Shown: positions 1-64,000 of the stretch, in pieces
How the letters are laid out: every line of letters starts with the position of its first letter
Position numbering within the stretch: position 1 is the stretch's first letter
Origin: Chamaesiphon minutus PCC 6605
GTDB lineage: Bacteria; Cyanobacteriota; Cyanobacteriia; Cyanobacteriales; Chamaesiphonaceae
NCBI RefSeq assembly: GCF_000317145.1
Contig: NC_019697.1
Coordinates: 4,476,886-4,540,885 of the forward strand
Length of the DNA stretch: 64,000 nucleotides
Reading direction: 5' to 3'
Translations under genes and position numbers: made by a program
The notes under the pieces: generated by a model
What the model was told of the DNA's origin: nothing
The model's database searches: none
What the model saw: the letters and a program-made list of their open reading frames with translations, nothing else

Positions 1-44
1 GCTATTCATGCAAGAGGTCTATTGTTTGCTATGATTAACATCGT

Positions 45-118
45 GGCAGTATAGCTCAGTTGGTGAGAGCGTCCCCGCGATAAGGGGAAGGACAGCAGTT
101 CGAGTCTGCCTACTGTCA
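45..118 (+). tRNA. tRNA-Ile(GAT) candidate with atypical anticodon loop
   Basis: A complete cloverleaf can be drawn by hand. The acceptor stem is GGCAGTA/TACTGTC with one G-U pair, the D stem is GCTC/GAGC with GG in the loop, the anticodon stem TCCCC/GGGGA is perfect, and the T loop is the canonical TTCGAGT. The seven-base anticodon loop is GCGATAA, which puts the anticodon GAT at 79-81 (isoleucine). Two things are odd. Position 33, almost always U, is C, and the first T-stem pair is A opposite C. CCA is not encoded. It could be a second, divergent isoleucine tRNA, a tRNA-like pseudogene or the remnant of an integration site. The 5' neighbour is outside the window. Confidence 0.72.
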
Positions 119-139
119 TAGCCCAAGGAACTTGACCTT

Positions 140-472
140 TTAGTCTTCAGCAAACATCTCAGCCAAAGTATTTAAGACCGCTTTTTGTTCGTCGATCGCA
201 ATCGATCCTAGTTTTTTAATCAACCTCGTTTTATCGACGGTGCGAATTTGGTCTAGAACGATATAGCCGTCCTTACCTTCAAAGTTAACGGGAATGCGAG
301 TCGGATAGAGTTTTCCCTTCGTAGTCATCGGAACGACGATCGCTGTTGCCAAATGTAAGTTCATCTCATTGGGAGAGATTATCAGACACGGACGAGTTTT
401 TTGGATCTCGCTCCCAATTGTCGGATCTAGCACCACTAGAAAAACATCAAATCTCGCGATTACCACTCCCAT
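140..472 (-). CDS. mazF: MazF/PemK-family toxin, mRNA endoribonuclease
   Basis: A 110-residue protein of the MazF/PemK family, whose members cut mRNA at short sequence motifs and are held inactive by a MazE partner. The family pattern is clear: an N-terminal strand ending in LDPTIGSE, then KTRPCLIIS, the VVPMTT segment and a C-terminal IRTVDKTRL stretch. The Arg of KTRP and the Thr of VVPMTT sit where the family has active-site residues. I chose the ATG at 472, which aligns with family N termini and has GAGGAA just upstream; an in-frame ATG at 487 would add five residues. The start lies inside the 3' end of the antitoxin gene (13-nt overlap), so translation is probably coupled. It looks intact. 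Confidence 0.87.
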   Translation of the reverse strand: MGVVIARFDVFLVVLDPTIGSEIQKTRPCLIISPNEMNLHLATAIVVPMTTKGKLYPTRIPVNFEGKDGYIVLDQIRTVDKTRLIKKLGSIAIDEQKAVLNTLAEMFAED

Positions 473-723
473 TCTTCCTCGTCCCATGTAGTGGCAATAA
501 TATCATCTAGCAAAATATCCTCATCTTCATTGCTAGACACCCGTGCAAATGCTTCCGCCCACCCAGTCCGAGCGCGAGATGCTGCTGTAATAACGATCTG
601 ATTATCTCTGACCTCAATTTCGACGTTTTCCGAGATACCGCTTTGCTCTAGCAATAGCTTCGGAATTCTAATCCCTTGAGAATTGCCAACTTTAATTATT
701 CGCCCTTTGACAGATGTAGCCAT
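460..723 (-). CDS. mazE: MazE/AbrB-type antitoxin
   Basis: An 87-residue SpoVT/AbrB swapped-hairpin protein. The N-terminal half carries the DNA-binding signature GRIIKVGNSQGIRIPK. The C-terminal half is acidic (EDEDILLDD, DEEEW), as expected for the toxin-wrapping tail. It precedes and overlaps the mazF gene, the usual order for a type II toxin-antitoxin operon; the family represses its own promoter and neutralises the toxin. The start at 723 is preferred over an in-frame ATG at 768 because the residues before it do not resemble the family and because a TATAAT box lies between the two candidates. Confidence 0.87.
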   Translation of the reverse strand: MATSVKGRIIKVGNSQGIRIPKLLLEQSGISENVEIEVRDNQIVITAASRARTGWAEAFARVSSNEDEDILLDDIIATTWDEEEWEW

Positions 724-747
724 AGATTTGGGTGATAAAGTAATTAC

Positions 748-753
748 ATTATA
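748..753 (-). promoter_or_regulatory. Probable -10 box of the mazEF operon
   Basis: The minus strand reads TATAAT here, 25 nt upstream of the mazE ATG at 723. No convincing -35 hexamer stands at 16-18 nt, so activity may depend on other contacts. AbrB-type antitoxins usually bind over such a promoter. Confidence 0.42.
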
Positions 754-947
754 CTCACATGTTGGCAATGAAAGTCGAAGACTGTCGATCGATTCGCATT
801 CCGATCGACAGGCGATTGCCTTTTAAATGATGAGACGATCGAATTTTTATGTAAAGATCCCAGCCCGACCTACTTGAGACTGGTATCTTAGTAAGAGGGC
901 AAATTGAGATCGCCGTAGAATTTTTTAGATTTTAAGAGGTTGGTTGA

Positions 948-2552
948 GTGATGGCAACAGGTGCATTGCTATGGCAGCGATATCAAGATTGGTTGTATTA
1001 TCACCCAGGGTTAGGCTTGTATCTAGACATTAGCCGGATGCGGTTCGATGATGTGTTGGTTTCCCAACTGCAACCCAAATTTGTGAAAGCATTTGCCGAT
1101 ATGGCAGCTTTGGAAGCAGGGGCAATTGCCAATCCTGACGAACACCGGATGGTCGGACATTATTGGTTGCGGAACCCAGAACTGGCACCTACTCCAGAAA
1201 TTGCGACCGAAATTAAGACCACGATCGACTCGATCGCGAGTTTCGCCCTGAAAGTTCATGATGGTACCATTCATCCCCCTCAAGGTGGTAAATTTACCGA
1301 TCTGATTACCGTGGGGATTGGTGGCTCGGCATTGGGGCCACAATTTGTATCTGAAGCTCTTTCGCCAGATCGTCCCCCATTAAATATTCACTTTATCGAC
1401 AATAGCGATCCGACCGGAATCGATCGGGTGCTCAGTCGGATTCAAGACAGGCTGAATACGACCCTAGTGATGGTCATATCCAAGTCTGGAGGCACTCCCG
1501 AACCGCGCAACGGCATGTTAGAGGTACAAGCTGCTTATCGCGCCCAGAATCTCAATTTCCCAGCCTATGCGGTGGCTATTACAGGCACGGGTAGCCAACT
1601 CGATCGCGTCGCCCAATCCGCAGGTTGGATTGCCAGATTTCCGATGCCAGACTGGGTAGGCGGACGCACTTCGGAATTGTCTTCCGTCGGTTTACTACCA
1701 GCCGCACTTCAGGGCATCGACATCCATAGCATGTTAGCTGGAGCTAGGGAAATGGACATCGCCACCCGCGTCCCAGACATCAAAACCAATCCCGCTGCCC
1801 TGCTCGCGTTGGCTTGGTATGCGTCGGGGAATGGCAAAGGCGAAAAAGATATGGTTGTCTTGCCTTACAAAGATAGTTTGTTGTTATTTAGCCGCTATCT
1901 CCAGCAATTGGTGATGGAGTCTTTGGGCAAAGAAACCGATCTCGATGGCAATAAAGTCTATCAAGGTATCGCCGTCTACGGGAATAAAGGTTCCACCGAT
2001 CAACACGCCTACGTCCAACAATTGCGCGAAGGTATTCCCAACTTTTTCCTGACATTTATCGAAGTATTGCACGATCGCGAGGGCATCTCTCCTGAAATCG
2101 ATCCTGGCGTTACTAGTGGCGACTATCTATCGGGTTTCCTCCAAGGTACGCGCCAAGCCTTATATGACAATCACCGCGACTCTTTGACTGTGACGATTCC
2201 TAGTGTTACCGCCCAAACTGTCGGTGCGCTAATTGCTCTCTACGAGCGGGCTGTAGGCTTATATGCCTCGATCGTCAATATCAATGCCTACCACCAGCCA
2301 GGTGTCGAAGCAGGTAAAAAAGCCGCTGCTGTGATTCTCAAACTGCAAACCGATGTGGTGAAAGCACTGCAAGGCATGACGATTTCTGCACCAGTGACGA
2401 TCGCCGAATTAGCTGCGACGATTGGCGAACCAGAGCAAGTAGAATCAATTTACAAGATTCTCCGCCATCTTCAGGCAAACGATCGCGGTGTCGTCTTGAC
2501 AGGCAATCTCTCGCAACCAGGAAGTTTGCGCGTTGCTTGGGCGAATAAATAA
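948..2552 (+). CDS. pgi: Glucose-6-phosphate isomerase
   Basis: Cytoplasmic interconversion of glucose 6-phosphate and fructose 6-phosphate, linking glycogen, glycolysis and the oxidative pentose phosphate route. The 534 residues contain the PGI signatures: the phosphosugar-binding [10 protein letters not shown] segment, [12 protein letters not shown], the [11 protein letters not shown] region and the C-terminal region around [12 protein letters not shown]. Length matches cyanobacterial PGI. The GTG at 948 has AAGAGG eight nt upstream (934-939); the ATG at 951 is an equally possible start and differs by one residue. The gene stands alone, between mazEF and uma2, and is followed by two hairpins. 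Confidence 0.97.
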
Positions 2553-2567
2553 TTAAATAATCGGTAA

Positions 2568-2599
2568 GATTTTTGCCGATCATCTGTTCGGCAAAAATC
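2568..2599 (+). terminator. Hairpin downstream of pgi
   Basis: A 12-bp perfect stem (GATTTTTGCCGA / TCGGCAAAAATC) with an 8-nt loop begins 15 nt after the pgi stop. The T-run lies inside the stem rather than after it, so it is a plausible but not classical terminator. Confidence 0.5.
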
Positions 2600-2600
2600 G

Positions 2601-2634
2601 AGGGTAGGGGTAATTCATGAATTACCTCTACCCT
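2601..2634. terminator. Second hairpin, GGGTAGGGGTAATT family
   Basis: A 17-bp stem with one G-U pair and almost no loop (centre TTCATGAA) lies between the convergent ends of pgi and the Uma2 gene, so it may serve as a bidirectional terminator. Its sequence resembles hairpins at 7193-7236 and 18439-18468. Confidence 0.5.
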
Positions 2635-2648
2635 AATTTGGTGAATGA

Positions 2649-3329
2649 TTAGAGAGTATCTGGATCGATGCCTAATTCTCGCAGTTTGGCATCCCGTTTA
2701 TGTTTCTCGATCTCCAATTGCTGCTTATCAGCCTCTAATTGTTGTTTATCGGTAAGCAAGAGATCGCGCTCGGTAGCGACATTATCGAAAGTTTCAAAGA
2801 CTCGTCCGTCAGGATGCGTAATCTGTAGCTCGTCCCCAATTAACCGAAAACTAATCCCCAATCGCGGACTAGTCCAGCCGTCCATCAACTCAATGCGATC
2901 GAGAAAAAAGTCATCACTGCGCTGATAGCCTTTGAGAATCGATCGATCCGGATCGTAGATATAATATTCTTCCACGCCACAACGCGCGTACATTTGCAAC
3001 TTCCGCTCCATTTCACCCTCAGTATTGCCTGGAGAGAGAATCTCAAATACCACCTGCGGCGCAAGATCGTCTTCTAGCCATTGCTTGTACGAACCTCTGT
3101 CATCTTTGGATCTGCCAAAGACTACCATCACATCAGGAGCCACGCGGTATTTGGGATTACCTTCGACGGGATACCACAATAAATCTCCCGCCACAAATAC
3201 CCGTTCGTCATCGCGAAATAACCAATCTAGGTTGGTTTTGATGACAGTAATCCACTGAAATTGTTTGGTATTATCTGCCATCGGTTGCCCATCGCTGTCT
3301 GGGTAGACAATCTCATTAGTAGCTAGCAT
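2649..3329 (-). CDS. Uma2-family (DUF820) restriction-endonuclease-fold protein
   Basis: A 226-residue member of the large cyanobacterial Uma2 family, which has a PD-(D/E)XK nuclease fold; the cellular role is not established. Visible motifs are APDVMVVFG (acidic residue of the first strand), PQVVFEILSPGN (the conserved E-I-LSP) and the YYIYDPD segment. The C terminus is a charged, coiled-coil-like tail with a short near-repeat DKQQLEADKQQLEIEK, common in this family. It lies head to tail with the Mrr-type gene, 52 nt downstream of it, which may be coincidental. The family often exists in dozens of copies per genome. Confidence 0.85.
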   Translation of the reverse strand: MLATNEIVYPDSDGQPMADNTKQFQWITVIKTNLDWLFRDDERVFVAGDLLWYPVEGNPKYRVAPDVMVVFGRSKDDRGSYKQWLEDDLAPQVVFEILSPGNTEGEMERKLQMYARCGVEEYYIYDPDRSILKGYQRSDDFFLDRIELMDGWTSPRLGISFRLIGDELQITHPDGRVFETFDNVATERDLLLTDKQQLEADKQQLEIEKHKRDAKLRELGIDPDTL

Positions 3330-3381
3330 CTGAAGTTATGCTCTTTCTAATTATATTTATCTCAATTAAAATATTATAACC

Positions 3382-4242
3382 TCAAATCTTTGCAAACCAA
3401 TTAGTATCTACTTCTATAGATTCAACCATTTCAATTTTAACACCAAGTCCCAATTCTTTTAATCGTTGAACTAACTGCTCTCCATCAATTAGATCGATTG
3501 GTGGGGCGCCGTCTCTGGTTGCTTCTTTGATGGCATCTCTAGTGAAAGTCCCCGTTGTAATAAATAGACCTTTATCAGTGCGACCCTGCATAGCCCCACG
3601 AAAATCTCTAATTTGACTAGAAGAGACAGAGCCTTGATAACGCTTGCATTGAAATAAAATGTGAAAACTCAGAAAACCGTTGATTCGAGCAATGCCTACG
3701 CCATCAATTCCACCATCTCCAGACTTCCCTGTAACCTGTACTTGGACAAAACCTGATTCTCTGAGCAACCGTTGTGCCAAACGCTCAAATGCGCTAGGAT
3801 CGAGTGATAATAGTAACTTGTGAAGTTGTTGGTGCCATGATATTTCGGCTAAAGTTTCAATAGACTCCATCGGAGTATCTAAAGTATCTGCTTGTATAAC
3901 TTTAGATTTGCCAGAGTCTCGAACGACTCTAACAATCTCTTTTCGGTCTATCTTTTTAACATCTATTGACGTTGATACTAAAGACCACACTCCACGACCT
4001 GAATTTTCAATAAGTCCATACTTTTTCAGATACGTTCGACTCCAGGCAAGTCGGTACTCAACCTTACTCTGTGATGTGCTTCCATGCAAAATCTCTAATA
4101 CTTCATCAGATAAATTTAGAATTTGAACAACTTGTTCATAGATTTCTTCCGTTGTGCCAGATCCACCCAATACTTGTAATGCTTGAATTGTCGGTACAAA
4201 CATTGAATCAAATGTAGGAAACACAGAAGTAGAGTTTTTCAT
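3382..4242 (-). CDS. Mrr-type (restriction endonuclease-like) protein
   Basis: A 286-residue protein with two parts. Residues 1 to about 95 look like the Mrr N-terminal winged-helix domain (PTIQALQVLGGSGTTEEI, then SRTYLKKYGLIENSGRGVWSL in two stretches). Residues about 150-265 are the Mrr catalytic domain of the PD-(D/E)XK fold: FERLAQRLLRESGF, the GDGGIDG loop with the catalytic Asp, and FQCKRY with the Q-x-K motif. Known Mrr proteins are type IV enzymes that cut modified DNA. All key residues are present, so it should be active. No methyltransferase or specificity subunit lies nearby, which fits a solo modification-dependent enzyme. Confidence 0.83.
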   Translation of the reverse strand: MKNSTSVFPTFDSMFVPTIQALQVLGGSGTTEEIYEQVVQILNLSDEVLEILHGSTSQSKVEYRLAWSRTYLKKYGLIENSGRGVWSLVSTSIDVKKIDRKEIVRVVRDSGKSKVIQADTLDTPMESIETLAEISWHQQLHKLLLSLDPSAFERLAQRLLRESGFVQVQVTGKSGDGGIDGVGIARINGFLSFHILFQCKRYQGSVSSSQIRDFRGAMQGRTDKGLFITTGTFTRDAIKEATRDGAPPIDLIDGEQLVQRLKELGLGVKIEMVESIEVDTNWFAKI

Positions 4243-4479
4243 AGATGACGAGTTAAGATTTTGCGATTGGTAGAATCGCTCGTTTCAGCATCATGCCATA
4301 TTGAGAGCCTATAGGTAAGCGAATTTAAGTTGGCAGCGATCTCTTGAGTTGAAAAAGGCTGCTCGACCGCAAACCAGTCTCAGAAACTAATCCAGATCGA
4401 GCTAGGGTCGAAACCCCGATCGCCTAGAATTAGCAAGCCTTCTAGGCGTCATACAGAGCTACACGAACCCCCCTAAATG

Positions 4480-4488
4480 TGATAAAAT
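4480..4488 (+). promoter_or_regulatory. Possible extended -10 promoter of gyrA
   Basis: TGATAAAAT (TG-n-TAAAAT) lies 45 nt before the gyrA ATG, in a 291-nt gap after the divergently transcribed Mrr gene. No clear -35 box was seen; the rest of the gap shows nothing recognisable. Confidence 0.32.
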
Positions 4489-4533
4489 TGAACTAGCGAA
4501 TTAGTACAATTATCAAGCTGGACGGAGCATTCC

Positions 4534-7140
4534 ATGACTACTTCCCAAGAGCGAATCGTCCCTACAGATCTACGAATTGAGATGTCTCGCTCTTACCTGG
4601 AATACGCCATGAGCGTAATCGTAGGTCGAGCACTTCCCGATGCCAGAGACGGTCTCAAGCCAGTCCACCGCCGTATCCTGTATGCGATGCACGAATTGGG
4701 TTTGACAGCCGATCGCCCATTTAGAAAGTGCGCGCGGGTAGTCGGGGAAGTTTTAGGTAAATACCATCCCCACGGTGATACCGCAGTGTATGATGCCCTA
4801 GTGCGGATGGCTCAAGATTTTTCGATGCGCAATCCGTTAATTAACGGACACGGTAACTTCGGTTCGGTCGATAACGACCCGCCAGCGGCGATGCGGTATA
4901 CCGAGTGTCGCTTGCAAGCTTTGACGATGGATGCCGTACTGCGGGACATTGAGGCGGAAACTGTTGACTTTGCCGATAACTTCGACGGTTCGCAACAGGA
5001 GCCAACCGTATTACCCGCAAGGATTCCGCAGTTATTACTCAACGGCTCGTCAGGGATTGCCGTTGGGATGGCGACGAATATTCCGCCGCATAATTTAGGC
5101 GAATTGATCGATGGAGTAGTGGCATTAATCGAAAATCCGGAGATTACGGATATGGAATTGATGCAATACATTCCTGGTCCGGATTTCCCTACTGGAGCGC
5201 AGATTTTAGGCACGACGCCGATTAAAGAAGCTTACGCGACTGGACGCGGCTCGATCGTCATGCGTGGGGTTGCCAATATTGAAACATTAGAATATAAAGG
5301 CCGACCCGATCGCGAAGCAATTATTATTACCGAATTACCCTTCCAGACGAATAAGGCAGCCTTAATCGAACGGATCGCCGAAATGGTCAACGACCATAAG
5401 TTAGAAGGGATCTCGGATATTCGGGATGAAAGCGATCGCGATGGGATGCGGATCGTGATCGAACTCAAGCGGGATGCTTATCCACGCGTAGTGCTCAACA
5501 ATCTCTACAAGCAAACACCGATCCAAACCAACTTCGGTTGCAACATGTTGGCGTTGGTAAATGGCGAGCCTCAACTCCTGAGCCTCAAAAAATTCCTGAC
5601 AGTTTTCCTCGACTTCCGCATCGAATCGATTACCCGTCGGACTCGCTACGAATTACGCAAAGCGGAAGAACGCGATCACCTGCTTGAAGGTTTATTAATC
5701 GCACTGGCTAACTTAGATGCGGTAATTCGCCTGATTCGCGGTGCTGCGGACTCAGCAACTGCCAAACAGGAGATGATCGAGCGGTTCCAACTATCGGAAT
5801 TACAATCCGATGCGATCCTGCAAATGCAACTGCGGCGACTCACTGCTCTAGAAGCCGATAAAATTCATTTAGAGCACAACGAGCTAACGCTCAAAATTAC
5901 TGACTTGCGCGATATTCTCGCCCGTCGGGAACGAATTTTGGCCATCATCCAAACCGAAATCGCCGAAATTAAAGCGACATTTGCTACTCCCCGCCGGACG
6001 CTGATCGAACATGGCGAAGGCGATCTTGAAGATACCGACTTAATTGCCAATGAAAAGTCGCTAATTCTGGTCACAGAGCAAGGTTATATCAAACGGATGC
6101 CTGTCAGCACCTTTGAAACCCAAAGTCGCGCTACACGCGGTAAAAAGGGCACAGGGATGAAAGAAGAAGATGCGATCGAGCATTTCCTGACCTGTTGCGA
6201 CCACGATACGATCTTGCTATTTAGCGATCGCGGCGTAGTTTATACAGTCAAAGCCTACCAAATCCCCGTCTCATCGCGAACGGCGCGAGGGATTCCGATC
6301 GTCCAAATGTTGCCGATTCCCCGCGAGGAAAAGATCACCTCAGTGGTACCTGTGAGCGAATTCCTGGATGATGAATACCTAATCATGCTCACGCAGAAGG
6401 GATTCATTAAAAAGACCGCCTTGTCCGCATTTGCCAGTGTTCGTGCCAACGGCTTGATCGCGATTTCGTTAGAAGATGGCGACAGCTTGCGGTGGGTACG
6501 TCGCGCTAAAGAAACCGATAGCGCGATTATCGGTACTCGCAACGGGATGACCATCCATTTCCGTACCGATCGCGATCAGCTCCGACCCTTGGGACGAGCC
6601 ACGCGTGGGGTCAAATCAATGTCGCTCAAGAAGGGTGACGAGTTAATTAGTATGGACATCTTACCCAGCCAAGTCATCGCTCAAATGGTGGCAGCGAGCG
6701 AAGATCCGGGTGTCGAGGATATCGACGATACTGTGGCTGAAGATGTCGTAGTTCCCGCAGGTGAAGGACCATGGATCTTGGTCGTGACGACTGGCGGACT
6801 CGGCAAACGCGTCCCAGTAACTCAATTCCGCCTCCAAAACCGTGCCGGGATGGGCGTCCTTGCGATCAAGTTCCGCAAAAAAGGCGACAGGTTAGCCGCT
6901 CTGCGCGTAGTCAATCCCGATGAAGAGATGATGATCGTCACTAATCGCGGTATTATCATCCGTCAAGCGATCGATGCCATCTCTTCCCAATCTCGGATGG
7001 CAACTGGGGTACGGGTACAGAAACTAGACGACGATGATGCCATCATGGCAGTCGCGATCGTGCCAGCCTCTAATGGTGAAGAGGAACTAGATGCCGATGC
7101 CGATGCCGATAATGATGTTGTCGAACTAGAGGAAGTTTAG
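4534..7140 (+). CDS. gyrA: DNA gyrase subunit A
   Basis: The DNA-breaking and rejoining subunit of gyrase, which introduces negative supercoils. In 868 residues the N-terminal winged-helix/tower region is canonical: the catalytic tyrosine is Y122 in [10 protein letters not shown], the same number as in E. coli, and the quinolone-pocket stretch HGDTAVYD has Thr at position 83 and Asp at 87. The C-terminal beta-pinwheel carries a divergent GyrA box ([10 protein letters not shown] near residue 535), which supports gyrase rather than topoisomerase IV. The tail is highly acidic with three Asp-Ala repeats. The gene stands alone, downstream of a likely extended -10 box, and is followed by a strong hairpin. 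Confidence 0.96.
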
Positions 7141-7192
7141 ACACTTGTGTAGATCGCGATCTTCAATATAATTGGGTATCAACTCTCGCAAA

Positions 7193-7236
7193 AATAGACG
7201 GTAGGGACAATTGATTAATTGCCCCTACCGTCTATT
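7193..7236. terminator. Long hairpin between gyrA and cysE
   Basis: A 20-bp stem with one G-U pair and a 4-nt loop (GATT) separates the convergent gyrA and cysE genes. The right arm contains AATTGCCCCTACC. It probably terminates one or both transcripts and belongs with the hairpins at 2601-2634 and 18439-18468. Confidence 0.6.
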
Positions 7237-7279
7237 CTTGCGATCTATTTGTCAGTGGAACACCGATCTCAATTTATGC

Positions 7280-8035
7280 CTAAATACCCGACCCATCTAA
7301 AAATTGGCGAATGACTCGATCGTCCAAATGACAACTTGGAGGTAATTCTACATCTTCTGCTGAGGGAGTTTCGATGCCTTGAACGATCGCGTTGCAAGTT
7401 TGTTCGACTTGCATCTTTTGGACTTGCTGTTCTAAACTCTCAATTCGATCGACTAAAGCGCGGATGACTTCAGCCTCAGTATCCGGTAAACTACCGTGTT
7501 CCAATGGCCCCACGCGTTCGCCCGCTCGATATAATATTCTGCCTGGAATGCCGACTACCGTACAATCTGAAGGCACATCTCGAAGTACGACCGAACCTGC
7601 GCCAATTCTAACGTTACTACCGATTTGCAGGTTACCTAATACTTTAGCACCCGCGCCAACTACTACATTTTCGCCCAGTGTCGGGTGACGTTTGCCGCTT
7701 TCTTTCCCCGTACCACCTAACGTCACGCCTTGATAAATGAGAGCGTAATCGCCAATAATTGCCGTCTCACCGATTACTACACCCATGCCATGATCGATAA
7801 ATACGCCTTTGCCGATCGTCGCGCCGGGGTGAATCTCAATCCCCGTAAAAAATCTGGCTAAATGCGAAATGAAGCGTGGAATAAAGGGCATCCCCACGAC
7901 ATACAGCAAATGGGCAAACCGATGTAAGGATAATGCTTGCAGCCCTGGATAGCAAAAGAGAACTTCTACCCAGTTACGTGCGGCAGGATCGCGATCGAAG
8001 ATAATTCGGAAATCAGCAATTAGTTGTGAAAACAC
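7280..8035 (-). CDS. cysE: Serine O-acetyltransferase
   Basis: Catalyses acetyl-CoA + L-serine to O-acetylserine, the first step of cysteine synthesis. The 251 residues show the N-terminal helical segment (DPAARNWVEVLFCYPG) followed by the left-handed beta-helix of hexapeptide repeats (GATIGKGVFIDHGMGVVIGE, GENVVVGAGAKVLGNLQIG). The catalytic His/Asp region (FIDHG), GVTLGGTGK and the VVGIPGR cofactor-loop motif are intact. A C-terminal extension of about 70 residues includes a short coiled coil (ESLEQQVQKMQVE) seen in many cyanobacterial CysE proteins. It is transcribed towards gyrA as a single gene. Confidence 0.95.
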   Translation of the reverse strand: MFSQLIADFRIIFDRDPAARNWVEVLFCYPGLQALSLHRFAHLLYVVGMPFIPRFISHLARFFTGIEIHPGATIGKGVFIDHGMGVVIGETAIIGDYALIYQGVTLGGTGKESGKRHPTLGENVVVGAGAKVLGNLQIGSNVRIGAGSVVLRDVPSDCTVVGIPGRILYRAGERVGPLEHGSLPDTEAEVIRALVDRIESLEQQVQKMQVEQTCNAIVQGIETPSAEDVELPPSCHLDDRVIRQFLDGSGI

Positions 8036-8213
8036 GGCAAGCGTTCCATTATCGCTATTAGTCTATTAGGTATTTTAGCTGTTATTTGTCCCTTGATGTC
8101 AGTGGGGTTTACCGGATCTAGGGGATAGGGGATAGGGGATAGTGAATGCAAGCGTCCTTTTGCTCTGGATTAACTATTACCCATTCTTATCACCCATCCA
8201 CCCATCCACGCAT

Positions 8214-8960
8214 CTATCCTTTAACAGCGACGGGGGTTGCGGCTAGAGCTTCTACCAAACTGCGAACGACGGCAATCGCGGCGATTTCATCGTTGAGCTT
8301 GTTGATGGCGGAACCGACGCCGATTCCGGCAGCACCAGCGGAAATTGCCAACGGTGCGGTTACATTGGATAAACCGGAGGCGCAGAGTACGGGAACCTCG
8401 ACAGCGCGGGAGATTTCATAAGCTGCCGCTAGAGTAGGTGCTGCTTTTTCGATTAAACCAAGGGTACCTGCATGGCTGGGTGTACTGCCAGTGCCGCCTT
8501 CGGTTTGGATAATATCTGCACCTGCTGCTACTAGAGCTTGGGCTAACTCGACTTGTTTATCTAAAGTCAGGATGTGGGGAACGGTCACAGACAAAGTGAT
8601 ATGGGGCAGTAAGGCACGAGTAGCTTTAGTTAAGGCTAAAACTTCATCTGCTTCAAATCTGATGCCTTGGGCATAGAAACTATCGAAGTTACCGATTTCG
8701 ATGAGATCGGCACCAGCTTCGACAGCAGCGACGAATAATTCCGGCTCGACAGCCGAAACGCAGATCGGGAGATTGGTGAGCTGACGTGCCATCCGCACGA
8801 GTTCGGGATCGGCAGCAATATCGATAAATGTTGCACCACCGAGATCTGCCGCTCTGACTACCATGGCAACTCGATCGCGATCGAAGTTATTCAATCCACT
8901 GATGACTTTGAGGACTCGATTACTAGCAAAGGCTGTTTGCAGGCTATTCAACATATTCAT
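8214..8960 (-). CDS. ycf23: Ycf23 / DUF561 TIM-barrel-like protein
   Basis: A 248-residue member of the Ycf23 (DUF561) family, conserved in cyanobacteria and some algal plastids; its biochemical role is unknown. The sequence resembles a phosphate-binding TIM barrel: alternating strands such as KVISGLNNFD, IDIAADPELV, ICVSAVEPELF, DLIEIGNFDSFY, ADIIQTEGGTGS and a C-terminal GAAGIGVGSAINKL glycine-rich loop. I use the ATG at 8960 (MNMLNSLQTAF), which matches the family N terminus; an in-frame ATG at 9050 would add 30 residues without family character. It is monocistronic. Confidence 0.88.
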   Translation of the reverse strand: MNMLNSLQTAFASNRVLKVISGLNNFDRDRVAMVVRAADLGGATFIDIAADPELVRMARQLTNLPICVSAVEPELFVAAVEAGADLIEIGNFDSFYAQGIRFEADEVLALTKATRALLPHITLSVTVPHILTLDKQVELAQALVAAGADIIQTEGGTGSTPSHAGTLGLIEKAAPTLAAAYEISRAVEVPVLCASGLSNVTAPLAISAGAAGIGVGSAINKLNDEIAAIAVVRSLVEALAATPVAVKG

Positions 8961-9063
8961 CACTTGGCGAAGGGACGTGAAAATCTTTATCTGAACCATT
9001 TTGACATCGATCGGGTGGAATCGATCGAACGCCGATACTAAAGTCAACAAGATGATGCTCGAT

Positions 9064-9162
9064 ACTAGTACTTTAGTATAAATGTAGTTACTATTTGGCG
9101 GGAAGCGGGGAGCGGCTTACTCCCCGCCAAAATAGTAACTAGATTAGGCCGTAGACTATTAG
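9064..9162. repeat. Inverted-end element A1 (about 99 bp, nearly all arms)
   Basis: The two halves are imperfect inverted repeats. The inner part of both arms reads TAGTTACTATTT(T)GGCGGG in opposite orientation (about 9086-9105 and 9116-9140), and the outer ends both begin with CTA. The right arm CCGCCAAAATAGTAACTAG followed by GCCGTAGACT recurs at 23955-23992 and 28211-28250. There is no coding capacity. It lies upstream of the acetoacetate-decarboxylase-like gene and could fold into one long hairpin. Confidence 0.55.
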
Positions 9163-9230
9163 ACTTTAGAGAGATTATGGCTAACTGATTTAGGTGTCAT
9201 AATTAAAAGTAAAGACTCGTGCCGATCGAT

Positions 9231-9899
9231 ATGTCTTACCCTCAAGCTCCATGGCATCTATATGGTACTGCTCTACAATCTTTTCATACGATCGATGTGG
9301 AGAAAGCCAAGCAATTCGTACCGCTCGATTTCGATATCGTTTCTGTGTTACCAGGAAAAACGGTTGGTAGCCTTTATTTGTCTGTTTACGAACCGCATTC
9401 TACACTCCAGTATCACGAGTTAATTGTAGTCCCGGCTTTAGTGCGCTATCGTGGCAAAATTGGAGCTTGGATTTCGCATATATATGTCGATCATCCCCAA
9501 TCTGTTGATGGTGGCAGAAATATTTGGGGACTGCCAAAACAAATGGCTGATTTTACTTGGGACGATCGACATGTGACGGTATCGCATGATAGTCAGATGC
9601 TATGTCAAGTCGATCGATCTTCGATCGAAGTACCACTTTCTTTGTGGCAGAAAATCAGAGTTAGCGCAGATGTCTTTGGCGGTTTAGAGCGTGATGTTTT
9701 AGCTTTTCAAGGAAACCTTTCAGCACAATTGAAATGGAGTCCATTTCGGCTAGATATTCCAGCAGCAAGTCTTTTGGCACCAATTGACTTAGGCGACCCT
9801 TTATTTACAGTTCAATTCGACGAACTGCATCTAAAAGCCAATCAGCCTGCGATCGTCGGTACCGCTCAATCGCTATTGAGTGAAGTAGTTTTGAATTAA
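9231..9899 (+). CDS. Acetoacetate decarboxylase-fold protein
   Basis: A 222-residue protein of the acetoacetate decarboxylase-like superfamily. Supporting segments are YPQAPWHLYGTAL at the N terminus, GSLYLSVYE, ELIVVPALVRYRGKIGAWISHIYVDH (given here in family order) and the characteristic GGRNIWGLPKQMADF. In true decarboxylases a catalytic Lys forms a Schiff base. Here Lys is present in GLPKQ, but the exact catalytic position cannot be assigned by eye, so substrate and activity are uncertain. I prefer the ATG at 9231 because family members begin near MSYP; a GTG at 9219 would add four residues. No operon partner is evident. Confidence 0.8.
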   Translation: MSYPQAPWHLYGTALQSFHTIDVEKAKQFVPLDFDIVSVLPGKTVGSLYLSVYEPHSTLQYHELIVVPALVRYRGKIGAWISHIYVDHPQSVDGGRNIWGLPKQMADFTWDDRHVTVSHDSQMLCQVDRSSIEVPLSLWQKIRVSADVFGGLERDVLAFQGNLSAQLKWSPFRLDIPAASLLAPIDLGDPLFTVQFDELHLKANQPAIVGTAQSLLSEVVLN

Positions 9900-9918
9900 T
9901 AATCTACCATATCCAGCA

Positions 9919-9996
9919 CAAGATCCCCGACTTCTCGTTCGCGTAGTGTCTCGTTGGCGTAGCCTCTCGAAGAGAAGAAAAGAAGTCGGGAATCTT
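9919..9996. repeat. CCCGACTTCT inverted repeat with a GTTGGCGTAGCCT repeat in its loop
   Basis: Outer arms CCCGACTTCT (9926-9935) and AGAAGTCGGG (9981-9990) are perfect, extended by near-matching AGATC/GAATCT flanks. The 45-nt loop contains GTTGGCGTAGCCT (9953-9965) followed by the small hairpin CTCTCGAAGAG. The outer hairpin lies between the convergent ends of two genes and may be a terminator carrying an inserted repeat. Confidence 0.55.
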
Positions 9997-10023
9997 TCTT
10001 CACTAACTAGAAAAGTGGTTTAA

Positions 10024-12492
10024 TTACAATTTAGACTCCAAATGTCGATTACCACCAAAGAAATCTAACCAAGAGCTTACTATCAACCAATGGATAATTA
10101 TTGGAATCCAAATCGAGCCAGTAGTTAGATATGCAATCGTGCAAACTAGCCCTAGCAATCCAGCTAATGTAAGAAATCTCCAGTTCATAAATGTTGGATT
10201 ACCTAACTTATAAAAAGTTAGCGCGTTGAAGGGATGATAGAAGAGAAATAAAATTAGCGATATTAAAGACCAGATCCAAATATTTGGAACTGAAGCTGTC
10301 TCGATCGGGTGAGGAATTAATAACAACCTAAACAGCATCTCTTCTACCAATGCAGGCATAAAGAACAAGGACATCCACGATCGCATCTGCTGCCAAAGTC
10401 TGCTACCTAATTTAGGTGCGAAAGCATGGAAACTTAAAAAACCGGATTTAAATCCGATCGATAAAGCAATAGCTGCATAACTAATTAATAAACACAACCC
10501 CAACAACCATTCCGAGCTACTTGGTATCGTGATTAGTCCCGCCCATATTCTGACAACTAATGTAGCTAAAATTGGGATTTGCCCGAAGAGAATTGTTGGG
10601 GCAATAGGAATAATATCGAGATTGACACCACCCACCTGATAGGTATTTAAAAACCACATCGTCGCACTGCGACTATTAAAAATCTTAGCGATGCCATCCT
10701 GCGCGCCACGCGGTAACATCGTGCGCCAACTGACTAAGCCAGCCAGCGGATTGGTACTACTACTAAACCCTCTAGCTGAATCGATTCCTGCTAATTTGGC
10801 GGCGTTTTGTTGCCAATCTTGACGCACTATTCCCAAAGGTGCGAGGGTAGTTTCTAGCTCCGCACCTAAAGATTGCAACTCCCTGAATCTCAGAGTTTGC
10901 AGGTGCTGGGGATGAGCGGCGAGCCAGGATTGGATCTGCGGTTGTGTGCTGACTTGGCGATTTAATTGGCGAATGGTGATGTAGAGAGCTTGATTGGCAT
11001 CTTGCACACAGGATGTAGCAGGGGTAACGCTAGCGTTTCCGGTACCATCGCCTGCACGATAGCGTGCTGCAAAAATATTTAATTGTCGTTGCAATTCTGT
11101 CAAGGGTGAGAGCTTAATCCCGCCAAAATCATAATCTGCGGTGACAGGGGGATAGCTAATTAGGAGATCCGAAACTGGGCGAGTTCCTAGCCAGCCGCGC
11201 TGGAGATGCCCCATATAAGTCGCCCAATCCTGTTTGCCAGCGATAATACCATTGGGATTGTGAGCATAGACCTGATTGTATTCGACGTTCCACTCCAATT
11301 CGCCTGTAAATGTCGATCGAGTCACATGTGCTATCCCATAAGCAAAATGTCCCGTGACAGTTTGCCACACCCCAGGAGTGTCACCAGTTTTGCCGCCAAT
11401 CCCGCCGAATAAATGGATTAATAATGCGCGATCGCCTAATTGTTCGGTAGGATGTTCGGAGGATAAACCGCGAAATTTGACCTGAGAGAGTTTCCCTTTA
11501 GATTGAGAGATATTTTGCCAATGTTGAGAATTGAGATAGTCTAATTTGGCATTGGTGTCGGTAGTTTCCTGATGGGGTGTAAGCGTAAATAAAGCTCGGG
11601 GTTGAATGGCGGCAACGGTAAATAAATTCTGACGATCGCGATCGCCATAAATATACCACCCCTGACTGCCTGCGGGCGATCGCTCCAAATCGCGAATCGT
11701 ACTGGGCAATAAACCCGATGGCTGTGCTGGCATCTGGGGAATCCGAATCGTCTCCATTTGCCCATTGAAGCTATGGGATTTTAGATTGTAATGTCGGACT
11801 CTAAAATACTCATTTTGGCACCCGGAATTGCCACTGCAAGCGGGCTGACGACTGTTATCGGTGCCGAGAATTTGCACCAATCCAGTGAGGGTACTTGCAA
11901 TCTGGATCGGTTCGCGATCCATCGTCAATATCTGTGCTGTAGAGCCACTTTCGGCATTCAGATTCGCCCCATCGAGCCTGACTAAGACATCATCTTCTGC
12001 TCTAGCACCCGCCAAAGATTGCAGCGCGCCAACAACAAATCTGCCGTTGAGTCGCTGGGGATGTATATTCCCCTGCTGCTGGCTGGCAATCGTACCAGCG
12101 GTAAACTTAATATCGGTAGTAACTTGCCGCGCGTCGGCTGCAATCTTTGACTGTGGTTGCCATGTCAGGCGCAGGGTTTTACCAATCGTCTGGCGTGCTG
12201 TCTCAGGTGCATTTTTAATTTCCACCCATACCCAGTCGCCTGGAGCGGATGTTTTAATGTCTTCTTGACTGGGAAGTATCAATCGCCCGATCCACTCACC
12301 GTTGGGGCGATAATTAAGGTTGGGACTACTATCGCCGATCGATTCTGGCAGATTTAGAGTTGTGGCAATTGTTACGGGTGCGGGTAAATGAGGCGGTAAG
12401 ATATTTGCCAAAATGGCGTTGTGACACCACCATCCCCAACAAATGCCAATGGCACAAGCTCCGATTAGCTGCCAAAATCTCGCCTTCTTCAC
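10024..12492 (-). CDS. Large CPBP-family intramembrane glutamic protease
   Basis: An 822-residue membrane protein. Residues about 7-30 form an N-terminal membrane segment. A long hydrophilic region follows, presumably on the outer side of the membrane. The last about 190 residues contain several membrane helices with the CPBP (Rce1/CAAX-like) motifs: EEMLFR at about 717, the FLFYHP motif about 35 residues later, and the final HWLIV. These Glu and His residues form the active site of Rce1-type proteases. Length is far above the usual 200-300 residues because of the soluble N-terminal region, a pattern seen in cyanobacterial homologues. Substrate unknown. The TPR gene lies 50 nt upstream on the same strand and could be co-transcribed. 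Confidence 0.82.
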   Translation of the reverse strand: MKKARFWQLIGACAIGICWGWWCHNAILANILPPHLPAPVTIATTLNLPESIGDSSPNLNYRPNGEWIGRLILPSQEDIKTSAPGDWVWVEIKNAPETARQTIGKTLRLTWQPQSKIAADARQVTTDIKFTAGTIASQQQGNIHPQRLNGRFVVGALQSLAGARAEDDVLVRLDGANLNAESGSTAQILTMDREPIQIASTLTGLVQILGTDNSRQPACSGNSGCQNEYFRVRHYNLKSHSFNGQMETIRIPQMPAQPSGLLPSTIRDLERSPAGSQGWYIYGDRDRQNLFTVAAIQPRALFTLTPHQETTDTNAKLDYLNSQHWQNISQSKGKLSQVKFRGLSSEHPTEQLGDRALLIHLFGGIGGKTGDTPGVWQTVTGHFAYGIAHVTRSTFTGELEWNVEYNQVYAHNPNGIIAGKQDWATYMGHLQRGWLGTRPVSDLLISYPPVTADYDFGGIKLSPLTELQRQLNIFAARYRAGDGTGNASVTPATSCVQDANQALYITIRQLNRQVSTQPQIQSWLAAHPQHLQTLRFRELQSLGAELETTLAPLGIVRQDWQQNAAKLAGIDSARGFSSSTNPLAGLVSWRTMLPRGAQDGIAKIFNSRSATMWFLNTYQVGGVNLDIIPIAPTILFGQIPILATLVVRIWAGLITIPSSSEWLLGLCLLISYAAIALSIGFKSGFLSFHAFAPKLGSRLWQQMRSWMSLFFMPALVEEMLFRLLLIPHPIETASVPNIWIWSLISLILFLFYHPFNALTFYKLGNPTFMNWRFLTLAGLLGLVCTIAYLTTGSIWIPIIIHWLIVSSWLDFFGGNRHLESKL

Positions 12493-12542
12493 GCCGATTT
12501 ACCGAAATTTACGGATAGGGGATAAAGATCGCCACTTAGCTC

Positions 12543-13013
12543 TTAACTGAGTCTAGCAGTACATTCGAGAATCAGGCGTTGATTTTCGATCGCGTGGGGT
12601 TGAATCTCCAGTGCATTCCGAAATGCCCTAATGGCGGCTGAATAGTTACCCAAAGCCGCATGACACAAGCCCAAACCGTGGAGGGCACCAAAATGGACGG
12701 GATTGAGTTCGAGTACCCGCTCGCAATCGACGATCGCGCGATCGTAATTTTGAGTCATAAACTTGAGTACGGCGCGCCGATTCCAGGCTTCGGCAAAATC
12801 TGGCAGCGCATCTACCAAATCGTCTAAAATTGAAGTAGCAGCAGCGACATTACCTTCAGCTAGCAATCTTTCGCTTTCTTCGATCTGTTCGAGGGGAATT
12901 TTACCTTTTTGCCAGAACCAGATGCTCCAAAGTTGACGCGTAGCGCGTTCTCGAATATTTGGCTCGCTATTTTTTAAATCCAATAATAATTTATCAACTA
13001 AATTTTGATTCAT
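12543..13013 (-). CDS. TPR-repeat protein
   Basis: A 156-residue protein. An N-terminal helical segment (residues 1-45) is followed by about three tetratricopeptide repeats, the clearest being AWNRRAVLKFMTQNYDRAI and ALHGLGLCHAALGNYSAAI with the usual 34-residue spacing. TPRs are protein-binding scaffolds; no partner is indicated. It ends 50 nt before the CPBP protease gene on the same strand, so the two may form an operon and the TPR protein may assist the protease, but that is inference from spacing only. The 269-nt gap upstream contains a fragment of the repeat mosaic. Confidence 0.8.
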   Translation of the reverse strand: MNQNLVDKLLLDLKNSEPNIRERATRQLWSIWFWQKGKIPLEQIEESERLLAEGNVAAATSILDDLVDALPDFAEAWNRRAVLKFMTQNYDRAIVDCERVLELNPVHFGALHGLGLCHAALGNYSAAIRAFRNALEIQPHAIENQRLILECTARLS

Positions 13014-13186
13014 AGCATCGTTGCGGCAAATTATTCAACTCTTAACATGGATATTAGCAGAGTCACATATATCTAAAAGCTCTACTGCTATTGTCAATTA
13101 AGACAACATAGTACCAGTTGTTGTCCTCCATGCCCTTTCAGTATAATAGAGATAAGCACGGCGATCCAATATTTCACAATCGTCTA

Positions 13187-13225
13187 TCTTGTCTCTTTTC
13201 CACGGTCGGGTTTCCCGGCTAGAAA
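13187..13225 (+). repeat. Short fragment of the repeat mosaic
   Basis: The string TGTCTCTTTTCCACGGTCGG followed by GTTTCCCGGCTAG shares blocks with 15500-15570 (TTGTCTCTTTTCC) and with 23611-23631 (GGTCGGGAAACCCGACC). It lies in the otherwise featureless gap before the M48 peptidase gene. Confidence 0.45.
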
Positions 13226-13282
13226 GAGCTAATGCCATTGTTGGTTTCTTCCGATCGGAACATACTATAATTTATCATCTAC

Positions 13283-14236
13283 ATGGCTACTTATCCAGGT
13301 ATTTCGAGCGAAGCTTTCAAACATCCACTCGATCTGCAAGCCGAGCAAGCTCTGCGGAGCGTTCCCGGTTTTAATTTAGTGGCAAGCAAATTTGTTGAAT
13401 TTCTGTACGAGCGGCCTCAACTAGTATACCTAATGGGTAATAGTATTAGAGTCGGCCCTCGGCAATATGCGACGATTTATGGCATGTTTCGGGAGTGCGT
13501 TCGCGATTTAGATATTTATCCAGAGCCAGCCTTATTTATCAGTCAAAATCCCCAAGTTAACAGCTATGCGATGGGACAAGAAAATCCATACATCGTCATC
13601 AATACTGGTTTGTTAGACTTGCTAGACGAGGATGAAATCAAAACTGTCATCGCTCACGAACTAGGGCATATTAAATGTGGGCATACCATCTTAATTCAAA
13701 TGGCAATGTGGGTGATGAATGCAGCTTCCATCATCGGTGAGATGACATTTGGGCTGGGAAATATCGTCAGTAATGGGCTAATTGTTGCTTTTTATGAATG
13801 GCGGCGCAAAGCCGAATTATCATCCGATCGAGCGGCACTATTAGTGATGGAAAATCCGCGCACGGTCATGACGACGATGATGAAAATTGCGGGTGGTAGT
13901 AGTAAATTTGTCGATGAATGTAGTCTCGAAGAATTTATCAAACAATCTGAAAATTATCGCAATCTGGATGAAGATGGACTCAATCAAGTCTACAAAGCAT
14001 TGATGTACGTTGGTGTCAATGGAATGCTCAGTCATCCCTTTCCCGTCGAACGCATTCATTATCTGCAAGAGTGGACGAATTCGAGCGAGTATCAAGATAT
14101 TCGGCGTGGAAATTATCAACGAGTGAGTGTCGAAACTGCCAGCACCACCCCTACCACAACTGAAGCCGAACGCCTACAAAAAGAGATAGATAGACTACAA
14201 CAAGAAATCGAAAGACAGAGAGATCGCGATCGGTAG
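13283..14236 (+). CDS. M48-family zinc metallopeptidase
   Basis: A 317-residue HtpX/Ste24-like metallopeptidase. The zinc site is complete: H125-E126-L-G-H129 in VIAHELGHIKCGH and the third ligand E178 in KAELSSDRA, with D182 at the usual place. The hydrophobic stretch around residues 140-170 may touch the membrane, but there are no clear HtpX-like N-terminal helices, so it is likely soluble or peripheral. The C terminus (about 280-317) is a highly charged coiled coil with EIDRLQQEIERQ. Family members act in protein quality control. Start at 13283 gives the family N terminus MATYPGISSEAF. Confidence 0.9.
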   Translation: MATYPGISSEAFKHPLDLQAEQALRSVPGFNLVASKFVEFLYERPQLVYLMGNSIRVGPRQYATIYGMFRECVRDLDIYPEPALFISQNPQVNSYAMGQENPYIVINTGLLDLLDEDEIKTVIAHELGHIKCGHTILIQMAMWVMNAASIIGEMTFGLGNIVSNGLIVAFYEWRRKAELSSDRAALLVMENPRTVMTTMMKIAGGSSKFVDECSLEEFIKQSENYRNLDEDGLNQVYKALMYVGVNGMLSHPFPVERIHYLQEWTNSSEYQDIRRGNYQRVSVETASTTPTTTEAERLQKEIDRLQQEIERQRDRDR

Positions 14237-14333
14237 TTGCGCTAGACTATAGATCTATTTGTGTATTGCAGTTATCGTCAATTTTAAGCTGACAAACTGT
14301 GATGAATAAAGAAATCTATCATGTCAGAAATTA

Positions 14334-15407
14334 ATGATCTCTCAGACTGAATATCTCAAGGTATTGCGCCCGCTCCTCCCCGAAATAGCTTTCAAAAAAA
14401 ATTCCAATAAACTATTTATTCTCGCCATCAATTTCCTAATATTAGGACTCGGTTGGGCGATCGCAAGATATTTAGATCGATGGTCGATCGGCTACTTATG
14501 GTTGTATTTACCATTAAGTATCATTATGGGTAATAGTATTGTAATCTGCTTGTTTGCCGCCCATGACTCGATGCATGGTAGTACTATCAAACAACCTGTC
14601 TTAAGATACATCATCAGTTTCTTGGCATTGGCTCTACTGTGGATGCCACCAACCCTGTGGAAATCCGTCCACAATCACAAACATCATACCGAAACTAATG
14701 CCATTGGCGATCCCGATCGCATGTATCTAGTCGGGCAAAATGATACGTGGGGAAAATGGATTCAAGATCTATTCGTGCCCTCTTCCGGCGTAAATTGGGC
14801 TTTCTTAATTTTAGGGATGGCAACATCATGGGTAGTGCATACTTTTCGCCACATTAGTTCGATTTTGCTATTCAATCGCGATGATGTCGATTATGTCCCC
14901 GCTCCCGTCGTAGTCAGTACGCAAAAACGCCGTAAGATCGCAATCGAATTAGTAGCAATTGCCCTGGTACATTTAAGTATTTTAGCCGTACTCAAGTTCG
15001 ATATTGTTGCAATTATCTTAGCATACATATTGCCTTTGGCTCTTGGCTATGCAGGTGTAATGTTTTACATTTATACTAATCATTTCTTGTGCCCAATGAC
15101 TGATGTTAACGATCCATTAGTTAATAGTGTATCGTTAAAAATGCCCAAGATTTTTGATTTATTGCACTTTAATTTCTCATATCACACAGAACATCATTTA
15201 TTTCCAAGCATCAATTCTGATTACTATCCGTTGGTTCAACAATTATTGCAAACTTACTATCCAGAATCTTATAATCTCATTCCAGTTAGCGAAGCATGGC
15301 GATTATTGATGGTAACACCCAGACATTATCGGGATGAAGTCACATTAACAGATAAATTCGATCGCGAGTCGGTAATTTGTCCTTGTGCGGTTGGTGTTAA
15401 AAATTGA
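14334..15407 (+). CDS. Membrane fatty acid desaturase-family protein
   Basis: A 357-residue di-iron membrane protein. The three histidine boxes are intact: HDSMH (about residue 77), HNHKHH (about 113) and HTEHH (about 284), with hydrophobic spans between them. This is the arrangement of acyl-lipid desaturases and carotenoid ketolases/hydroxylases. Overall resemblance is to the fatty acid desaturase family, but the regiospecificity cannot be read from the sequence, and it is not an obvious DesA, DesB or DesC. A 9-codon reading frame (14321-14350) overlaps the start in another frame; I do not treat it as real. A repeat mosaic follows 43 nt after the stop. Confidence 0.85.
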   Translation: MISQTEYLKVLRPLLPEIAFKKNSNKLFILAINFLILGLGWAIARYLDRWSIGYLWLYLPLSIIMGNSIVICLFAAHDSMHGSTIKQPVLRYIISFLALALLWMPPTLWKSVHNHKHHTETNAIGDPDRMYLVGQNDTWGKWIQDLFVPSSGVNWAFLILGMATSWVVHTFRHISSILLFNRDDVDYVPAPVVVSTQKRRKIAIELVAIALVHLSILAVLKFDIVAIILAYILPLALGYAGVMFYIYTNHFLCPMTDVNDPLVNSVSLKMPKIFDLLHFNFSYHTEHHLFPSINSDYYPLVQQLLQTYYPESYNLIPVSEAWRLLMVTPRHYRDEVTLTDKFDRESVICPCAVGVKN

Positions 15408-15720
15408 CGTACTCCCCGAGTCGCCGCTAATGATGTAAATTCCGCTGTCTTGGCGCGCTTGCTTGGTGCAACACATGCGGAGGAGCGGCTCGCTCTCTTG
15501 TCTCTTTTCCATAATCGTGGAACCGACCGGAACGGCGCAGTATGGGCGGGTTTCCCGCTCATACAAATGCGACAATACAAAGAGACGCTCCCGACCATGG
15601 AAGCGAGACAACGACTAATTATGCGGAGAGTGGAGGAGCATATAACTTCGTCAAGACAAGACAAACCTCCGCCAGCCCTGCTCTTTCCAATAGAGGTCAC
15701 TCAGGGTGAATTTATTGACA
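15408..15720. repeat. Intergenic repeat mosaic E1
   Basis: This 313-nt gap has no gene. It is built of blocks shared with 23565-23840: GCTTGCTTGGTGCAACACATG (15457-15477), GGGCGGGTTTCCCG plus CATACAA (15543-15567), CCCGACCATGGA (15590-15601, inverted in the other copy) and GCGGAGAGTGGAGGAGCAT (15622-15640, inverted there). Several overlapping frames are open through it, but their peptides come from the repeats and look like no protein. Confidence 0.6.
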
Positions 15721-17565
15721 CTAGCCAGTAAATAACTCACAGGCAATATATACAGATGTAAACTGCACCGATTCTAATAACTTCGCCCAGCCCCAATCAT
15801 CGATTTGGGTACGACATTCCTGGTGCTGTTGTTGCAATATTTGTAAAGCTTCTGGCTGTGGATGTGTGTTTAGATCTGACGGTAGTGGGACTAACGCAGT
15901 TAGCATATCGATCGCAACTTGAGTTAAAATTTCAGCGATCGCATTAGCTCCAACTAAATCGCCACCTTTGACTAACTTATTCTTCTTGGCAACCACCTGA
16001 CAAGCCTCTCTAATCGCCTGTGCTGCTGCTTGTTTCTTATCGACATCATTTAGAGCCAATTGAGGAAAATAACGCTCGATCGAGTCCCATTCTGGGCGGA
16101 GATTGCGAATTAATAACTCGACAGTATGTAAATAGATACCTAAGTCGATAATTAAATCGGTAGCTTTTGCCTGTCTGGCCAAAAATAGCCCACCTGCCAA
16201 TACTAATTGCGGACAACTATAATTAAAAGCATCGCCAACATTTCCCCATTTTTGATATAAATCAGCCGTACTTAATTGTTGATAGTTAGGATTGACCTGT
16301 AGTGATAAACTTACCGGGAAATAACTAGCAATTAGATCGACATTTAGTGCGTCGGTAAGGAGTTGAGTACGTGTATAGTGATGTCTTTCGGCTATATTCA
16401 CCTTCTGACTATTCAGCCGATCGAGAATTTTTTCGCCATAGGTATGCGGTTCGATACCGATACTCAGATCGGCCAAAGGTTTCTCTTCGATCGCGATCCG
16501 CCGATACAATTCCCCAAATCGATCGCCGCCCTGAGTCAAGGCAATCAATGGAATTGGATAGTTGTGTTTATCATCATCTGGCAGTGGAAATTCGTCACCC
16601 CACATTGTAAATAATAGCGGCGGACTCCAATATTCATTTTGTAATTCTCTAGCGATCGATTGAATTGCGACTGGACTCCAAGCAGATTCACTCACATGAG
16701 TACCCACATCTTGAATCTCCACATCCCAACAATAAGCTAACAACTCATCGGCGACGCCCAAGGGATAAGGTAATCCCGCCATCTGCCCGATATGAGTATT
16801 CACATCGATATATAAATCTCGCTTGGGGAGAGCTTTTTTCATCTCCCGATCTCGCTCGGCAATTCGATTGAGTAATTCCTTTCGTTCTTGTGATTTAAAA
16901 AACCACAACGGATATAATGAACCGATTGCTGTAGTAACAACTTGAACGTATCGATCGCTATCGAGGTAAATAATCCGCTGAATCAACGACTCCCGATCTA
17001 ACCCCGTCATTTCTACTCGCGGTGGCGTAATTCCTACCCACAAATCTTTAATTTCTACCAGACTATTTTTACTACTAAAACTTTCCCACCCACCATTGAG
17101 CGCGACGAGTTGCAGTGCATAATTGCCCCACTGTTCCAGATAGCGATCGTACTTACTATCCTTCTTCCCCCGTCTAGCTTCAGGTTCCAGCGTTTTGTGA
17201 CGATCGATCGCCAGATCCAATAACTTATTCAACCGCTGCAACAAGTTATTCGGCGCATCCAAACCATAAAAACTCCGACACTGATAAATAGAATTCAGCG
17301 GACTTTCACCTTTATCTACCGACTTTCCACAAAACCAAATTTCCCATGCCTTCTTACTCAAGCCAACCACTGGCTCGCGCTCTACTTCCCCCGTCGGCTT
17401 GGCAAATAAATTATCCAATTGCAAATCTGCCACCAACTGCTTGACAGGATAGCGATGCTCTTTGCCCTCCAGTTCTCTTAATTGTGCCAATACCACCATC
17501 CACCGCAGATGATCTGCCAGTAATTTGGGGACTTGCATTGACTGGCTTTTCTTGCTAGTAATCAT
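15721..17565 (-). CDS. Unrecognised 614-residue protein
   Basis: A long open frame with normal codon use that I cannot assign. It is soluble-looking and largely helical at both ends: residues about 1-130 contain VLAQLRELEGKEHRYP and NLLQRLNKLLDLA, and the last 150 residues are rich in Ala/Leu with IREACQVVAKKNKLVKGG. The middle has a WFCGKS motif (about 82), RDLYIDVNTHIGQMAGLPYP (about 248) and PPLLFTMWGDEFPLPDDD (about 320), acidic and aromatic-rich stretches that would suit an active site or interface, but this is speculation. No signal peptide or membrane span is seen. Length and conservation of long motifs argue for a real gene. It is isolated between a repeat mosaic and a G-rich simple repeat. 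Confidence 0.8.
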   Translation of the reverse strand: MITSKKSQSMQVPKLLADHLRWMVVLAQLRELEGKEHRYPVKQLVADLQLDNLFAKPTGEVEREPVVGLSKKAWEIWFCGKSVDKGESPLNSIYQCRSFYGLDAPNNLLQRLNKLLDLAIDRHKTLEPEARRGKKDSKYDRYLEQWGNYALQLVALNGGWESFSSKNSLVEIKDLWVGITPPRVEMTGLDRESLIQRIIYLDSDRYVQVVTTAIGSLYPLWFFKSQERKELLNRIAERDREMKKALPKRDLYIDVNTHIGQMAGLPYPLGVADELLAYCWDVEIQDVGTHVSESAWSPVAIQSIARELQNEYWSPPLLFTMWGDEFPLPDDDKHNYPIPLIALTQGGDRFGELYRRIAIEEKPLADLSIGIEPHTYGEKILDRLNSQKVNIAERHHYTRTQLLTDALNVDLIASYFPVSLSLQVNPNYQQLSTADLYQKWGNVGDAFNYSCPQLVLAGGLFLARQAKATDLIIDLGIYLHTVELLIRNLRPEWDSIERYFPQLALNDVDKKQAAAQAIREACQVVAKKNKLVKGGDLVGANAIAEILTQVAIDMLTALVPLPSDLNTHPQPEALQILQQQHQECRTQIDDWGWAKLLESVQFTSVYIACELFTG

Positions 17566-17568
17566 GAT

Positions 17569-17613
17569 GGAGGTGGGAGTTGGGAGCGAGGAGTTGGGAG
17601 CGGGGAGTTGGGA
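17569..17613 (+). repeat. G-rich simple repeat upstream of the 614-aa gene
   Basis: The plus strand carries GGGAGTTGGGAG and variants (GAGGAGTTGGGAGCGGGGAG). The same unit occurs at 22016-22031 and inside priA near 57815-57900. Runs of three or four G could form a quadruplex. Confidence 0.5.
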
Positions 17614-17672
17614 TATATAATTGTCGATCGAAATAAAAGATCGTATCTAAAATTGGCAAAGCCTTAATATAG

Positions 17673-18083
17673 ATGCTTATGAATGCTGACATACATGTGT
17701 TTGTCTACGGTACGCTCAAACCGGGCGAGGCTAATTTCGATCGCTATTGCCGCAATAAAGTCATTACCAGCCACCGCGCCTATATTAATGGAGACTTGTA
17801 TCACCTACCCACTTGCGGCTATCCAGGAGCGACTCATGGCACCAACAAAGTACAAGGTTTCGTCCTCTCCTTTAATAACTCAGCAATCCTCATCGACTTA
17901 GACGAACTCGAAGACTACGATCCGCAACGACAGCCAGCAGAGAACGATTATACCCGCGAATTAGTCACAACACACACACCCGATCGAATTCTCCAAATCT
18001 CAGCCTGGGCATATTTTATGACCCCACAGCAAATTTACCAACTAAACGGCATCCTCATTCCCGACGGATGGTGGGAGGGTTAA
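17673..18083 (+). CDS. Gamma-glutamylcyclotransferase-fold (AIG2-like) protein
   Basis: A 136-residue protein with the GGCT/AIG2 signature at the N terminus, VFVYGTLKPGEANF, and the acidic DELEDYDPQ segment in which the Glu corresponds to the family's general acid/base. Enzymes of this fold cyclise gamma-glutamyl or similar amides; the substrate here is unknown. ATG codons at 17673 and 17679 are both possible starts. It precedes rpoZ by about 95 nt on the same strand. Confidence 0.87.
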   Translation: MLMNADIHVFVYGTLKPGEANFDRYCRNKVITSHRAYINGDLYHLPTCGYPGATHGTNKVQGFVLSFNNSAILIDLDELEDYDPQRQPAENDYTRELVTTHTPDRILQISAWAYFMTPQQIYQLNGILIPDGWWEG

Positions 18084-18177
18084 GCGGGATAACCGCAAGA
18101 GCGATCGACCCACTCTAGCCGACAAGTCGATCGGTCGGGTACACTAGAAAAGGACTGCACCTGTATTAGGAGTAAAT

Positions 18178-18414
18178 ATGATTCAACGTCGTTCGCATTC
18201 CCATTTTGACTCGATCCAAATTGCCTATCGAGCCGAGGAACTGATTGGCGCAGCTTCTAATCGCTATAAAATTACCGTCCAAGTCGCAAATCGAGCCAAA
18301 AAGCGTCATCGCTATGAATCCGATAATATTGATGACCCCTCAATTAAACCCGTCATGCGCGCCATTATCGAGATGTCTGACGAACTAACTCAGCCAGAGA
18401 TCCTGGGAGACTAG
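18178..18414 (+). CDS. rpoZ: RNA polymerase omega subunit
   Basis: A 78-residue protein matching cyanobacterial omega: [30 protein letters not shown] and the C-terminal [16 protein letters not shown]. Omega is a small assembly factor of RNA polymerase that clasps the beta' subunit, and in cyanobacteria it influences sigma factor recruitment. AGGAG lies about 6 nt before the ATG (18168-18172). A T-tailed hairpin follows 24 nt after the stop. Confidence 0.95.
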
Positions 18415-18438
18415 ATCCATCATCTGGGCTAAAATTTT

Positions 18439-18476
18439 AGGGGCAGTTCATCAACTTGAATTGCCCCTTGTTTTTG
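18439..18476 (+). terminator. Rho-independent-type terminator after rpoZ
   Basis: A 12-bp stem, AGGGGCAGTTCA / TGAATTGCCCCT with one G-U pair and a 6-nt loop, followed by TGTTTTTG. This is the best classical terminator among the GGGGCA hairpins of the window. Confidence 0.72.
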
Positions 18477-18503
18477 CCTACTATTGGCTGACATCCAAAT
18501 TAC

Positions 18504-18866
18504 ATGCAAAAAGTTCTTAAATCTGGTGCTGGATGGCGAATCGGTTGGCGTCCGCAAAGTGAATATCAAGGATTAGTCGGCGGCGACGACTGGGCATTTG
18601 AATTAACAGATCGAGAACTGGCAGATTTTTGTCGGCTATTAGGGCAATTAGTCGCCAACATGCGATCGATGCAAGCCGAATTAATGGATGAAGAAAATAT
18701 TGCCTGCGAAGCCGAGAGCGATTTAGTTTGGATGCAAGTTGAAGGAGTGCCAAGCAAATATAGGCTGCGACTGATTTTGAATAACGGGCGTAGTTGTGAG
18801 GGCAATTGGACGGCTGACGCCGTTCCCGATCTGATTGCCGCAGTTGACAGTTTGAAGTTTTTTTGA
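18504..18866 (+). CDS. DUF1818-family protein
   Basis: A 120-residue cyanobacterial protein of unknown function (DUF1818). Typical features are the N-terminal KSGAGWRIGWRP, the LVGGDDWAFELTD stretch, the EFCRLL-like helix (here DFCRLLGQLV) and a C-terminal alternation RLILNNGRSCEGNW ending AVDSLKFF. No catalytic residues are known. It sits between rpoZ and the amylase gene, 38 nt upstream of the latter, so co-transcription with the amylase is possible. Confidence 0.85.
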   Translation: MQKVLKSGAGWRIGWRPQSEYQGLVGGDDWAFELTDRELADFCRLLGQLVANMRSMQAELMDEENIACEAESDLVWMQVEGVPSKYRLRLILNNGRSCEGNWTADAVPDLIAAVDSLKFF

Positions 18867-18904
18867 TAAAAATGCTACATCCACCTACCATCAGGAGCTA
18901 GATC

Positions 18905-20386
18905 GTGTCAGCAATAAATGGGGTGATGATGCAATACTTCCACTGGTATTTACCTCCAGATGGTAGCTTGTGGCAACAGTTAGGACGAGATGCGACAGAA
19001 TTAGTCGCAGCCGGATTTACAGCTTTGTGGTTGCCACCCGCTTATAAAGGCAGCAACGGTGGTTTTGATGTCGGCTATGCTACTTACGATCTGTTCGATC
19101 TGGGTGAATTCGACCAAAAAGGCTCGATTAGGACTAAATATGGCACTAAGGCAGAATATTTAGCCGCGATCGATCGCGCTCAAACTGCTGGTATTCAAAT
19201 CTATGGTGATGTTGTCTTCAATCATCGGTTGGGTGCTGATGCTGTCGAGGAATTTGATGCCACACCGCTCGACCATAATAATCGATATCTCGCCATCGAT
19301 GCTGCTCAAAAAATTCAAGGTTGGACGCATTTTACCTTCCCCGGTCGCCAAGGCAAATATTCGACTATGGAATGGCATTGGTGGCATTTTGACGCGATCG
19401 ATTATAACGTCTACAATCAGCAGCAAAAAGCAGTTTACCTAATTAAAGATAAAGCTTTCGATCGCTATGTCGATCTAGAAAAAGGTAACTTTGACTATCT
19501 CATGGGCTGCGATCTGGACATGGATCATCCCGAAGTAGTGGGCGAGCTAAAATATTGGGGTCAATGGTATTTAGATACAACCAAGCTCGATGGTTTTCGA
19601 TTAGATGCTGTCAAACATATCGAACCTCGATTCTTTTATGATTGGATCGCGCATCTCAACAATTATGCCCAAAAAGATCTATTTACAGTTGGTGAATATT
19701 GGTCTTACGATCTCGATGCGCTGGAGTATTTTATCAACCAAACTCAAGGCAAAATTCACCTATTTGATGCGCCTCTACACAATAATTTTTTTGTTGCCAG
19801 TCGTCAGGGTAGAAACTACGATCTGCGCCGAATCTTCGATGAAACTCTCGTCCGCTCCCATCCGACACTCGCAGTTACCTTTGTCGAAAATCACGATTCG
19901 CAACCGCTGCAATCGCTCGAATCGGTCGTCGAAGGTTGGTTTAAACCACTCGCTTATGCTCTGATCTTACTGCGCGAAGCTGGCTATCCTTGCGTATTTT
20001 ATAGCGACTATTACGGGTCGAGCTATCGCGATCGCGGTCGCGATGGCAATGAGTATGATATCGTACTGGCATCCCATCGCCCCATCCTCGATCGACTTCT
20101 GCACGCTCGTCGCGAATATGCTTATGGCATTCAGCTCGATTATTTCGACCATCCCAATACAGTAGGTTGGACGCGCTTGGGCAACCCGGAGCATCCGGCT
20201 AGTATGGCTGTCCTGCTGGGTAATGGCAAGCCAGGGTCAAAATGGATGAATGTCGGCAAACCAAATACGACCTATATCGATATGACAGAGTCAGTCGCGA
20301 TTAAAATTCGGACTAATGCCGATGGCTGGGGGGAGTTTGTTTGCAATGGTGGTTCTGTCTCTGTTTGGATTCCAGCATCTATCTAA
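18905..20386 (+). CDS. Alpha-amylase, GH13 family, cytoplasmic
   Basis: A 493-residue glycoside hydrolase that cleaves alpha-1,4-glucan, most likely in glycogen or maltodextrin turnover. The four GH13 regions are present: DVVFNHR, GFRLDAVKHI (catalytic Asp near 232), GEYW (acid Glu near 264) and FVENHDSQ (Asp near 330). There is no signal peptide, and the N-terminal NGVMMQYFHWY matches the intracellular GH13_5-type amylases. The start is GTG at 18905, with AGGAG at 18892-18896. Confidence 0.93.
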   Translation: MSAINGVMMQYFHWYLPPDGSLWQQLGRDATELVAAGFTALWLPPAYKGSNGGFDVGYATYDLFDLGEFDQKGSIRTKYGTKAEYLAAIDRAQTAGIQIYGDVVFNHRLGADAVEEFDATPLDHNNRYLAIDAAQKIQGWTHFTFPGRQGKYSTMEWHWWHFDAIDYNVYNQQQKAVYLIKDKAFDRYVDLEKGNFDYLMGCDLDMDHPEVVGELKYWGQWYLDTTKLDGFRLDAVKHIEPRFFYDWIAHLNNYAQKDLFTVGEYWSYDLDALEYFINQTQGKIHLFDAPLHNNFFVASRQGRNYDLRRIFDETLVRSHPTLAVTFVENHDSQPLQSLESVVEGWFKPLAYALILLREAGYPCVFYSDYYGSSYRDRGRDGNEYDIVLASHRPILDRLLHARREYAYGIQLDYFDHPNTVGWTRLGNPEHPASMAVLLGNGKPGSKWMNVGKPNTTYIDMTESVAIKIRTNADGWGEFVCNGGSVSVWIPASI

Positions 20387-20498
20387 CGTGAGTTTCTTCA
20401 ATTGACTACTCATTACTCACTATCCACTATCCACTATCCCCACCCTAATACCGAACGATCGTAGACTAGATCTACAACCATCCCCAACAGCTTCGATC

Positions 20499-22016
20499 GT
20501 GTCCAACCATCCCGACTACCTCCAAAAAATCCTCACCGCTGCGGTCTATGATGTCGCGATCGAATCGCCACTAGATCGCGCCTCAATCCTCTCCAAACGC
20601 CTGAAAAATCAGATTTTGCTCAAACGCGAAGACATGCAGCCCGTCTTCTCCTTCAAGCTGCGGGGAGCCTATAACAAGATGGCCAAACTCAAGCCCGAAT
20701 TACTAGCGAGAGGAGTAATTGCGGCTTCGGCGGGAAATCACGCACAAGGAGTCGCCTTAGGAGCCAAGCAACTGGGGACGACGGCAACGATTGTCATGCC
20801 CGTGACAACGCCGCAAATGAAGGTAAATGCCGTTGCCGCTAGAGGCGCAGAGGTGATTTTATGGGGGGACACTTATGATGATGCTTATGCCTATGCCTGT
20901 CATTTGGGTGAAGAACGCGGACTGACATTCATTCATCCTTTTGACGATCCTGACGTAATTGCAGGACAGGGGACGATCGGAATGGAGATTTTACGTCAGT
21001 ACCAACAGCCGATCCATGCGATTTTTGTAGCCATCGGTGGCGGTGGTTTGATCTCAGGAATTGCGGCGTATGTGAAGCGGCTGTATCCAGAAACCAAGAT
21101 TATTGGCGTCGAGCCAGTCGATGCGGATGCGATGAGTCGATCGCTTGCAGCCGGAGAGCGAGTTAAACTCGATCGAGTGGGCTTATTTGCCGATGGTGTG
21201 GCGGTTAAGGAAGTTGGCGTCGAAACTTTCCGCTTGTGTCAGCAATATGTAGATGAGGTCATGTTAGTCGATACCGATGATATCTGCGCGGCGATTAAAG
21301 ATGTCTTCGAGGATACCCGCTCGATTTTAGAGCCTGCTGGCGCGCTGGCAATCGCGGCGGCTAAGGCTTATATCGAGCGCGAAGGGATTCGGGATAAAAC
21401 GCTAGTAGCCGTGGCTTGTGGTGCGAATATGAACTTCGATCGGTTGCGATTTGTCGCCGAACGTGCCGAAGTCGGCGAACGCCGCGAAGCAATTTTGGCT
21501 GTGACTATTCCTGAAGAACGGGGCAGTTTTCGCCGCTTTTGTACCTGTTTGGGGACACACAATCTGACCGAATTTAATTATCGGATGGCAAATACCACCG
21601 AAGCCCATATTTTCGTCGGCGTCCAAGTCCAAGATCGCGCCGATACCGCCTCGATCGTGGCTAAACTGGTGGCTGAGGGTTTTAAAACCCTAGATCTAAC
21701 CGACGATGAAATGACCAAACTCCACCTCCGGCATCTCGTCGGCGGACGCTCTCCTGTCGCTCAAGACGAACTCCTGTATCGATTTGAGTTTCCCGAACGC
21801 ACTGGCGCACTGACTAAATTCCTCAATAGTATGAATCCCGACTGGAATATCAGTCTGTTCCACTATCGCAATCACGGTGCCGATTACGGACGGATTTTAA
21901 TTGGGATCGAGGTACCACCGACAGATATGACAGCTTGGTACGAATTCCTCGATCGCACCCCATACCGCTACTGGGACGAACGCACTAATCCGGCTTATCA
22001 ATTATTTTTGAGTTAG
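20499..22016 (+). CDS. ilvA: Threonine ammonia-lyase, biosynthetic
   Basis: PLP enzyme converting threonine to 2-oxobutanoate, the committed step of isoleucine synthesis. The 505 residues divide into a catalytic part (1 to about 325), with the Schiff-base Lys53 in SFKLRGAYNKM, the SAGNHAQG substrate loop and the GGGGLISG phosphate cup, and a regulatory part with two ACT-like repeats (VTIPEERGSFRRFC and YRFEFPERTGALTKFL). That layout is the feedback-inhibited biosynthetic form rather than the short catabolic one. The start codon is GTG at 20499. It is a single gene. Confidence 0.96.
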   Translation: MSNHPDYLQKILTAAVYDVAIESPLDRASILSKRLKNQILLKREDMQPVFSFKLRGAYNKMAKLKPELLARGVIAASAGNHAQGVALGAKQLGTTATIVMPVTTPQMKVNAVAARGAEVILWGDTYDDAYAYACHLGEERGLTFIHPFDDPDVIAGQGTIGMEILRQYQQPIHAIFVAIGGGGLISGIAAYVKRLYPETKIIGVEPVDADAMSRSLAAGERVKLDRVGLFADGVAVKEVGVETFRLCQQYVDEVMLVDTDDICAAIKDVFEDTRSILEPAGALAIAAAKAYIEREGIRDKTLVAVACGANMNFDRLRFVAERAEVGERREAILAVTIPEERGSFRRFCTCLGTHNLTEFNYRMANTTEAHIFVGVQVQDRADTASIVAKLVAEGFKTLDLTDDEMTKLHLRHLVGGRSPVAQDELLYRFEFPERTGALTKFLNSMNPDWNISLFHYRNHGADYGRILIGIEVPPTDMTAWYEFLDRTPYRYWDERTNPAYQLFLS

Positions 22017-22032
22017 TTGGGAGTTGGGAGAT
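22015..22032 (+). repeat. GTTGGGAGTTGGGAG simple repeat
   Basis: A two-unit version of the G-rich repeat seen at 17569-17613 and in priA, starting right at the ilvA stop. Confidence 0.4.
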
Positions 22033-22083
22033 AATTGAATTGTCAAAATAGCGCGCCATCAGTCAAATAAGTGACGTCCAAAC

Positions 22084-23460
22084 TCAACCTACAAGATTGT
22101 CTGACACATCGGATCGAATCTTGCTAAGATTGGTTTTAGTCGGTAAAGTTACGGTAAATATACTCCCTAAATTCAGCTTGCTCTCTACTTGAATACTGCC
22201 CTGATGTGCCTCCACGATCGCGCGGGCAATTGCTAAACCCAACCCCGTGCCACCTGTATCGCGAGATCGATCGGCTTGGACTCGATAAAAGCGATCGAAA
22301 ATATGTGACAAATCTTCTGGAGCAATGCCAATCCCATTATCTCGGACTGCGATAATCGCTTGACGATCTGCCGATTCCAACCGAATTGAGACCACACCCT
22401 GAGTAGGCGTATATTGAATGGCATTAGTAATTAAATTAGAAATTGCCCGATACAGTCTGTCACTATCGCCGATCGTATAAACTGGTTGAATAGCTAAAAT
22501 TTCTAACCGTAGATCGATCGAATTTGCCATTGCCAATGGAGCCAATTCTTCTTCCAAATCGCTAACTAAATCATTCAGACAACAAGGTTGCTGGTAGAGG
22601 GGTAATTGCTTGGCTTCCAATCGCGATAGCCATAATAAATCCTCAGCCAGATAACTAAGATGGCGAACTTGTCGCTGGGCAATTTCTAAATTATTGCGAG
22701 TTTCCGACGCGACGATCTCGGCATCCAAAGCACTCTCTACCGCTATTCTCGTCACTGCTAGCGGCGTTCTTAGTTCGTGAGCGGCATCGACGGTAAACTG
22801 TTGAATCTGCTGGTAGGAATGATAGATTGGCCGCATCGCCAAACCAGACAACCACCAACTAGCTCCCCCGATTACTAACATTGCTAGTGGTGTCCCCAAA
22901 ATTAAAATTAGATGCAGACTATGCATGTAGTCATCTAAGCGATGGAAAGATTGGGCAACTTGTAGATAACCCCAGTCGCGATTGTCGATCGTTTTGAGTA
23001 AGAGCGTATGAGTATAATAGCGTTCGCCGCGATCGTCAGTAATAGTTTTCCAATTCATGGTTGGAACATTGTTAATAAGCTTATGTTTATTTGGCCCTAA
23101 AGTTGCAATCGCTCGACCTTTTACATTCAACAATCTCAATGAGTATCCTTGCTCTTGGGTTAACTCAAAAATTCTGGAATCAGATTTAACCAACCCACAT
23201 TCTTTGCCTATCAAACACAAACCAGGTAAAAACTTTGTTGCGGCTGGAGCGACTATTTCTGGTTGTTGCAAAACAGATTCTAAGGTATCGTGAACGGCTC
23301 CTGCTAAAGTATTTAATTCTCGATCGACTATTCGCGTGAAGGCTCGAATCATTACAAAATGAATTGCAGAGCCACATAACAATGTAATTACACCAATTAC
23401 CAGCGCATAGGTAAGAGTTAGTTGAATGCGGGTACGATTGAACAGTCGATTCTGATGCAT
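22084..23460 (-). CDS. Membrane sensor histidine kinase, RppB-like, orphan
   Basis: A 458-residue two-component sensor. Membrane helices lie at about 14-38 and 183-206 and enclose a periplasmic domain of about 145 residues with three Cys (LCLIGKECG). The kinase core has the H box DAAHELRTPLA with H228, the N box NLITNAIQYT, G1 DNGIGI, F box FDRFYR and G2 GGTGLGLAIA. The N terminus MHQNRLFNRTRIQLTLTYA resembles cyanobacterial RppB/NrsS-type kinases, which usually follow their OmpR-type regulator gene. No regulator is next to it here: a repeat-filled element lies directly upstream. The partner must be elsewhere. The ligand cannot be inferred. Confidence 0.9.
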   Translation of the reverse strand: MHQNRLFNRTRIQLTLTYALVIGVITLLCGSAIHFVMIRAFTRIVDRELNTLAGAVHDTLESVLQQPEIVAPAATKFLPGLCLIGKECGLVKSDSRIFELTQEQGYSLRLLNVKGRAIATLGPNKHKLINNVPTMNWKTITDDRGERYYTHTLLLKTIDNRDWGYLQVAQSFHRLDDYMHSLHLILILGTPLAMLVIGGASWWLSGLAMRPIYHSYQQIQQFTVDAAHELRTPLAVTRIAVESALDAEIVASETRNNLEIAQRQVRHLSYLAEDLLWLSRLEAKQLPLYQQPCCLNDLVSDLEEELAPLAMANSIDLRLEILAIQPVYTIGDSDRLYRAISNLITNAIQYTPTQGVVSIRLESADRQAIIAVRDNGIGIAPEDLSHIFDRFYRVQADRSRDTGGTGLGLAIARAIVEAHQGSIQVESKLNLGSIFTVTLPTKTNLSKIRSDVSDNLVG

Positions 23461-23505
23461 GTTTTCAGTAGATAGTCGATCTTTAAACTAATCGATCGTT
23501 GATAA

Positions 23506-23992
23506 CTAGTATTAGACTGCGGAAATTAAATTACTATGAACTGCTTCTAGTCTCCCCGCTCTCCGCTCCCCGTCTTGTCTTGTCTTGTCTCGCTGCTTGG
23601 TGCGCTTCCATGGTCGGGAAACCCGACCGGAGCGCATCCGCATAATCCGGGAGGGAGCCTCCCGGCTGCGAGCCGCTGACGCACACAAACGGGAGGGAGC
23701 GATGCAATGTGGGCGGGTTTCCCGCCCATACAATTGCATCAAGACAACCTCCCGTTCGTTGGCGGAGCCTTCCCGAAGGGAGCTGCGTCGTTGTCTCGCT
23801 TGCTTGGTGCAACACATGCTCCTCCACTCTCCGCGTGGTTGCATCTGCTTTCCCGTCGGCAAAGCCGACGTTAGCGTTGGCGGAGCCTGCCATAGGCGAG
23901 GCTACGCGTAGCGTCTGCGATAGCAGAAACGCGAGCCGCCGCTCCCCGCTCCCCGCCAAAATAGTAATCTTGTTTACGCCGTAGACTACTAG
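23506..23992. repeat. Inverted-end element A2 with repeat mosaic E2 inside
   Basis: The 32-nt ends (23506-23537 and 23961-23992) are inverted repeats with 24 of 32 positions identical by hand alignment; both begin with CTAGTA and end with ATTACTAT towards the interior. The interior is GC-rich and made of shared blocks: GGGCGGGTTTCCCGCCCATACAA (about 23711), GCTTGCTTGGTGCAACACATG (about 23799), TCCCCGCTCCCCG tracts at both ends and two GTTGGCGGAGCCT units (23758, 23876). No transposase is encoded, so it would be non-autonomous. It directly follows the 5' end of the sensor kinase gene; the frames open inside it have repeat-like peptides and are not genes. Confidence 0.55.
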
Positions 23993-24368
23993 ATTGTTGA
24001 AAGGGAGATAGACTTAAACTTTTAATCAGTCTAGGCTATGATGCAGGCATACTACGAGTAAATAGTCGATGATAAAGCACACAACGATCTGGATTTCATC
24101 TGAATTTCATCTTGGTTATTTATAGTTGTTATAGAGTCAATAGTTAGAGTAATGCACTAAATATTACAATTCATCGATATTCTAAGCGTCGCTACTACCG
24201 TTTTAAAGATGGACAACTATGCAAACAAATCGCCATTTTTAGCGATGTAAACTATTTTAGCTTAGCCGATCGAGCGTAGTGTAGAGGGAAATATACGTAT
24301 ACCTAAATCAGCATTTTACATATCAGCCTATTGATGTCCAAATTTTAAAATTATATTTTAAGTTAAAT
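23993..24368. other. 376-nt AT-rich gap upstream of the glycosyltransferase gene
   Basis: No gene seen. The only clear signal is the direct repeat at 24094-24111. The rest is AT-rich leader DNA. Confidence 0.5.
24094..24111 (+). promoter_or_regulatory. TTTCATC direct repeat, candidate OmpR-family operator
   Basis: TTTCATC-TGAA-TTTCATC: two identical heptamers with an 11-nt period, the spacing at which OmpR/PhoB-type regulators bind. TTTCAT direct repeats are the reported target of CopR in Synechocystis. An AT-rich stretch with TTATAG follows 20 nt later. The first gene downstream is the glycosyltransferase, about 260 nt away. Confidence 0.33.
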
Positions 24369-25628
24369 ATGAACGTAATTATCATTCTCGAACATCGCTT
24401 CACTCGGACGCCCGACGGACGAGTGTGGACGCAGACAACTTTTCCTTATTCCTTCTGGTTGCGGTATCTCAAGGTATTCGATCGCGTGACTGTAGTCGCA
24501 CGCGTTCGAGATGTACCTAGCGTTGCCAATGACTGGCAACTGGCGGATGGGGACATGATTTCATTCGCAGCCGTACCAAATTACCTCGGCCCCTTACAGT
24601 ACCTCCGCAAGGTATTTCAAGTCAAGCAAGCCGTCCGAAATGCCCTGGGTGAGAGCGATGCTGTAATTATTCGCGCGCCGTCGCCGCTATCTGGCTCGAT
24701 GCTACCGCTGTTATTGGGCAACAATCGTCCGTTTGCAGTAGAAGTTGTCGCCGATCCTTATGATGTGTTTGCGCCCGGTTCGATCGATCATCCGTTGCGT
24801 GCATTCTTTCGGTGGTCATTTACCCGCAATTTACGACATGTTTGTAACAAAGCGGTTGCCGCAATGTACGTTACCAAATTTGCACTTCAACAACGGTATC
24901 CTTGCCCAAATTTGTCCGAAGGCATATCGGATGTGGTCTTACCAGAGCAGAGCATCGTTGCGGCTCCACGTCCGCTAGCACAGAAGTTAGATGCCGCGAC
25001 GTTAGTATTTATCGGTACGATGTCTCAATTATATAAAGCTCCAGACATTTTGATTAAAGCTGTCGCTGTCTGCGTCAAAGGAGGACTAAATATCCAACTG
25101 CGGATGCTAGGTGATGGTCAATATCGCGGACAACTAGAAGATTTGGCCAAAGCCGAAAATGTTAGCGATCGCGTCAGTTTCCTGGGACAATTGGCTTCTG
25201 GATCTGCGGTGCAACAGCAACTAGATGATGCTGACTTATTTGTATTGCCGTCTTACCAAGAAGGCTTGCCCAGAGCTATGGTAGAAGCGATGGCTCGCGC
25301 GTTACCTTGTTTGGGTACCACTGTCGGGGGCGTTCCAGAGTTATTGCCTTCAGAAGATCTGGTATCACCTGGAGATGTGGAGGCACTCGCACGGAAAATT
25401 CGCGAAATTGTCACCAACCCCGCTCGCATGGCACAAATGTCAGCGCGGAATCTCGAAACAGCTAGAGAGTACCGCGATGAAGTGTTACAAGAGCGGCGGA
25501 CTGATTTCTACCGCCATGTGCGATCGCAGACGGAAGTGTGGTTATCGGCAAAAAAGCGGGGGTTGCTAAATTCAGTACCGACCTGCTCTGAATTTGGGCA
25601 TCAATCCTCTTTTAAATTCTGGTCTTGA
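24369..25628 (+). CDS. Glycosyltransferase, GT4-like
   Basis: A 419-residue GT-B glycosyltransferase that probably transfers a sugar from a nucleotide donor to a polysaccharide or lipid acceptor. The C-terminal half shows the GT4 donor site: LVFIGTMSQLYKAPDILIKA, LRMLGDGQY, VSFLGQL and the ExxxxxxxE-type motif EGLPRAMVEAMA followed by VGGVPELL. The N-terminal half is less conserved and has DVFAPGSIDHPLRAFFRW. No neighbouring polysaccharide genes are present, so the product is unknown. It converges on the caspase-like gene with only 4 nt between the stops. Confidence 0.9.
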   Translation: MNVIIILEHRFTRTPDGRVWTQTTFPYSFWLRYLKVFDRVTVVARVRDVPSVANDWQLADGDMISFAAVPNYLGPLQYLRKVFQVKQAVRNALGESDAVIIRAPSPLSGSMLPLLLGNNRPFAVEVVADPYDVFAPGSIDHPLRAFFRWSFTRNLRHVCNKAVAAMYVTKFALQQRYPCPNLSEGISDVVLPEQSIVAAPRPLAQKLDAATLVFIGTMSQLYKAPDILIKAVAVCVKGGLNIQLRMLGDGQYRGQLEDLAKAENVSDRVSFLGQLASGSAVQQQLDDADLFVLPSYQEGLPRAMVEAMARALPCLGTTVGGVPELLPSEDLVSPGDVEALARKIREIVTNPARMAQMSARNLETAREYRDEVLQERRTDFYRHVRSQTEVWLSAKKRGLLNSVPTCSEFGHQSSFKFWS

Positions 25629-25632
25629 GTCC

Positions 25633-27018
25633 TTAACCTGGTAACTTACTGCGCCATTGAGACATCGCAGCTTGAGTTGTGTTGTAGTTTGTAGCATCTT
25701 TTGGTACCATCTTGGCCGTATCGATGGCGAGTTGCCAATACTGCCGATCGGCATAACCCTTAGCGATTTGATAGATTTCCTGCGACCATTGCTCGATCGA
25801 CTGTTGAATTTCCGCTGCTGCCGCTGGGGTGGTCGGTTGGATATTGCGTGCGGCTAAAATCGCCTGGTAGCGAGACGTTGCATCACCAGGCTTGACAAAT
25901 AGCCTAGCTTGTGATAAGTCTGTCGATGTACTCCCGACTGTGGGTGTCTGGGAATCATTTCCATTGCCTGCTACAGATGTAACGATCTGCGGATCGAGAT
26001 CGTTTATTCTCGATTGGTTGAAAGCATAAATCCCGCCGAGAGCGGCTACCAGCAGTGTCAATAGTAAGCTGATTTTAGCCCAGTGTGGTGCGTCCTGCGA
26101 CTTTGGTGCTGAATGAGATCGCTTGACGATTGCCCCAGTCCCGATTGCCGCTGGGGAAACTAGTGTCGCCATCGGAGTCGGCGGTGTATAAGGTGCATAG
26201 GTATCATCCCGATCCAATGCAGCCGACACTGGCGGTGTATACACTACTTCTGGGATGGTAGCTGAGATCGACGATTGGGTAGTAGCCGAAAATACTGGTC
26301 GATAGCTAGAGACTCCCGTCGGGATAATCGCCATCGGCGTCTGCAAAGGCTTCCAATGATGTTCGCTCAATTCGGCCAATCGAGTCGTTAAATAGGTATC
26401 GATTGTCTCTAAATTAAGATCGGGGTGATAATTTAGCGTCTCTAGCAGAGCTGTGGTAAACAGTCCGTGCCCCAATCCCGCATCTTCGTGCGAAACTTCA
26501 TGACTTTGACAAGATAGAAAAGTGGGAATTTGATACTCTTGGGCGAGTTTGGCAGTAGCTTGCCCGATGCCGCCGCCGAGAGCGAGATGTTGGGCGTGAT
26601 TGGCATCGAGAAACACCAGCGCATTGACGCCAATATCGCGAAACTGCTGGTAGAGTTGGCGGATGGAGATACAAGTATTGGCCAGGTCGTCGGTTTTGCC
26701 ATCGATCGGGAGCAGATAATCTTCACCCTCAAAACTGACGCCACAACCGCTAAAAAAGAACCATAACAAGTCGCCATGCTGGAGTTTATCCCAAGACCAC
26801 TGTTTCAGCCAGCGGTTGATATTCTCCCGATTGGGATAGGTAGATTTTGTCCCCGATTGGGCTGAAGTATCGGTCAAAAGCAAACATTGCTGCGAATCCC
26901 AGCCAGCCGCATCGATAAAAAACTGCTCGATCGCCACAGCATCTGCCACTCCATAGCTTAACGTCGGCAAGAACTGGTATCGATTAATCCCGATTGAAAT
27001 ACACGTCTGGTTTGCCAT
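25633..27018 (-). CDS. Caspase-fold protein lacking the catalytic His-Cys dyad
   Basis: A 461-residue orthocaspase-like protein. The p20 fold is recognisable: ISIGINRYQFLPTLSYGVADA at the start, LLLTDTSA, then FFFSGCGVSFEGEDYLLPIDG and ALVFLDANHAQ. In active caspases the second motif reads SGHG and the third LDACHSG. Here the His is Cys92 and the Cys is Asn140, so proteolysis by the usual mechanism is not expected. A membrane helix (about 310-330, ISLLLTLLVAALGGIYAF) separates it from a C-terminal helical domain that resembles part of a TPR array. It is probably a binding or regulatory pseudoenzyme. Confidence 0.87.
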   Translation of the reverse strand: MANQTCISIGINRYQFLPTLSYGVADAVAIEQFFIDAAGWDSQQCLLLTDTSAQSGTKSTYPNRENINRWLKQWSWDKLQHGDLLWFFFSGCGVSFEGEDYLLPIDGKTDDLANTCISIRQLYQQFRDIGVNALVFLDANHAQHLALGGGIGQATAKLAQEYQIPTFLSCQSHEVSHEDAGLGHGLFTTALLETLNYHPDLNLETIDTYLTTRLAELSEHHWKPLQTPMAIIPTGVSSYRPVFSATTQSSISATIPEVVYTPPVSAALDRDDTYAPYTPPTPMATLVSPAAIGTGAIVKRSHSAPKSQDAPHWAKISLLLTLLVAALGGIYAFNQSRINDLDPQIVTSVAGNGNDSQTPTVGSTSTDLSQARLFVKPGDATSRYQAILAARNIQPTTPAAAAEIQQSIEQWSQEIYQIAKGYADRQYWQLAIDTAKMVPKDATNYNTTQAAMSQWRSKLPG

Positions 27019-27457
27019 TTAAAGTTCGATAATTAATAGACTAAACTGTTGTGCACTCTAGTTGAATCTTCCATTTTTCTAACCGTGAGGCATTTGGCGT
27101 CTGAGGACATCCTGGATAAATATTAACATCTAACGCCTATTTATCCGAACATCTGAAAATGCGGATGAGATTGCTAGCAGTAAAGTAGTATTTTACTAAG
27201 ATTACTCTAACAATCGGTAGCTACCACTACGAGTAAGTGCAGAATTTTTTACTATGCGATAGTAGCTGATGAATAGTAGAACGTGGATCGTTTCAGGACT
27301 TTACTCCCTTCCCACTTCAGTCGTAGACAATCTCGCTCGGCGATCTCGATCGTCCAGCCACTGTCTCGAAACTTGTGCGCCGTCTAGGCAGCGATCGCAC
27401 GCATCATTGTCAGGGAAAAGAGACACAGCTTAGAATCGCTATTGACTATTACTATTT
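27019..27457. other. 439-nt gap between caspase-like and cheW genes
   Basis: I see no gene, tRNA or strong hairpin. It includes an AT-rich half next to the caspase-like gene, where its promoter must lie, and a HIP1 octamer near 27391. Confidence 0.5.
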
Positions 27458-28018
27458 TCACTCTGACGGCTGTCCTAGCGCGGTGACATCTAATAAAAAG
27501 ATCGATGGTCGATCGGCCAACTCCAGGGACATCGCACTGACACAGTGAATATTTCGATACTGTTGATAAATAGCGGGTAAGGGTTGAAATGCCGAGATTT
27601 GAAGCGATTGGATGCTCGGTGGTGAATCGATCGGCAGTCCGATGAGCCGATCTGGTTCGGGCTGAAGAATTAATAAATATCTCACCTCAGCCATCGATGT
27701 AGGTGCTACCACAGTAGCTTTTTTAGGTCGATCGACTGGCAGGATCTGCTGCGCCTTGCCAAATATCTGATGCCCGACATCGATAACTACTAGCTCTCGA
27801 CCTTGATAAGCAATTAAACTCACTCCCGTACCTTGAGGATCGCCATAAAGCCTGTGCCCGAGTCGTTCCCCAGCAGCATCGAGTGTTATCGCTTTGTGAA
27901 CGCGATCGAGCGGGATGGCAAAAGTCTCCCCCTCTAGCTTAAAGGTAATCAAGCGTTGGGTTGCTTCTGTTTGTCGAGCTGCCAATCGCCGCGATCGCAG
28001 CGGAGAATAAATAGCCAT
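27458..28018 (-). CDS. CheW-like domain protein
   Basis: A 186-residue protein formed by one CheW domain: LITFKLEGETFAIPLDRVHKAI, then VSLIAYQGRELVVIDVG and LLILQPEPDRLIGLPID, with the final strand FLLDVTALG. CheW couples chemoreceptors to a CheA kinase; in cyanobacteria such modules steer type IV pilus motility. No receptor, CheA or CheY gene is adjacent, so it may be an auxiliary adaptor. The N terminus has about 20 basic residues before the fold (RSRRLAARQ). An inverted-end element lies directly upstream. Confidence 0.85.
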   Translation of the reverse strand: MAIYSPLRSRRLAARQTEATQRLITFKLEGETFAIPLDRVHKAITLDAAGERLGHRLYGDPQGTGVSLIAYQGRELVVIDVGHQIFGKAQQILPVDRPKKATVVAPTSMAEVRYLLILQPEPDRLIGLPIDSPPSIQSLQISAFQPLPAIYQQYRNIHCVSAMSLELADRPSIFLLDVTALGQPSE

Positions 28019-28039
28019 AAGTGTTCGATATCGATACTA

Positions 28040-28250
28040 CTAGTTAGTGTTCCACTTTTAGTGGGCAAAGTTGCTATTTAGGCTTTAGGCTTTAGGTTTT
28101 AGGTTTTAGGTTTTAGGTTTTAGGTTTTAGGTTTTAGGTTTTAGGTTTTAGGTTTTAGGTTTTAGGTTTTAGGTTTTAGGTGCAACTCCCCGCTCCCCGT
28201 TCCCCGCTCCCCGCCAAAATAGTAACTAGATTTACGCCGTAGACTTCTAG
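28040..28250. repeat. Inverted-end element A3 with heptamer array inside
   Basis: The right end (28211-28250) is a close copy of the right ends of A1 and A2: CCGCCAAAATAGTAACTAG then TTTACGCCGTAGACT. The left end is more divergent but has CTAG at the tip and AGTTGCTATTTAGG (28069-28082) opposite AGTTACTATTTTGG. The octamer CTAGTTAG stands at both borders in direct orientation (28040-28047 and 28247-28254), possibly a target duplication. The interior holds the TTTTAGG array plus CCCCGCTCCCCG tracts. No coding capacity. Confidence 0.5.
28078..28180 (+). repeat. TTTTAGG tandem heptamer array
   Basis: About fifteen consecutive 7-bp units: the first two are CTTTAGG variants, the rest are exact TTTTAGG. 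Such an array is prone to copy-number slippage. It is non-coding and lies upstream of the cheW-like gene. Confidence 0.85.
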
Positions 28251-28322
28251 TTAGAAGGTAAATGGTAGAACGATCGATAAATATATATTTCAGAGAAATA
28301 ATTATATTTTGAGGATTCTAAA

Positions 28323-28406
28323 ATGCCCACATTTCCTATCCGATCGACCCAGCAGGAAGACTTTCAGACACTAGCGGAGATTTCCAACCCTATACGTTCT
28401 AAGTGA
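28323..28406 (+). pseudogene. 27-codon remnant resembling a GNAT acetyltransferase N terminus
   Basis: An ATG with GAGG 8 nt upstream (28311-28314) opens a 27-residue peptide, MPTFPIRSTQQEDFQTLAEI and seven more, which resembles the first strand and helix of GNAT acetyltransferases (IRPAT..DF..LAEI). It stops within the 3' end of the convergent photolyase-like gene. The remaining about 130 residues of such a protein are absent, so I read it as a 5' remnant; chance similarity is possible. Confidence 0.33.
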
Positions 28407-29892
28407 CACTATCTAAACTTCCCAATAATTTTTCCGCAGCTAAGAGGTGCTGTTGTTGCTTAGCTGGAGCCATTTTATCGAAAGTTTTTACCAACATGCC
28501 CAAGCGCGGATTACTCAAAAAGAAATCGCGATGAACATGCATAAATCGCCAAAATAATCCGTCCCAGGTTACTTGCCAATCGCCTTTAGGGTAGTCGCTC
28601 ATCTTCATCAAATAATTGCTGCCACTGATATAAGGTTTGGTACACATCCCACCACCATCGGCAAACTGGCTCATCGCATAGACATTTGGTACCATCACCC
28701 AGTCATAAGCATCGACAAACATCTCCATAAACCAGCGGAATACATCGTCAGGATCGAATTCACATAGCAGCATGAAATTGCCGACTACCATCAGCCGCTC
28801 GATATGGTGACAGTAGCCGCGTTTGAGTGCCTTGTGAATCGTGGCATCTAGCGGTAAAATCCCAGTCGTCCCCTGCCAAAAGCTCTCAGGAACCTTACGA
28901 GTAAAACCCCAATAGTTGCGCGTGCGCTGGAATCGGCCCCGTCGCTCGTAGGTTATCCGCATAAATTCACGCCAGCCGACGATCTGACGCACGAAGCCTT
29001 CAATACTATTAAGCGGTACTTTACCCACCATTGCTAGAGCTGCATCGATTACCTGTTTGGGTGAGAGTAGTCCGGTATTGAGCATGGGTGATAGCACCGA
29101 ATGATGTAAGATCGGCTCTGCCAAAACCAGCGCATCTTCATACACGCCAAATTCAGCAAAGCGCACGGTTAAAAAGTCCGCCAGCCAATCATCCGCTTCG
29201 CTATATGTCGTCGGGTAAAACCCCCGATCGAATGGCTGTTCTACCGAGCCATAGTTGTCACCAAAATGTTTGCGCACGTAGGTTTGCGCTTCGATAACAT
29301 ATTCGTTAGCTACGGGCAAATCGAAATCTGGAGCAGATTTACCCTTGGGAAATTTTTGGCGATTATCGACATCGTAAGTCCATTTTCCACCCAACGGTTT
29401 ATCAAATTTATCGAGTAAAATTTCGTGATGTTTGCGTCTGTTGATATAAAAATCCGTCTGCTTGAAGTGCTTGCGACTGTCGAACCACTTGGTTAGCTCT
29501 TCAGGATCTTCAAAAAAGTTGGGAGATCGAAATTCTTTGACTATAATTCCTTGCTGTTTGGCTCCTCCTCTCAACCGTTGGCGCAGCCAATCATCTACGA
29601 CATCGGCATAGTACAATTCTCTCACGCCCGCACTGGCGATCTTGGGGATAAGTTGCTGGATATCGCACTCCGCATCGGTGGCGGGAATGTAGCGTACCTG
29701 GTAGCCTTGCTGAGTCAGGTAATCGGCATACATCCGCATCGTGGCACGATGTATTAATAACTTTTGCTGGTGAAACCGATATTGATGGAAAAATAACCAC
29801 TCTTCTACCAGATATACGACTCCGCCTGGAACGAGTGCGGGATGCGTGCGAAAGAGTTGATGGGGAAAAACAATGCTAACTAGATTGGACAT
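28399..29892 (-). CDS. Photolyase/cryptochrome-related flavoprotein (FeS-BCP-like group)
   Basis: A 497-residue protein of the deoxyribodipyrimidine photolyase-related family. Seen are the N-terminal Rossmann-like domain (LVSIVFPHQLFRTHPAL) and the C-terminal helical domain with RGYCHHIERLMVVGNF, DAYDWVMVPNVYAMSQFADGG and KPYISGSNYLMKMSDY. In bacterial (6-4) photolyases of the FeS-BCP type, a cysteine-rich insert follows MSDY and binds a 4Fe-4S cluster; here the text runs straight to PKGDWQVTWDGLFWRF without those cysteines. The protein may therefore lack the cluster. ATG at 29892 is chosen because it gives the family N terminus; 25 further residues are open upstream. Confidence 0.85.
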   Translation of the reverse strand: MSNLVSIVFPHQLFRTHPALVPGGVVYLVEEWLFFHQYRFHQQKLLIHRATMRMYADYLTQQGYQVRYIPATDAECDIQQLIPKIASAGVRELYYADVVDDWLRQRLRGGAKQQGIIVKEFRSPNFFEDPEELTKWFDSRKHFKQTDFYINRRKHHEILLDKFDKPLGGKWTYDVDNRQKFPKGKSAPDFDLPVANEYVIEAQTYVRKHFGDNYGSVEQPFDRGFYPTTYSEADDWLADFLTVRFAEFGVYEDALVLAEPILHHSVLSPMLNTGLLSPKQVIDAALAMVGKVPLNSIEGFVRQIVGWREFMRITYERRGRFQRTRNYWGFTRKVPESFWQGTTGILPLDATIHKALKRGYCHHIERLMVVGNFMLLCEFDPDDVFRWFMEMFVDAYDWVMVPNVYAMSQFADGGGMCTKPYISGSNYLMKMSDYPKGDWQVTWDGLFWRFMHVHRDFFLSNPRLGMLVKTFDKMAPAKQQQHLLAAEKLLGSLDSVT

Positions 29893-30195
29893 ATTAAAAG
29901 CACTTTTTCTCACTGTAACAACTGTTTTTAGCCAGTAGCAATCTATCGATCGACTGGCAATCTCCAAGTAGCTGGTCGAACTGCAAATAATAGATCGAAA
30001 CCAATGATAATGGTACGATTGTCTATTGTCGCTCTATGCAGTATCCGTCAATCGGGGCGATCGTCAGCAATCGATCGAATTTATACAATGACTAATTCCG
30101 CTCGTAAACATCATCACCGATGCTGACAATGGGTTAGGAGGATAAGGATGTGCTAATTCAAGTTTTGGCTATTGCTTTTGTTGATTTAAACTATT
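29893..30195. other. 303-nt gap between photolyase-like and kinase genes
   Basis: No gene recognised; it holds the promoter region of the photolyase-like gene and the downstream region of the kinase gene. No strong hairpin seen. Confidence 0.45.
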
Positions 30196-31833
30196 TTATC
30201 TAAGTCCAATTCTCTGAATTGCCCATTCCTGATTTCGATCGTCTTTGACCAAAAAATAACGAATTCTTTGAGGTGAAACTCCTCCCGCTCTCATCACATA
30301 CTCGATCGTGACATCAACCACTGCATCTCGATCTGTTTGTGAAACTAAGTTAGTCTGCTGAATTTCGACATTTGCAACCTGCTTTGCCCACCAGTCCAAA
30401 AAAGAATCATACCCATTGGGATGTACGGATTTATTATTTTGCAGGTCTGTAGGAAGAGCATTCCAGGCACCAGTATAGTTTCTGTTGTTAATTTTAGAGT
30501 AGTAATCTCGAACGGTAGCTCTTGGATCTCGATCGGTATTGTCAATGGTATTTTTGCTAGTGGACGCATTGCTACGCTCAATATTTTCAGTAGTATTTTC
30601 TCTACTAGCTACATTACTACGATCGGTATTTTCAGTAATATTTTCTCTAATAGCTATATTATTACGCTCAATATTTTCAGTAGTATTTTCTCTACTAGAT
30701 GCCGTTCTACGATCATTTGTAGAATTAGAAGTGCTTGTAATCTTAGGAGTGCTATTTATTACTGGATTGTTATTAGCGACAGTTTGCTGGCTATTATTTT
30801 TGTTCTCACTAGACTCATTTCGACTAGAATTATGACCTAGCACTAAAAAGCCGCCGATTAATCCACCACCCACGATCGCAGCAGTCAGTGCTATTATTAA
30901 CGGTCTAGCTTGGCTATTCCCATTAGTAGTAGTTGTCGCTATTGGAACGTATACCGTTTTTTCACGATCGTCTGCAATTGGAATAGGAGATACAACGGGT
31001 GGTTGCGGAAATGGTGATGAGGAAATACTTAAGTCCTCTAACATTTGCCGCGCATTCTGATATCGATCGCGTGATAAAGGCTGAATCGATTTAGTTAGTA
31101 TCTCTACCAACTGCGGTGATATATTCGGAGCTAATGACTGCCAATTTAGATTTCCACGATCGGGATCGGTTTCAATTTCTGTGGGCATCTTACCAGTTAG
31201 GAGGTAGAGAGCTGTTAAACCTAATGCGTAAATATCGCTAGCAAACATCGGACGACCAGACATTTGTTCGAGCGGCATAAACCCTGGTGTCCCAATCAAG
31301 ATCGACTGAGCAGTATCCCCTGATGCTGTTATCGTCGTACTCATTATCTCCTTGACCGCACCAAAGTCGATGAGAATCGGCTTATTATCGCGATGGCGCA
31401 GCATGATATTATCAGGCTTAATGTCCCGGTGAACTATTCCCCGATCGTGGACATAGCAAAGTGTGGGCAGAATATCGGTGAGTAATTGTCTAACTTGAAT
31501 TTCAGTAAATAGTCCCCGCGTTTGTACTCGCTCATTTAAGGTTTGACCATCTACATACTCTTGGATGAGATAAAACTCTCCCCGTTCGACAAAATAAGCA
31601 TAAAGACTGGGAACTTTGCCGTTACTGTCCTTGCCCAAATGCTCTAAAGTAATTGCTTCTTGCTTAAATCGATCTTTGATTAGCTGCTGTACTTTCGGAT
31701 CTGCTGATGTCGGCGTTAACTGTTTGACCACACAATAAGGCTGGGAAGGCATCAATGTATTTGTTGCTAAATACGTAGTACCAAAACCACCTTCACCTAG
31801 TTTCCTGATAATTGGGTATAAACTTAACGACAT
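30196..31833 (-). CDS. Membrane serine/threonine protein kinase with repeat linker and C-terminal extracytoplasmic domain
   Basis: A 545-residue Hanks-type kinase. Residues about 10-275 form the kinase domain: glycine loop GEGGFGTTY, catalytic HRDIKPDN, DFG in LIDFGAVK, and the GTPGFMPLEQ activation-segment end. A membrane helix (about 318-340, IIALTAAIVGGGLIGGFLVLG) follows. Then comes a linker with four 15-residue repeats of the type SRENTTENIERSN, and a C-terminal domain of about 110 residues (ATVRDYYSKINNRNYTGAWNAL...) that looks like an NTF2-like fold and should lie outside the cytoplasm. The kinase probably senses an external signal; targets are unknown. Unlike many cyanobacterial relatives, it has no N-terminal zinc ribbon. 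Confidence 0.9.
   Translation of the reverse strand: MSLSLYPIIRKLGEGGFGTTYLATNTLMPSQPYCVVKQLTPTSADPKVQQLIKDRFKQEAITLEHLGKDSNGKVPSLYAYFVERGEFYLIQEYVDGQTLNERVQTRGLFTEIQVRQLLTDILPTLCYVHDRGIVHRDIKPDNIMLRHRDNKPILIDFGAVKEIMSTTITASGDTAQSILIGTPGFMPLEQMSGRPMFASDIYALGLTALYLLTGKMPTEIETDPDRGNLNWQSLAPNISPQLVEILTKSIQPLSRDRYQNARQMLEDLSISSSPFPQPPVVSPIPIADDREKTVYVPIATTTTNGNSQARPLIIALTAAIVGGGLIGGFLVLGHNSSRNESSENKNNSQQTVANNNPVINSTPKITSTSNSTNDRRTASSRENTTENIERNNIAIRENITENTDRSNVASRENTTENIERSNASTSKNTIDNTDRDPRATVRDYYSKINNRNYTGAWNALPTDLQNNKSVHPNGYDSFLDWWAKQVANVEIQQTNLVSQTDRDAVVDVTIEYVMRAGGVSPQRIRYFLVKDDRNQEWAIQRIGLR
30530..30709. repeat. Four 45-bp tandem repeats inside the kinase gene
   Basis: Copies begin at 30530, 30575, 30620 and 30665, each encoding 15 residues of the linker. 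The length keeps the frame, so changes in copy number would only shorten or lengthen the linker. Confidence 0.85.
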
Positions 31834-31954
31834 AAGTTAGTAGGATTCAGCCATTTGTCAGATCGTATCACTACCTTGCAACTCTCTAAATTTGCACGAT
31901 TGAGTCTACTAATCGCGTATTTGTAGGCTGATTTCACTTTCATACCGATCGAGT

Positions 31955-32596
31955 CTACGCCAATGCATCTTTAAGGGCGGTTCTTGCTGCCAAATGATTG
32001 CGGGTAGATGTTAAAATCTCCACCTCACGCTCTAAACGAGTAGTGGTGTCTTGCATTTCCAGTAAAGCTTGTTGCTCGGCAGCAACACCATACAGGTGGC
32101 TGGCTACCCAATACGAAAGTTCGATCGGTAGTTCGGGGAGATTATCTGGCAACTCGACTGGTTGTTCGGTGAGCTTGCCAGACAGATGCACGACATCGCG
32201 CAACAGCCGCTCGACATCGGTCGATAAGGGGCGTAAATCTGCTTCGGTGGGACGATCTTCAATCCACTCGACCAACCCTACTCGATAGGGCTTCTCGCGC
32301 ACGTATTCGAGCACTCTAAAGCGTTGCTGTCCCATGGTCAAAACTTTCATCCGATCGTCTGGCAATTGCTGAAAGTGAACGATCTCCGCACAACAACCGA
32401 TATCGGCTGGTTGTCCTCTAACGGGGTCCCACATTAGTACTCCAAATCGTCTGTCGCTATTCATGATTGTATTCATCATGATCCGGTAGCGAAATTCAAA
32501 AATATGCAGTGGTAACGGGCGACCCGGAAATAGCACCAGTTCGGGGAGCGGGAATAAGGGAAGTTCTCTCACAGCGATTGAAGAAGAAGGTGCCAT
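31955..32596 (-). CDS. LON substrate-binding (N-terminal) domain protein
   Basis: A 213-residue stand-alone homologue of the N-terminal domain of Lon protease, without the AAA or peptidase parts. The signature is ELPLFPLPELVLFPGRPLPLHIFEFRYR, followed by FGVLMWDP and ADIGCCAEIVHFQQLPDDR. Such proteins occur throughout cyanobacteria; the role is unknown, presumably peptide or protein binding. It lies downstream of the str operon on the same strand but behind a terminator, so it is probably transcribed on its own. Confidence 0.9.
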   Translation of the reverse strand: MAPSSSIAVRELPLFPLPELVLFPGRPLPLHIFEFRYRIMMNTIMNSDRRFGVLMWDPVRGQPADIGCCAEIVHFQQLPDDRMKVLTMGQQRFRVLEYVREKPYRVGLVEWIEDRPTEADLRPLSTDVERLLRDVVHLSGKLTEQPVELPDNLPELPIELSYWVASHLYGVAAEQQALLEMQDTTTRLEREVEILTSTRNHLAARTALKDALA

Positions 32597-32764
32597 TTGC
32601 GGATTCGATCGAAAGCATAGGGTATATGTATAAGGTTAACGGATCTAGCCTCATAAGTGCTAGGTATTTATCCTTTAACTTATATTTGCTTGGGTCTTTT
32701 AGCGATTGCCTCAGCGACATCGGGATCGCCATCGCCGCCGGATATTTGGATTCTCTGTGTAATT

Positions 32765-32790
32765 AAAAAGCCCTCAAGTGAGGACTTTTT
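32765..32790 (-). terminator. Terminator of the str operon
   Basis: On the minus strand AAAAAGTCCTC-ACTT-GAGGGCTTTTT forms an 11-bp stem (one G-U pair) ending in a T-run, 12 nt after the rpsJ stop. Confidence 0.85.
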
Positions 32791-32802
32791 CGGCATTCGG
32801 AT

Positions 32803-33120
32803 CTATAGTTTCACTTCGATATCTACACCTGCTGGTAAATCTAGTTTCATTAAGGCATCGATCGTCTTAGCAGAAGGATCTTTGATATCGATGATGCGGC
32901 GATGGGTGCGAGTTTCAAAGTGTTCGCGCGAATCTTTGTCAACGTGAGGCGATCGCAAGACACAATAGATCCGACGGCGAGTTGGCAATGGGATCGGGCC
33001 GATGGCAGTTGCGCCAGTTCTGTTGGCTGTTTCAACGATTTTATCACATGAGGTATCCAGGAGGCGGCGATCGAATGCTTTCAAACGGATCCGGATTTTT
33101 TGCTGAGTGATAGTGGCCAT
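32803..33120 (-). CDS. rpsJ: 30S ribosomal protein S10
   Basis: A 105-residue S10: [42 protein letters not shown] (family order) and the final [13 protein letters not shown]. It is the last gene of the cyanobacterial str operon, where it follows tuf instead of heading the S10 operon as in E. coli. The protein binds 16S rRNA in the head of the small subunit and also acts as NusE in antitermination. Confidence 0.98.
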
Positions 33121-33233
33121 AGTTTTAGGTTTTAGTTGTCAAGGTACAGATTTAGATGATGAAAATAATTCATCAGACACAAAGATAGAGATACACACGA
33201 GGTATATCTCTATCTATACTTTAGGTAGTTAAC

Positions 33234-34463
33234 CTATTTGATGATTTTGGCTACAACACCAGCTCCGATCGTCCGACCGCCTTCACGAATTGCAAAGCGC
33301 ATTCCTTGTTCGATCGCGACTGGGTTGATCAGTTCTACAGTCATTTTGACCCGATCTCCAGGCATAACCATCTCAGCAGCACTACCATCATCGGCAGTAA
33401 AGGCTTTGATGTTTCCAGTTACGTCGGTAGTCCGCACGTAGAACTGAGGACGATAACCAGGGAAGAATGGAGTCTTCCGACCGCCTTCTTTGTCGGTGAG
33501 TACGTATACTTCACCTTCAAATTCGGTGTGGGGTTTGATACTACCTGGTTTGGCAATTACCATGCCGCGCTCGATATCTACTTTCTGGATACCGCGCATC
33601 AGTACGCCGACGTTATCACCAGCTAGACCTTCTTCAAGGGATTTTTGGAACATTTCTACACCAGTGATCGTGGTGCTGCGGGTATCTTTGATCCCAACGA
33701 TTTCCACGTTTTCACCGACTTTGACTTTTCCGCGTTCGATCCGTCCGGTTGCCACCGTACCACGACCAGTAATCGAGAATACGTCTTCAACTGCCATCAA
33801 GAAGGGTTTGTCGATTTCCCGTTCTGGAGTGGGGATGTAGTCATCTACTGCGGCCATCAGGTCGTAGATTTTGTCTACCCATTCGTTTTCGCCTTGAATG
33901 GTTTTGGGATTGGCGATCATTTGTTCTACAGCTTTAACTGCGGAACCAGAAACCACGGGAATATTATCGCCGTCAAAGTCGTAGGAAGATAGTAACTCGC
34001 GAATTTCTAATTCTACGAGTTCGAGTAGCTCATCGTCATCGACTAAGTCGGTTTTGTTCATGAACACGACTAGACGAGGTACGCCTACTTGTTTGGCCAA
34101 AAGGATGTGCTCTCTGGTCTGAGGCATGGGGCCATCGGCTGCTGATACAACGAGAATACCGCCGTCCATTTGCGCCGCACCCGTGATCATGTTTTTCACA
34201 TAGTCAGCGTGACCGGGACAGTCTACGTGTGCATAGTGACGAGTAACGGTCTCGTATTCTACGTGAGCGGTATTGATGGTGATCCCACGCGCTTTTTCTT
34301 CAGGAGCAGCATCGATTTCGTCGTACTTCCGAGCTTTAGCACTACCAATTGCCGCGAGCGACATGGTGATTGCTGCGGTAAGTGTAGTTTTACCGTGGTC
34401 TACGTGACCGACAGTACCGATGTTTACGTGGGGCTTATTTCTTTCAAACTTAGCGCGTGCCAT
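33234..34463 (-). CDS. tuf: Elongation factor Tu
   Basis: The GTPase that brings aminoacyl-tRNA to the ribosome; 409 residues, the usual cyanobacterial length. Nucleotide-binding motifs are [16 protein letters not shown] and NKTDLVDD; the switch I segment [18 protein letters not shown] is intact. A hairpin (34516-34549) lies in the 149-nt gap from fusA and may modulate relative expression. Codon use is biased as expected for a highly expressed gene. Confidence 0.99.
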
Positions 34464-34515
34464 GGATAATTTCCTTAATTCCTCTTTAGATTTTAACTAG
34501 ATCGTCGCTGAGTGT

Positions 34516-34549
34516 TAGTTGAGGGTTATTTACCAACAACCCTCAACTA
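34516..34549 (-). promoter_or_regulatory. Hairpin in the fusA-tuf gap
   Basis: Perfect 12-bp stem TAGTTGAGGGTT / AACCCTCAACTA with a 10-nt loop, no T-run. It may be an mRNA processing or stability element between the two genes. Confidence 0.45.
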
Positions 34550-34612
34550 CACTACCACCACTAGTTGCGTGGCGACGAGTCTCTGATTAGAGACTTGTCA
34601 GCAACAGACCGA

Positions 34613-36691
34613 TTACTTCCCTTTATTCTTGGTCACGATCGCTTCTGCGACGTTCCGGGGCACTTCATCGTAATGGCTGAATTCCATCGAGAAGATCCCG
34701 CGACCTTGGGTGTTGGAGCGGATGTTGGTTGCATAACCAAACATTTCCCCTAAGGGAACTTTAGCTGCAACTTTGGCGAGATTCGCCGCCGCTTCTTGCC
34801 CTTCGATTTGACCTCGGCGGGAGTTGAGATCGCCGATGACGTTACCCAAGAAGTTGTCGGGGACTTCAACTTCAACCTTCATTACTGGTTCTAGCAATGT
34901 TGGCTGAGCTTTCATGACGCCTTCTTTTGTCGCGATCGAAGCCGCAATCTTAAAGGCCATTTCATTGGAGTCAACTTCATGGTAAGAACCATCGACGAGG
35001 GTGACTTTGAGGTCGATCACTGGATACCCAGCCAGAATCCCAGACTCGCAGGTTTCTTTGACACCTTGCTCGATCGGGTTGATGTACTGTTTGGGTACCG
35101 AACCACCGACGATTTTGGAGACGAATTCCAAACCAGTACCGGGTTCTCCAGGGGTAATCTCGACGACGACGTGACCGTAGTTACCACTACCACCACTTTG
35201 TTTGATGTACTTACCTTCTTGCTTGACACTCTTACGAATGGTTTCGCGATAAGCCACCTGTGGCGCACCGATGTTTGCTTCGACGCCAAATTCGCGGAGC
35301 ATCCGATCGACCAGAATTTCGAGGTGAAGTTCGCCCATACCCGCAATTACGGTCTGGTTGGTCTCAGGATCGGTGTGGACGCGGAAGGTCGGATCTTCCT
35401 GGGACAGGGAAATTAGAGCTTTGGAGAGCTTTTCCATGTCTTGTTTGGTCTTGGGCTCGACCGCCAGCGAGATCACTGGTTCGGGGATGAATAACGACTC
35501 CAGAATGACTGGGTTTTCTTCATCGCACAAAGTATCACCTGTAAAGGTGTCTTTGAGTCCGAGGACGGCACCTAAGTCACCTGCACGCAATTCGTCTACT
35601 TCTTGGCGATCGTCTGCTTTGAGAATAATCAAGCGGGAGATCCGTTCTTTCTTACCCTTGGTGGGGTTCAAGACGTAGGTTCCAGTTTTGACTACTCCAG
35701 AGTAGACGCGAATAAAGGTCAACCGACCGTATTTATCCGCCATGATCTTGAATGCCAGTGCGGCGAATGGTGCGTCATCGCTAGCCGGACGTTGGACTTC
35801 GACCGTTTCATCATCGACTGATTTACCTTTAATCGCCGGAACTTCCGTCGGACAAGGTAGATAATCGATCACTGCATCTAGCAAGGCTTGAACGCCTTTG
35901 TTCTTAAACGCAGAGCCACAGAACATGGGGACGATCGTACCGTCGATGGTGCCTTTACGAACGGCAGCGACGATCTCAGCTTGGCTGATTTCTTCGCCTT
36001 CGAGATATTTCTCTGTTAGTTCGTCAGATGTATCGGCGACAGATTCGAGCAGTTTAGTCCGAAACTCGTCGGCTTTGGCTTGTAAATCTGCGGGAATATC
36101 GCGTTCTTCGATGTCTTTACCCATGTCATCCATGGCGTAAAATGCGCGCATGGTTACTAGGTCGATGACGCCTGCAAACTCACCTTCAGCACCGATTGGA
36201 ATCTGCATGGGTACTGCATTACAGCGCATTCGATCGACGATCTGATCGTACACTTTGAAGAAATTCGCACCAGTCCGATCCATCTTATTCACAAAGACGA
36301 TCCGAGGTACTTTATAGCGATCGGCTTGTCGCCATACCGTCTCCGACTGAGGCTGAACGCCGCCAACGGAACAAAATACAGCGATTACCCCATCTAGTAC
36401 CCGCATCGAACGCTCGACTTCGATCGTAAAATCTACGTGTCCTGGCGTATCGATAATATTGATCTTGTGATCTTTCCAAGTCGTACTGATTGCGGCTGCG
36501 GTAATCGTGATGCCACGCTCTTGCTCTTGCACCATCCAGTCGGTGGTGGCAGTTCCTTCGTGAACTTCGCCGATCTTATGGACAACCCCAGAATAATATA
36601 GAATTCTCTCGGTCGTGGTTGTCTTGCCCGCATCAATGTGGGCTGCAATCCCGATGTTGCGTACTTTCTCAAACGGGACGGTACGTGGCAC
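34613..36691 (-). CDS. fusA: Elongation factor G
   Basis: The translocation GTPase, 692 residues. Motifs: [31 protein letters not shown], then the domain II-V features, for example GMGELHLEI in domain III, RETIRKS, the Gly-rich [10 protein letters not shown] loop of domain IV and the C-terminal [16 protein letters not shown] in domain V. Length and position in the str operon identify it as the main EF-G. Spacing to rpsG is 127 nt. Confidence 0.99.
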
Positions 36692-36818
36692 AATAACCTC
36701 CTTACTTGTCGGCTGCCGATGATAAATTTTGGTTAATCTTTACTAAGATTGTATACTTTTTTGGGGACGGTCGGGTACATCCACAACCCCCAAATGGAAT
36801 AAAAGAGTGCTGAGAACT

Positions 36819-37289
36819 CTAGTAACGGTAGTGAGCGAAAGCTTTGTTAGCTTCAGCCATCCGGTGAGTTTCTTCACGCTTGCGAATCGCACTACCTGTC
36901 TCGTTGGCTGCATCCATTAGCTCGTTAGCTAGTTTTGCTGCCATCGATTTGCCAGCACGAGAACGAGAGTAGTTGATCAGCCAGCGCATTGCTAGAGCAG
37001 TACCGCGCTCGGCTTTAACTTCCATCGGTACTTGATAGGTAGCACCACCGACTCGGCGACCTTTGACTTCCACGAGGGGAGTTGCATTTTTAACTGCTTT
37101 TTCAAAGGTTTCGAGCGGGTCGTTACCCGTGCGCTCTTCAATAGTTTTCATCGCATCGTAAATAATCCGATAAGCTACTGATTTTTTACCGCTATACATA
37201 ATGCGGCGCACCATCATGTTCACCAGCCGACTATTATAGACAGCATCTGGGGGAACTTGGCGTTTGACGACTTTGGTTCGACGTGACAT
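36819..37289 (-). CDS. rpsG: 30S ribosomal protein S7
   Basis: A 156-residue S7 with [30 protein letters not shown] (approximate family motif), [12 protein letters not shown] and [14 protein letters not shown]7 organises the 16S rRNA 3' major domain and is the autoregulator of this operon in E. coli. The gene begins 431 nt after rpsL, an unusually wide gap. Confidence 0.98.
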
Positions 37290-37720
37290 AGAGCGAAGAT
37301 TGAATTGGTGATTTGTTTGGGTACTGGTGTTGGTACAGCCTTGGCATTGAGATCGCTGGTGCGATCGCCGTCGGCCACTTACTTACTTTGCTCGATCGGA
37401 GGATTGATATAGGAATCTTCTTCAGTGACGATCGGGAAAACCACACGGATTTACATCGATCGCTTGCAACGAAACCGGAAACTACAAATCTATCTCTAAT
37501 TCAGCAATTCGTTCGCGTTGGCGTAGCCTGCCGTTAGGCACAGCGTGGGCTTTGCCCAATCGTGTCGATGCCCTTAACAGACACCTAACACGAGGATAGG
37601 TAGACACCCTCAGCATGGGAGCCTACATCCAAGACTGGGTTTGAATTTTTATGTAAGCTTACAAATATATCTGACGCACTCTTTATAAATAAGAGAGTAA
37701 TAGCGAGGGAGATCTGAAGT
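37290..37720 (-). other. 431-nt non-coding interval inside the str operon, with a repeat
   Basis: No gene found. It contains a HIP1 site (about 37365) and a GTTGGCGTAGCCT unit at 37517-37529, overlapped by the small hairpin GCCTGCCGTTAGGC and followed by TGGGCTTTGCCCA. The AT-rich zone around 37640-37700 upstream of rpsG shows no promoter I would defend. Possible sites of processing or a second promoter cannot be decided by eye. Confidence 0.55.
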
Positions 37721-38101
37721 TTACTTGGCAGCTTTAGGCCGTTTGGTTCCATACTTGGAACGACCTTGCTTGCGATCCTTGACCCCAGCAGTATCCAACG
37801 TACCGCGAATAATGTGATATCTGACTCCAGGTAAGTCTTTGACCCGACCGCCACGAATCATGACCACCGAGTGTTCTTGGAGGTTGTGACCGATTCCAGG
37901 AATGTAGGCAGTAACTTCAAACCCAGAAGTGAGCCGCACCCGCGCTACTTTACGTAGAGCCGAGTTAGGTTTTTTGGGGGTAGTGGTGTAGACACGAGTA
38001 CAGACGCCGCGACGCTGAGGACATTCCTTGAGCGCGGGTGACTTGGTTTTGACTTTGTAGTCTTCGCGAGCTTTGCGAATGAGCTGTTGGATGGTTGGCA
38101 T
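37721..38101 (-). CDS. rpsL: 30S ribosomal protein S12
   Basis: A 126-residue S12, first gene of the str operon: [49 protein letters not shown] and the basic C terminus. The decoding-centre lysines corresponding to E. coli K43 (PKKPNS) and K88 (RVKDLPG) are present, so it looks streptomycin-sensitive. Transcribed from a strong promoter at 38155-38184. Confidence 0.99.
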
Positions 38102-38154
38102 GGTTTAGAAAATTTTGACAGTCACCTAGCGGTTCCAACTGTTGACAAATTACC

Positions 38155-38184
38155 ATTCTATGACGATATGTTTGTGCGTGTCAA
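38155..38184 (-). promoter_or_regulatory. Sigma70-type promoter of the str operon
   Basis: On the minus strand a consensus TTGACA (38179-38184) and TAGAAT (38155-38160) are separated by 18 nt, about 54 nt before the rpsL ATG. Both hexamers are near perfect and no other start signal is needed. Confidence 0.75.
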
Positions 38185-38298
38185 TCAAAAACTAGCTAGA
38201 GCCATCGCAAAGCCCCACCCAACTTTATTGAATAATGTCATCAAATCGAACCCGATCTAGAATAGTTAATTCATCGGTTATCCCTCATCTTCGCTCCT

Positions 38299-39075
38299 AT
38301 GACTGCACTCACTGCTAACTTAATTGAAATTTTCTCGGCGATTCAAGGTGAGGGCATTAATGTCGGGACGCGCCAGATCTTTGTTCGGTTTGGGGGCTGC
38401 GATTTGCGGTGTCATTACTGTGATAGCCAACATACTTGGCAAAAGCAACCGACTTGCCAGATCGAGCAGACACCTGGAAAGCGGGATTTTGTCACTTATG
38501 ATAACCCGATCGAGATGTCACAATTATTAGAGTGGGTCGAGCGACAAAATCAACCGCACCTTCACGATAGCATCAGTATTACTGGCGGCGAACCGCTATT
38601 GCACTCACTATTCCTGGCGCAATTTTTGCCACGAGTTAAGGAATTGACCCATCTACCGATCTATCTCGAAACAGGGGGGCATCGCCCCAGCCAGCTCGTG
38701 CAGGTGTTACCTTACTTGGATCTGGTGGGGATGGATATTAAGTTACCCAGCGTTAGCGGTGAAACTCACTGGGAAAAACATGCAGAATTTTTGCGATCGA
38801 GTCGAGATGCAGGTGTAGATATATTTGTTAAAATCATCATTTCTCAAACCACCAATCCTGAAGAGCTAAGACAAGCAGCGCGACTGGTTGCGGAGGTAAA
38901 CAGCCAAATTGTCATCTTTTTACAACCGATGACGGCTCTAGCCCAACCACATACAAATCCCACTCTAACAGCTCCGAATCCAGAGCAAGTGCTAGCTTGG
39001 CAAGCTTTAATGAAGGAGTATTTACCGCACATTCGGGTAATTCCCCAAACGCATAAAATGATTGGGCAATTGTAG
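38299..39075 (+). CDS. queE: 7-carboxy-7-deazaguanine synthase
   Basis: A radical SAM enzyme of the pre-queuosine pathway, converting 6-carboxytetrahydropterin to 7-carboxy-7-deazaguanine. In 258 residues the cluster-binding cysteines are C34, C38 and C41 in CDLRCHYCDSQ, the QueE-type CX3CX2C. The substrate-binding N terminus LIEIFSAIQGEG and the SITGGEPLL motif are typical. No other que genes are in the window. It is divergent from rpsL, sharing a 197-nt promoter region. Confidence 0.95.
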   Translation: MTALTANLIEIFSAIQGEGINVGTRQIFVRFGGCDLRCHYCDSQHTWQKQPTCQIEQTPGKRDFVTYDNPIEMSQLLEWVERQNQPHLHDSISITGGEPLLHSLFLAQFLPRVKELTHLPIYLETGGHRPSQLVQVLPYLDLVGMDIKLPSVSGETHWEKHAEFLRSSRDAGVDIFVKIIISQTTNPEELRQAARLVAEVNSQIVIFLQPMTALAQPHTNPTLTAPNPEQVLAWQALMKEYLPHIRVIPQTHKMIGQL

Positions 39076-39229
39076 TTATTATCAACTTATTGGGACGTAG
39101 ATCGCTAATCTCGATCTTTGATGAAACCTAGATGCTAGGCACTGCCTACCGTACTTTTTTTAACTATTTTCTACAACCTAAACAGCGATCGGTGTCAACA
39201 TTGTAGTAATTCAAAATCCAAAATTGAGA

Positions 39230-39994
39230 TTAGCGATCGCGAAAACCGCCAGCATATTTGATATCACACATGATTCGATATTTGCGGTGATAACCACATG
39301 CCACACCAGTGAGGCGAAACTGGGGTTGAAAGATATTGGTGCGATGACCGCGATCGGGTACCCCATCATCAACAATGAGATCGCGGACGACAGCTTGAGC
39401 GGTATCTGGCCCATAGGCGATGTTTTCGCCAACGATCGTCTGCCAAGTGCCATAGCGTTCGACGCGTTGAGCAGGAGTGCTCCCGTCACTGCCTTGATGC
39501 CCGATCGAGCCGCGCTTACCTTGGTCGCGGACGAGATCCCGTGCGGCGAGGGTCAATCCGCGCGAGAGCTTTAAGGTGGGTACTGGACGAGTTTTGTGGA
39601 GGAAGCGGTTTGCTTCGTCGATCGCGGGCGTTCCTTCTTGAGTTTGGAGAAAGAGTCGATCGCGCAATTTTGCTCTTTTGCCACTGAATTTTTGTCGCCA
39701 ACTAACGAGCACCTTTTGATAGGCGGGAGGATTGCTTCTAGCGCGATTCATTTCGGTAATAATGCCTTGCTCGACTTTCGATAAACGGATCGAACTGCGC
39801 GGATTTAGCGCGATCGAGATCGTCCTAGTCGCGGTGGCGGTTGGGGTTGGCACGGAAGATCGATCTAAGTTCCACTCTAATGCCGATGGTAGAGCAAGCT
39901 TAATTCGATCGATTGCTGTGAGTAGGAATCGGCTGTCTGTTGGTACTAAAAATATTGACGTTGTTGTGGCAATAAAAATCCAGACTTTGTTCAC
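39230..39994 (-). CDS. CAP/SCP-domain exported protein
   Basis: A 254-residue protein with an N-terminal hydrophobic segment that could be a signal anchor (VWIFIATTTSIFLVP), a Ser/Thr-rich stretch and a C-terminal CAP domain (about 100-250): EMNRARSNPPAYQKVL, LSRGLTLAARDLVRDQ, the QGSDGSTPAQRV region and GHRTNIFQPQFRLTGVACG, the most conserved motif. CAP domains occur in secreted proteins of varied function. Its activity cannot be predicted. Confidence 0.87.
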   Translation of the reverse strand: MNKVWIFIATTTSIFLVPTDSRFLLTAIDRIKLALPSALEWNLDRSSVPTPTATATRTISIALNPRSSIRLSKVEQGIITEMNRARSNPPAYQKVLVSWRQKFSGKRAKLRDRLFLQTQEGTPAIDEANRFLHKTRPVPTLKLSRGLTLAARDLVRDQGKRGSIGHQGSDGSTPAQRVERYGTWQTIVGENIAYGPDTAQAVVRDLIVDDGVPDRGHRTNIFQPQFRLTGVACGYHRKYRIMCDIKYAGGFRDR

Positions 39995-40176
39995 GGTTAA
40001 TTCTATCTAATCGCGATCGATATGCAATAGATACCATATTTATGCCACAAAATTAAATAAAGCCTGTGGTTCTCTAGAGATAGTTGGAGGATTTGTGTAC
40101 AATGCGATCGCCGATCGGTGCAGATAATCGTGTCGGCTCGATCGATGCTTAATAAGCTAACAGCGAGTGAATTTTT

Positions 40177-40746
40177 ATGAATCAATTAATTGGAATGCTG
40201 GCGAATCAACTCGGCGGCCCCGTCATGGAACAAATCAGTCAACGCATTGGTGCCGACCAGGGTACTACTCAATCGGCGGTCTCCATGGCGGTGCCGATGC
40301 TGCTATCGGTCATGGGCAACCAAGCAGCTACCTCAGACGGCGCGGATGCGATCCATCAGGCCACTCAAGAGAATGACGGCTCGATTTTGGATAATGTGAT
40401 GGAGTATGTCGGTAACGAAGGTGCCGCCAATATGGGTAGCTCCTTGCTCGGTCAAGTTTTGGGTGGTGGCACTCAAAATGCGATGGCAGAAACGATCGGA
40501 CAACGGACTGGTATGGATAGCGGTGCTGCTACTCAATTAATCGGGATGCTCGCGCCGTTGGTGATGGGTGCATTGAGCAAATCCAGCCAAGAACAGGGTG
40601 GTTTGGATCGCGATGGCATTGCCCAGATTTTAGGATCTTTCACGGGTAATAACGACCTGCTAGGCATGGCAGCTAAGGCGATCGATGCCGACGGCGATGG
40701 TAATATTGCCGAAGATATCGGGAATATTATCAGTAAGATGTTTTAG
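40177..40746 (+). CDS. DUF937-family (YidB-like) protein
   Basis: A 189-residue Ala/Gly/Met-rich protein with the DUF937 pattern: LANQLGGPVMEQISQRIG, VSMAVPMLLSVMGNQA, GSSLLGQVLGGG and LIGMLAPLVMGALSK. The C terminus carries DADGDGNIAEDIGNII, an EF-hand-like DxDxDG loop that could bind calcium. Function of the family is unknown. It lies just upstream of tRNA-Arg(CCT). Confidence 0.87.
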   Translation: MNQLIGMLANQLGGPVMEQISQRIGADQGTTQSAVSMAVPMLLSVMGNQAATSDGADAIHQATQENDGSILDNVMEYVGNEGAANMGSSLLGQVLGGGTQNAMAETIGQRTGMDSGAATQLIGMLAPLVMGALSKSSQEQGGLDRDGIAQILGSFTGNNDLLGMAAKAIDADGDGNIAEDIGNIISKMF

Positions 40747-40856
40747 TAAACGAATGGTGGCTAGTTAAGACATGACTGCTAGAAGTGTTTAGGTAACTTC
40801 ATATTTCTAGATTAATTAGTCACCAGTCATTAATCTGATACAATTAACTGCTGTTT

Positions 40857-40930
40857 GGGGCTGTAGCTCAGTAGGATAGAGCGATCGCCTCCTAAGCGAT
40901 AGGCCGTGGGTTCGATTCCCGCCAGTCCCG
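40857..40930 (+). tRNA. tRNA-Arg(CCT)
   Basis: A full cloverleaf: acceptor GGGGCTG/CAGTCCC with one G-U pair, D stem GCTC/GAGC, anticodon stem ATCGC/GCGAT around loop CTCCTAA (anticodon CCT at 40891-40893), T stem GTGGG/CCCGC with loop TTCGATT, discriminator G. No encoded CCA. A HIP1 octamer (40881-40888) spans the D-stem end and the anticodon stem. Confidence 0.96.
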
Positions 40931-41026
40931 TGCGTTGTTTGCTTCGAGAAATTATGGTAACTTGAGCCTAACATTTGCTAGGCTCGATCTAGTTATTAAA
41001 TTTATCCTCTCCAAGCTCATTGCAGC

Positions 41027-41626
41027 ATGGCGCATCATCAAACCCTCCCCCGATCCCGTCCATCTACCGTCCGCAAACAAAATCGCCGTCGCTGGCGATT
41101 GTGGAAGTTTATCTTACCAATTTCACCATTATTATTGCCGATCGCCTGGATTGGCTATCGAGAGTTAGAGAATAATTGGATTCAACCTCAAGCAATTTTT
41201 GTCTTGGGTGGTGAAGAAGAACGCGAGCTATTTGCCGCAAAATTTGCCCATCAACATCCGAATTTGCCAGTGTGGATTTCTGGCGGCGCACCTCAAAGCT
41301 ATGCCAAAAAAGTTTTTAAAAAGGCAGGCGTCTCGACCGATAATTTGCATCTCGATTATCGCGCGATCGATACGGTGACCAATTTTACAACTCTAGTCGA
41401 TCGATTTGAATCTAGAGGCATTACCAGTGTGTATCTGGTTACTTCTGACGACCATATGCAGCGCGCGCGTGCCATTGGCGAGATCGTTTTTGGCAGCCGA
41501 GGAATCAAGGTTAAACCCGTAACTTTTACCAGTGGTAGACCTTCAGAACCAATCCAGAAGACCGTTCGCGATAGCTTTCGATCTGTGATCTGGCTGACTA
41601 CTGGCTTTAGTGGCGGTAAGGAGTAG
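41027..41626 (+). CDS. YdcF-like (DUF218) membrane-anchored protein
   Basis: A 199-residue protein of the YdcF/SanA group. A basic N terminus (RKQNRRRWRLWK) leads into a single membrane helix (about 29-46), then a Rossmann-like DUF218 domain begins with QAIFVLGGEEEREL, continuing WISGGAPQSYAKK, DYRAIDTVTNFT and VYLVTSDDHMQRARAIGE. Family roles include cell-envelope maintenance, but no activity is established. It sits about 100 nt after tRNA-Arg. Confidence 0.85.
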   Translation: MAHHQTLPRSRPSTVRKQNRRRWRLWKFILPISPLLLPIAWIGYRELENNWIQPQAIFVLGGEEERELFAAKFAHQHPNLPVWISGGAPQSYAKKVFKKAGVSTDNLHLDYRAIDTVTNFTTLVDRFESRGITSVYLVTSDDHMQRARAIGEIVFGSRGIKVKPVTFTSGRPSEPIQKTVRDSFRSVIWLTTGFSGGKE

Positions 41627-41695
41627 AAAAGGCGGAGAGGGAGCGACTGAGGGACTAGGGGATGTTACTCCTAATGCCCCGCTTCCCGCTCAAAC

Positions 41696-42634
41696 CTAAG
41701 CTGCAACAGGACTTTGACCGAATAAATGGGTGAGTAAAGTATGGCTGAGTTCGCGATTCCAAGTCCGCACGCGCACCATCACTCGCGAGAACACAAAGGC
41801 TAATTCGATCGCATCTACTGTTGTCGCTTTACTGACTAAATTATTGCCCTCAGTTCGTTCGCCGCGATGGTGTTTGGCTAAAGTTAGCAGGCTTTTGGCA
41901 GAACCCTTGACTTGTTCGTAATAAGATCCAGCAAAAGCCCACCGACTGAATCCCCAGAATTTGGCTAGGTGATTGACTTCATCTTGGAATGGTTGCGCGA
42001 TCGCTTGTTGTAATGCGCCTGTAGAATGTGCCATCAACCATAAATAGATCGATACGGCTCCCCATTCGGTGGAAATCCGGCTGAGGGTGTGCTTGTTCAC
42101 AGCCGTCAATGCCGAATTAGACGATTGGTAGTCATTGACGCTATTAGGTTTGGGTTGCAGTTTTTCGCCTGTTAATTGTTGGTAGATTTTCTTAAAGGTG
42201 GGGGCATGTTGGCGTTCTTCTTTTTCCCAAGCTCCTAGTGTGGCGATCGAACCGTCGGGATTTTGGGTACCGCCGATAAAGTAAGCCATACCGGGGTGAA
42301 TCGATCGCATGTAATTCCAAGTTTCTTGAGAATATTCGCGGATCGGCGTTTCGATTTCGGTAGCACCCGCTACGAGCATGATAAATAAATCTGGATCGAC
42401 ACCGACGATCTGCTCGCGAGACACCGATTTCCAATCGATGGGTTCCCATTTTCTAACGTGGGGTTGGGAAAATTGCGTAGGTAAATCGATGAGGTGTTGG
42501 CTGAGGATATCGATGGTAAGGTAACGATCGACTAGTCGGTTCATCCGAGCGCGGATTTGGAGGTAGTTAGGGTTTTCGGGGCAAGCTCCAGCTAAGTCGG
42601 TGGCGATGTGACGGCGGGTGGGGATGAATTTCAT
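41696..42634 (-). CDS. Ferritin-like diiron protein resembling soluble acyl-ACP desaturases
   Basis: A 312-residue protein with a complete carboxylate-bridged diiron signature on a helical bundle: E95 (ATEIETPI), E140-x-x-H143 (AWEKEERQHAPTFKK), E190 (RISTEWG) and E219-x-x-H222 (FQDEVNHLAKFWGF). Spacing and local text are close to plant stearoyl-ACP 9-desaturase (there AWTAEENRH and DEKRHE). Whether it is a desaturase, an oxygenase or an iron protein is not known. ATG at 42634 gives MKFIPTRRHIATD; an in-frame ATG at 42679 would add 15 residues. It is a single gene between convergent and divergent neighbours. Confidence 0.7.
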   Translation of the reverse strand: MKFIPTRRHIATDLAGACPENPNYLQIRARMNRLVDRYLTIDILSQHLIDLPTQFSQPHVRKWEPIDWKSVSREQIVGVDPDLFIMLVAGATEIETPIREYSQETWNYMRSIHPGMAYFIGGTQNPDGSIATLGAWEKEERQHAPTFKKIYQQLTGEKLQPKPNSVNDYQSSNSALTAVNKHTLSRISTEWGAVSIYLWLMAHSTGALQQAIAQPFQDEVNHLAKFWGFSRWAFAGSYYEQVKGSAKSLLTLAKHHRGERTEGNNLVSKATTVDAIELAFVFSRVMVRVRTWNRELSHTLLTHLFGQSPVAA

Positions 42635-42890
42635 GAGTTGGTTTTCCTGGTGTTTATCGGTTGTTGAATACATCTTCACCGACCGATTTGTGAGGGTGCA
42701 ATGAGTATCCGGAATCGAGGTGAACCAGGGTGAAGTAAGATGAAGCTGACCTACCCCGCCCTACGAGCACCCCTTCTGGGAGGGGATTTTCTCGGACTAG
42801 CTCTATCCGGCTTGAAGTAGTTTTATATGGTGGGTAATGCCCAGCGTATAAGTTTGAGCCAAATTAGATCGAATAAATAATTGCTATTTC

Positions 42891-43907
42891 ATGGAACCGA
42901 AAGAATTAGAATTGTGGTTGGATCGCGATCGACAGCATCAAATCCTCGATCGTCTGGTCGAGCGATTGGGCTTAACTCGCGCGCGGGGGGAGTGTTTTTT
43001 GAGGTTGTGGATTTATTTATTGGTGAAAGAGCGTAAAGAGCAAAATCCGCAGATAAAACCACCATTAGTAGAGCTGACTTTGCTCGATCGACCCGTGAGT
43101 TGCAGTCATCGTGAAGCAGCCGAATTATTTTATAGCGATCGCGAGCGAGGGAGCGATCGATCGGCGGGGATGATGTTGGATAAATTAGCGGCATTGGGCT
43201 TGATTCGCAAGCAATTTGATGGCAATATCAGTCGGATTGAGATCGTTGTTACTGCAAAGGATTTAGAACCAGAAATCGCTTCACAAGTAGCAATAAAGAT
43301 CGATCGATTCGATCCGCGTTGTGATGCAATTCCGATCGCCAATTTGCTGGCTGCTAATTATAATTGGATGAATCATAATACTGAAGCAACACCGCATCGG
43401 ATTGTCAATATTCTCCGTCAATGGGCGCATCAATACGATCGCGGAATGCGAGTATTACGCCGACAAGATAATCTCAATCCGATCGGCTTTTATATCTTAT
43501 ATCCGACCGCCGCTGCCTCCGTAGCGAACTTTTTTACTGCGCCGAGTAAGAGTCTCCATTTAAGCGCAATTGGCGATACCGATCCATTTATGATGGCGCA
43601 GACTGGAGATCTCGGTTGTGTCTCGGTTTTCGTGCGGAGTTGGGCGATCGATCGGGAATATCTCGATCGATACCGCGTCTTGTTTTTAGAAGACACCCAA
43701 AAAACTTTATTTCAAATGCAGGTAGATTTCCCTAATTTGTGTGATATCTATACAATGATTATTCATCCGATGTATGAATATCAGGCGTCGGCATTAGGCT
43801 TTCAGAATATGAGCCGCGACCGACAGTTGTCCGTATACTGGATGTATCTACCACTCGATCGATTTCTAGCATTGAATATCGCTGAGTGTTTCCCACCTAA
43901 AGCTTAA
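42891..43907 (+). CDS. Unrecognised 338-residue protein with a possible winged-helix N terminus
   Basis: Not assigned. Residues about 10-130 contain helix-rich text, LVERLGLTRARGECFLRLWIYLLVKE, then RPVSCSHREAAELFY and GMMLDKLAALGLIRKQ, which would suit a winged-helix DNA-binding or adaptor domain. Residues about 170-335 alternate strands and helices (IGFYILYPTAAASVANFF, LGCVSVFVRSWAIDREY, FPNLCDIYTMIIHPMYEYQASALGF). The last phrase, a residue stretch before the end, is faintly GNAT-like. The downstream gene starts 11 nt after the stop, so they probably form an operon. Confidence 0.75.
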   Translation: MEPKELELWLDRDRQHQILDRLVERLGLTRARGECFLRLWIYLLVKERKEQNPQIKPPLVELTLLDRPVSCSHREAAELFYSDRERGSDRSAGMMLDKLAALGLIRKQFDGNISRIEIVVTAKDLEPEIASQVAIKIDRFDPRCDAIPIANLLAANYNWMNHNTEATPHRIVNILRQWAHQYDRGMRVLRRQDNLNPIGFYILYPTAAASVANFFTAPSKSLHLSAIGDTDPFMMAQTGDLGCVSVFVRSWAIDREYLDRYRVLFLEDTQKTLFQMQVDFPNLCDIYTMIIHPMYEYQASALGFQNMSRDRQLSVYWMYLPLDRFLALNIAECFPPKA

Positions 43908-43918
43908 TATTTTTACAG

Positions 43919-44377
43919 ATGAACTACTATCGATCTTGTCTGATTCTCGGAATTTTAGGCTGCTCTTTCTCTATATCATTAGCATCGGCAAAACAGCCAG
44001 TAGCTGGTGGAATCGGCAATATTCAAAATAAAAAAGAAGCACAGGGTTCTGGATGTATTCTGTATCGGAAAGGTAAACAAAAGGAGATTGTATTTTGGTC
44101 GGCATTTGAAAACTCGGCACTGATGAATATCGATGGTAAAGACCGCCGCATCCCATTAGTCAGTGAAACTCCATCCCTAAATAGAATCAAAAAAGGCGAT
44201 CGATCGACTGCTATTTATAAATCTGACAAAATTAACGTGCGGATCGATCGAGTGGCTACTAGAGTTTGTCCGGTAGGAAGTCAAGAATGTGAGGCTACTA
44301 GCTACAATGCCAAAATCAAGCTCAATATCGGCGAGCGACAACAAGTTATTGCTGTTGAAGGTGATTGCGGTAGCTAG
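43919..44377 (+). CDS. Exported small protein of unknown function
   Basis: A 152-residue protein with a typical signal peptide (MNYYRSCLILGILGCSFSISLASA, cleavage expected after ASA), a basic mature N terminus and four cysteines in the mature part, near CILYRK, VCPVGSQEC and GDCGS, which could make disulphides in the periplasm. No family recognised. It follows the 338-aa gene by 11 nt on the same strand. Confidence 0.7.
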   Translation: MNYYRSCLILGILGCSFSISLASAKQPVAGGIGNIQNKKEAQGSGCILYRKGKQKEIVFWSAFENSALMNIDGKDRRIPLVSETPSLNRIKKGDRSTAIYKSDKINVRIDRVATRVCPVGSQECEATSYNAKIKLNIGERQQVIAVEGDCGS

Positions 44378-44518
44378 TTTTTTGGCGTTGCAATTTCTGA
44401 AGGCTGAGTAGCTAAGGAACGATCGAATGTACAGCGTCAATCAACATCGACCGTGGTTGCATCGGTGAAGCCGAGATCGAGCGTGCGTAATAGAAATTAA
44501 GTCACGCGATCGATAGTA

Positions 44519-45787
44519 TTAAATACTTGCCGCCATTGCCATCATGCCTTCTTGCTGGGGACTGACGATCGAAATGTGGGGTTCGCTGAGATATTTATTG
44601 GCTACTGTTTGTAGTTGTGCCGAGGTAAGTTTTTGGATCGCTCGATCGAATTGGCTGTCGAAATCGATGTTCAATCCCAATAGTTCGTACCAGCCATAGG
44701 TTTGAGCTAATTGGCCGTTAGTTTGTTTGCCGAGGGCATATTGGCCGAGCAGTTTATCTTTGGCAGTTTGAAGTTCTGTAGCAGAGAGTAATTCTAGACA
44801 CAAGCGATCGACTTCGGCACGCAAGCCGCTTATGGCAACGCGGATATTGCTCGGTGCGGTGCCCATATACGCACAGAAGTGTGAAGTGTCTAGTCTGGTC
44901 GGGTAAAATGCCGAGACATCATAGGCTAGTCCGCGTTTTTCGCGTAATTCTACGAATAAACGACTGGACATGCCATTGCTTAAGTAGCTGTCGATTAATT
45001 TGAGCGCGATACTGTCGGGATCGTGGATTGGGGGCGCAAGGTAGCCCAACATGACGATCGCTTGTTGAGTGGCTTGATATTCAACTTGCCACTGTGGTTG
45101 GGTGATGACATCGGGAGCTAGCAACGTTGGTGGCTCGTATTCGGGGATTTTCCAATCGCCAAATACTTCGGTCGCTAGAGCAATCGCTTCGTCTGGCGTA
45201 ATTCGTCCAGCAAGACTGATAATTAGTCGATCGGGACGAATATGCTTCTGATGATACTCGACTAAGTCTTGGCGGGTAATTTGTGCGAGTGTCGCCGCAG
45301 TGCCCAGGCTGGATCGCGAGTAAGGATGTGCGCCATACAACGACGTCCGTAACTGACGATAAGCATTATTAAACGGTTGTTCTGTCTGCGATCGAATGGC
45401 TTGAAGAATTAGCTTTCGCTCGAGGGCGATTTGATCTTCAGGAAAACTGGGCTTTGTGAGAATTTCGCCCGCTAATTTAAAGATGCTGATGAGATCGAAT
45501 TTAACTGTCTTGAGACTGATTTTGATGTAATCTGTCGTCGTCTCCGCACCCAATCCCGCCCCAACTGATTCGACTCGATCGGCGATTTCTAGAGCCGATA
45601 ATCTTTGCGTTCCCTTGGTCATGACGGAGGTCAGTAGCTGCGCGATGCCAGCCCGCTCGGCTCTTTCCCAGCGACTCCCTGCCGGGACGAAAAACCGCCC
45701 AGAAACAATATCTGCTGTGGGGTTGGCGATCGTCAGAACTGTAATACCATTTGCTAACTGGCTCCGATGAATTGGGGGATTAATCAT
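44519..45787 (-). CDS. M16-family peptidase homologue without the zinc motif
   Basis: A 422-residue pitrilysin/MPP-like protein of the single-repeat M16B type. The fold signatures are there: LANGITVLTIANP, SGRFFVPAGSRWERAERAGIAQ, LGTAATLAQITRQDLVEYHQKH and LREKRGLAYDVSAFYP (the C-terminal substrate-binding motif). The zinc motif HXXEH should follow GIA; here positions 50-54 read QLLTS, so no metal can be bound. Such subunits normally pair with an active M16 partner, and in cyanobacteria both genes are usually neighbours; no partner is in this window. Confidence 0.92.
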   Translation of the reverse strand: MINPPIHRSQLANGITVLTIANPTADIVSGRFFVPAGSRWERAERAGIAQLLTSVMTKGTQRLSALEIADRVESVGAGLGAETTTDYIKISLKTVKFDLISIFKLAGEILTKPSFPEDQIALERKLILQAIRSQTEQPFNNAYRQLRTSLYGAHPYSRSSLGTAATLAQITRQDLVEYHQKHIRPDRLIISLAGRITPDEAIALATEVFGDWKIPEYEPPTLLAPDVITQPQWQVEYQATQQAIVMLGYLAPPIHDPDSIALKLIDSYLSNGMSSRLFVELREKRGLAYDVSAFYPTRLDTSHFCAYMGTAPSNIRVAISGLRAEVDRLCLELLSATELQTAKDKLLGQYALGKQTNGQLAQTYGWYELLGLNIDFDSQFDRAIQKLTSAQLQTVANKYLSEPHISIVSPQQEGMMAMAASI

Positions 45788-46064
45788 TGGGAAGGATAAT
45801 ACGAGACACTAAATGCACATCTTACTTACCAAACTACACTATATCCGCCACTGCGTGCCGATACTGCCAGAAAAACGACAACAAGTACAATGGCTGAAGT
45901 AAGTATATGTATCGCCAATGTTAGTATACTAATATACTTGAGATGACTGGAGCTAAACTCTTGGCAATTCGATCGATGCCGAGATTTTATAAAGTGCCCG
46001 ATCTAGCTCCCAAAATACCAAAGTTGTTCTTAATTATTCACGATCGTTCTGGAAAAATATATCA

Positions 46065-47009
46065 ATGAAAAGATTACTGTGGTTTACGTGCTGTTCGATC
46101 CAGTCTTTGGTATGGACGACGGCAGCTCAAGCCACCCCCATTAGCGAATCTCCATATTTACCGACTACGTTTGACTTGAGTGCCGATCGCACTGCCGCGT
46201 CGGTAGAGAATGTACCTACCAATTCGCTGGCACAAGGGATGCCGTCTACTGAGAGTCTTAGCACACCGCCGAGTCCACCCGAACCAATCGTCAATGATGA
46301 CTACAAACTTCCAACCTCTCCAGGGTTTTCAATTTTTAATCCTGTTGGTTTTGGAGCGGACAATAATACAGTCTTCTTTTCTGTAAGCTATCAACAGCGC
46401 ACCCGATTCACCCAAATAGCTGATGGTGAAGCTGGCTTTGGGATCGGCTTAGGAGATGCCTATAGATCGCTGGGTGCAGAGTTGTCCTACAGTATCAATA
46501 GTTTTGGTTCTAGTGCTGGCTTTGGGAGCGGTGCATTCAACATCAAACTGCACAAGCGATTGAGCGAAGATACCTCCGTGGCTGTTGGTTGGAACCAGTT
46601 CCTCCAAGTGCGATTCAAAGGTGGCCCCAATCTAGGTACCGATTATCCGTCTAATTCATACTATGCCGCTGGTACCAAAATTTTTCGCACTCGCGCTAAT
46701 GCAGACGATTTCTTCAGTCGTGTTGCTGTGACAGGCGGCGTCGGTAGTGGCGTGTTCTTGCGGTTCGATCGAACGCTCAGTCCTGGTACTTCTAATAGCG
46801 GGTTGAATGCTTTTGGTTCGGTTGGCGTGAGAGTTGCCAGACCCGTAAGTGCGATTTTGGAGTGGACGGGGCAAGACTTAGCTGCTGGTTTGTCAATCGC
46901 GCCTTTTGAAAATTTCCCGTTAGTAATTACTCCCGCAATTCGCGATCTGGCTGGTGCTGGAGATGGAGCCAGATTCGTCGTTGGTTCGAGTCTATTTTTT
47001 AATTTCTAG
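46065..47009 (+). CDS. Exported protein with likely outer-membrane beta-barrel
   Basis: A 314-residue protein. The signal peptide ends near AQA (residue 23), followed by a Pro/Ser-rich linker (about 30-100) and a region of alternating short strands rich in Gly, Ser and aromatic residues (TVFFSVSYQQRTRF, LGAELSYSINSFGS, FSRVAVTGGVGSGVFLRFDR). The last residues, VVGSSLFFNF, end in Phe, the usual barrel-assembly signal. Function unknown. The gap upstream (277 nt) contains AGTATA-CTAA-TATACT at 45923-45938, a possible operator. Confidence 0.72.
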   Translation: MKRLLWFTCCSIQSLVWTTAAQATPISESPYLPTTFDLSADRTAASVENVPTNSLAQGMPSTESLSTPPSPPEPIVNDDYKLPTSPGFSIFNPVGFGADNNTVFFSVSYQQRTRFTQIADGEAGFGIGLGDAYRSLGAELSYSINSFGSSAGFGSGAFNIKLHKRLSEDTSVAVGWNQFLQVRFKGGPNLGTDYPSNSYYAAGTKIFRTRANADDFFSRVAVTGGVGSGVFLRFDRTLSPGTSNSGLNAFGSVGVRVARPVSAILEWTGQDLAAGLSIAPFENFPLVITPAIRDLAGAGDGARFVVGSSLFFNF

Positions 47010-47203
47010 GAAGCAAAGATAGGTATAATATTTTATACTTTTTTAAAAAGCTTCTAAGGGTAGCATTGGGTAACTAAAAATCGAATATTTGTTAGGGGTT
47101 GGCTTCATCCGAGCGATTTGCGTGAAATCGGGACGAACCGATCGAGGTTGACTTTAACTAAATTGTCCATAACATCAAGTGTCATTTTTAACTTTTAGAT
47201 CCC

Positions 47204-47527
47204 ATGTTAATAAACTCTAAACTTCAACAGTTAACTCTAGGCGTTGCGATCGCTGGGGCGATCTCATGTGGCTCGATGCTACCCGCTATGGCTGGGGGTA
47301 ACAATGGCAGCAATAGCAGCGGTACGAATGTCAGCAATGTCAGTGGTACTAATGTTAGCAATACCACAGGTACTAACACCAGCAATAGCACAGGCACTAA
47401 TGCCAGCAATACTACAGGTACTAATGCTAGCAATACTACGGGTACTAACGCAAGCAATGCTTCAGGAACAGATGCCGACTCGAAGGCCAAAGTTCGTTCG
47501 ATGATTCGTTCTAACGCAATCTGGTAA
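47204..47527 (+). CDS. Small exported protein with seven octapeptide repeats
   Basis: A 107-residue protein: signal peptide 1-30 ending PAMA, then a Gly/Asn/Ser stretch and seven eight-residue units of the form [ST]GTN[ATV]SN[ATSV] (residues 39-94; the last unit is degenerate, SGTDADSK), then a basic tail KAKVRSMIRSNAIW. The 24-bp units at 47318-47485 are similar but not identical, so the repeats are selected at protein level as well. I do not recognise a family. It may form an extracellular low-complexity fibre or a cell-surface linker. Confidence 0.72.
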   Translation: MLINSKLQQLTLGVAIAGAISCGSMLPAMAGGNNGSNSSGTNVSNVSGTNVSNTTGTNTSNSTGTNASNTTGTNASNTTGTNASNASGTDADSKAKVRSMIRSNAIW

Positions 47528-47630
47528 TCCCACATCTTGCACCAAGTTCGATTAATGGTGATGGGAATGGGAAAGGATAAAGGGGAAAGGAACATACCCA
47601 CAATCTCTTCTTTACCCCTTACCCTATTTT

Positions 47631-48374
47631 TTATCGACCTGCAAAGATTTCGGCGATCGCGTTCTGAATTTCGCAAGCAGCTCGATACGGGTCGGGAGCC
47701 GACTTAATCGGTCTGCCCACTACGATATAATCGGCTCCATTCATAAATGCTGTTTTGACATCGACGGTGCGCTTTTGGTCGTCGCGTGGTTCGGCGGTAT
47801 TATCTACTGGTCGAATGCCAGGAGTGACGACGAGAAAATTGGCGTCTAAATTGGCTCTGAGGGCTTTGGCTTCACGTCCAGATGAAATCACCCCATCGCA
47901 CCCGATCGCCAAGGCGCGTTTGGCTCTAGACAGCACTAGGGCGTCAGGATCGCAATCGAATCCCAAGTCATTGAGGTCGCCGCGATCGAGACTTGTCAGG
48001 ACGGTAACTGCGAGAATTTTAAGATCTTGCTTCTCGCGGACTGCTGCTTTTAAAATTTCATCGTTACCGTGAACGGTGACAAAACTAATACCGCGATTGG
48101 TGAGCTGTTTGACTGCCGCGCCAACGGTTTGCGGCACATCAAAAAACTTGAGATCGACAAAGATTTTTTTATTGCGGGCGAGCAACCAATCGATCGTTTC
48201 AAAGTATTGTCCGCCCAAAAACATCTCCAGACCTAGCTTGTAAAAAACGATCGCGTCGCCTAATTGTTCGACAATCTGTTTGGCTCGATCGCTACTATCG
48301 ACATCGAGCGCAAAGATCGTTCTTTCTTTAGGGTCGATATTTTTTTGAGACAGATAAGATCGATCGTCTGACAT
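47631..48374 (-). CDS. pyrF: Orotidine 5'-phosphate decarboxylase
   Basis: Last step of UMP synthesis. The 247-residue TIM barrel shows FALDVDSSDRAKQIV with the catalytic Asp, VFYKLGLEMFL, FVDLKFFDVPQTV (the D-x-K-x-x-D active-site motif), VTVLTSL and DYIVVGRPIKSA. ATG at 48374 is used because the 30 residues open upstream (to 48464) do not fit the family and lie in the leader. A perfect palindrome (48470-48499) separates it from the response regulator gene upstream. Confidence 0.96.
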   Translation of the reverse strand: MSDDRSYLSQKNIDPKERTIFALDVDSSDRAKQIVEQLGDAIVFYKLGLEMFLGGQYFETIDWLLARNKKIFVDLKFFDVPQTVGAAVKQLTNRGISFVTVHGNDEILKAAVREKQDLKILAVTVLTSLDRGDLNDLGFDCDPDALVLSRAKRALAIGCDGVISSGREAKALRANLDANFLVVTPGIRPVDNTAEPRDDQKRTVDVKTAFMNGADYIVVGRPIKSAPDPYRAACEIQNAIAEIFAGR

Positions 48375-48469
48375 GATTTTGGCTGGCAACTTTACAGTAA
48401 TCTGTTTCAAGTTTAGCGGCAAAAGTACCCGAGTTGGCTCGATTCTCGCAGTGAGCCGCAACATTCAAA

Positions 48470-48499
48470 GGGAGGAGCGATGTATACATCGCTCCTCCC
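48470..48499. terminator. 30-bp perfect palindrome between the regulator gene and pyrF
   Basis: GGGAGGAGCGATGTA and its exact complement with no loop. It lies 37 nt after the stop of the response regulator gene and upstream of pyrF, and could terminate the former. A dimeric regulator site is also possible. Confidence 0.45.
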
Positions 48500-48535
48500 C
48501 TAAATCTCGTTAAGTTGAAATCTGCAATCCTCGAT

Positions 48536-49267
48536 CTAGCCTCGCGCCTCAGCCGCTCTTTGTTCGTCTTGGGTTTGCGGCGGACGATAACCATGCTCGA
48601 AGGCAAATCTAACCAACTGCGATCTATTTTCCAGATTTAGCTTCGTCAGAATATTACTCAGGTGAGTTTGAACGGTGCGCGGACTGATAAATAATCTTTG
48701 ACTGATTTGTTTGTTCGTCAAACCTTGAATTACTTCCCAGAATACCCGTGCTTCTGCTGGAGTCAATGGTAGATCTTCTTCTGGTTCGGGATGTTTGACT
48801 TGAGCGACAGACTCAGCAACATTCTCGCCGTATTCTGTTTCGGACTCAGTATCTTCTGGCACTTTTTGCATCAAGCGCACCATCTCGGAGTGAATCCGCC
48901 GCGAACGTTCGAGTTGAGCTTCGATTTTGGCAAGCAATTCCAATGGCTCGAACGGTTTGGTGATGTAGTCGTCAGCACCGATATAATGACCTTGAATCCG
49001 ATCTTCGAGATCTTTTTTGGCCGTCAAAAAGATAAATGGTACTAACTGTCCGGGTCTAGTCGCTCGCAAACGGCGACAAAATTCCAAACCATCCATTCCG
49101 GGCATCATGATATCTGACACGACCAGATCTGGCGGATCTTGGGCGAACAGTTTTAACCCCTGGACGCCAGAGGTCACCACCCGTACTGAATAACCCCGCT
49201 TTTCGAGATAGCGAGTCAGTACGGTTTGGAGGGTTTTATCGTCGTCTACTAATAAGATTTTTTTCAC
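48536..49267 (-). CDS. NarL/FixJ-type response regulator (Ycf29-like)
   Basis: A 243-residue two-domain regulator. The receiver (1-120) has the acidic pocket DDD (8-10), the phosphoacceptor D52 in VSDIMMPGMDG and the FLTAKK Thr/Lys. A linker with acidic residues (EDTESETEYGE) leads to a LuxR-type HTH (about 172-230): LTPAEARVFWEVIQGLTNKQI, ISPRTVQTHLSNILTKL. The domain order and the text resemble plastid/cyanobacterial Ycf29. No kinase gene is adjacent. Its 684-nt upstream gap must contain the promoter. Confidence 0.88.
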   Translation of the reverse strand: MKKILLVDDDKTLQTVLTRYLEKRGYSVRVVTSGVQGLKLFAQDPPDLVVSDIMMPGMDGLEFCRRLRATRPGQLVPFIFLTAKKDLEDRIQGHYIGADDYITKPFEPLELLAKIEAQLERSRRIHSEMVRLMQKVPEDTESETEYGENVAESVAQVKHPEPEEDLPLTPAEARVFWEVIQGLTNKQISQRLFISPRTVQTHLSNILTKLNLENRSQLVRFAFEHGYRPPQTQDEQRAAEARG

Positions 49268-49951
49268 GTTCGGATCCTTGGGGTCACAACGATTTGTTGG
49301 GGAAATGGGGTATGAGTAAAAATTAATTAATTTAGCAATACAATCTGTTTACTTTGGCAATTAAAGAATTAATTAGCTTTGCTAATCATTTTAAATAAGG
49401 GGAAGACTTATGGTCTATCGGTAGTTAGCCTGCAATTTAACACCACTTGCTGTCGTTGGTTCGACCTGGAGGTGTCGAGCTAACTTGCAGCCAGAGGCTA
49501 CGATGCTTACTTAGCTATATATACATACATACAACTATACAACCAGGAAAGTTACTAAAGATATCTGAAAAAGTTTTATCGCCCACGATCTAGCTTGCGA
49601 ATCGTCTGCCAAAATGTTCGTACAGAGCGTTGCTGCTAAACCTATTATTCCCGCATTTTAAGGATATAGCACAATATTACACAGTCTTATGCACAGCTCG
49701 GCCTGAGATCGTTTGTAGGGGCAACATCTGCGCTAAAAGATAGTGTGGATGGTTCGCAAGCTACTGAGACGCTCCGGCTACCGATCGGACAATACCGATC
49801 GATAATTACCTCAGCATACATCAACCGCACTCTCTGCATGTGAAATTTGATGTGACTATAGCGATAATCTGCCTAAAGGCTACAGCCCCGACTTCTTCGA
49901 GAAGCCGAGGCTGTAAGCGAGCGGGCGAGCTGAACTGTGTCAGTATTAAAA
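49268..49951. other. 684-nt gap between clpB and the response regulator gene
   Basis: No gene seen. It contains an inverted repeat at 49881-49915 near the clpB end: TACAGCC / GGCTGTA around CTTCTTCGAGAAG, probably the clpB terminator on the minus strand. The central part has short A/T runs and a TATATATACATACATAC tract near 49515. Confidence 0.5.
49881..49915 (-). terminator. Nested hairpin after clpB
   Basis: Outer arms TACAGCC/GGCTGTA, inner arms CTTCT/AGAAG. There is no strong T-run, so termination is inferred from position only. CCCGACTTCT also occurs in the hairpin at 9926. Confidence 0.45.
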
Positions 49952-52573
49952 TTAAGTTTCTTGGACGGCAATAGTTGCAGGTAGCCGACTGAAAGCTAAG
50001 TGTTCGTTCTGTACCTCTACAAAGATCGTATCTCCTTCCTTAAAATCACCCCGCAAAATGCCTTTGGCGACGGTTGTTTCTAACTCTTTTTGAATCGTCC
50101 GTTTGAGCGGTCGTGCGCCATATACGGGGTCGTAACCGACATTTACTAAGAAGTCGAGCGCAGATTCTGCTAATTTTAGCGATAACTTGCGATCGGCCAA
50201 CCGTTTTTCGAGACGGCCAACTTGGATTTTGACGATATTCCGCAGTTCGGATTTTTGCAAACTGTGGAAGATAATTGTATCGTCGATCCGGTTGAGAAAT
50301 TCGGGACGGAAATTATGGCTTAGAGCTTCTAAGACGCGAGCTTTCATCTCATCATATTTATCATCGCCAGCTAGATCCAAAATATATTGCGAACCAATAT
50401 TACTGGTCATGATAATTACCGTATTCTTGAAGTCTACCGTCCGACCTTGGGAATCGGTGACCCGTCCGTCATCGAGTACCTGCAACAGCACGTTGAAGAC
50501 ATCGGGGTGTGCTTTCTCGATTTCGTCGAACAGAATTACCGCGTAGGGGCGACGGCGAATACTTTCAGTGAGTTGTCCACCTTCTTCATAGCCGACGTAG
50601 CCTGGAGGCGCACCAATGAGGCGCGAAACAGCATGTTTTTCCATATATTCGGACATATCAATCCGAATTAGGGCATCTTCAGCGTCGAAGAGGTAGTTGG
50701 CTAGCGTTTTGGCTAATTCGGTTTTACCAACACCTGTGGGGCCGAGGAAGATAAAGCTAGCTGTGGGGCGATTGGGGTCGGATAAGCCCGCACGGGAACG
50801 CTGGATGGCTTCGGCGACGGCAGTGACGGCTTCGTCTTGGCCAATGACGCGACGGTGTAGTTCGTCTTCGAGGTAGAGGAGTTTTTCGCGTTCGGTTTCG
50901 ACGAGTTTGGTGAGCGGAATTCCCGTCCATTTAGAGATGATCTCGGCGATATCGGCTTCGGTGACTTCTTCGCGGAGCAGAGATTTTCCGGTAGTTTGGG
51001 ATTGGGAGAGTTTGACTTCGGCGGCTTCGAGTTTACCTTGGAGTTCGATCGATTTACCAAATTTAAGTGCCGAAGCCTGCGCCAGATCGTAATTGCGTTC
51101 GGCTTGTTGGATTTCGATATTGACTCGATCGATTTCCTCTTTGATGGTTTGGATGTCGGTAATCACATCTTTTTCCGACTGCCATTGGGCGGTGAGGGCG
51201 CGTTGTTCTTCCTTGAGATCTCCCAGTTCCTTTTCGATCTTTTGCAAACGTTCGCGAGCAGTATTCGACGTATCTTTATTGACTGACAACCGCTCCATTT
51301 CTAATTGGAGTACCTTGCGATCGATCTCATCTAATTCTTCAGGCTTAGATGTAATTTCCATCTTCAGGCGGGCGGCGGCTTCGTCCATTAAATCGATCGC
51401 TTTATCTGGTAAAAACCTGTCGCTAATATACCGGGTAGATAAGGTGGCCGCAGCTACTAAGGCATTATCAGAGATTTTTACCCCGTGATGCACTTCATAG
51501 CGTTCTTTTAAACCCCGCAGAATCGAGATCGTATCTTCGACGCTGGGTTGATCGACATATACTTGTTGAAAGCGACGTTCGAGAGCGGCATCTTTTTCGA
51601 TATATTTGCGATATTCATCGAGCGTAGTCGCACCGATACACCGCAGCTCGCCCCGCGCCATCATGGGCTTGAGCAAGTTGCCTGCATCCATTGCGCCTTG
51701 AGTGGCACCCGCACCAACGACAGTATGGATCTCATCGATAAATAAGATGATTTGACCTTGAGATTCTGTGACCTCTTTAAGCACGGCTTTGAGTCTTTCT
51801 TCAAACTCACCGCGATATTTTGCGCCAGCAACTAAAGCACCCATATCGAGCGAAATTAGCTGCCGATCTTTGAGCGATTGGGGTACGTCGCCGCTAATAA
51901 TTCGCTGGGCTAATCCTTCGGCAATTGCCGTTTTCCCGACACCCGGTTCGCCAATCAGGACAGGATTATTTTTAGTCCGGCGGGATAAGATCTGAATCGT
52001 CCGCCGAATTTCATCATCGCGTCCGATCACCGGATCGAGTTTACCCCGACGAGCAAAATCAGTTAGATCTCGCCCGTATTTAGAAAGAGACTCGTATTTG
52101 TTTTCGGGATTTTGATCCATTACTTTTTGACTGCCTCGAATTTGGGAGACGATCGTTTTTAACTTACTTTCTTCGAGTTTGAAATCGGCAAAAAATTGCT
52201 TGCCAAATCGATCGTCCTGGGGATATGCTAGCAATAGATGCTCGATCGAAATAAATTCATCGCCATACTCTTTACGATATTTCTCTGCTCGATCGAGTAA
52301 TGTATCGATGCTGCGTCCGAGATAAACCGAAGTTACTTCACCCGATATCCGGGGCTGTTTTTGAATAAAACTCTCTAAGCTTTGCCGAAATTGACTTAAA
52401 TTCACACCAGCCTTGCTCAAGATGCTCGTTGCTAACCCATCTTGTTCGAGTAATGCTTTGAGCAAATGCTCCGACTCCATCTGCTGGTGATGCGAAGCTT
52501 TGGCAATATCTAGGGTATTGGTAACCGCCTGCCAAGCCTTTTCCGTAAATTGTTGGGGGTTATTAGGTTGCAT
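49952..52573 (-). CDS. clpB: ATP-dependent disaggregase ClpB
   Basis: An 873-residue Hsp100 chaperone that with DnaK resolves protein aggregates after heat. The N domain (1-150) has [17 protein letters not shown]-1 has Walker A GEPGVGKT at 208-215, the long coiled-coil M domain runs about 400-530 ([14 protein letters not shown]), and AAA-2 has Walker A GPTGVGKT (about 610) with [19 protein letters not shown]. There is no ClpP-binding tripeptide, as expected. No CIRCE element was found upstream. Confidence 0.97.
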
Positions 52574-52925
52574 GATGCGACTGGAATAAAATTTTATATA
52601 AGCAGCACAGTCGAGGATTATGGCTCGTTTTTGCTACATCCTCATTGTAGTCAGATCGATCGGCTTACTAAGGTCGGTATTTACGATATAGCTGCTGGTT
52701 ATTGCCGAAATTTTGTCGGTATCGCCACACCGAGCGGTAATTTCTCGTCTGTTGGACTTTGGCTTGAGCCAAATTGACGCGCAGATTGCCGTTTGGCGCG
52801 CAGGAGGCAAGCTAGAGCAATTTACATCGCTCTAGCTTGCTATTTCCGATCGGGTGATTTGTAGATCGTCACTAACTCGATGATGGGAAAATTAATATTA
52901 ATTTTATTTGCAAGTATTACTAAAA
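52574..52925. other. 352-nt divergent gap, clpB to GNAT gene
   Basis: No gene. A 12-bp inverted repeat GCAAGCTAGAGC / GCTCTAGCTTGC with a 10-nt loop is at 52807-52840. The clpB promoter should lie in the left part; no recognisable heat-shock operator was seen. Confidence 0.5.
52807..52840. repeat. 12-bp perfect inverted repeat
   Basis: Between divergent clpB and the acetyltransferase gene, 86 nt before the latter's ATG. It could be a hairpin in the acetyltransferase leader or a regulator site. Confidence 0.4.
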
Positions 52926-53570
52926 ATGAAAGAAGCAGAAATACCTGACAAAAACATCTTTATGATGTGCTCGGCATTGAATCAAAATGCCCTCACCGAA
53001 TTACCCGCTAGTTACTCCATTAGAAACTGTAGAACTGATGAACTAAATATCTGGAAAATGATGCCCTTTGACGATCTCGATCTGGCGAAAGAATATGAGC
53101 AATTCATGTCTGATTATTTCAACACAACTTATGCTGATAAAGAACAACTCTTTTTCGCTAAAACCTTGTTTGTCTGCGACCGACAAGATAAACCTATTGC
53201 CACTTGCTTAAGTTGGAAAGCCTACGATGAGTTTAGTACGATTCAATGGTTTAAAGTCTTGAAAGAGTATGAAGGGCAAGGTATTGGTAGAGCTTTGCTG
53301 TCGATCGTCATGCAGGAAATCGCACTACACGATTATCCTGTTTATCTCCATACACAGCCATCTAGTTTTCGGGCAATTAAGCTTTACTCAGATTTTGGTT
53401 TTTCATTACTTTCAGGCGATAATTTCGGCATCAGAAACAACGATTTGGATGAATGCTTGCCGATTTTAGAAAAATTTATGCCAACAGAATATTTTCAGAA
53501 ACTTAGAATTGTTATTGCCCCCAAAGAGTTTGAGGACGCCACGAACAAGTACGACACAAATCAATTCTGA
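52926..53570 (+). CDS. GNAT-family N-acetyltransferase
   Basis: A 214-residue acetyltransferase-fold protein. The C-terminal half has the acetyl-CoA loop YEGQGIGRALLSIVM (Q-x-x-G-x-G/A motif A), preceded by the strand ATCLSWKAYDEFSTIQWFKV and followed by YPVYLHTQPSSFRAIKLYSDFGFSLL in motif B position. The N-terminal half is atypical. Substrate unknown. ATG at 52926 is preferred over a TTG at 52908. Confidence 0.82.
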   Translation: MKEAEIPDKNIFMMCSALNQNALTELPASYSIRNCRTDELNIWKMMPFDDLDLAKEYEQFMSDYFNTTYADKEQLFFAKTLFVCDRQDKPIATCLSWKAYDEFSTIQWFKVLKEYEGQGIGRALLSIVMQEIALHDYPVYLHTQPSSFRAIKLYSDFGFSLLSGDNFGIRNNDLDECLPILEKFMPTEYFQKLRIVIAPKEFEDATNKYDTNQF

Positions 53571-53617
53571 AATTGAAAACTAGATTTCTGATAATAGTTG
53601 GCATAGATTTGGGTTTT

Positions 53618-54301
53618 TCAGATAGTCTTGGCTAGTTGCCAATTAATCTGCGGTTTGTCGATCGAATTCAACGCTGTATTAATCGCCGAAAAAGGTTTAC
53701 TCCCAAAGAAGCCATTCCGTGCCGAAAGTGGTGAAGGATGAGCAGATTGAATGACGATATGTCTGCTAGTATCGATTAATTTTAGTTTCTTTTGAGCGTA
53801 GGCACCCCATAAGACAAAGATGACTGGAGCGGTTTTTTGATTGACTTTACTAATTACGGCATCTGTAAACTTTTCCCAGCCTTTATCTTTGTGAGAATTA
53901 GGTGTATGTGCGCGAACTGTCAGCACCGCATTTAACATCAGGATGCCTTGCTGTGCCCAGTTTACCAGGTAGCCGTGGTTGGGAATCTCACAACCGAGAT
54001 CGGCGTGCAGTTCCTTATAGATATTGACCAGAGACGGTGGAACTTTGATGCCTGGATTGACCGAAAAACACAAACCATGCGCCTGATTGGTATCGTGATA
54101 AGGATCTTGTCCGAGTAATAAAACATTAACTCGATCGTAAGGTGTTAAGTTAAAGGCTGCAAATACATCTGCTTCAGCGGGAAAGATCTCTGCTGTTTGT
54201 CTTTCTGTGGCTAGAAAATCTTGTAACTTTTGAAAATATGGTTGCTCGAACTCTGTTGCCAAAACTTGTTGCCAATCACTAGAAATCGATGAGATAGTCA
54301 T
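53618..54301 (-). CDS. ung: Uracil-DNA glycosylase
   Basis: Family 1 UDG, removing uracil from DNA. In 227 residues: the catalytic water-activating Asp in GQDPYHDTNQAHGLCFSV (D66), the FLLWGAYAQKK-type segment (here VLWGAYAQKK) and HPSPLSARNGF with the catalytic His. All motifs intact. The preceding gene on the same strand, trpG, begins on the other side of a palindrome and is downstream, not upstream. Confidence 0.96.
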   Translation of the reverse strand: MTISSISSDWQQVLATEFEQPYFQKLQDFLATERQTAEIFPAEADVFAAFNLTPYDRVNVLLLGQDPYHDTNQAHGLCFSVNPGIKVPPSLVNIYKELHADLGCEIPNHGYLVNWAQQGILMLNAVLTVRAHTPNSHKDKGWEKFTDAVISKVNQKTAPVIFVLWGAYAQKKLKLIDTSRHIVIQSAHPSPLSARNGFFGSKPFSAINTALNSIDKPQINWQLAKTI

Positions 54302-54322
54302 ATTTATTAGTCATTAAAATAC

Positions 54323-54350
54323 AGCGGCGGCAATTTAAATTGCCGCCGCT
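54323..54350. terminator. 28-bp perfect palindrome upstream of ung
   Basis: AGCGGCGGCAATTT joined to its exact complement, with CAGCG/CGCTG flanks adding a near pair. It lies between the ung start (54301) and the trpG stop (54373), so it most likely ends the trpG transcript. Confidence 0.5.
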
Positions 54351-54372
54351 ACGCTGTTATCGGCAGTATCGT

Positions 54373-54987
54373 TTAGACAGTTGCGTTGAGAGATTTAGAT
54401 TTAATTGACGTCAAGAAATTTTTGAGTAACTGCTTGCCAGAACTAGTCAAAATACTTTCTGGATGAAACTGTACCCCTTCAATCTGGGGATAATCCCGAT
54501 GGCGCACGCCCATAATGGTGCCATCTTCAACCCAGGCATTAATCTCCAGGCAGTCTGGACAGGTGGCTCGATCGATTACTAAACTATGGTATCGAGTAGC
54601 GGTGAAGGGATTGTCTAAACCTGCAAAAACACCTGTATTGTTATGGTAAATTTCGGAAGTTTTGCCGTGCATCAAAATCGGTGCGGGGATTGTATCGCCA
54701 CCAAAAGCCTGTCCGATGCTCTGATGTCCCAGGCACACGCCTAAAATAGGATATTTGGTGCCGAGTTCGCTAATAATTGCCATGGAAACACCTGCATCTT
54801 CAGGACGCCCTGGCCCTGGCGAGATCAAGATCCCATCGGGGGCGAGATTGTCGATCTCAGCGATGGTAATTCGATCGTTGCGATAAACGCGAATATCTTC
54901 AGCAATAGTTAATTCCTGGCCTAATTCGCCCAAATATTGGACGAGATTATAGGTGAAACTGTCGTAATTATCAATAACTAAAATCAT
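54373..54987 (-). CDS. trpG: Anthranilate/aminodeoxychorismate synthase component II
   Basis: The glutamine amidotransferase subunit that supplies ammonia to TrpE and/or PabB. In 204 residues: [32 protein letters not shown], nucleophile Cys85 in [15 protein letters not shown] and [11 protein letters not shown] with His and Glu of the triad. Cyanobacteria often use one protein for tryptophan and folate. The dgkA and ybeY genes lie upstream on the same strand, a conserved cyanobacterial order, though the dgkA-trpG gap here is 251 nt. Confidence 0.93.
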
Positions 54988-55238
54988 GCATTACACTATC
55001 CCAACCTTACTCAGTGTAAAGCAAAGATCGCCATTTGGACTGATGTGTTCTCGAAAGAAGCGATCCAAACTTAAATTCTTGCATCTCGATCGTCGTTGAG
55101 AGGACGAGCACGCTTCGGGACGCATCTACTAATATTTGGTAGATAGTGAATAGTCAATAGTGGGTCGATTTAAATTATCGCCGCAAATACCGCAGAGGCG
55201 ATTGAGTTAGGGTCGTCGAATGGATACCTTTTAACCGC

Positions 55239-55730
55239 TTAATGGACGAATAACAAGATTGCTTTGGGAATAACTAGACACATGCCTACCAATACAGATG
55301 CAAACGCCGAAATCAGCACGGCACCAGCAGCACAATCTTTGGCAATTTTAGCTAAATCGTGATAGGTTTGGCCGACAGTTAGATCGACAACAGATTCGAT
55401 CGCCGTGTTTAATAGTTCTAGAGTCAAAACTAAGCCGCTAGTAATACAGATTACCGCCATTTCTACGCTACTCAACTGTAACAGCGCGCCGATGACGATC
55501 GCTAACGTGCCCATCACGCAGTGAATGCGAAAATTGCGTTGAGTGTTATAGGCATAAGTTACTCCAGCAGCCGCATATTTAAAACTTACCCCGATACTGG
55601 TGGCAACACGCCAAGCCTTGACGCGATTTTGATTACTTCGTTCTAACTGGTGGTGCGCAGACGTAGATATTTTGCTGGCCATATCTGATTGAATCGTAGT
55701 ATTGGCGGACTCGTCCAGTTTAATCTGCAT
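55239..55730 (-). CDS. dgkA: Diacylglycerol kinase-type membrane protein (DgkA family)
   Basis: A 163-residue small integral kinase. A hydrophilic N terminus is followed by the DgkA core with three helices: FKYAAAGVTYAYNTQRNFRIH, MGTLAIVIGALLQLSSVEM and ITSGLVLTLELLNTAIESVVDL, in which the E-x-x-N-T-A-x-E motif is catalytic, then DCAAGAVLISAFASVLVG. Substrates of this family are diacylglycerol or undecaprenol. ATG at 55730 is favoured over one at 55784. It follows ybeY by 95 nt. Confidence 0.9.
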   Translation of the reverse strand: MQIKLDESANTTIQSDMASKISTSAHHQLERSNQNRVKAWRVATSIGVSFKYAAAGVTYAYNTQRNFRIHCVMGTLAIVIGALLQLSSVEMAVICITSGLVLTLELLNTAIESVVDLTVGQTYHDLAKIAKDCAAGAVLISAFASVLVGMCLVIPKAILLFVH

Positions 55731-55825
55731 CGATAGGTAACTCCCACGGGAAAAATAATGATTTATTGGCTTGAGGCTTAACACTTATGGCTTAAAGTTC
55801 TCATTTATACACTCGATAATGAGAA

Positions 55826-56299
55826 TCACAAGCCGACGCATGATAGAAATTGTTCTTGCTGATGCAACATTAGCAACAAACTTGCTTCGTCGGGGTGATC
55901 CCATCCCAGCAAGTGTAGTAGCCCATGACTAGCCAGCCAAGCTAATTCCTTTTCTAAAGAATACCCATGTTCGGCAGCTTGCATAGCAGCAGTATCGACA
56001 GAAATGATAATGTCACCCAAATATAGGGTTGCATCGGCTGTTTCATCTGGCAGTGGCGGAAAATCTACCTCCATTGCCGCAAAAGATAAGACGTCAGTCG
56101 GCTCATCTCGATCGCGAAATTGAGAGTTGAGAGATTGGATCTCGCTATCGGTAGTTAGACGCAAACTTAACTCATAAGTGTCTGCTGGTGGTAAATCTAA
56201 TCCTGGTGTCTGCAACCAGTCTAGAAACCAGTCACTCCAAGTAGTTTCGTCGATCGTACTCGGCTGATACAGGTCTTGAACGATTAATTCTAAATTCAT
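55826..56299 (-). CDS. ybeY: Endoribonuclease YbeY (rRNA maturation)
   Basis: A 157-residue zinc-dependent RNase needed for 16S rRNA 3' maturation. The metal motif is HGLLHLLGWDHPDE (H3xH5xH pattern), and the upstream RDRDEPTDVLSFAAMEV and YLGDIIISVDTA segments are family-typical. First gene of ybeY-dgkA-trpG. Confidence 0.94.
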   Translation of the reverse strand: MNLELIVQDLYQPSTIDETTWSDWFLDWLQTPGLDLPPADTYELSLRLTTDSEIQSLNSQFRDRDEPTDVLSFAAMEVDFPPLPDETADATLYLGDIIISVDTAAMQAAEHGYSLEKELAWLASHGLLHLLGWDHPDEASLLLMLHQQEQFLSCVGL

Positions 56300-56387
56300 C
56301 TAGTCGGCAAATAGTGGTGCTGGGTTAGTGGTTTCCCGATCTAGGCGCGATGCTCCCCTGGAGCACCCGTAAGACATCCGGTCGCTA

Positions 56388-56639
56388 TTATCTAGTCAGA
56401 TATGCGAGTCCCACGAACAATGCGAGTAAGCCGATGGTGCTAAGTGCGAAATGCTGAAGAGATTTGCCACGCTTTTTGACCATATTGCGCATGGCATATT
56501 TAACATATTTAGTTTTGAGTTCTTCTGGTGTCGGCGGGACTTCAAGCGTCGCCGTAGCTGTAGCAAGATTGGAATCTGAGGGTGTTTCGACGACCACAGT
56601 AGATTCAGTAGGATTGTTATCTATGGGTGTGTCAGTCAT
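56388..56639 (-). CDS. DUF3285-family small membrane protein
   Basis: An 83-residue cyanobacterial protein: variable acidic N terminus, then the conserved core PPTPEELKTKYVKYAMRNMVKKRG and one membrane helix near the C terminus (FALSTIGLLALFVGLAYL). Function unknown. It is separated by 88 nt from ybeY and could head that operon. Confidence 0.85.
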   Translation of the reverse strand: MTDTPIDNNPTESTVVVETPSDSNLATATATLEVPPTPEELKTKYVKYAMRNMVKKRGKSLQHFALSTIGLLALFVGLAYLTR

Positions 56640-56721
56640 GAGGGCGATCGGGATGTGGGTTTGCTTTTAGTTTATCTAATTCGATCTTATACTATCCTTT
56701 TCTTGCGTTTTGTAACAATCT

Positions 56722-59283
56722 TTATAAAAAGTTCTGCGGATCGACATCGATCGTCATCTTGACGACGTTAGAACATTTGCTTCTAAGTACCTCCCAATCG
56801 GGGAGGCTCGCACTCCCATCTGGCAAGTATTTCAGCATAATTTGCCAGCGGTAGCGATTATTGACGCGCATCACTGTGGCTGGCGCAGGCCCCAAGACTT
56901 CGTAATGTCCGGCAATGGACGCCTCAATCAGGATGGTGCCAATTTCCGTGACGGTGCGTTCGACCGCATCGGCATCGAGACTGCTAAACCGCAGTAAAAT
57001 CAGCTTGCCATAAGGTGGATAGTCGAGCATCCGCCGTTCTGGTAGCTCGGCAGCGATAAAGGCTTGATAGTCGTGCTTGGTGACGGCAGCTAGGACGGGA
57101 TGTTCGGGATTGTAGGTTTGAATGATGACGCGTCCGGCTTCATCGCCGCGCCCGCAGCGTCCCGCGACTTGAGTGAGGGTTTGAAAGGTACGCTCGGCGG
57201 CTCGATAGTCCGAGAGATGCAATAAGCCATCGGCGGCTACTACTCCCACGAGGGTGACCTGTGGCAGGTCTAATCCTTTGGTGAGCATTTGGGTACCCAC
57301 TAGTAAATCGGCCTCGCCCTGGACGAATGCGGTCAAGATCCGGCGATGGGATCCTTTGGTACTAGTTGTATCGCTATCGAATCGCAGGCACTTAAGTTTG
57401 GGAAATTGTTGGTTTAATTCTTCGACAATTTTCTGGGTACCGCTACCGAAATACTTGAAATAGGGCGAGTCGCATTCTGGACACCTTGGCGGCTGAGGTT
57501 GGCAATGATTGCAATAATGGCACCGCAACAAGGCTTGTGCTGATGTCCCTGGCTGATGGTAGGCAAGCGAAACATCGCAGTTGGGGCACTCGCACACGTA
57601 ACCGCAAGCCCGACAGGAGACGAAGGTACTATGTCCGCGCCGATGGATGAATAAGATGCCCTGCTGTTTGTTGGCTTGCATCTGCTGCAATGCTTGGACG
57701 AGCGGACGGCTGAAGATGCTGCGATTGTTATTTTTTAACTCTTGCCGCATATCGACGATTTGGACGGGCGGGAGGGGGCGAGAGTGGACGCGGGTGGGGA
57801 GGGGGAGGTAGTGGTGGGAGTTGGGAGTTGGGGGTTGGGAGTTGGGAGAGGGGGGGAGAGGGAGAGGGGGGGAGAGGGAGAGGGGGGGAGAGGGGGAGTT
57901 TTGGGTGATGGTTACCCAGGTTTCCAAGGAGGGGGTGGCGGAGCCGAGGATGAGGGGGCAGGATTCTAGTTGGGCGCGCCAGTTGGCAATGTCGCGGGTT
58001 TGGTAAGTGGGGGCGGGTTGGTCTTGTTTGAAGCTCGAATCGTGTTCTTCGTCGAGGATAATTAGTCCTAAATTGGGTAATGGTGCAAAAATTGCCGATC
58101 GAGTGCCGATGATAATTTGAGGGGTACGATCGAACATTTGTCGCCAGGTATCGTAGCGTTCGCCGTCACTAAGCGCGCTATGATAAACGCACACTCGATC
58201 GCCGAATCTCGATCGAAATCTGTCGGTGAGTTGGGGTGTCAAACCGATTTCGGGAACTAAGACTAATACAGACTGTTCTCGTGCTAAGATGCGCTCGATC
58301 GCCTGTAAATAAACTTCGGTTTTGCCCGAACCCGTGACGCCATGGAGCAATACTCGGGCGAATCCTGTCAAACTATCGATCGTGGCTAATGCTAAAGCTT
58401 GATCGCTGGTAAGAAGTTTGGCTGGTTCTTGTTGGAATATGCCTAATTCTCGCTCGGAACGCAGTTTTTCTTTATTGACGATCGCAATATATCCTTTCTC
58501 GGCAATCTTATTGAGCGTTGCCGAAGTGGTACCGCCTAGTTTTAATAATTCTGACTGCCATAACTCACCATCATGTTGTTTCAAAATCTCGATAATCTCG
58601 CGCTGACGATCGGTTAAATCTTCCGCCGCTCCGTCAGCAGTTAAAATGACGGCTTTTTGTAATTTAGGCTGTTGGGTTTGTCCCGATTCTAAATAAGATT
58701 CGACTAACTGGCGATCGAGTAATTCGCGCAAACCCCTTCTGGCTCCGGGTATCTGTTGCTGGATATATTGCCAGCTATAGTTTTTTTCTGACTTGCCATG
58801 TAATAACTTGAGGATTTTTTTGGCAATATCGCCGACAAAAATCTCTGCATTTACATCGGCGATCGCTCTAATTCGCCGATGCGATCGGGCCAATAGTCCG
58901 GGGGGTAAGGCAACTTTGATAACTTGAATTAATGGTGTATAATAATAATCGGCAATTTGTGTCAACCACTGCCAATAATTGGGTTTGAATAATCCAGATG
59001 CCACCACATCTTCGATATCTTTGATTTTAGAAATTGCTAAAGAATCTGGCAATCGATCGACAAATCGAATGGCAATTCCCCCAACTACTTGTCCGCCCAA
59101 AGGGACGCTAAGAATATCCCCTATTTGCAACTGAAACTGTTCGGGTACATTATATGTATATAAAGCTTGAATGCCGGGACAATCGACTAATACTTCTACC
59201 AATCCAGACGCCTTAGTGCCAAGCGCATATCCAGTAATCGGTTCGGATACGCTACTTACCAGGGATAAATCGGAGTCGTACAT
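56722..59283 (-). CDS. priA: Primosomal helicase PriA with a low-complexity insertion
   Basis: Restarts replication forks and loads DnaB. In 853 residues: N-terminal DNA-binding domain (1-200), Walker A GVTGSGKTEVYLQAI, DEEH (Walker B), GSATPS (motif III), the zinc cysteines CRACGYVCECPNCD and CHYCNHCQPQPPRCPECD, and the C-terminal helicase motifs AGRCGRGDEAGRV. A Pro/Ser-rich stretch of about 45 residues (about 459-503, SPSPPLSLSPPLPLPPSPNS) follows motif III where family members have a short loop. It is encoded by a G-rich simple repeat on the plus strand and keeps the frame open. Confidence 0.95.
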   Translation of the reverse strand: MYDSDLSLVSSVSEPITGYALGTKASGLVEVLVDCPGIQALYTYNVPEQFQLQIGDILSVPLGGQVVGGIAIRFVDRLPDSLAISKIKDIEDVVASGLFKPNYWQWLTQIADYYYTPLIQVIKVALPPGLLARSHRRIRAIADVNAEIFVGDIAKKILKLLHGKSEKNYSWQYIQQQIPGARRGLRELLDRQLVESYLESGQTQQPKLQKAVILTADGAAEDLTDRQREIIEILKQHDGELWQSELLKLGGTTSATLNKIAEKGYIAIVNKEKLRSERELGIFQQEPAKLLTSDQALALATIDSLTGFARVLLHGVTGSGKTEVYLQAIERILAREQSVLVLVPEIGLTPQLTDRFRSRFGDRVCVYHSALSDGERYDTWRQMFDRTPQIIIGTRSAIFAPLPNLGLIILDEEHDSSFKQDQPAPTYQTRDIANWRAQLESCPLILGSATPSLETWVTITQNSPSPPLSLSPPLPLPPSPNSQPPTPNSHHYLPLPTRVHSRPLPPVQIVDMRQELKNNNRSIFSRPLVQALQQMQANKQQGILFIHRRGHSTFVSCRACGYVCECPNCDVSLAYHQPGTSAQALLRCHYCNHCQPQPPRCPECDSPYFKYFGSGTQKIVEELNQQFPKLKCLRFDSDTTSTKGSHRRILTAFVQGEADLLVGTQMLTKGLDLPQVTLVGVVAADGLLHLSDYRAAERTFQTLTQVAGRCGRGDEAGRVIIQTYNPEHPVLAAVTKHDYQAFIAAELPERRMLDYPPYGKLILLRFSSLDADAVERTVTEIGTILIEASIAGHYEVLGPAPATVMRVNNRYRWQIMLKYLPDGSASLPDWEVLRSKCSNVVKMTIDVDPQNFL
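57770..57905 (+). repeat. G-rich simple repeat inside priA
   Basis: On the plus strand: GGGAGTTGGGAGTTGGGGG and GAGAGGGGGGGAGAGGGAGA type units. The first part matches the intergenic repeats at 17569-17613 and 22015-22032. It encodes the Pro/Ser insertion in PriA and is a candidate G-quadruplex. Confidence 0.8.
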
Positions 59284-59335
59284 TGATGTTTGGGTATATT
59301 TGAGGATTTGAGTAAGCCGTACACTAAATCGATCG

Positions 59336-60208
59336 ATGCAACATTTATTATTAACTAGATTTCAAGGTGCGTTAATTGGTGCGAATACGATCTATCTCAA
59401 TCCGCAACAAATCGCTCCCAATCAATTGCTCCTCGATGCGACTCCCGTATTATTCCGTGGCATTAGCAGTTTAATCGAGGGGGGGGGATTTGACGATCGA
59501 GAGTGGGCGCAACAGCTAGTTGGAGATATTGCCAGCTCGGAACAGGCAATTTTGGCGATGCTACCCCTGATGTTATTTTTCCATGACGATCGCGTCAAGT
59601 TGCGAGAAACTTTAATTAATGTCAGTCATAGTTGGCAACTCGATTGGGAAACCTGCTCTAGTGCAGTCTCGCTCGGATATATTATATCTCGATCGCTCAC
59701 CGAGTCTTTGCGCCCCCTGACCCTCGTCGCGCAACTCTTAGACGAAACTATCAATCTGCATCCACTGGTATTCCAAGAACTCGGCACGATCGATCGACTC
59801 TTAGAGCGTTCTAGTAGCTTACATCAAGTCGCCCGCCGCTTGGCTGCCAACTCTCACCCAATTATTACACCGACAATTCTGGCGATTTACTGCTTTATCT
59901 CGACCCCTGAAGACTTTAGTTTAGCAACTCGGCGCGCTTATCAGATCGGTCGATCGCCATTCACCTGCGCCTTGACAGGAATCCTCTCTGGTGCCCACAA
60001 TAGTGCGATTGGAATTCCGCTTAACGGTTATATGGCGACTCAAGAGCGCGAACATTGGCAAGCCGCCGCTGCTAGTTTGCTCGGTGCTTGGGCGGGAGTT
60101 TATCGGGATACTACTGGTGCAGCCGATTTATTCGCACTGAGTTCTCAACCGACTAGTGCTCATCCGTTGGCAATAGCCGCACCGCAAGTTATCCAGAAAC
60201 GCAGTTGA
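59336..60208 (+). CDS. ADP-ribosylglycohydrolase-like protein, probably without metal site
   Basis: A 290-residue helical protein resembling the DraG/ARH fold: the N-terminal FQGALIGANTIYL stands where DraG proteins have a GxxxGDALG helix, and the C-terminal CALTGILSGAHNSAIGIP is the family's most conserved helix. The Asp/Thr residues that bind the two magnesium ions (TDD-type near the N terminus and DDT-type near the C terminus) were not found, so hydrolase activity is doubtful. Divergent from priA with 52 nt between them. Confidence 0.68.
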   Translation: MQHLLLTRFQGALIGANTIYLNPQQIAPNQLLLDATPVLFRGISSLIEGGGFDDREWAQQLVGDIASSEQAILAMLPLMLFFHDDRVKLRETLINVSHSWQLDWETCSSAVSLGYIISRSLTESLRPLTLVAQLLDETINLHPLVFQELGTIDRLLERSSSLHQVARRLAANSHPIITPTILAIYCFISTPEDFSLATRRAYQIGRSPFTCALTGILSGAHNSAIGIPLNGYMATQEREHWQAAAASLLGAWAGVYRDTTGAADLFALSSQPTSAHPLAIAAPQVIQKRS

Positions 60209-60229
60209 TTTGCGATCTAACACCGGAGA

Positions 60230-60286
60230 GTACCCACAAGGGGCACCCTTACACCATTAATCTGTAGGGGTGCCCCTTGTGGGTAC
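60230..60286 (+). terminator. 24-bp-stem hairpin after the ADP-ribosylglycohydrolase-like gene
   Basis: GTACCCACAAGGGGCACC and six more bases pair with the opposite arm with a single G-U pair; loop of 9 nt. It separates convergent genes. Confidence 0.6.
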
Positions 60287-60342
60287 CCAAGGAGCTAAAC
60301 TAATTAATAATATTTTTAGACTGGTGTAAGATGTGGGTTCAT

Positions 60343-60906
60343 TTAATTGGGTTCGCGACTTTGCCAAAATTGTTCGGCAAAGGCAACTGTCGGATGCATC
60401 GGTGCTTTGGGTTTGGATCTGAGCACCATCGAGGTTTCATTCAGATATTTATCGCCCTTCTTGTGGTTGCAAGTTTCACACGCGATCGTCACATTATCCC
60501 AGGTGTGGGTACCACCTTTAGAACGTGGAATGACGTGATCGATCGTCAGTTGTTTGGCACTCCCACAGTACTGACAGCGATGTCCGTCCCGCCTAAGCAG
60601 CTCGCGCCGACTCACGCTCGGCAGTTTCCATAACCGTTCGGCGGTAGTGGTTTTGAGCCGAATGTGGTGCGGAACTTCTACCGCAACCGATGGGGAGTGC
60701 AATACCCACACCAGCTTAGTATCCTGCAAGTCTAGAGGTTCGGCTCTGCCACTCAAGAGTAGGCTAATTGCACGGCGGATATTAATCCGTGCCATAGGTA
60801 AATAATTGGTCGAAAATACTACTACAGAATTATTTAATACAGAAGGAATTTTGGATCGCAGATCGGCTTGCTTGCTGTCTGAGATCCCCATGGTGGCAGG
60901 TTTCAT
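60343..60906 (-). CDS. HNH endonuclease
   Basis: A 187-residue protein with a C-terminal HNH domain: RRDGHRCQYCGS, LTIDHVIPRSKGG, WDNVTIACETCNHKKGDK. Both C-x-x-C pairs and the DH of the active site are present. The N-terminal half (VVVFSTNYLPMARINIRRAISLLLSG) matches the stand-alone bacterial HNH proteins found throughout cyanobacteria; role unknown. A second ATG lies five codons in. A hairpin precedes the start. Confidence 0.9.
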   Translation of the reverse strand: MKPATMGISDSKQADLRSKIPSVLNNSVVVFSTNYLPMARINIRRAISLLLSGRAEPLDLQDTKLVWVLHSPSVAVEVPHHIRLKTTTAERLWKLPSVSRRELLRRDGHRCQYCGSAKQLTIDHVIPRSKGGTHTWDNVTIACETCNHKKGDKYLNETSMVLRSKPKAPMHPTVAFAEQFWQSREPN

Positions 60907-61526
60907 AGTATTGAGCCTCCTACGAACAACCCCCGTTGTCTGTGGCAGACAAGCGGGGGTTACAAGAAGATGTAGATTGTGTTCTTGTTATTTATGCAAC
61001 CGAACAACATCTAGGTAATGATGTTATGCCAGTTGGTTTCCCGCAATGCTTGAATGGTAATCGATGCAGTGATTTGTCAGCCGCAATTTCAATGTTCGCT
61101 GTCCGATCGTTAGAGCCATGCTCCGCCACATCTATTTGCCACAAATTACGCTCACCGCTGTGTTGGGCGGTAAAATAATTGCGGAGCAGAGATTTAGGAC
61201 AGAAGTTAGGCACGAACGTTGAGTAGGTTAAGGTGGATGGCGATCGAGATCGAATCGTGCTGCTAATGGCGAACGATCTGTCTGGACACGAAATTGGTAG
61301 CTTAAGCAGCTAAGATATAAAAGCTAATTAACTCTTAATAATACAATAAATTTTGTCGAGATGTCTAGTAGATATCGATCCTAATTTGTTTAACAAGCCA
61401 TGTAGTATTACGAAACTTAGTTCTCAGGTCATCGCTGTAAAAAATGTCACATAATCAAGCCAGATGATGATGAGATAATGCTTGGGCTAAGATTGAAGTA
61501 GATTAGCTGCCCCTCACACTCTAGGA
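60907..61526. other. 620-nt gap between HNH and CHAD genes
   Basis: No gene I would defend; short open frames on both strands have no recognisable family. It holds the hairpin at 60928-60961 and otherwise AT-rich DNA with the promoters of the divergent genes. Confidence 0.5.
60928..60961 (-). promoter_or_regulatory. Leader hairpin of the HNH gene
   Basis: A 15-bp stem with a one-base bulge and a 3-nt loop (left arm AACCCCCGTTGTCTG), ending 22 nt upstream of the HNH ATG. It may sit in the mRNA leader and influence translation. Confidence 0.5.
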
Positions 61527-62507
61527 ATGACGATGGTGGATCGAATGACATTATCACCCCAACAGGAAGTAGGCACACCAGTTACGTTAGCTGACTATAT
61601 CTATCCAGCCATCCAAAAACAGTACATTACCATTATCAATTTAGAAGCCGACGTACTCGCCGATCGGGATCTTGAAGGCGTACATCAGATGCGAGTGAGC
61701 TTGCGCCGCTTGCGATCGCAGATTCAAGCCTTCGCACCGATTTTAAATATCCCCAAAGTCATGGGGATCGCGCAAATCGGCCAAATCGCGAGAACATTGG
61801 GCAAAGTTCGCGATTTAGATGTATTGCAAGATCTGCTGGAAAATTATCGATCGAGCTTGCCAGAGTCAGAGCAAACGCACTTAGAAAAAGTTGCAGCAAC
61901 CCTTGTCAAACGTCGTCGCAAAGAAGTTGCAAAAGTTAAATTGATGCTCGACGATCGCGAGTATCAATATTTTAAACTAGGCATGAATAATTGGCTCAAC
62001 AGTCCTCAATATATGTCTAATGCTCAAGTTGAATTGAGCGCGATTTTACCAGATCTACTATTGACTGTCGCCGGACAACTATTTCTCAATCCGGGTTGGT
62101 GGATCGATTTAGATTCAGAAACAGAAATTACTCCAGAGTCGGGAGTTTCGCAGTTACTCACGATTCATGGCGAAACCATGCACGGACTCCGCAAGCAAGT
62201 CAAAGCTCTACGTTATTTAATGGAAATGTTTCCCGATCGCTATCCCGATCGATATCGCGATTATCTTAAAGAGTTCAAACAAATTCATCAAATCTTTGGA
62301 AATATTCAAGATAATTTAGTGCTAGACAAGTTTATTCGCAAAGTTTTGGGTAAACGATCGCCGATAAAACTACCAATTCTTTACGAACGGCTCGCGCGAA
62401 GCAATTATCTCAACTGGCAAAATTGGCAGCCAATTCAGGAACGATATCGGCAATCGGAAATTAAGCAAGACTTCAAGTTATTGCTGATTCAAGATATAAT
62501 TAAGTGA
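61527..62507 (+). CDS. CHAD-domain protein
   Basis: A 326-residue protein that is almost wholly one CHAD domain: VHQMRVSLRRLRSQIQAF, GKVRDLDVLQDLLENY and HGLRKQVKALRYLMEMF, with the basic residues that bind polyphosphate. CHAD proteins associate with polyphosphate granules. No CYTH domain is fused and no ppk or ppx gene is near. ATG at 61527; ATG codons at 61533 and 61545 are alternatives. Confidence 0.93.
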   Translation: MTMVDRMTLSPQQEVGTPVTLADYIYPAIQKQYITIINLEADVLADRDLEGVHQMRVSLRRLRSQIQAFAPILNIPKVMGIAQIGQIARTLGKVRDLDVLQDLLENYRSSLPESEQTHLEKVAATLVKRRRKEVAKVKLMLDDREYQYFKLGMNNWLNSPQYMSNAQVELSAILPDLLLTVAGQLFLNPGWWIDLDSETEITPESGVSQLLTIHGETMHGLRKQVKALRYLMEMFPDRYPDRYRDYLKEFKQIHQIFGNIQDNLVLDKFIRKVLGKRSPIKLPILYERLARSNYLNWQNWQPIQERYRQSEIKQDFKLLLIQDIIK

Positions 62508-62583
62508 GTCGATGTCGATAATTGCCGAGTAAAAACTTGGTAAATTATAGAAATTCGATCGCAGCGATATTTTGATAATTTCT

Positions 62584-62991
62584 ATGGATAATGGCGAACT
62601 GGCGATCGATTACTCCAGTCTGGAATGGACTGAGCTACCACCCCTCACCACCGATACGATCTGGACGATTATTCACGAGTCGATAAGCGATTTGCAAGTG
62701 AATCAGCTCCTTTGGTATTACTTAGGCTATCGGTACGATAGAGCGGAAAATAGCTGGGATCTGAGTCGAGTGGCTCCCGAATGGGGTGAAACCTATCCCA
62801 CACCACCAGATTTTATCGCCAGTCGTCCCGCAACAGTCAAACTCACTCGATCGATTCCACCAGAGCACAAGCAACTGCTCAAAGAACAGCTCGGCTTTAA
62901 GGGCTATAAATTTGGTGAATTTGGCCCGCGCCAGACGCGCAGAGCCACAGCCGCTAGTTGGTTGTTAGCGTCTATGGCACAGAGGGTATAG
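62584..62991 (+). CDS. DUF1823-family protein
   Basis: A 135-residue cyanobacterial protein (DUF1823), function unknown. The conserved text LPPLTTDTIWTII, NQLLWYYLGYRYD, PPDFIASRPATVKLTRSIP and the final FKGYKFGEFGPRQTRRATAA identify it. ATG at 62584 is chosen over a TTG at 62572. It follows the CHAD gene by 76 nt on the same strand. Confidence 0.9.
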   Translation: MDNGELAIDYSSLEWTELPPLTTDTIWTIIHESISDLQVNQLLWYYLGYRYDRAENSWDLSRVAPEWGETYPTPPDFIASRPATVKLTRSIPPEHKQLLKEQLGFKGYKFGEFGPRQTRRATAASWLLASMAQRV

Positions 62992-63100
62992 TAGCTTAGG
63001 TTGCTTAGTTAAAAATGGAAAGTAAGAGATTGGTAGTATCGAGAGTAAATCCAAAATCCACAGTCCACCATCCAAAATAAAATTAATTCAGGGAAATAAT

Positions 63101-64000
63101 ATGGCACGAGTAATGATAGTCGGCGCAGGTGGAGTTGGTAATGTCGTCGCACACAAATGTGCCGCACGCGCCGAATTTACAGATATTTTGCTAGCAAGTC
63201 GCAGCGTGGATAAATGCGAAAAAATTGCCGCGAGCATCGGCTCGCCAAAAGTAACGACAGCCGCTCTCGATGCCGACACGGTAGCAAATACAGTCAAATT
63301 AATCGAAGAATTCAAACCAGATCTGCTGATTAATGTCGCACTCCCATATCAAGATTTGGTATTAATGGATGCTTGTCTGCAAACAGGCATTCACTATCTC
63401 GATACGGCTAATTACGAACCGATCGACGTGGCTAAATTCGAGTATAGTTGGCAATGGGCATATCGAGATCGCTTCAAAAATGCTGGACTGACAGCAATTC
63501 TCGGTTGTGGATTCGATCCTGGCGTGACGGGTGTATTTAGTGCCTACGCACTCAAACATTATTTCGATGAAATCCACTATCTAGATATCATCGATTGCAA
63601 CGATGGCAACCACGGCAAATCATTTGCTACCAATTTCAACCCCGAAATTAATATTCGCGAAATCACCCAGCCAGGTCGATATTTTGAAAACGGCGAATGG
63701 GTAGAAATCCCAGCTTTATCGATCCATCGTCCAATTCCCTATCCTGAAATTGGCGATCGCGAGTCATATTTGCTCTATCACGAAGAACTCGAATCTCTAG
63801 TTAAAAATATCCCCACGCTCAAACGCGCCCGGTTCTGGATGACATTTTCTGAGAATTATATTACGCACCTGAAAGTATTAGAAAACATCGGCATGACCCG
63901 GATCGATCCGATCGAATATCAAGGTCAACAAATTGTCCCATTACAATTCCTCAAAGCTCTCCTCCCCGAACCTGCTTCTTTAGCCACAAATTATACCGGA
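63101..64000 (+). CDS. Carboxynorspermidine synthase / saccharopine dehydrogenase-like, 5' part
   Basis: The frame is open from the ATG at 63101 to the window edge: 300 residues of a protein expected to reach about 400. The N-terminal NAD(P)-binding site is MARVMIVGAGGVGNVVAHKC, followed by LINVALPYQDL, HYLDTANYEP, CGFDPGVTGVFSAYALKH and NFNPEINIREI. These match carboxynorspermidine synthase, which makes carboxy-polyamines from aspartate semialdehyde and a diamine; saccharopine dehydrogenases share the fold. The 3' end is outside the window. Confidence 0.88.
   Translation, partial: MARVMIVGAGGVGNVVAHKCAARAEFTDILLASRSVDKCEKIAASIGSPKVTTAALDADTVANTVKLIEEFKPDLLINVALPYQDLVLMDACLQTGIHYLDTANYEPIDVAKFEYSWQWAYRDRFKNAGLTAILGCGFDPGVTGVFSAYALKHYFDEIHYLDIIDCNDGNHGKSFATNFNPEINIREITQPGRYFENGEWVEIPALSIHRPIPYPEIGDRESYLLYHEELESLVKNIPTLKRARFWMTFSENYITHLKVLENIGMTRIDPIEYQGQQIVPLQFLKALLPEPASLATNYTG

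Follow-up and report, generated by a model that had tools for sequence, protein, structure and literature searches.

The gene at positions 25633..27018, on the minus strand of the window (the whole 64,000-nucleotide stretch of Chamaesiphon minutus DNA analysed here), encodes a conserved pseudo-orthocaspase that is orthologous to the YN forms and under purifying selection. Both residues of the catalytic dyad are replaced, Cys92 standing in the position of the catalytic His and Asn140 in that of the catalytic Cys. Taken as a whole, the protein is probably a non-cutting, membrane-anchored adaptor whose p20 domain binds a basic partner.

Domain organization and fold

The open frame starts with ATG and encodes 461 aa, exactly as delimited by an earlier sequence-only reading, to which the strand is now added. 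All parts named below lie on the minus strand. The p20 caspase-like domain (residues 1-236; 26311..27018) is defined by a sub-cut-off match to NF047832, by a profile, by the structure model and by dN/dS. It is followed by a linker with several prolines (residues 237-310; 26089..26310), of low model confidence and with dN/dS of 0.15-0.40, then by a single membrane helix (residues 316-334; 26017..26073; mean hydropathy 1.95) and a C-terminal block of helical repeats (residues 367-461; 25636..25920), in which pLDDT is 82-95 over residues 371-460. Codon 92 (TGT, Cys; 26743..26745) and codon 140 (AAT, Asn; 26599..26601), both assigned from alignment and codons, lie in the contexts WFFFSGCGVSF and LVFLDANHAQ, respectively. 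A promoter scan gave a count at chance and a terminator scan a count near chance.

Pfam, Peptidase_C14 included, finds no family at E ≤ 1 anywhere on the protein; C-terminal to p20 come the linker, the membrane helix and the helical repeat. In NCBIfam, NF047832 (caspase, EACC1-associated type) matches residues 7-215 at E 9.4e-9, with a score of 35 bits where the cut-off is 140; judged from this one sequence, the relation to caspases is thus real but weak. The three homologues scanned (L015, L023 and L028; 37-50% identity), which are longer, all exceed the Pfam Peptidase_C14 cut-off. A p20 profile built from 26 sequences reaches solved metacaspases (lowest E 1.5e-7) and MALT1 (E of about 2e-4 to 9e-4), and aligns its own SGyG with the SGHG of the solved metacaspases.

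Two structure models were built, both with eight rows from one genus. The full-length model is poor (mean pLDDT 52, and <50 over residues 219-366), and the p20-only model is modest (mean pLDDT 61, pTM 0.65). Metacaspases and MALT1 lead the Foldseek matches to the latter, with TM-scores ≤0.52 among the matches listed. In VIA-align 2 a SAVED-CHAT chain comes top (Z 11.9), tied with MALT1 (7paw_A; Z 11.4 over 187 residues, rmsd 4.2), and the metacaspases follow at Z of about 10-11, rmsd being 3.7-4.9 for these. Among the matches listed, with Z from 9.3 to 11.9, are also a peptide asparaginyl ligase, a chain of GPI transamidase and chains of mTORC1/Raptor complexes. The p20 model supports the fold class. 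As the Foldseek TM-scores are low and the VIA matches mixed, closer kinship is not supported. The p20 caspase-hemoglobinase domain of a pseudo-orthocaspase is therefore recognized by NF047832, Foldseek and VIA, with Pfam C14 unmatched. With the replacement of dyad residues by C92 and N140, the His-Cys dyad of an active orthocaspase is absent, and the caspase-fold pseudoenzyme proposed from the sequence is borne out by NCBIfam, profile and model matches alike.

The proposal that a membrane helix is kept also stands. The helix spans residues 312-334 in the full-length model and about 316-334 by hydropathy, and a hydrophobic helix lies C-terminal to p20 in all 28 aligned family members, one of which (L024) has one extra marginal hydrophobic stretch besides. 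Lysine and arginine are more numerous before the helix than after it in 8/8 Chamaesiphon rows and mixed in the other 20; this weak charge bias suggests that p20 is on the cytoplasmic side. Most aligned homologues from other genera have a longer C-terminus, and longer homologues match the helical repeat block more than once. The repeat weakly resembles other open reading frames (ORFs) of the same genome (best E 0.015). Two of these, L003:103-2007(-) and L006:1042-3081(+), with E of 0.015 and 0.165, are long and by eye show helical repeats at the C-terminus as well as a membrane helix.

Loss of the catalytic dyad and its history

Alignment with active orthocaspases had been proposed as a check, and in an alignment with HC sequences from other cyanobacteria (SGHG ... 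LDACR) columns 92 and 140 are those of the catalytic His and Cys. A second proposed check concerned conservation among orthologues. Nine genomes of the genus were matched, C. minutus included, one of them by a contig (L043, the same as L014) that starts at residue 195, and Cys92 and Asn140 are present in all eight that cover the site, with codon 92 read as TGT (n=7) or TGC (n=1) and codon 140 as AAT (n=8). The eight further Chamaesiphon loci hold orthologues at 58-92% identity, one truncated; the nearest named relative, Chamaesiphon polymorphus CCALA 037, has the one that is 92% identical. L015, a homologue from the same taxonomic family but a different genus, has TAT at codon 92 and AAT at codon 140.

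Between the window sequence and the seven other full Chamaesiphon sequences, dN/dS is 0.05-0.09 in p20 and looser in the linkers (0.15-0.40, and 0.42-0.69 where defined), all of these ratios being rough because synonymous sites are near saturation in all but the nearest pair. With both catalytic residues lost and Pfam without a match, the gene might be taken for one in decay or for an assembly artefact, but the open frame and both residues are common to all eight testable genomes of the genus and the p20 ratio is that of a constrained domain. This explanation is refuted unless the orthologues have been mis-assembled alike, and it deserves almost no credence. Given the shared residues and the low p20 dN/dS, the gene is not an error and is not in decay; a pseudogene is thereby ruled out, as is a sequencing error at either codon, which the sequence-only reading had allowed for.

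The wider family was surveyed in 386 genomes, an even draw of the phylum Cyanobacteriota. The p20 profile at E ≤ 1e-80 gives 70 YN-tier genomes, the next match being at 4.8e-73. The YN tier itself comprises 87 distinct rows of at least 270 bits in a local search, from YN-tier genomes and relatives with loci, and 20 of the listed lower-scoring profile matches were fetched. A maximum-likelihood tree was made from 107 distinct p20 rows, with identical sequences merged, L043 and its copy L014 dropped, and the root at the midpoint for display. The dyads of these 107 rows are YN (73), HC (13), CN (10), YS and YR (3 each), HN and YC (2 each) and YQ (1). Within the 87 YN-tier rows, position 92 is Tyr in 76, Cys in 10 and His in one, and position 140 is Asn in 84 and Ser in three.

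The Chamaesiphon rows nest inside the YN rows, as sister to L015 (YN, same family), with support of 100/98. The CN dyad arose by three separate Tyr-to-Cys changes, all forced by well-supported branches. L109, one of the two CN rows from outside Chamaesiphon, has a long branch and an unsure placement. From the YN-tier counts and the position in the tree, Asn140 predates the genus, Tyr92 is the usual residue of the clade, and Cys92 is late and appears in three lineages. In Chamaesiphon the step from Tyr92 to Cys, read from the tree, takes one base change. The sequence-only reading thus had the right residue and column at 92, but a direct change from His to Cys is better replaced by one from His through Tyr to Cys; its change from Cys to Asn at 140 stands as given, with AAT in the catalytic Cys column and Asn the rule across the tier.

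Membership of the YN clade is one of descent and not of dyad type, as position 92 is Cys here and in the other seven testable Chamaesiphon rows. The protein lies among the YN rows in the tree, has Asn at the Cys position and carries the Asp pair of the basic pocket. The putative pocket residues are codon 26 (26941..26943), Asp in 87/87 YN-tier rows, and codon 138 (26605..26607), Asp in 86/87. Their equivalence to the published pocket residues is our inference, and the pair may be conserved merely for the fold.

Some other rows have unusual dyads. One YN-tier row (L091, genome G291) has His92 with Asn140 (HN), the His being either a relic or a reversion from Tyr. Diverged relatives in two families (L120, L122 and L123 in f10; L125 and L129 in f8) have the dyads YC, YR and YQ, further drift of dead active sites.

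Cysteine at the His position is unusual, as the sequence-only reading had remarked, but it is already reported: the text of PMC8283722 places CN among 16 rarer dyads, and that of PMC7475262 mentions one sequence with C for H. The CN entry of PMC8283722, identical in its dyad letters, may or may not be the Chamaesiphon protein, the organism being unnamed in the text. The name Chamaesiphon is absent from the main text of PMC6426788, PMC8283722, PMC7475262 and PMC3501461, and a literature search for Chamaesiphon with caspase found nothing related. The protein is therefore a YN clade member whose rare dyad is already in print, and is of a kind already known.

A further cysteine is conserved along with Cys92. 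Cys116 (26671-26673, minus strand) is invariant in 8/8 Chamaesiphon and occurs in 8/87 YN-tier rows, all of them from this genus; the other 79 have Gly, Ala or once Met. Since Cys92 sits in the former active site and is equally invariant, the protein could still be an enzyme, one that cleaves, ligates or performs thiol chemistry by means of Cys92 or some other residue. Against this, Tyr is usual at position 92 (76/87), so that the YN family needs no thiol there; both of the CN rows from outside Chamaesiphon are without C116 (Gly and Ala instead); and no His is invariant among the 28 aligned members, though H220 is kept in 75/87 YN-tier rows. An active protease, through C92 or through another dyad, is disfavoured, and continued enzyme activity of any such kind is highly improbable. 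C92 and C116 are most simply neutral, their invariance giving some room for a thiol role, and C92 is most likely a tolerated replacement of Tyr with no chemistry of its own.

Chamaesiphon is unicellular. Its host type can be set against that expected of the clade: YN forms are restricted to multicellular nitrogen fixers according to the text of PMC6426788, and the YN clade is described in that of PMC8283722 as filamentous and heterocytous. In the C. minutus genome the best nifH match scores 219.9 bits, below the family cut-off of 394.35, and does not fit the description of a nitrogen-fixing host. In the 386-genome draw nifH was called at E ≤ 1e-110 in 59 genomes, 58 of them over the cut-off, and it is over-represented among the YN-tier genomes (39/70, against 20/316 of the others) in a two-by-two test that ignores shared ancestry. 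The remaining 31 of the 70 lack it, so that nitrogen fixation is not a condition for YN, against the rule given in the text of PMC6426788; the published tie of the clade to nitrogen fixation is weakened.

Neighbouring genes and a head-to-head exported protein

A CheW-like gene (27458..28018, minus strand; PF01584, E 1.9e-8) lies just upstream of the pseudo-orthocaspase gene on the same strand, and is found there in all eight Chamaesiphon loci examined, namely the window and L036-L042, with L043 left out. As all these loci are from one genus, the adjacency may be simple shared descent, and its relevance is unproven. On the other side of the pseudo-orthocaspase gene a glycosyltransferase gene is common to L036 only, and a dehydratase gene farther on to L036, L039, L040 and L042, some loci being short. 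Elsewhere in the window (30196-31833, minus strand) is an ORF that by eye resembles a Ser/Thr protein kinase; it may contain a membrane helix, and a TTENIERSN-like motif recurs in it.

Across the YN tier, a divergent gene lies head to head with the p20 gene, directly upstream of it, in 46/70 genomes from 7/15 families. The adjacency is seen in 36/42 genomes of f33, in all those of f38 (3/3), f15 (2/2), f42 (2/2), f22 (1/1) and f45 (1/1), in 1/2 of f5, in 0/10 of f2 and in 0/7 across f1, f4, f9, f10, f29, f30 and f34. The product (e.g. L073:3206-3841(-) and L112:5029-7194(+)) has by eye a hydrophobic leader and, in an alignment designated A5, a conserved core; it is apparently exported, and is uncharacterised. 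Many A5 matches carry stops inside the matched stretch, which is expected because A5 was made from stop-to-stop frames and holds some untranslated leader. The L073 protein has no match in Pfam or NCBIfam at E ≤ 0.1, and the L112 protein none in Pfam. A literature search on orthocaspase gene neighbourhoods or a divergent gene gave nothing relevant among the matches listed.

Counting homologues at E ≤ 1e-6, adjacent or not, the partner is present in 56/70 YN-tier genomes and absent from 14/70, and 24/80 partner-bearing genomes are without a YN-tier p20. The C. minutus genome has no homologue at E ≤ 1e-6, a single-sequence search giving one match at E 0.047. The change to C92 is not explained by loss of the partner, since in G051 and G210, the two other genomes with CN, the partner gene does lie next to the p20 gene; a tie between the two events is ruled out.

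The frequency of the pair, in 46 genomes and seven families, could mean that p20 works with the exported protein as a trans-envelope signalling unit, and that Chamaesiphon, where the CheW-like gene is the constant neighbour, uses a replacement or has kept a remnant role next to CheW. We regard this as unlikely, if worth pursuing: the partner is not adjacent in 24/70 genomes, including all 10 of family f2; no homologue is found in 14/70, C. minutus among them; 24/80 partner genomes lack the p20; a single family supplies 36 of the 46 pairs; and the CheW adjacency is known from one genus only. A fuller version of the same idea is speculative, and we rate it as quite unlikely. In it, the YN pseudo-orthocaspases would be the cytoplasmic half of a trans-envelope system: the dead caspase domain would read basic peptides, one membrane helix would join it to outer helical repeats, and these would meet the exported protein encoded head to head. 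Chamaesiphon would have dropped the partner and kept the receptor next to CheW, and its two cysteines, C116 and the C92 of the lost active site, could act together as a thiol switch.

Proposed function and significance

The best-fitting role is that of a binding protein or scaffold tethered to the membrane. Having lost both catalytic residues, p20 would cut nothing. The acidic pocket, which accommodates Arg or Lys in true orthocaspases, would be kept in this probably cytoplasmic domain and would bind a basic peptide or protein partner without cleavage. The linker and single membrane helix would tether p20; across the membrane, the helical repeat would dock to a component of the envelope or lumen.

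The sequence-only reading had suggested a decoy as one of two possible roles, and an inactive relative might partner an active orthocaspase of its own cell as a dominant-negative form, in the manner of inactive-active caspase pairs. The text of PMC6426788 cites cases in which inactive relatives of caspases work together with active ones, and reasons as well that in prokaryotes the active forms are most likely not regulated by pseudo forms. In the C. minutus genome searched (6.76 Mb, 3 contigs), NF047832 at E ≤ 1 matches, besides the pseudo-orthocaspase, only L001:1258-2544(+) and, at E 0.73, a stretch of 23 positions. L001 is the sole match of Pfam C14 at E ≤ 0.001, and the pseudo-orthocaspase gene that of the p20 profile at E ≤ 1e-10. 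A second orthocaspase of the same type was thus not found by any of the three at these thresholds, which makes a decoy unlikely. L001 is caspase-like and keeps His and Cys (GHG, QCYAG), with Pfam C14 at E 3.1e-4, near the cut-off. Because its N-terminus is by eye a signal-like stretch, L001 may be on the other side of the membrane. A decoy of an active cytoplasmic orthocaspase is disfavoured when the sole other caspase-like protein starts in this way, and we consider the decoy role very unlikely.

Related forms are described in print. The text of PMC6426788 describes the YS and YN pseudo-orthocaspases as without an identifiable C-terminal domain, with both pocket Asp conserved, and sets out the role of the acidic pocket in basic specificity; that of PMC8283722 describes 37 pseudo-orthocaspases with membrane helices, generally after p20, and names WP_010997820.1 as the YN protein of Nostoc PCC 7120. 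The Chamaesiphon protein resembles the YN pseudo-orthocaspases in clade, in Asn at the Cys position, in the basic-pocket Asp pair, in having no recognized C-terminal Pfam domain and in a membrane helix, usually after p20 as in the text of PMC8283722; it differs in having Cys for Tyr at 92 and in a host without nifH over the cut-off.

Two other proteins may be likened to it by description, not by sequence. SyOC of Synechocystis PCC 6803, in the account of PMC7889975, is also a pseudo-orthocaspase and has itself been studied by knock-out, the mutant tolerating oxidative stress better; unlike the Chamaesiphon protein it has a Tyr-Gly dyad (PMC6426788, Table 1). TbMC4 of T. brucei likewise has a caspase fold without the dyad and, by the text of PMC6426788, has a cellular role, but it is a eukaryotic metacaspase with a YS dyad.

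For the YN clade itself, the text of PMC6426788, PMC8283722 and PMC7475262 reports no experimentally shown function. The Chamaesiphon protein illustrates how a caspase-fold pseudoenzyme drifts at its dead site, with three changes of Tyr to Cys on the tree and strong selection on the remainder of the domain, and from this it follows that the fold is retained and not catalysis. The head-to-head exported partner offers a testable lead on the function of the clade, and is the part most worth following.
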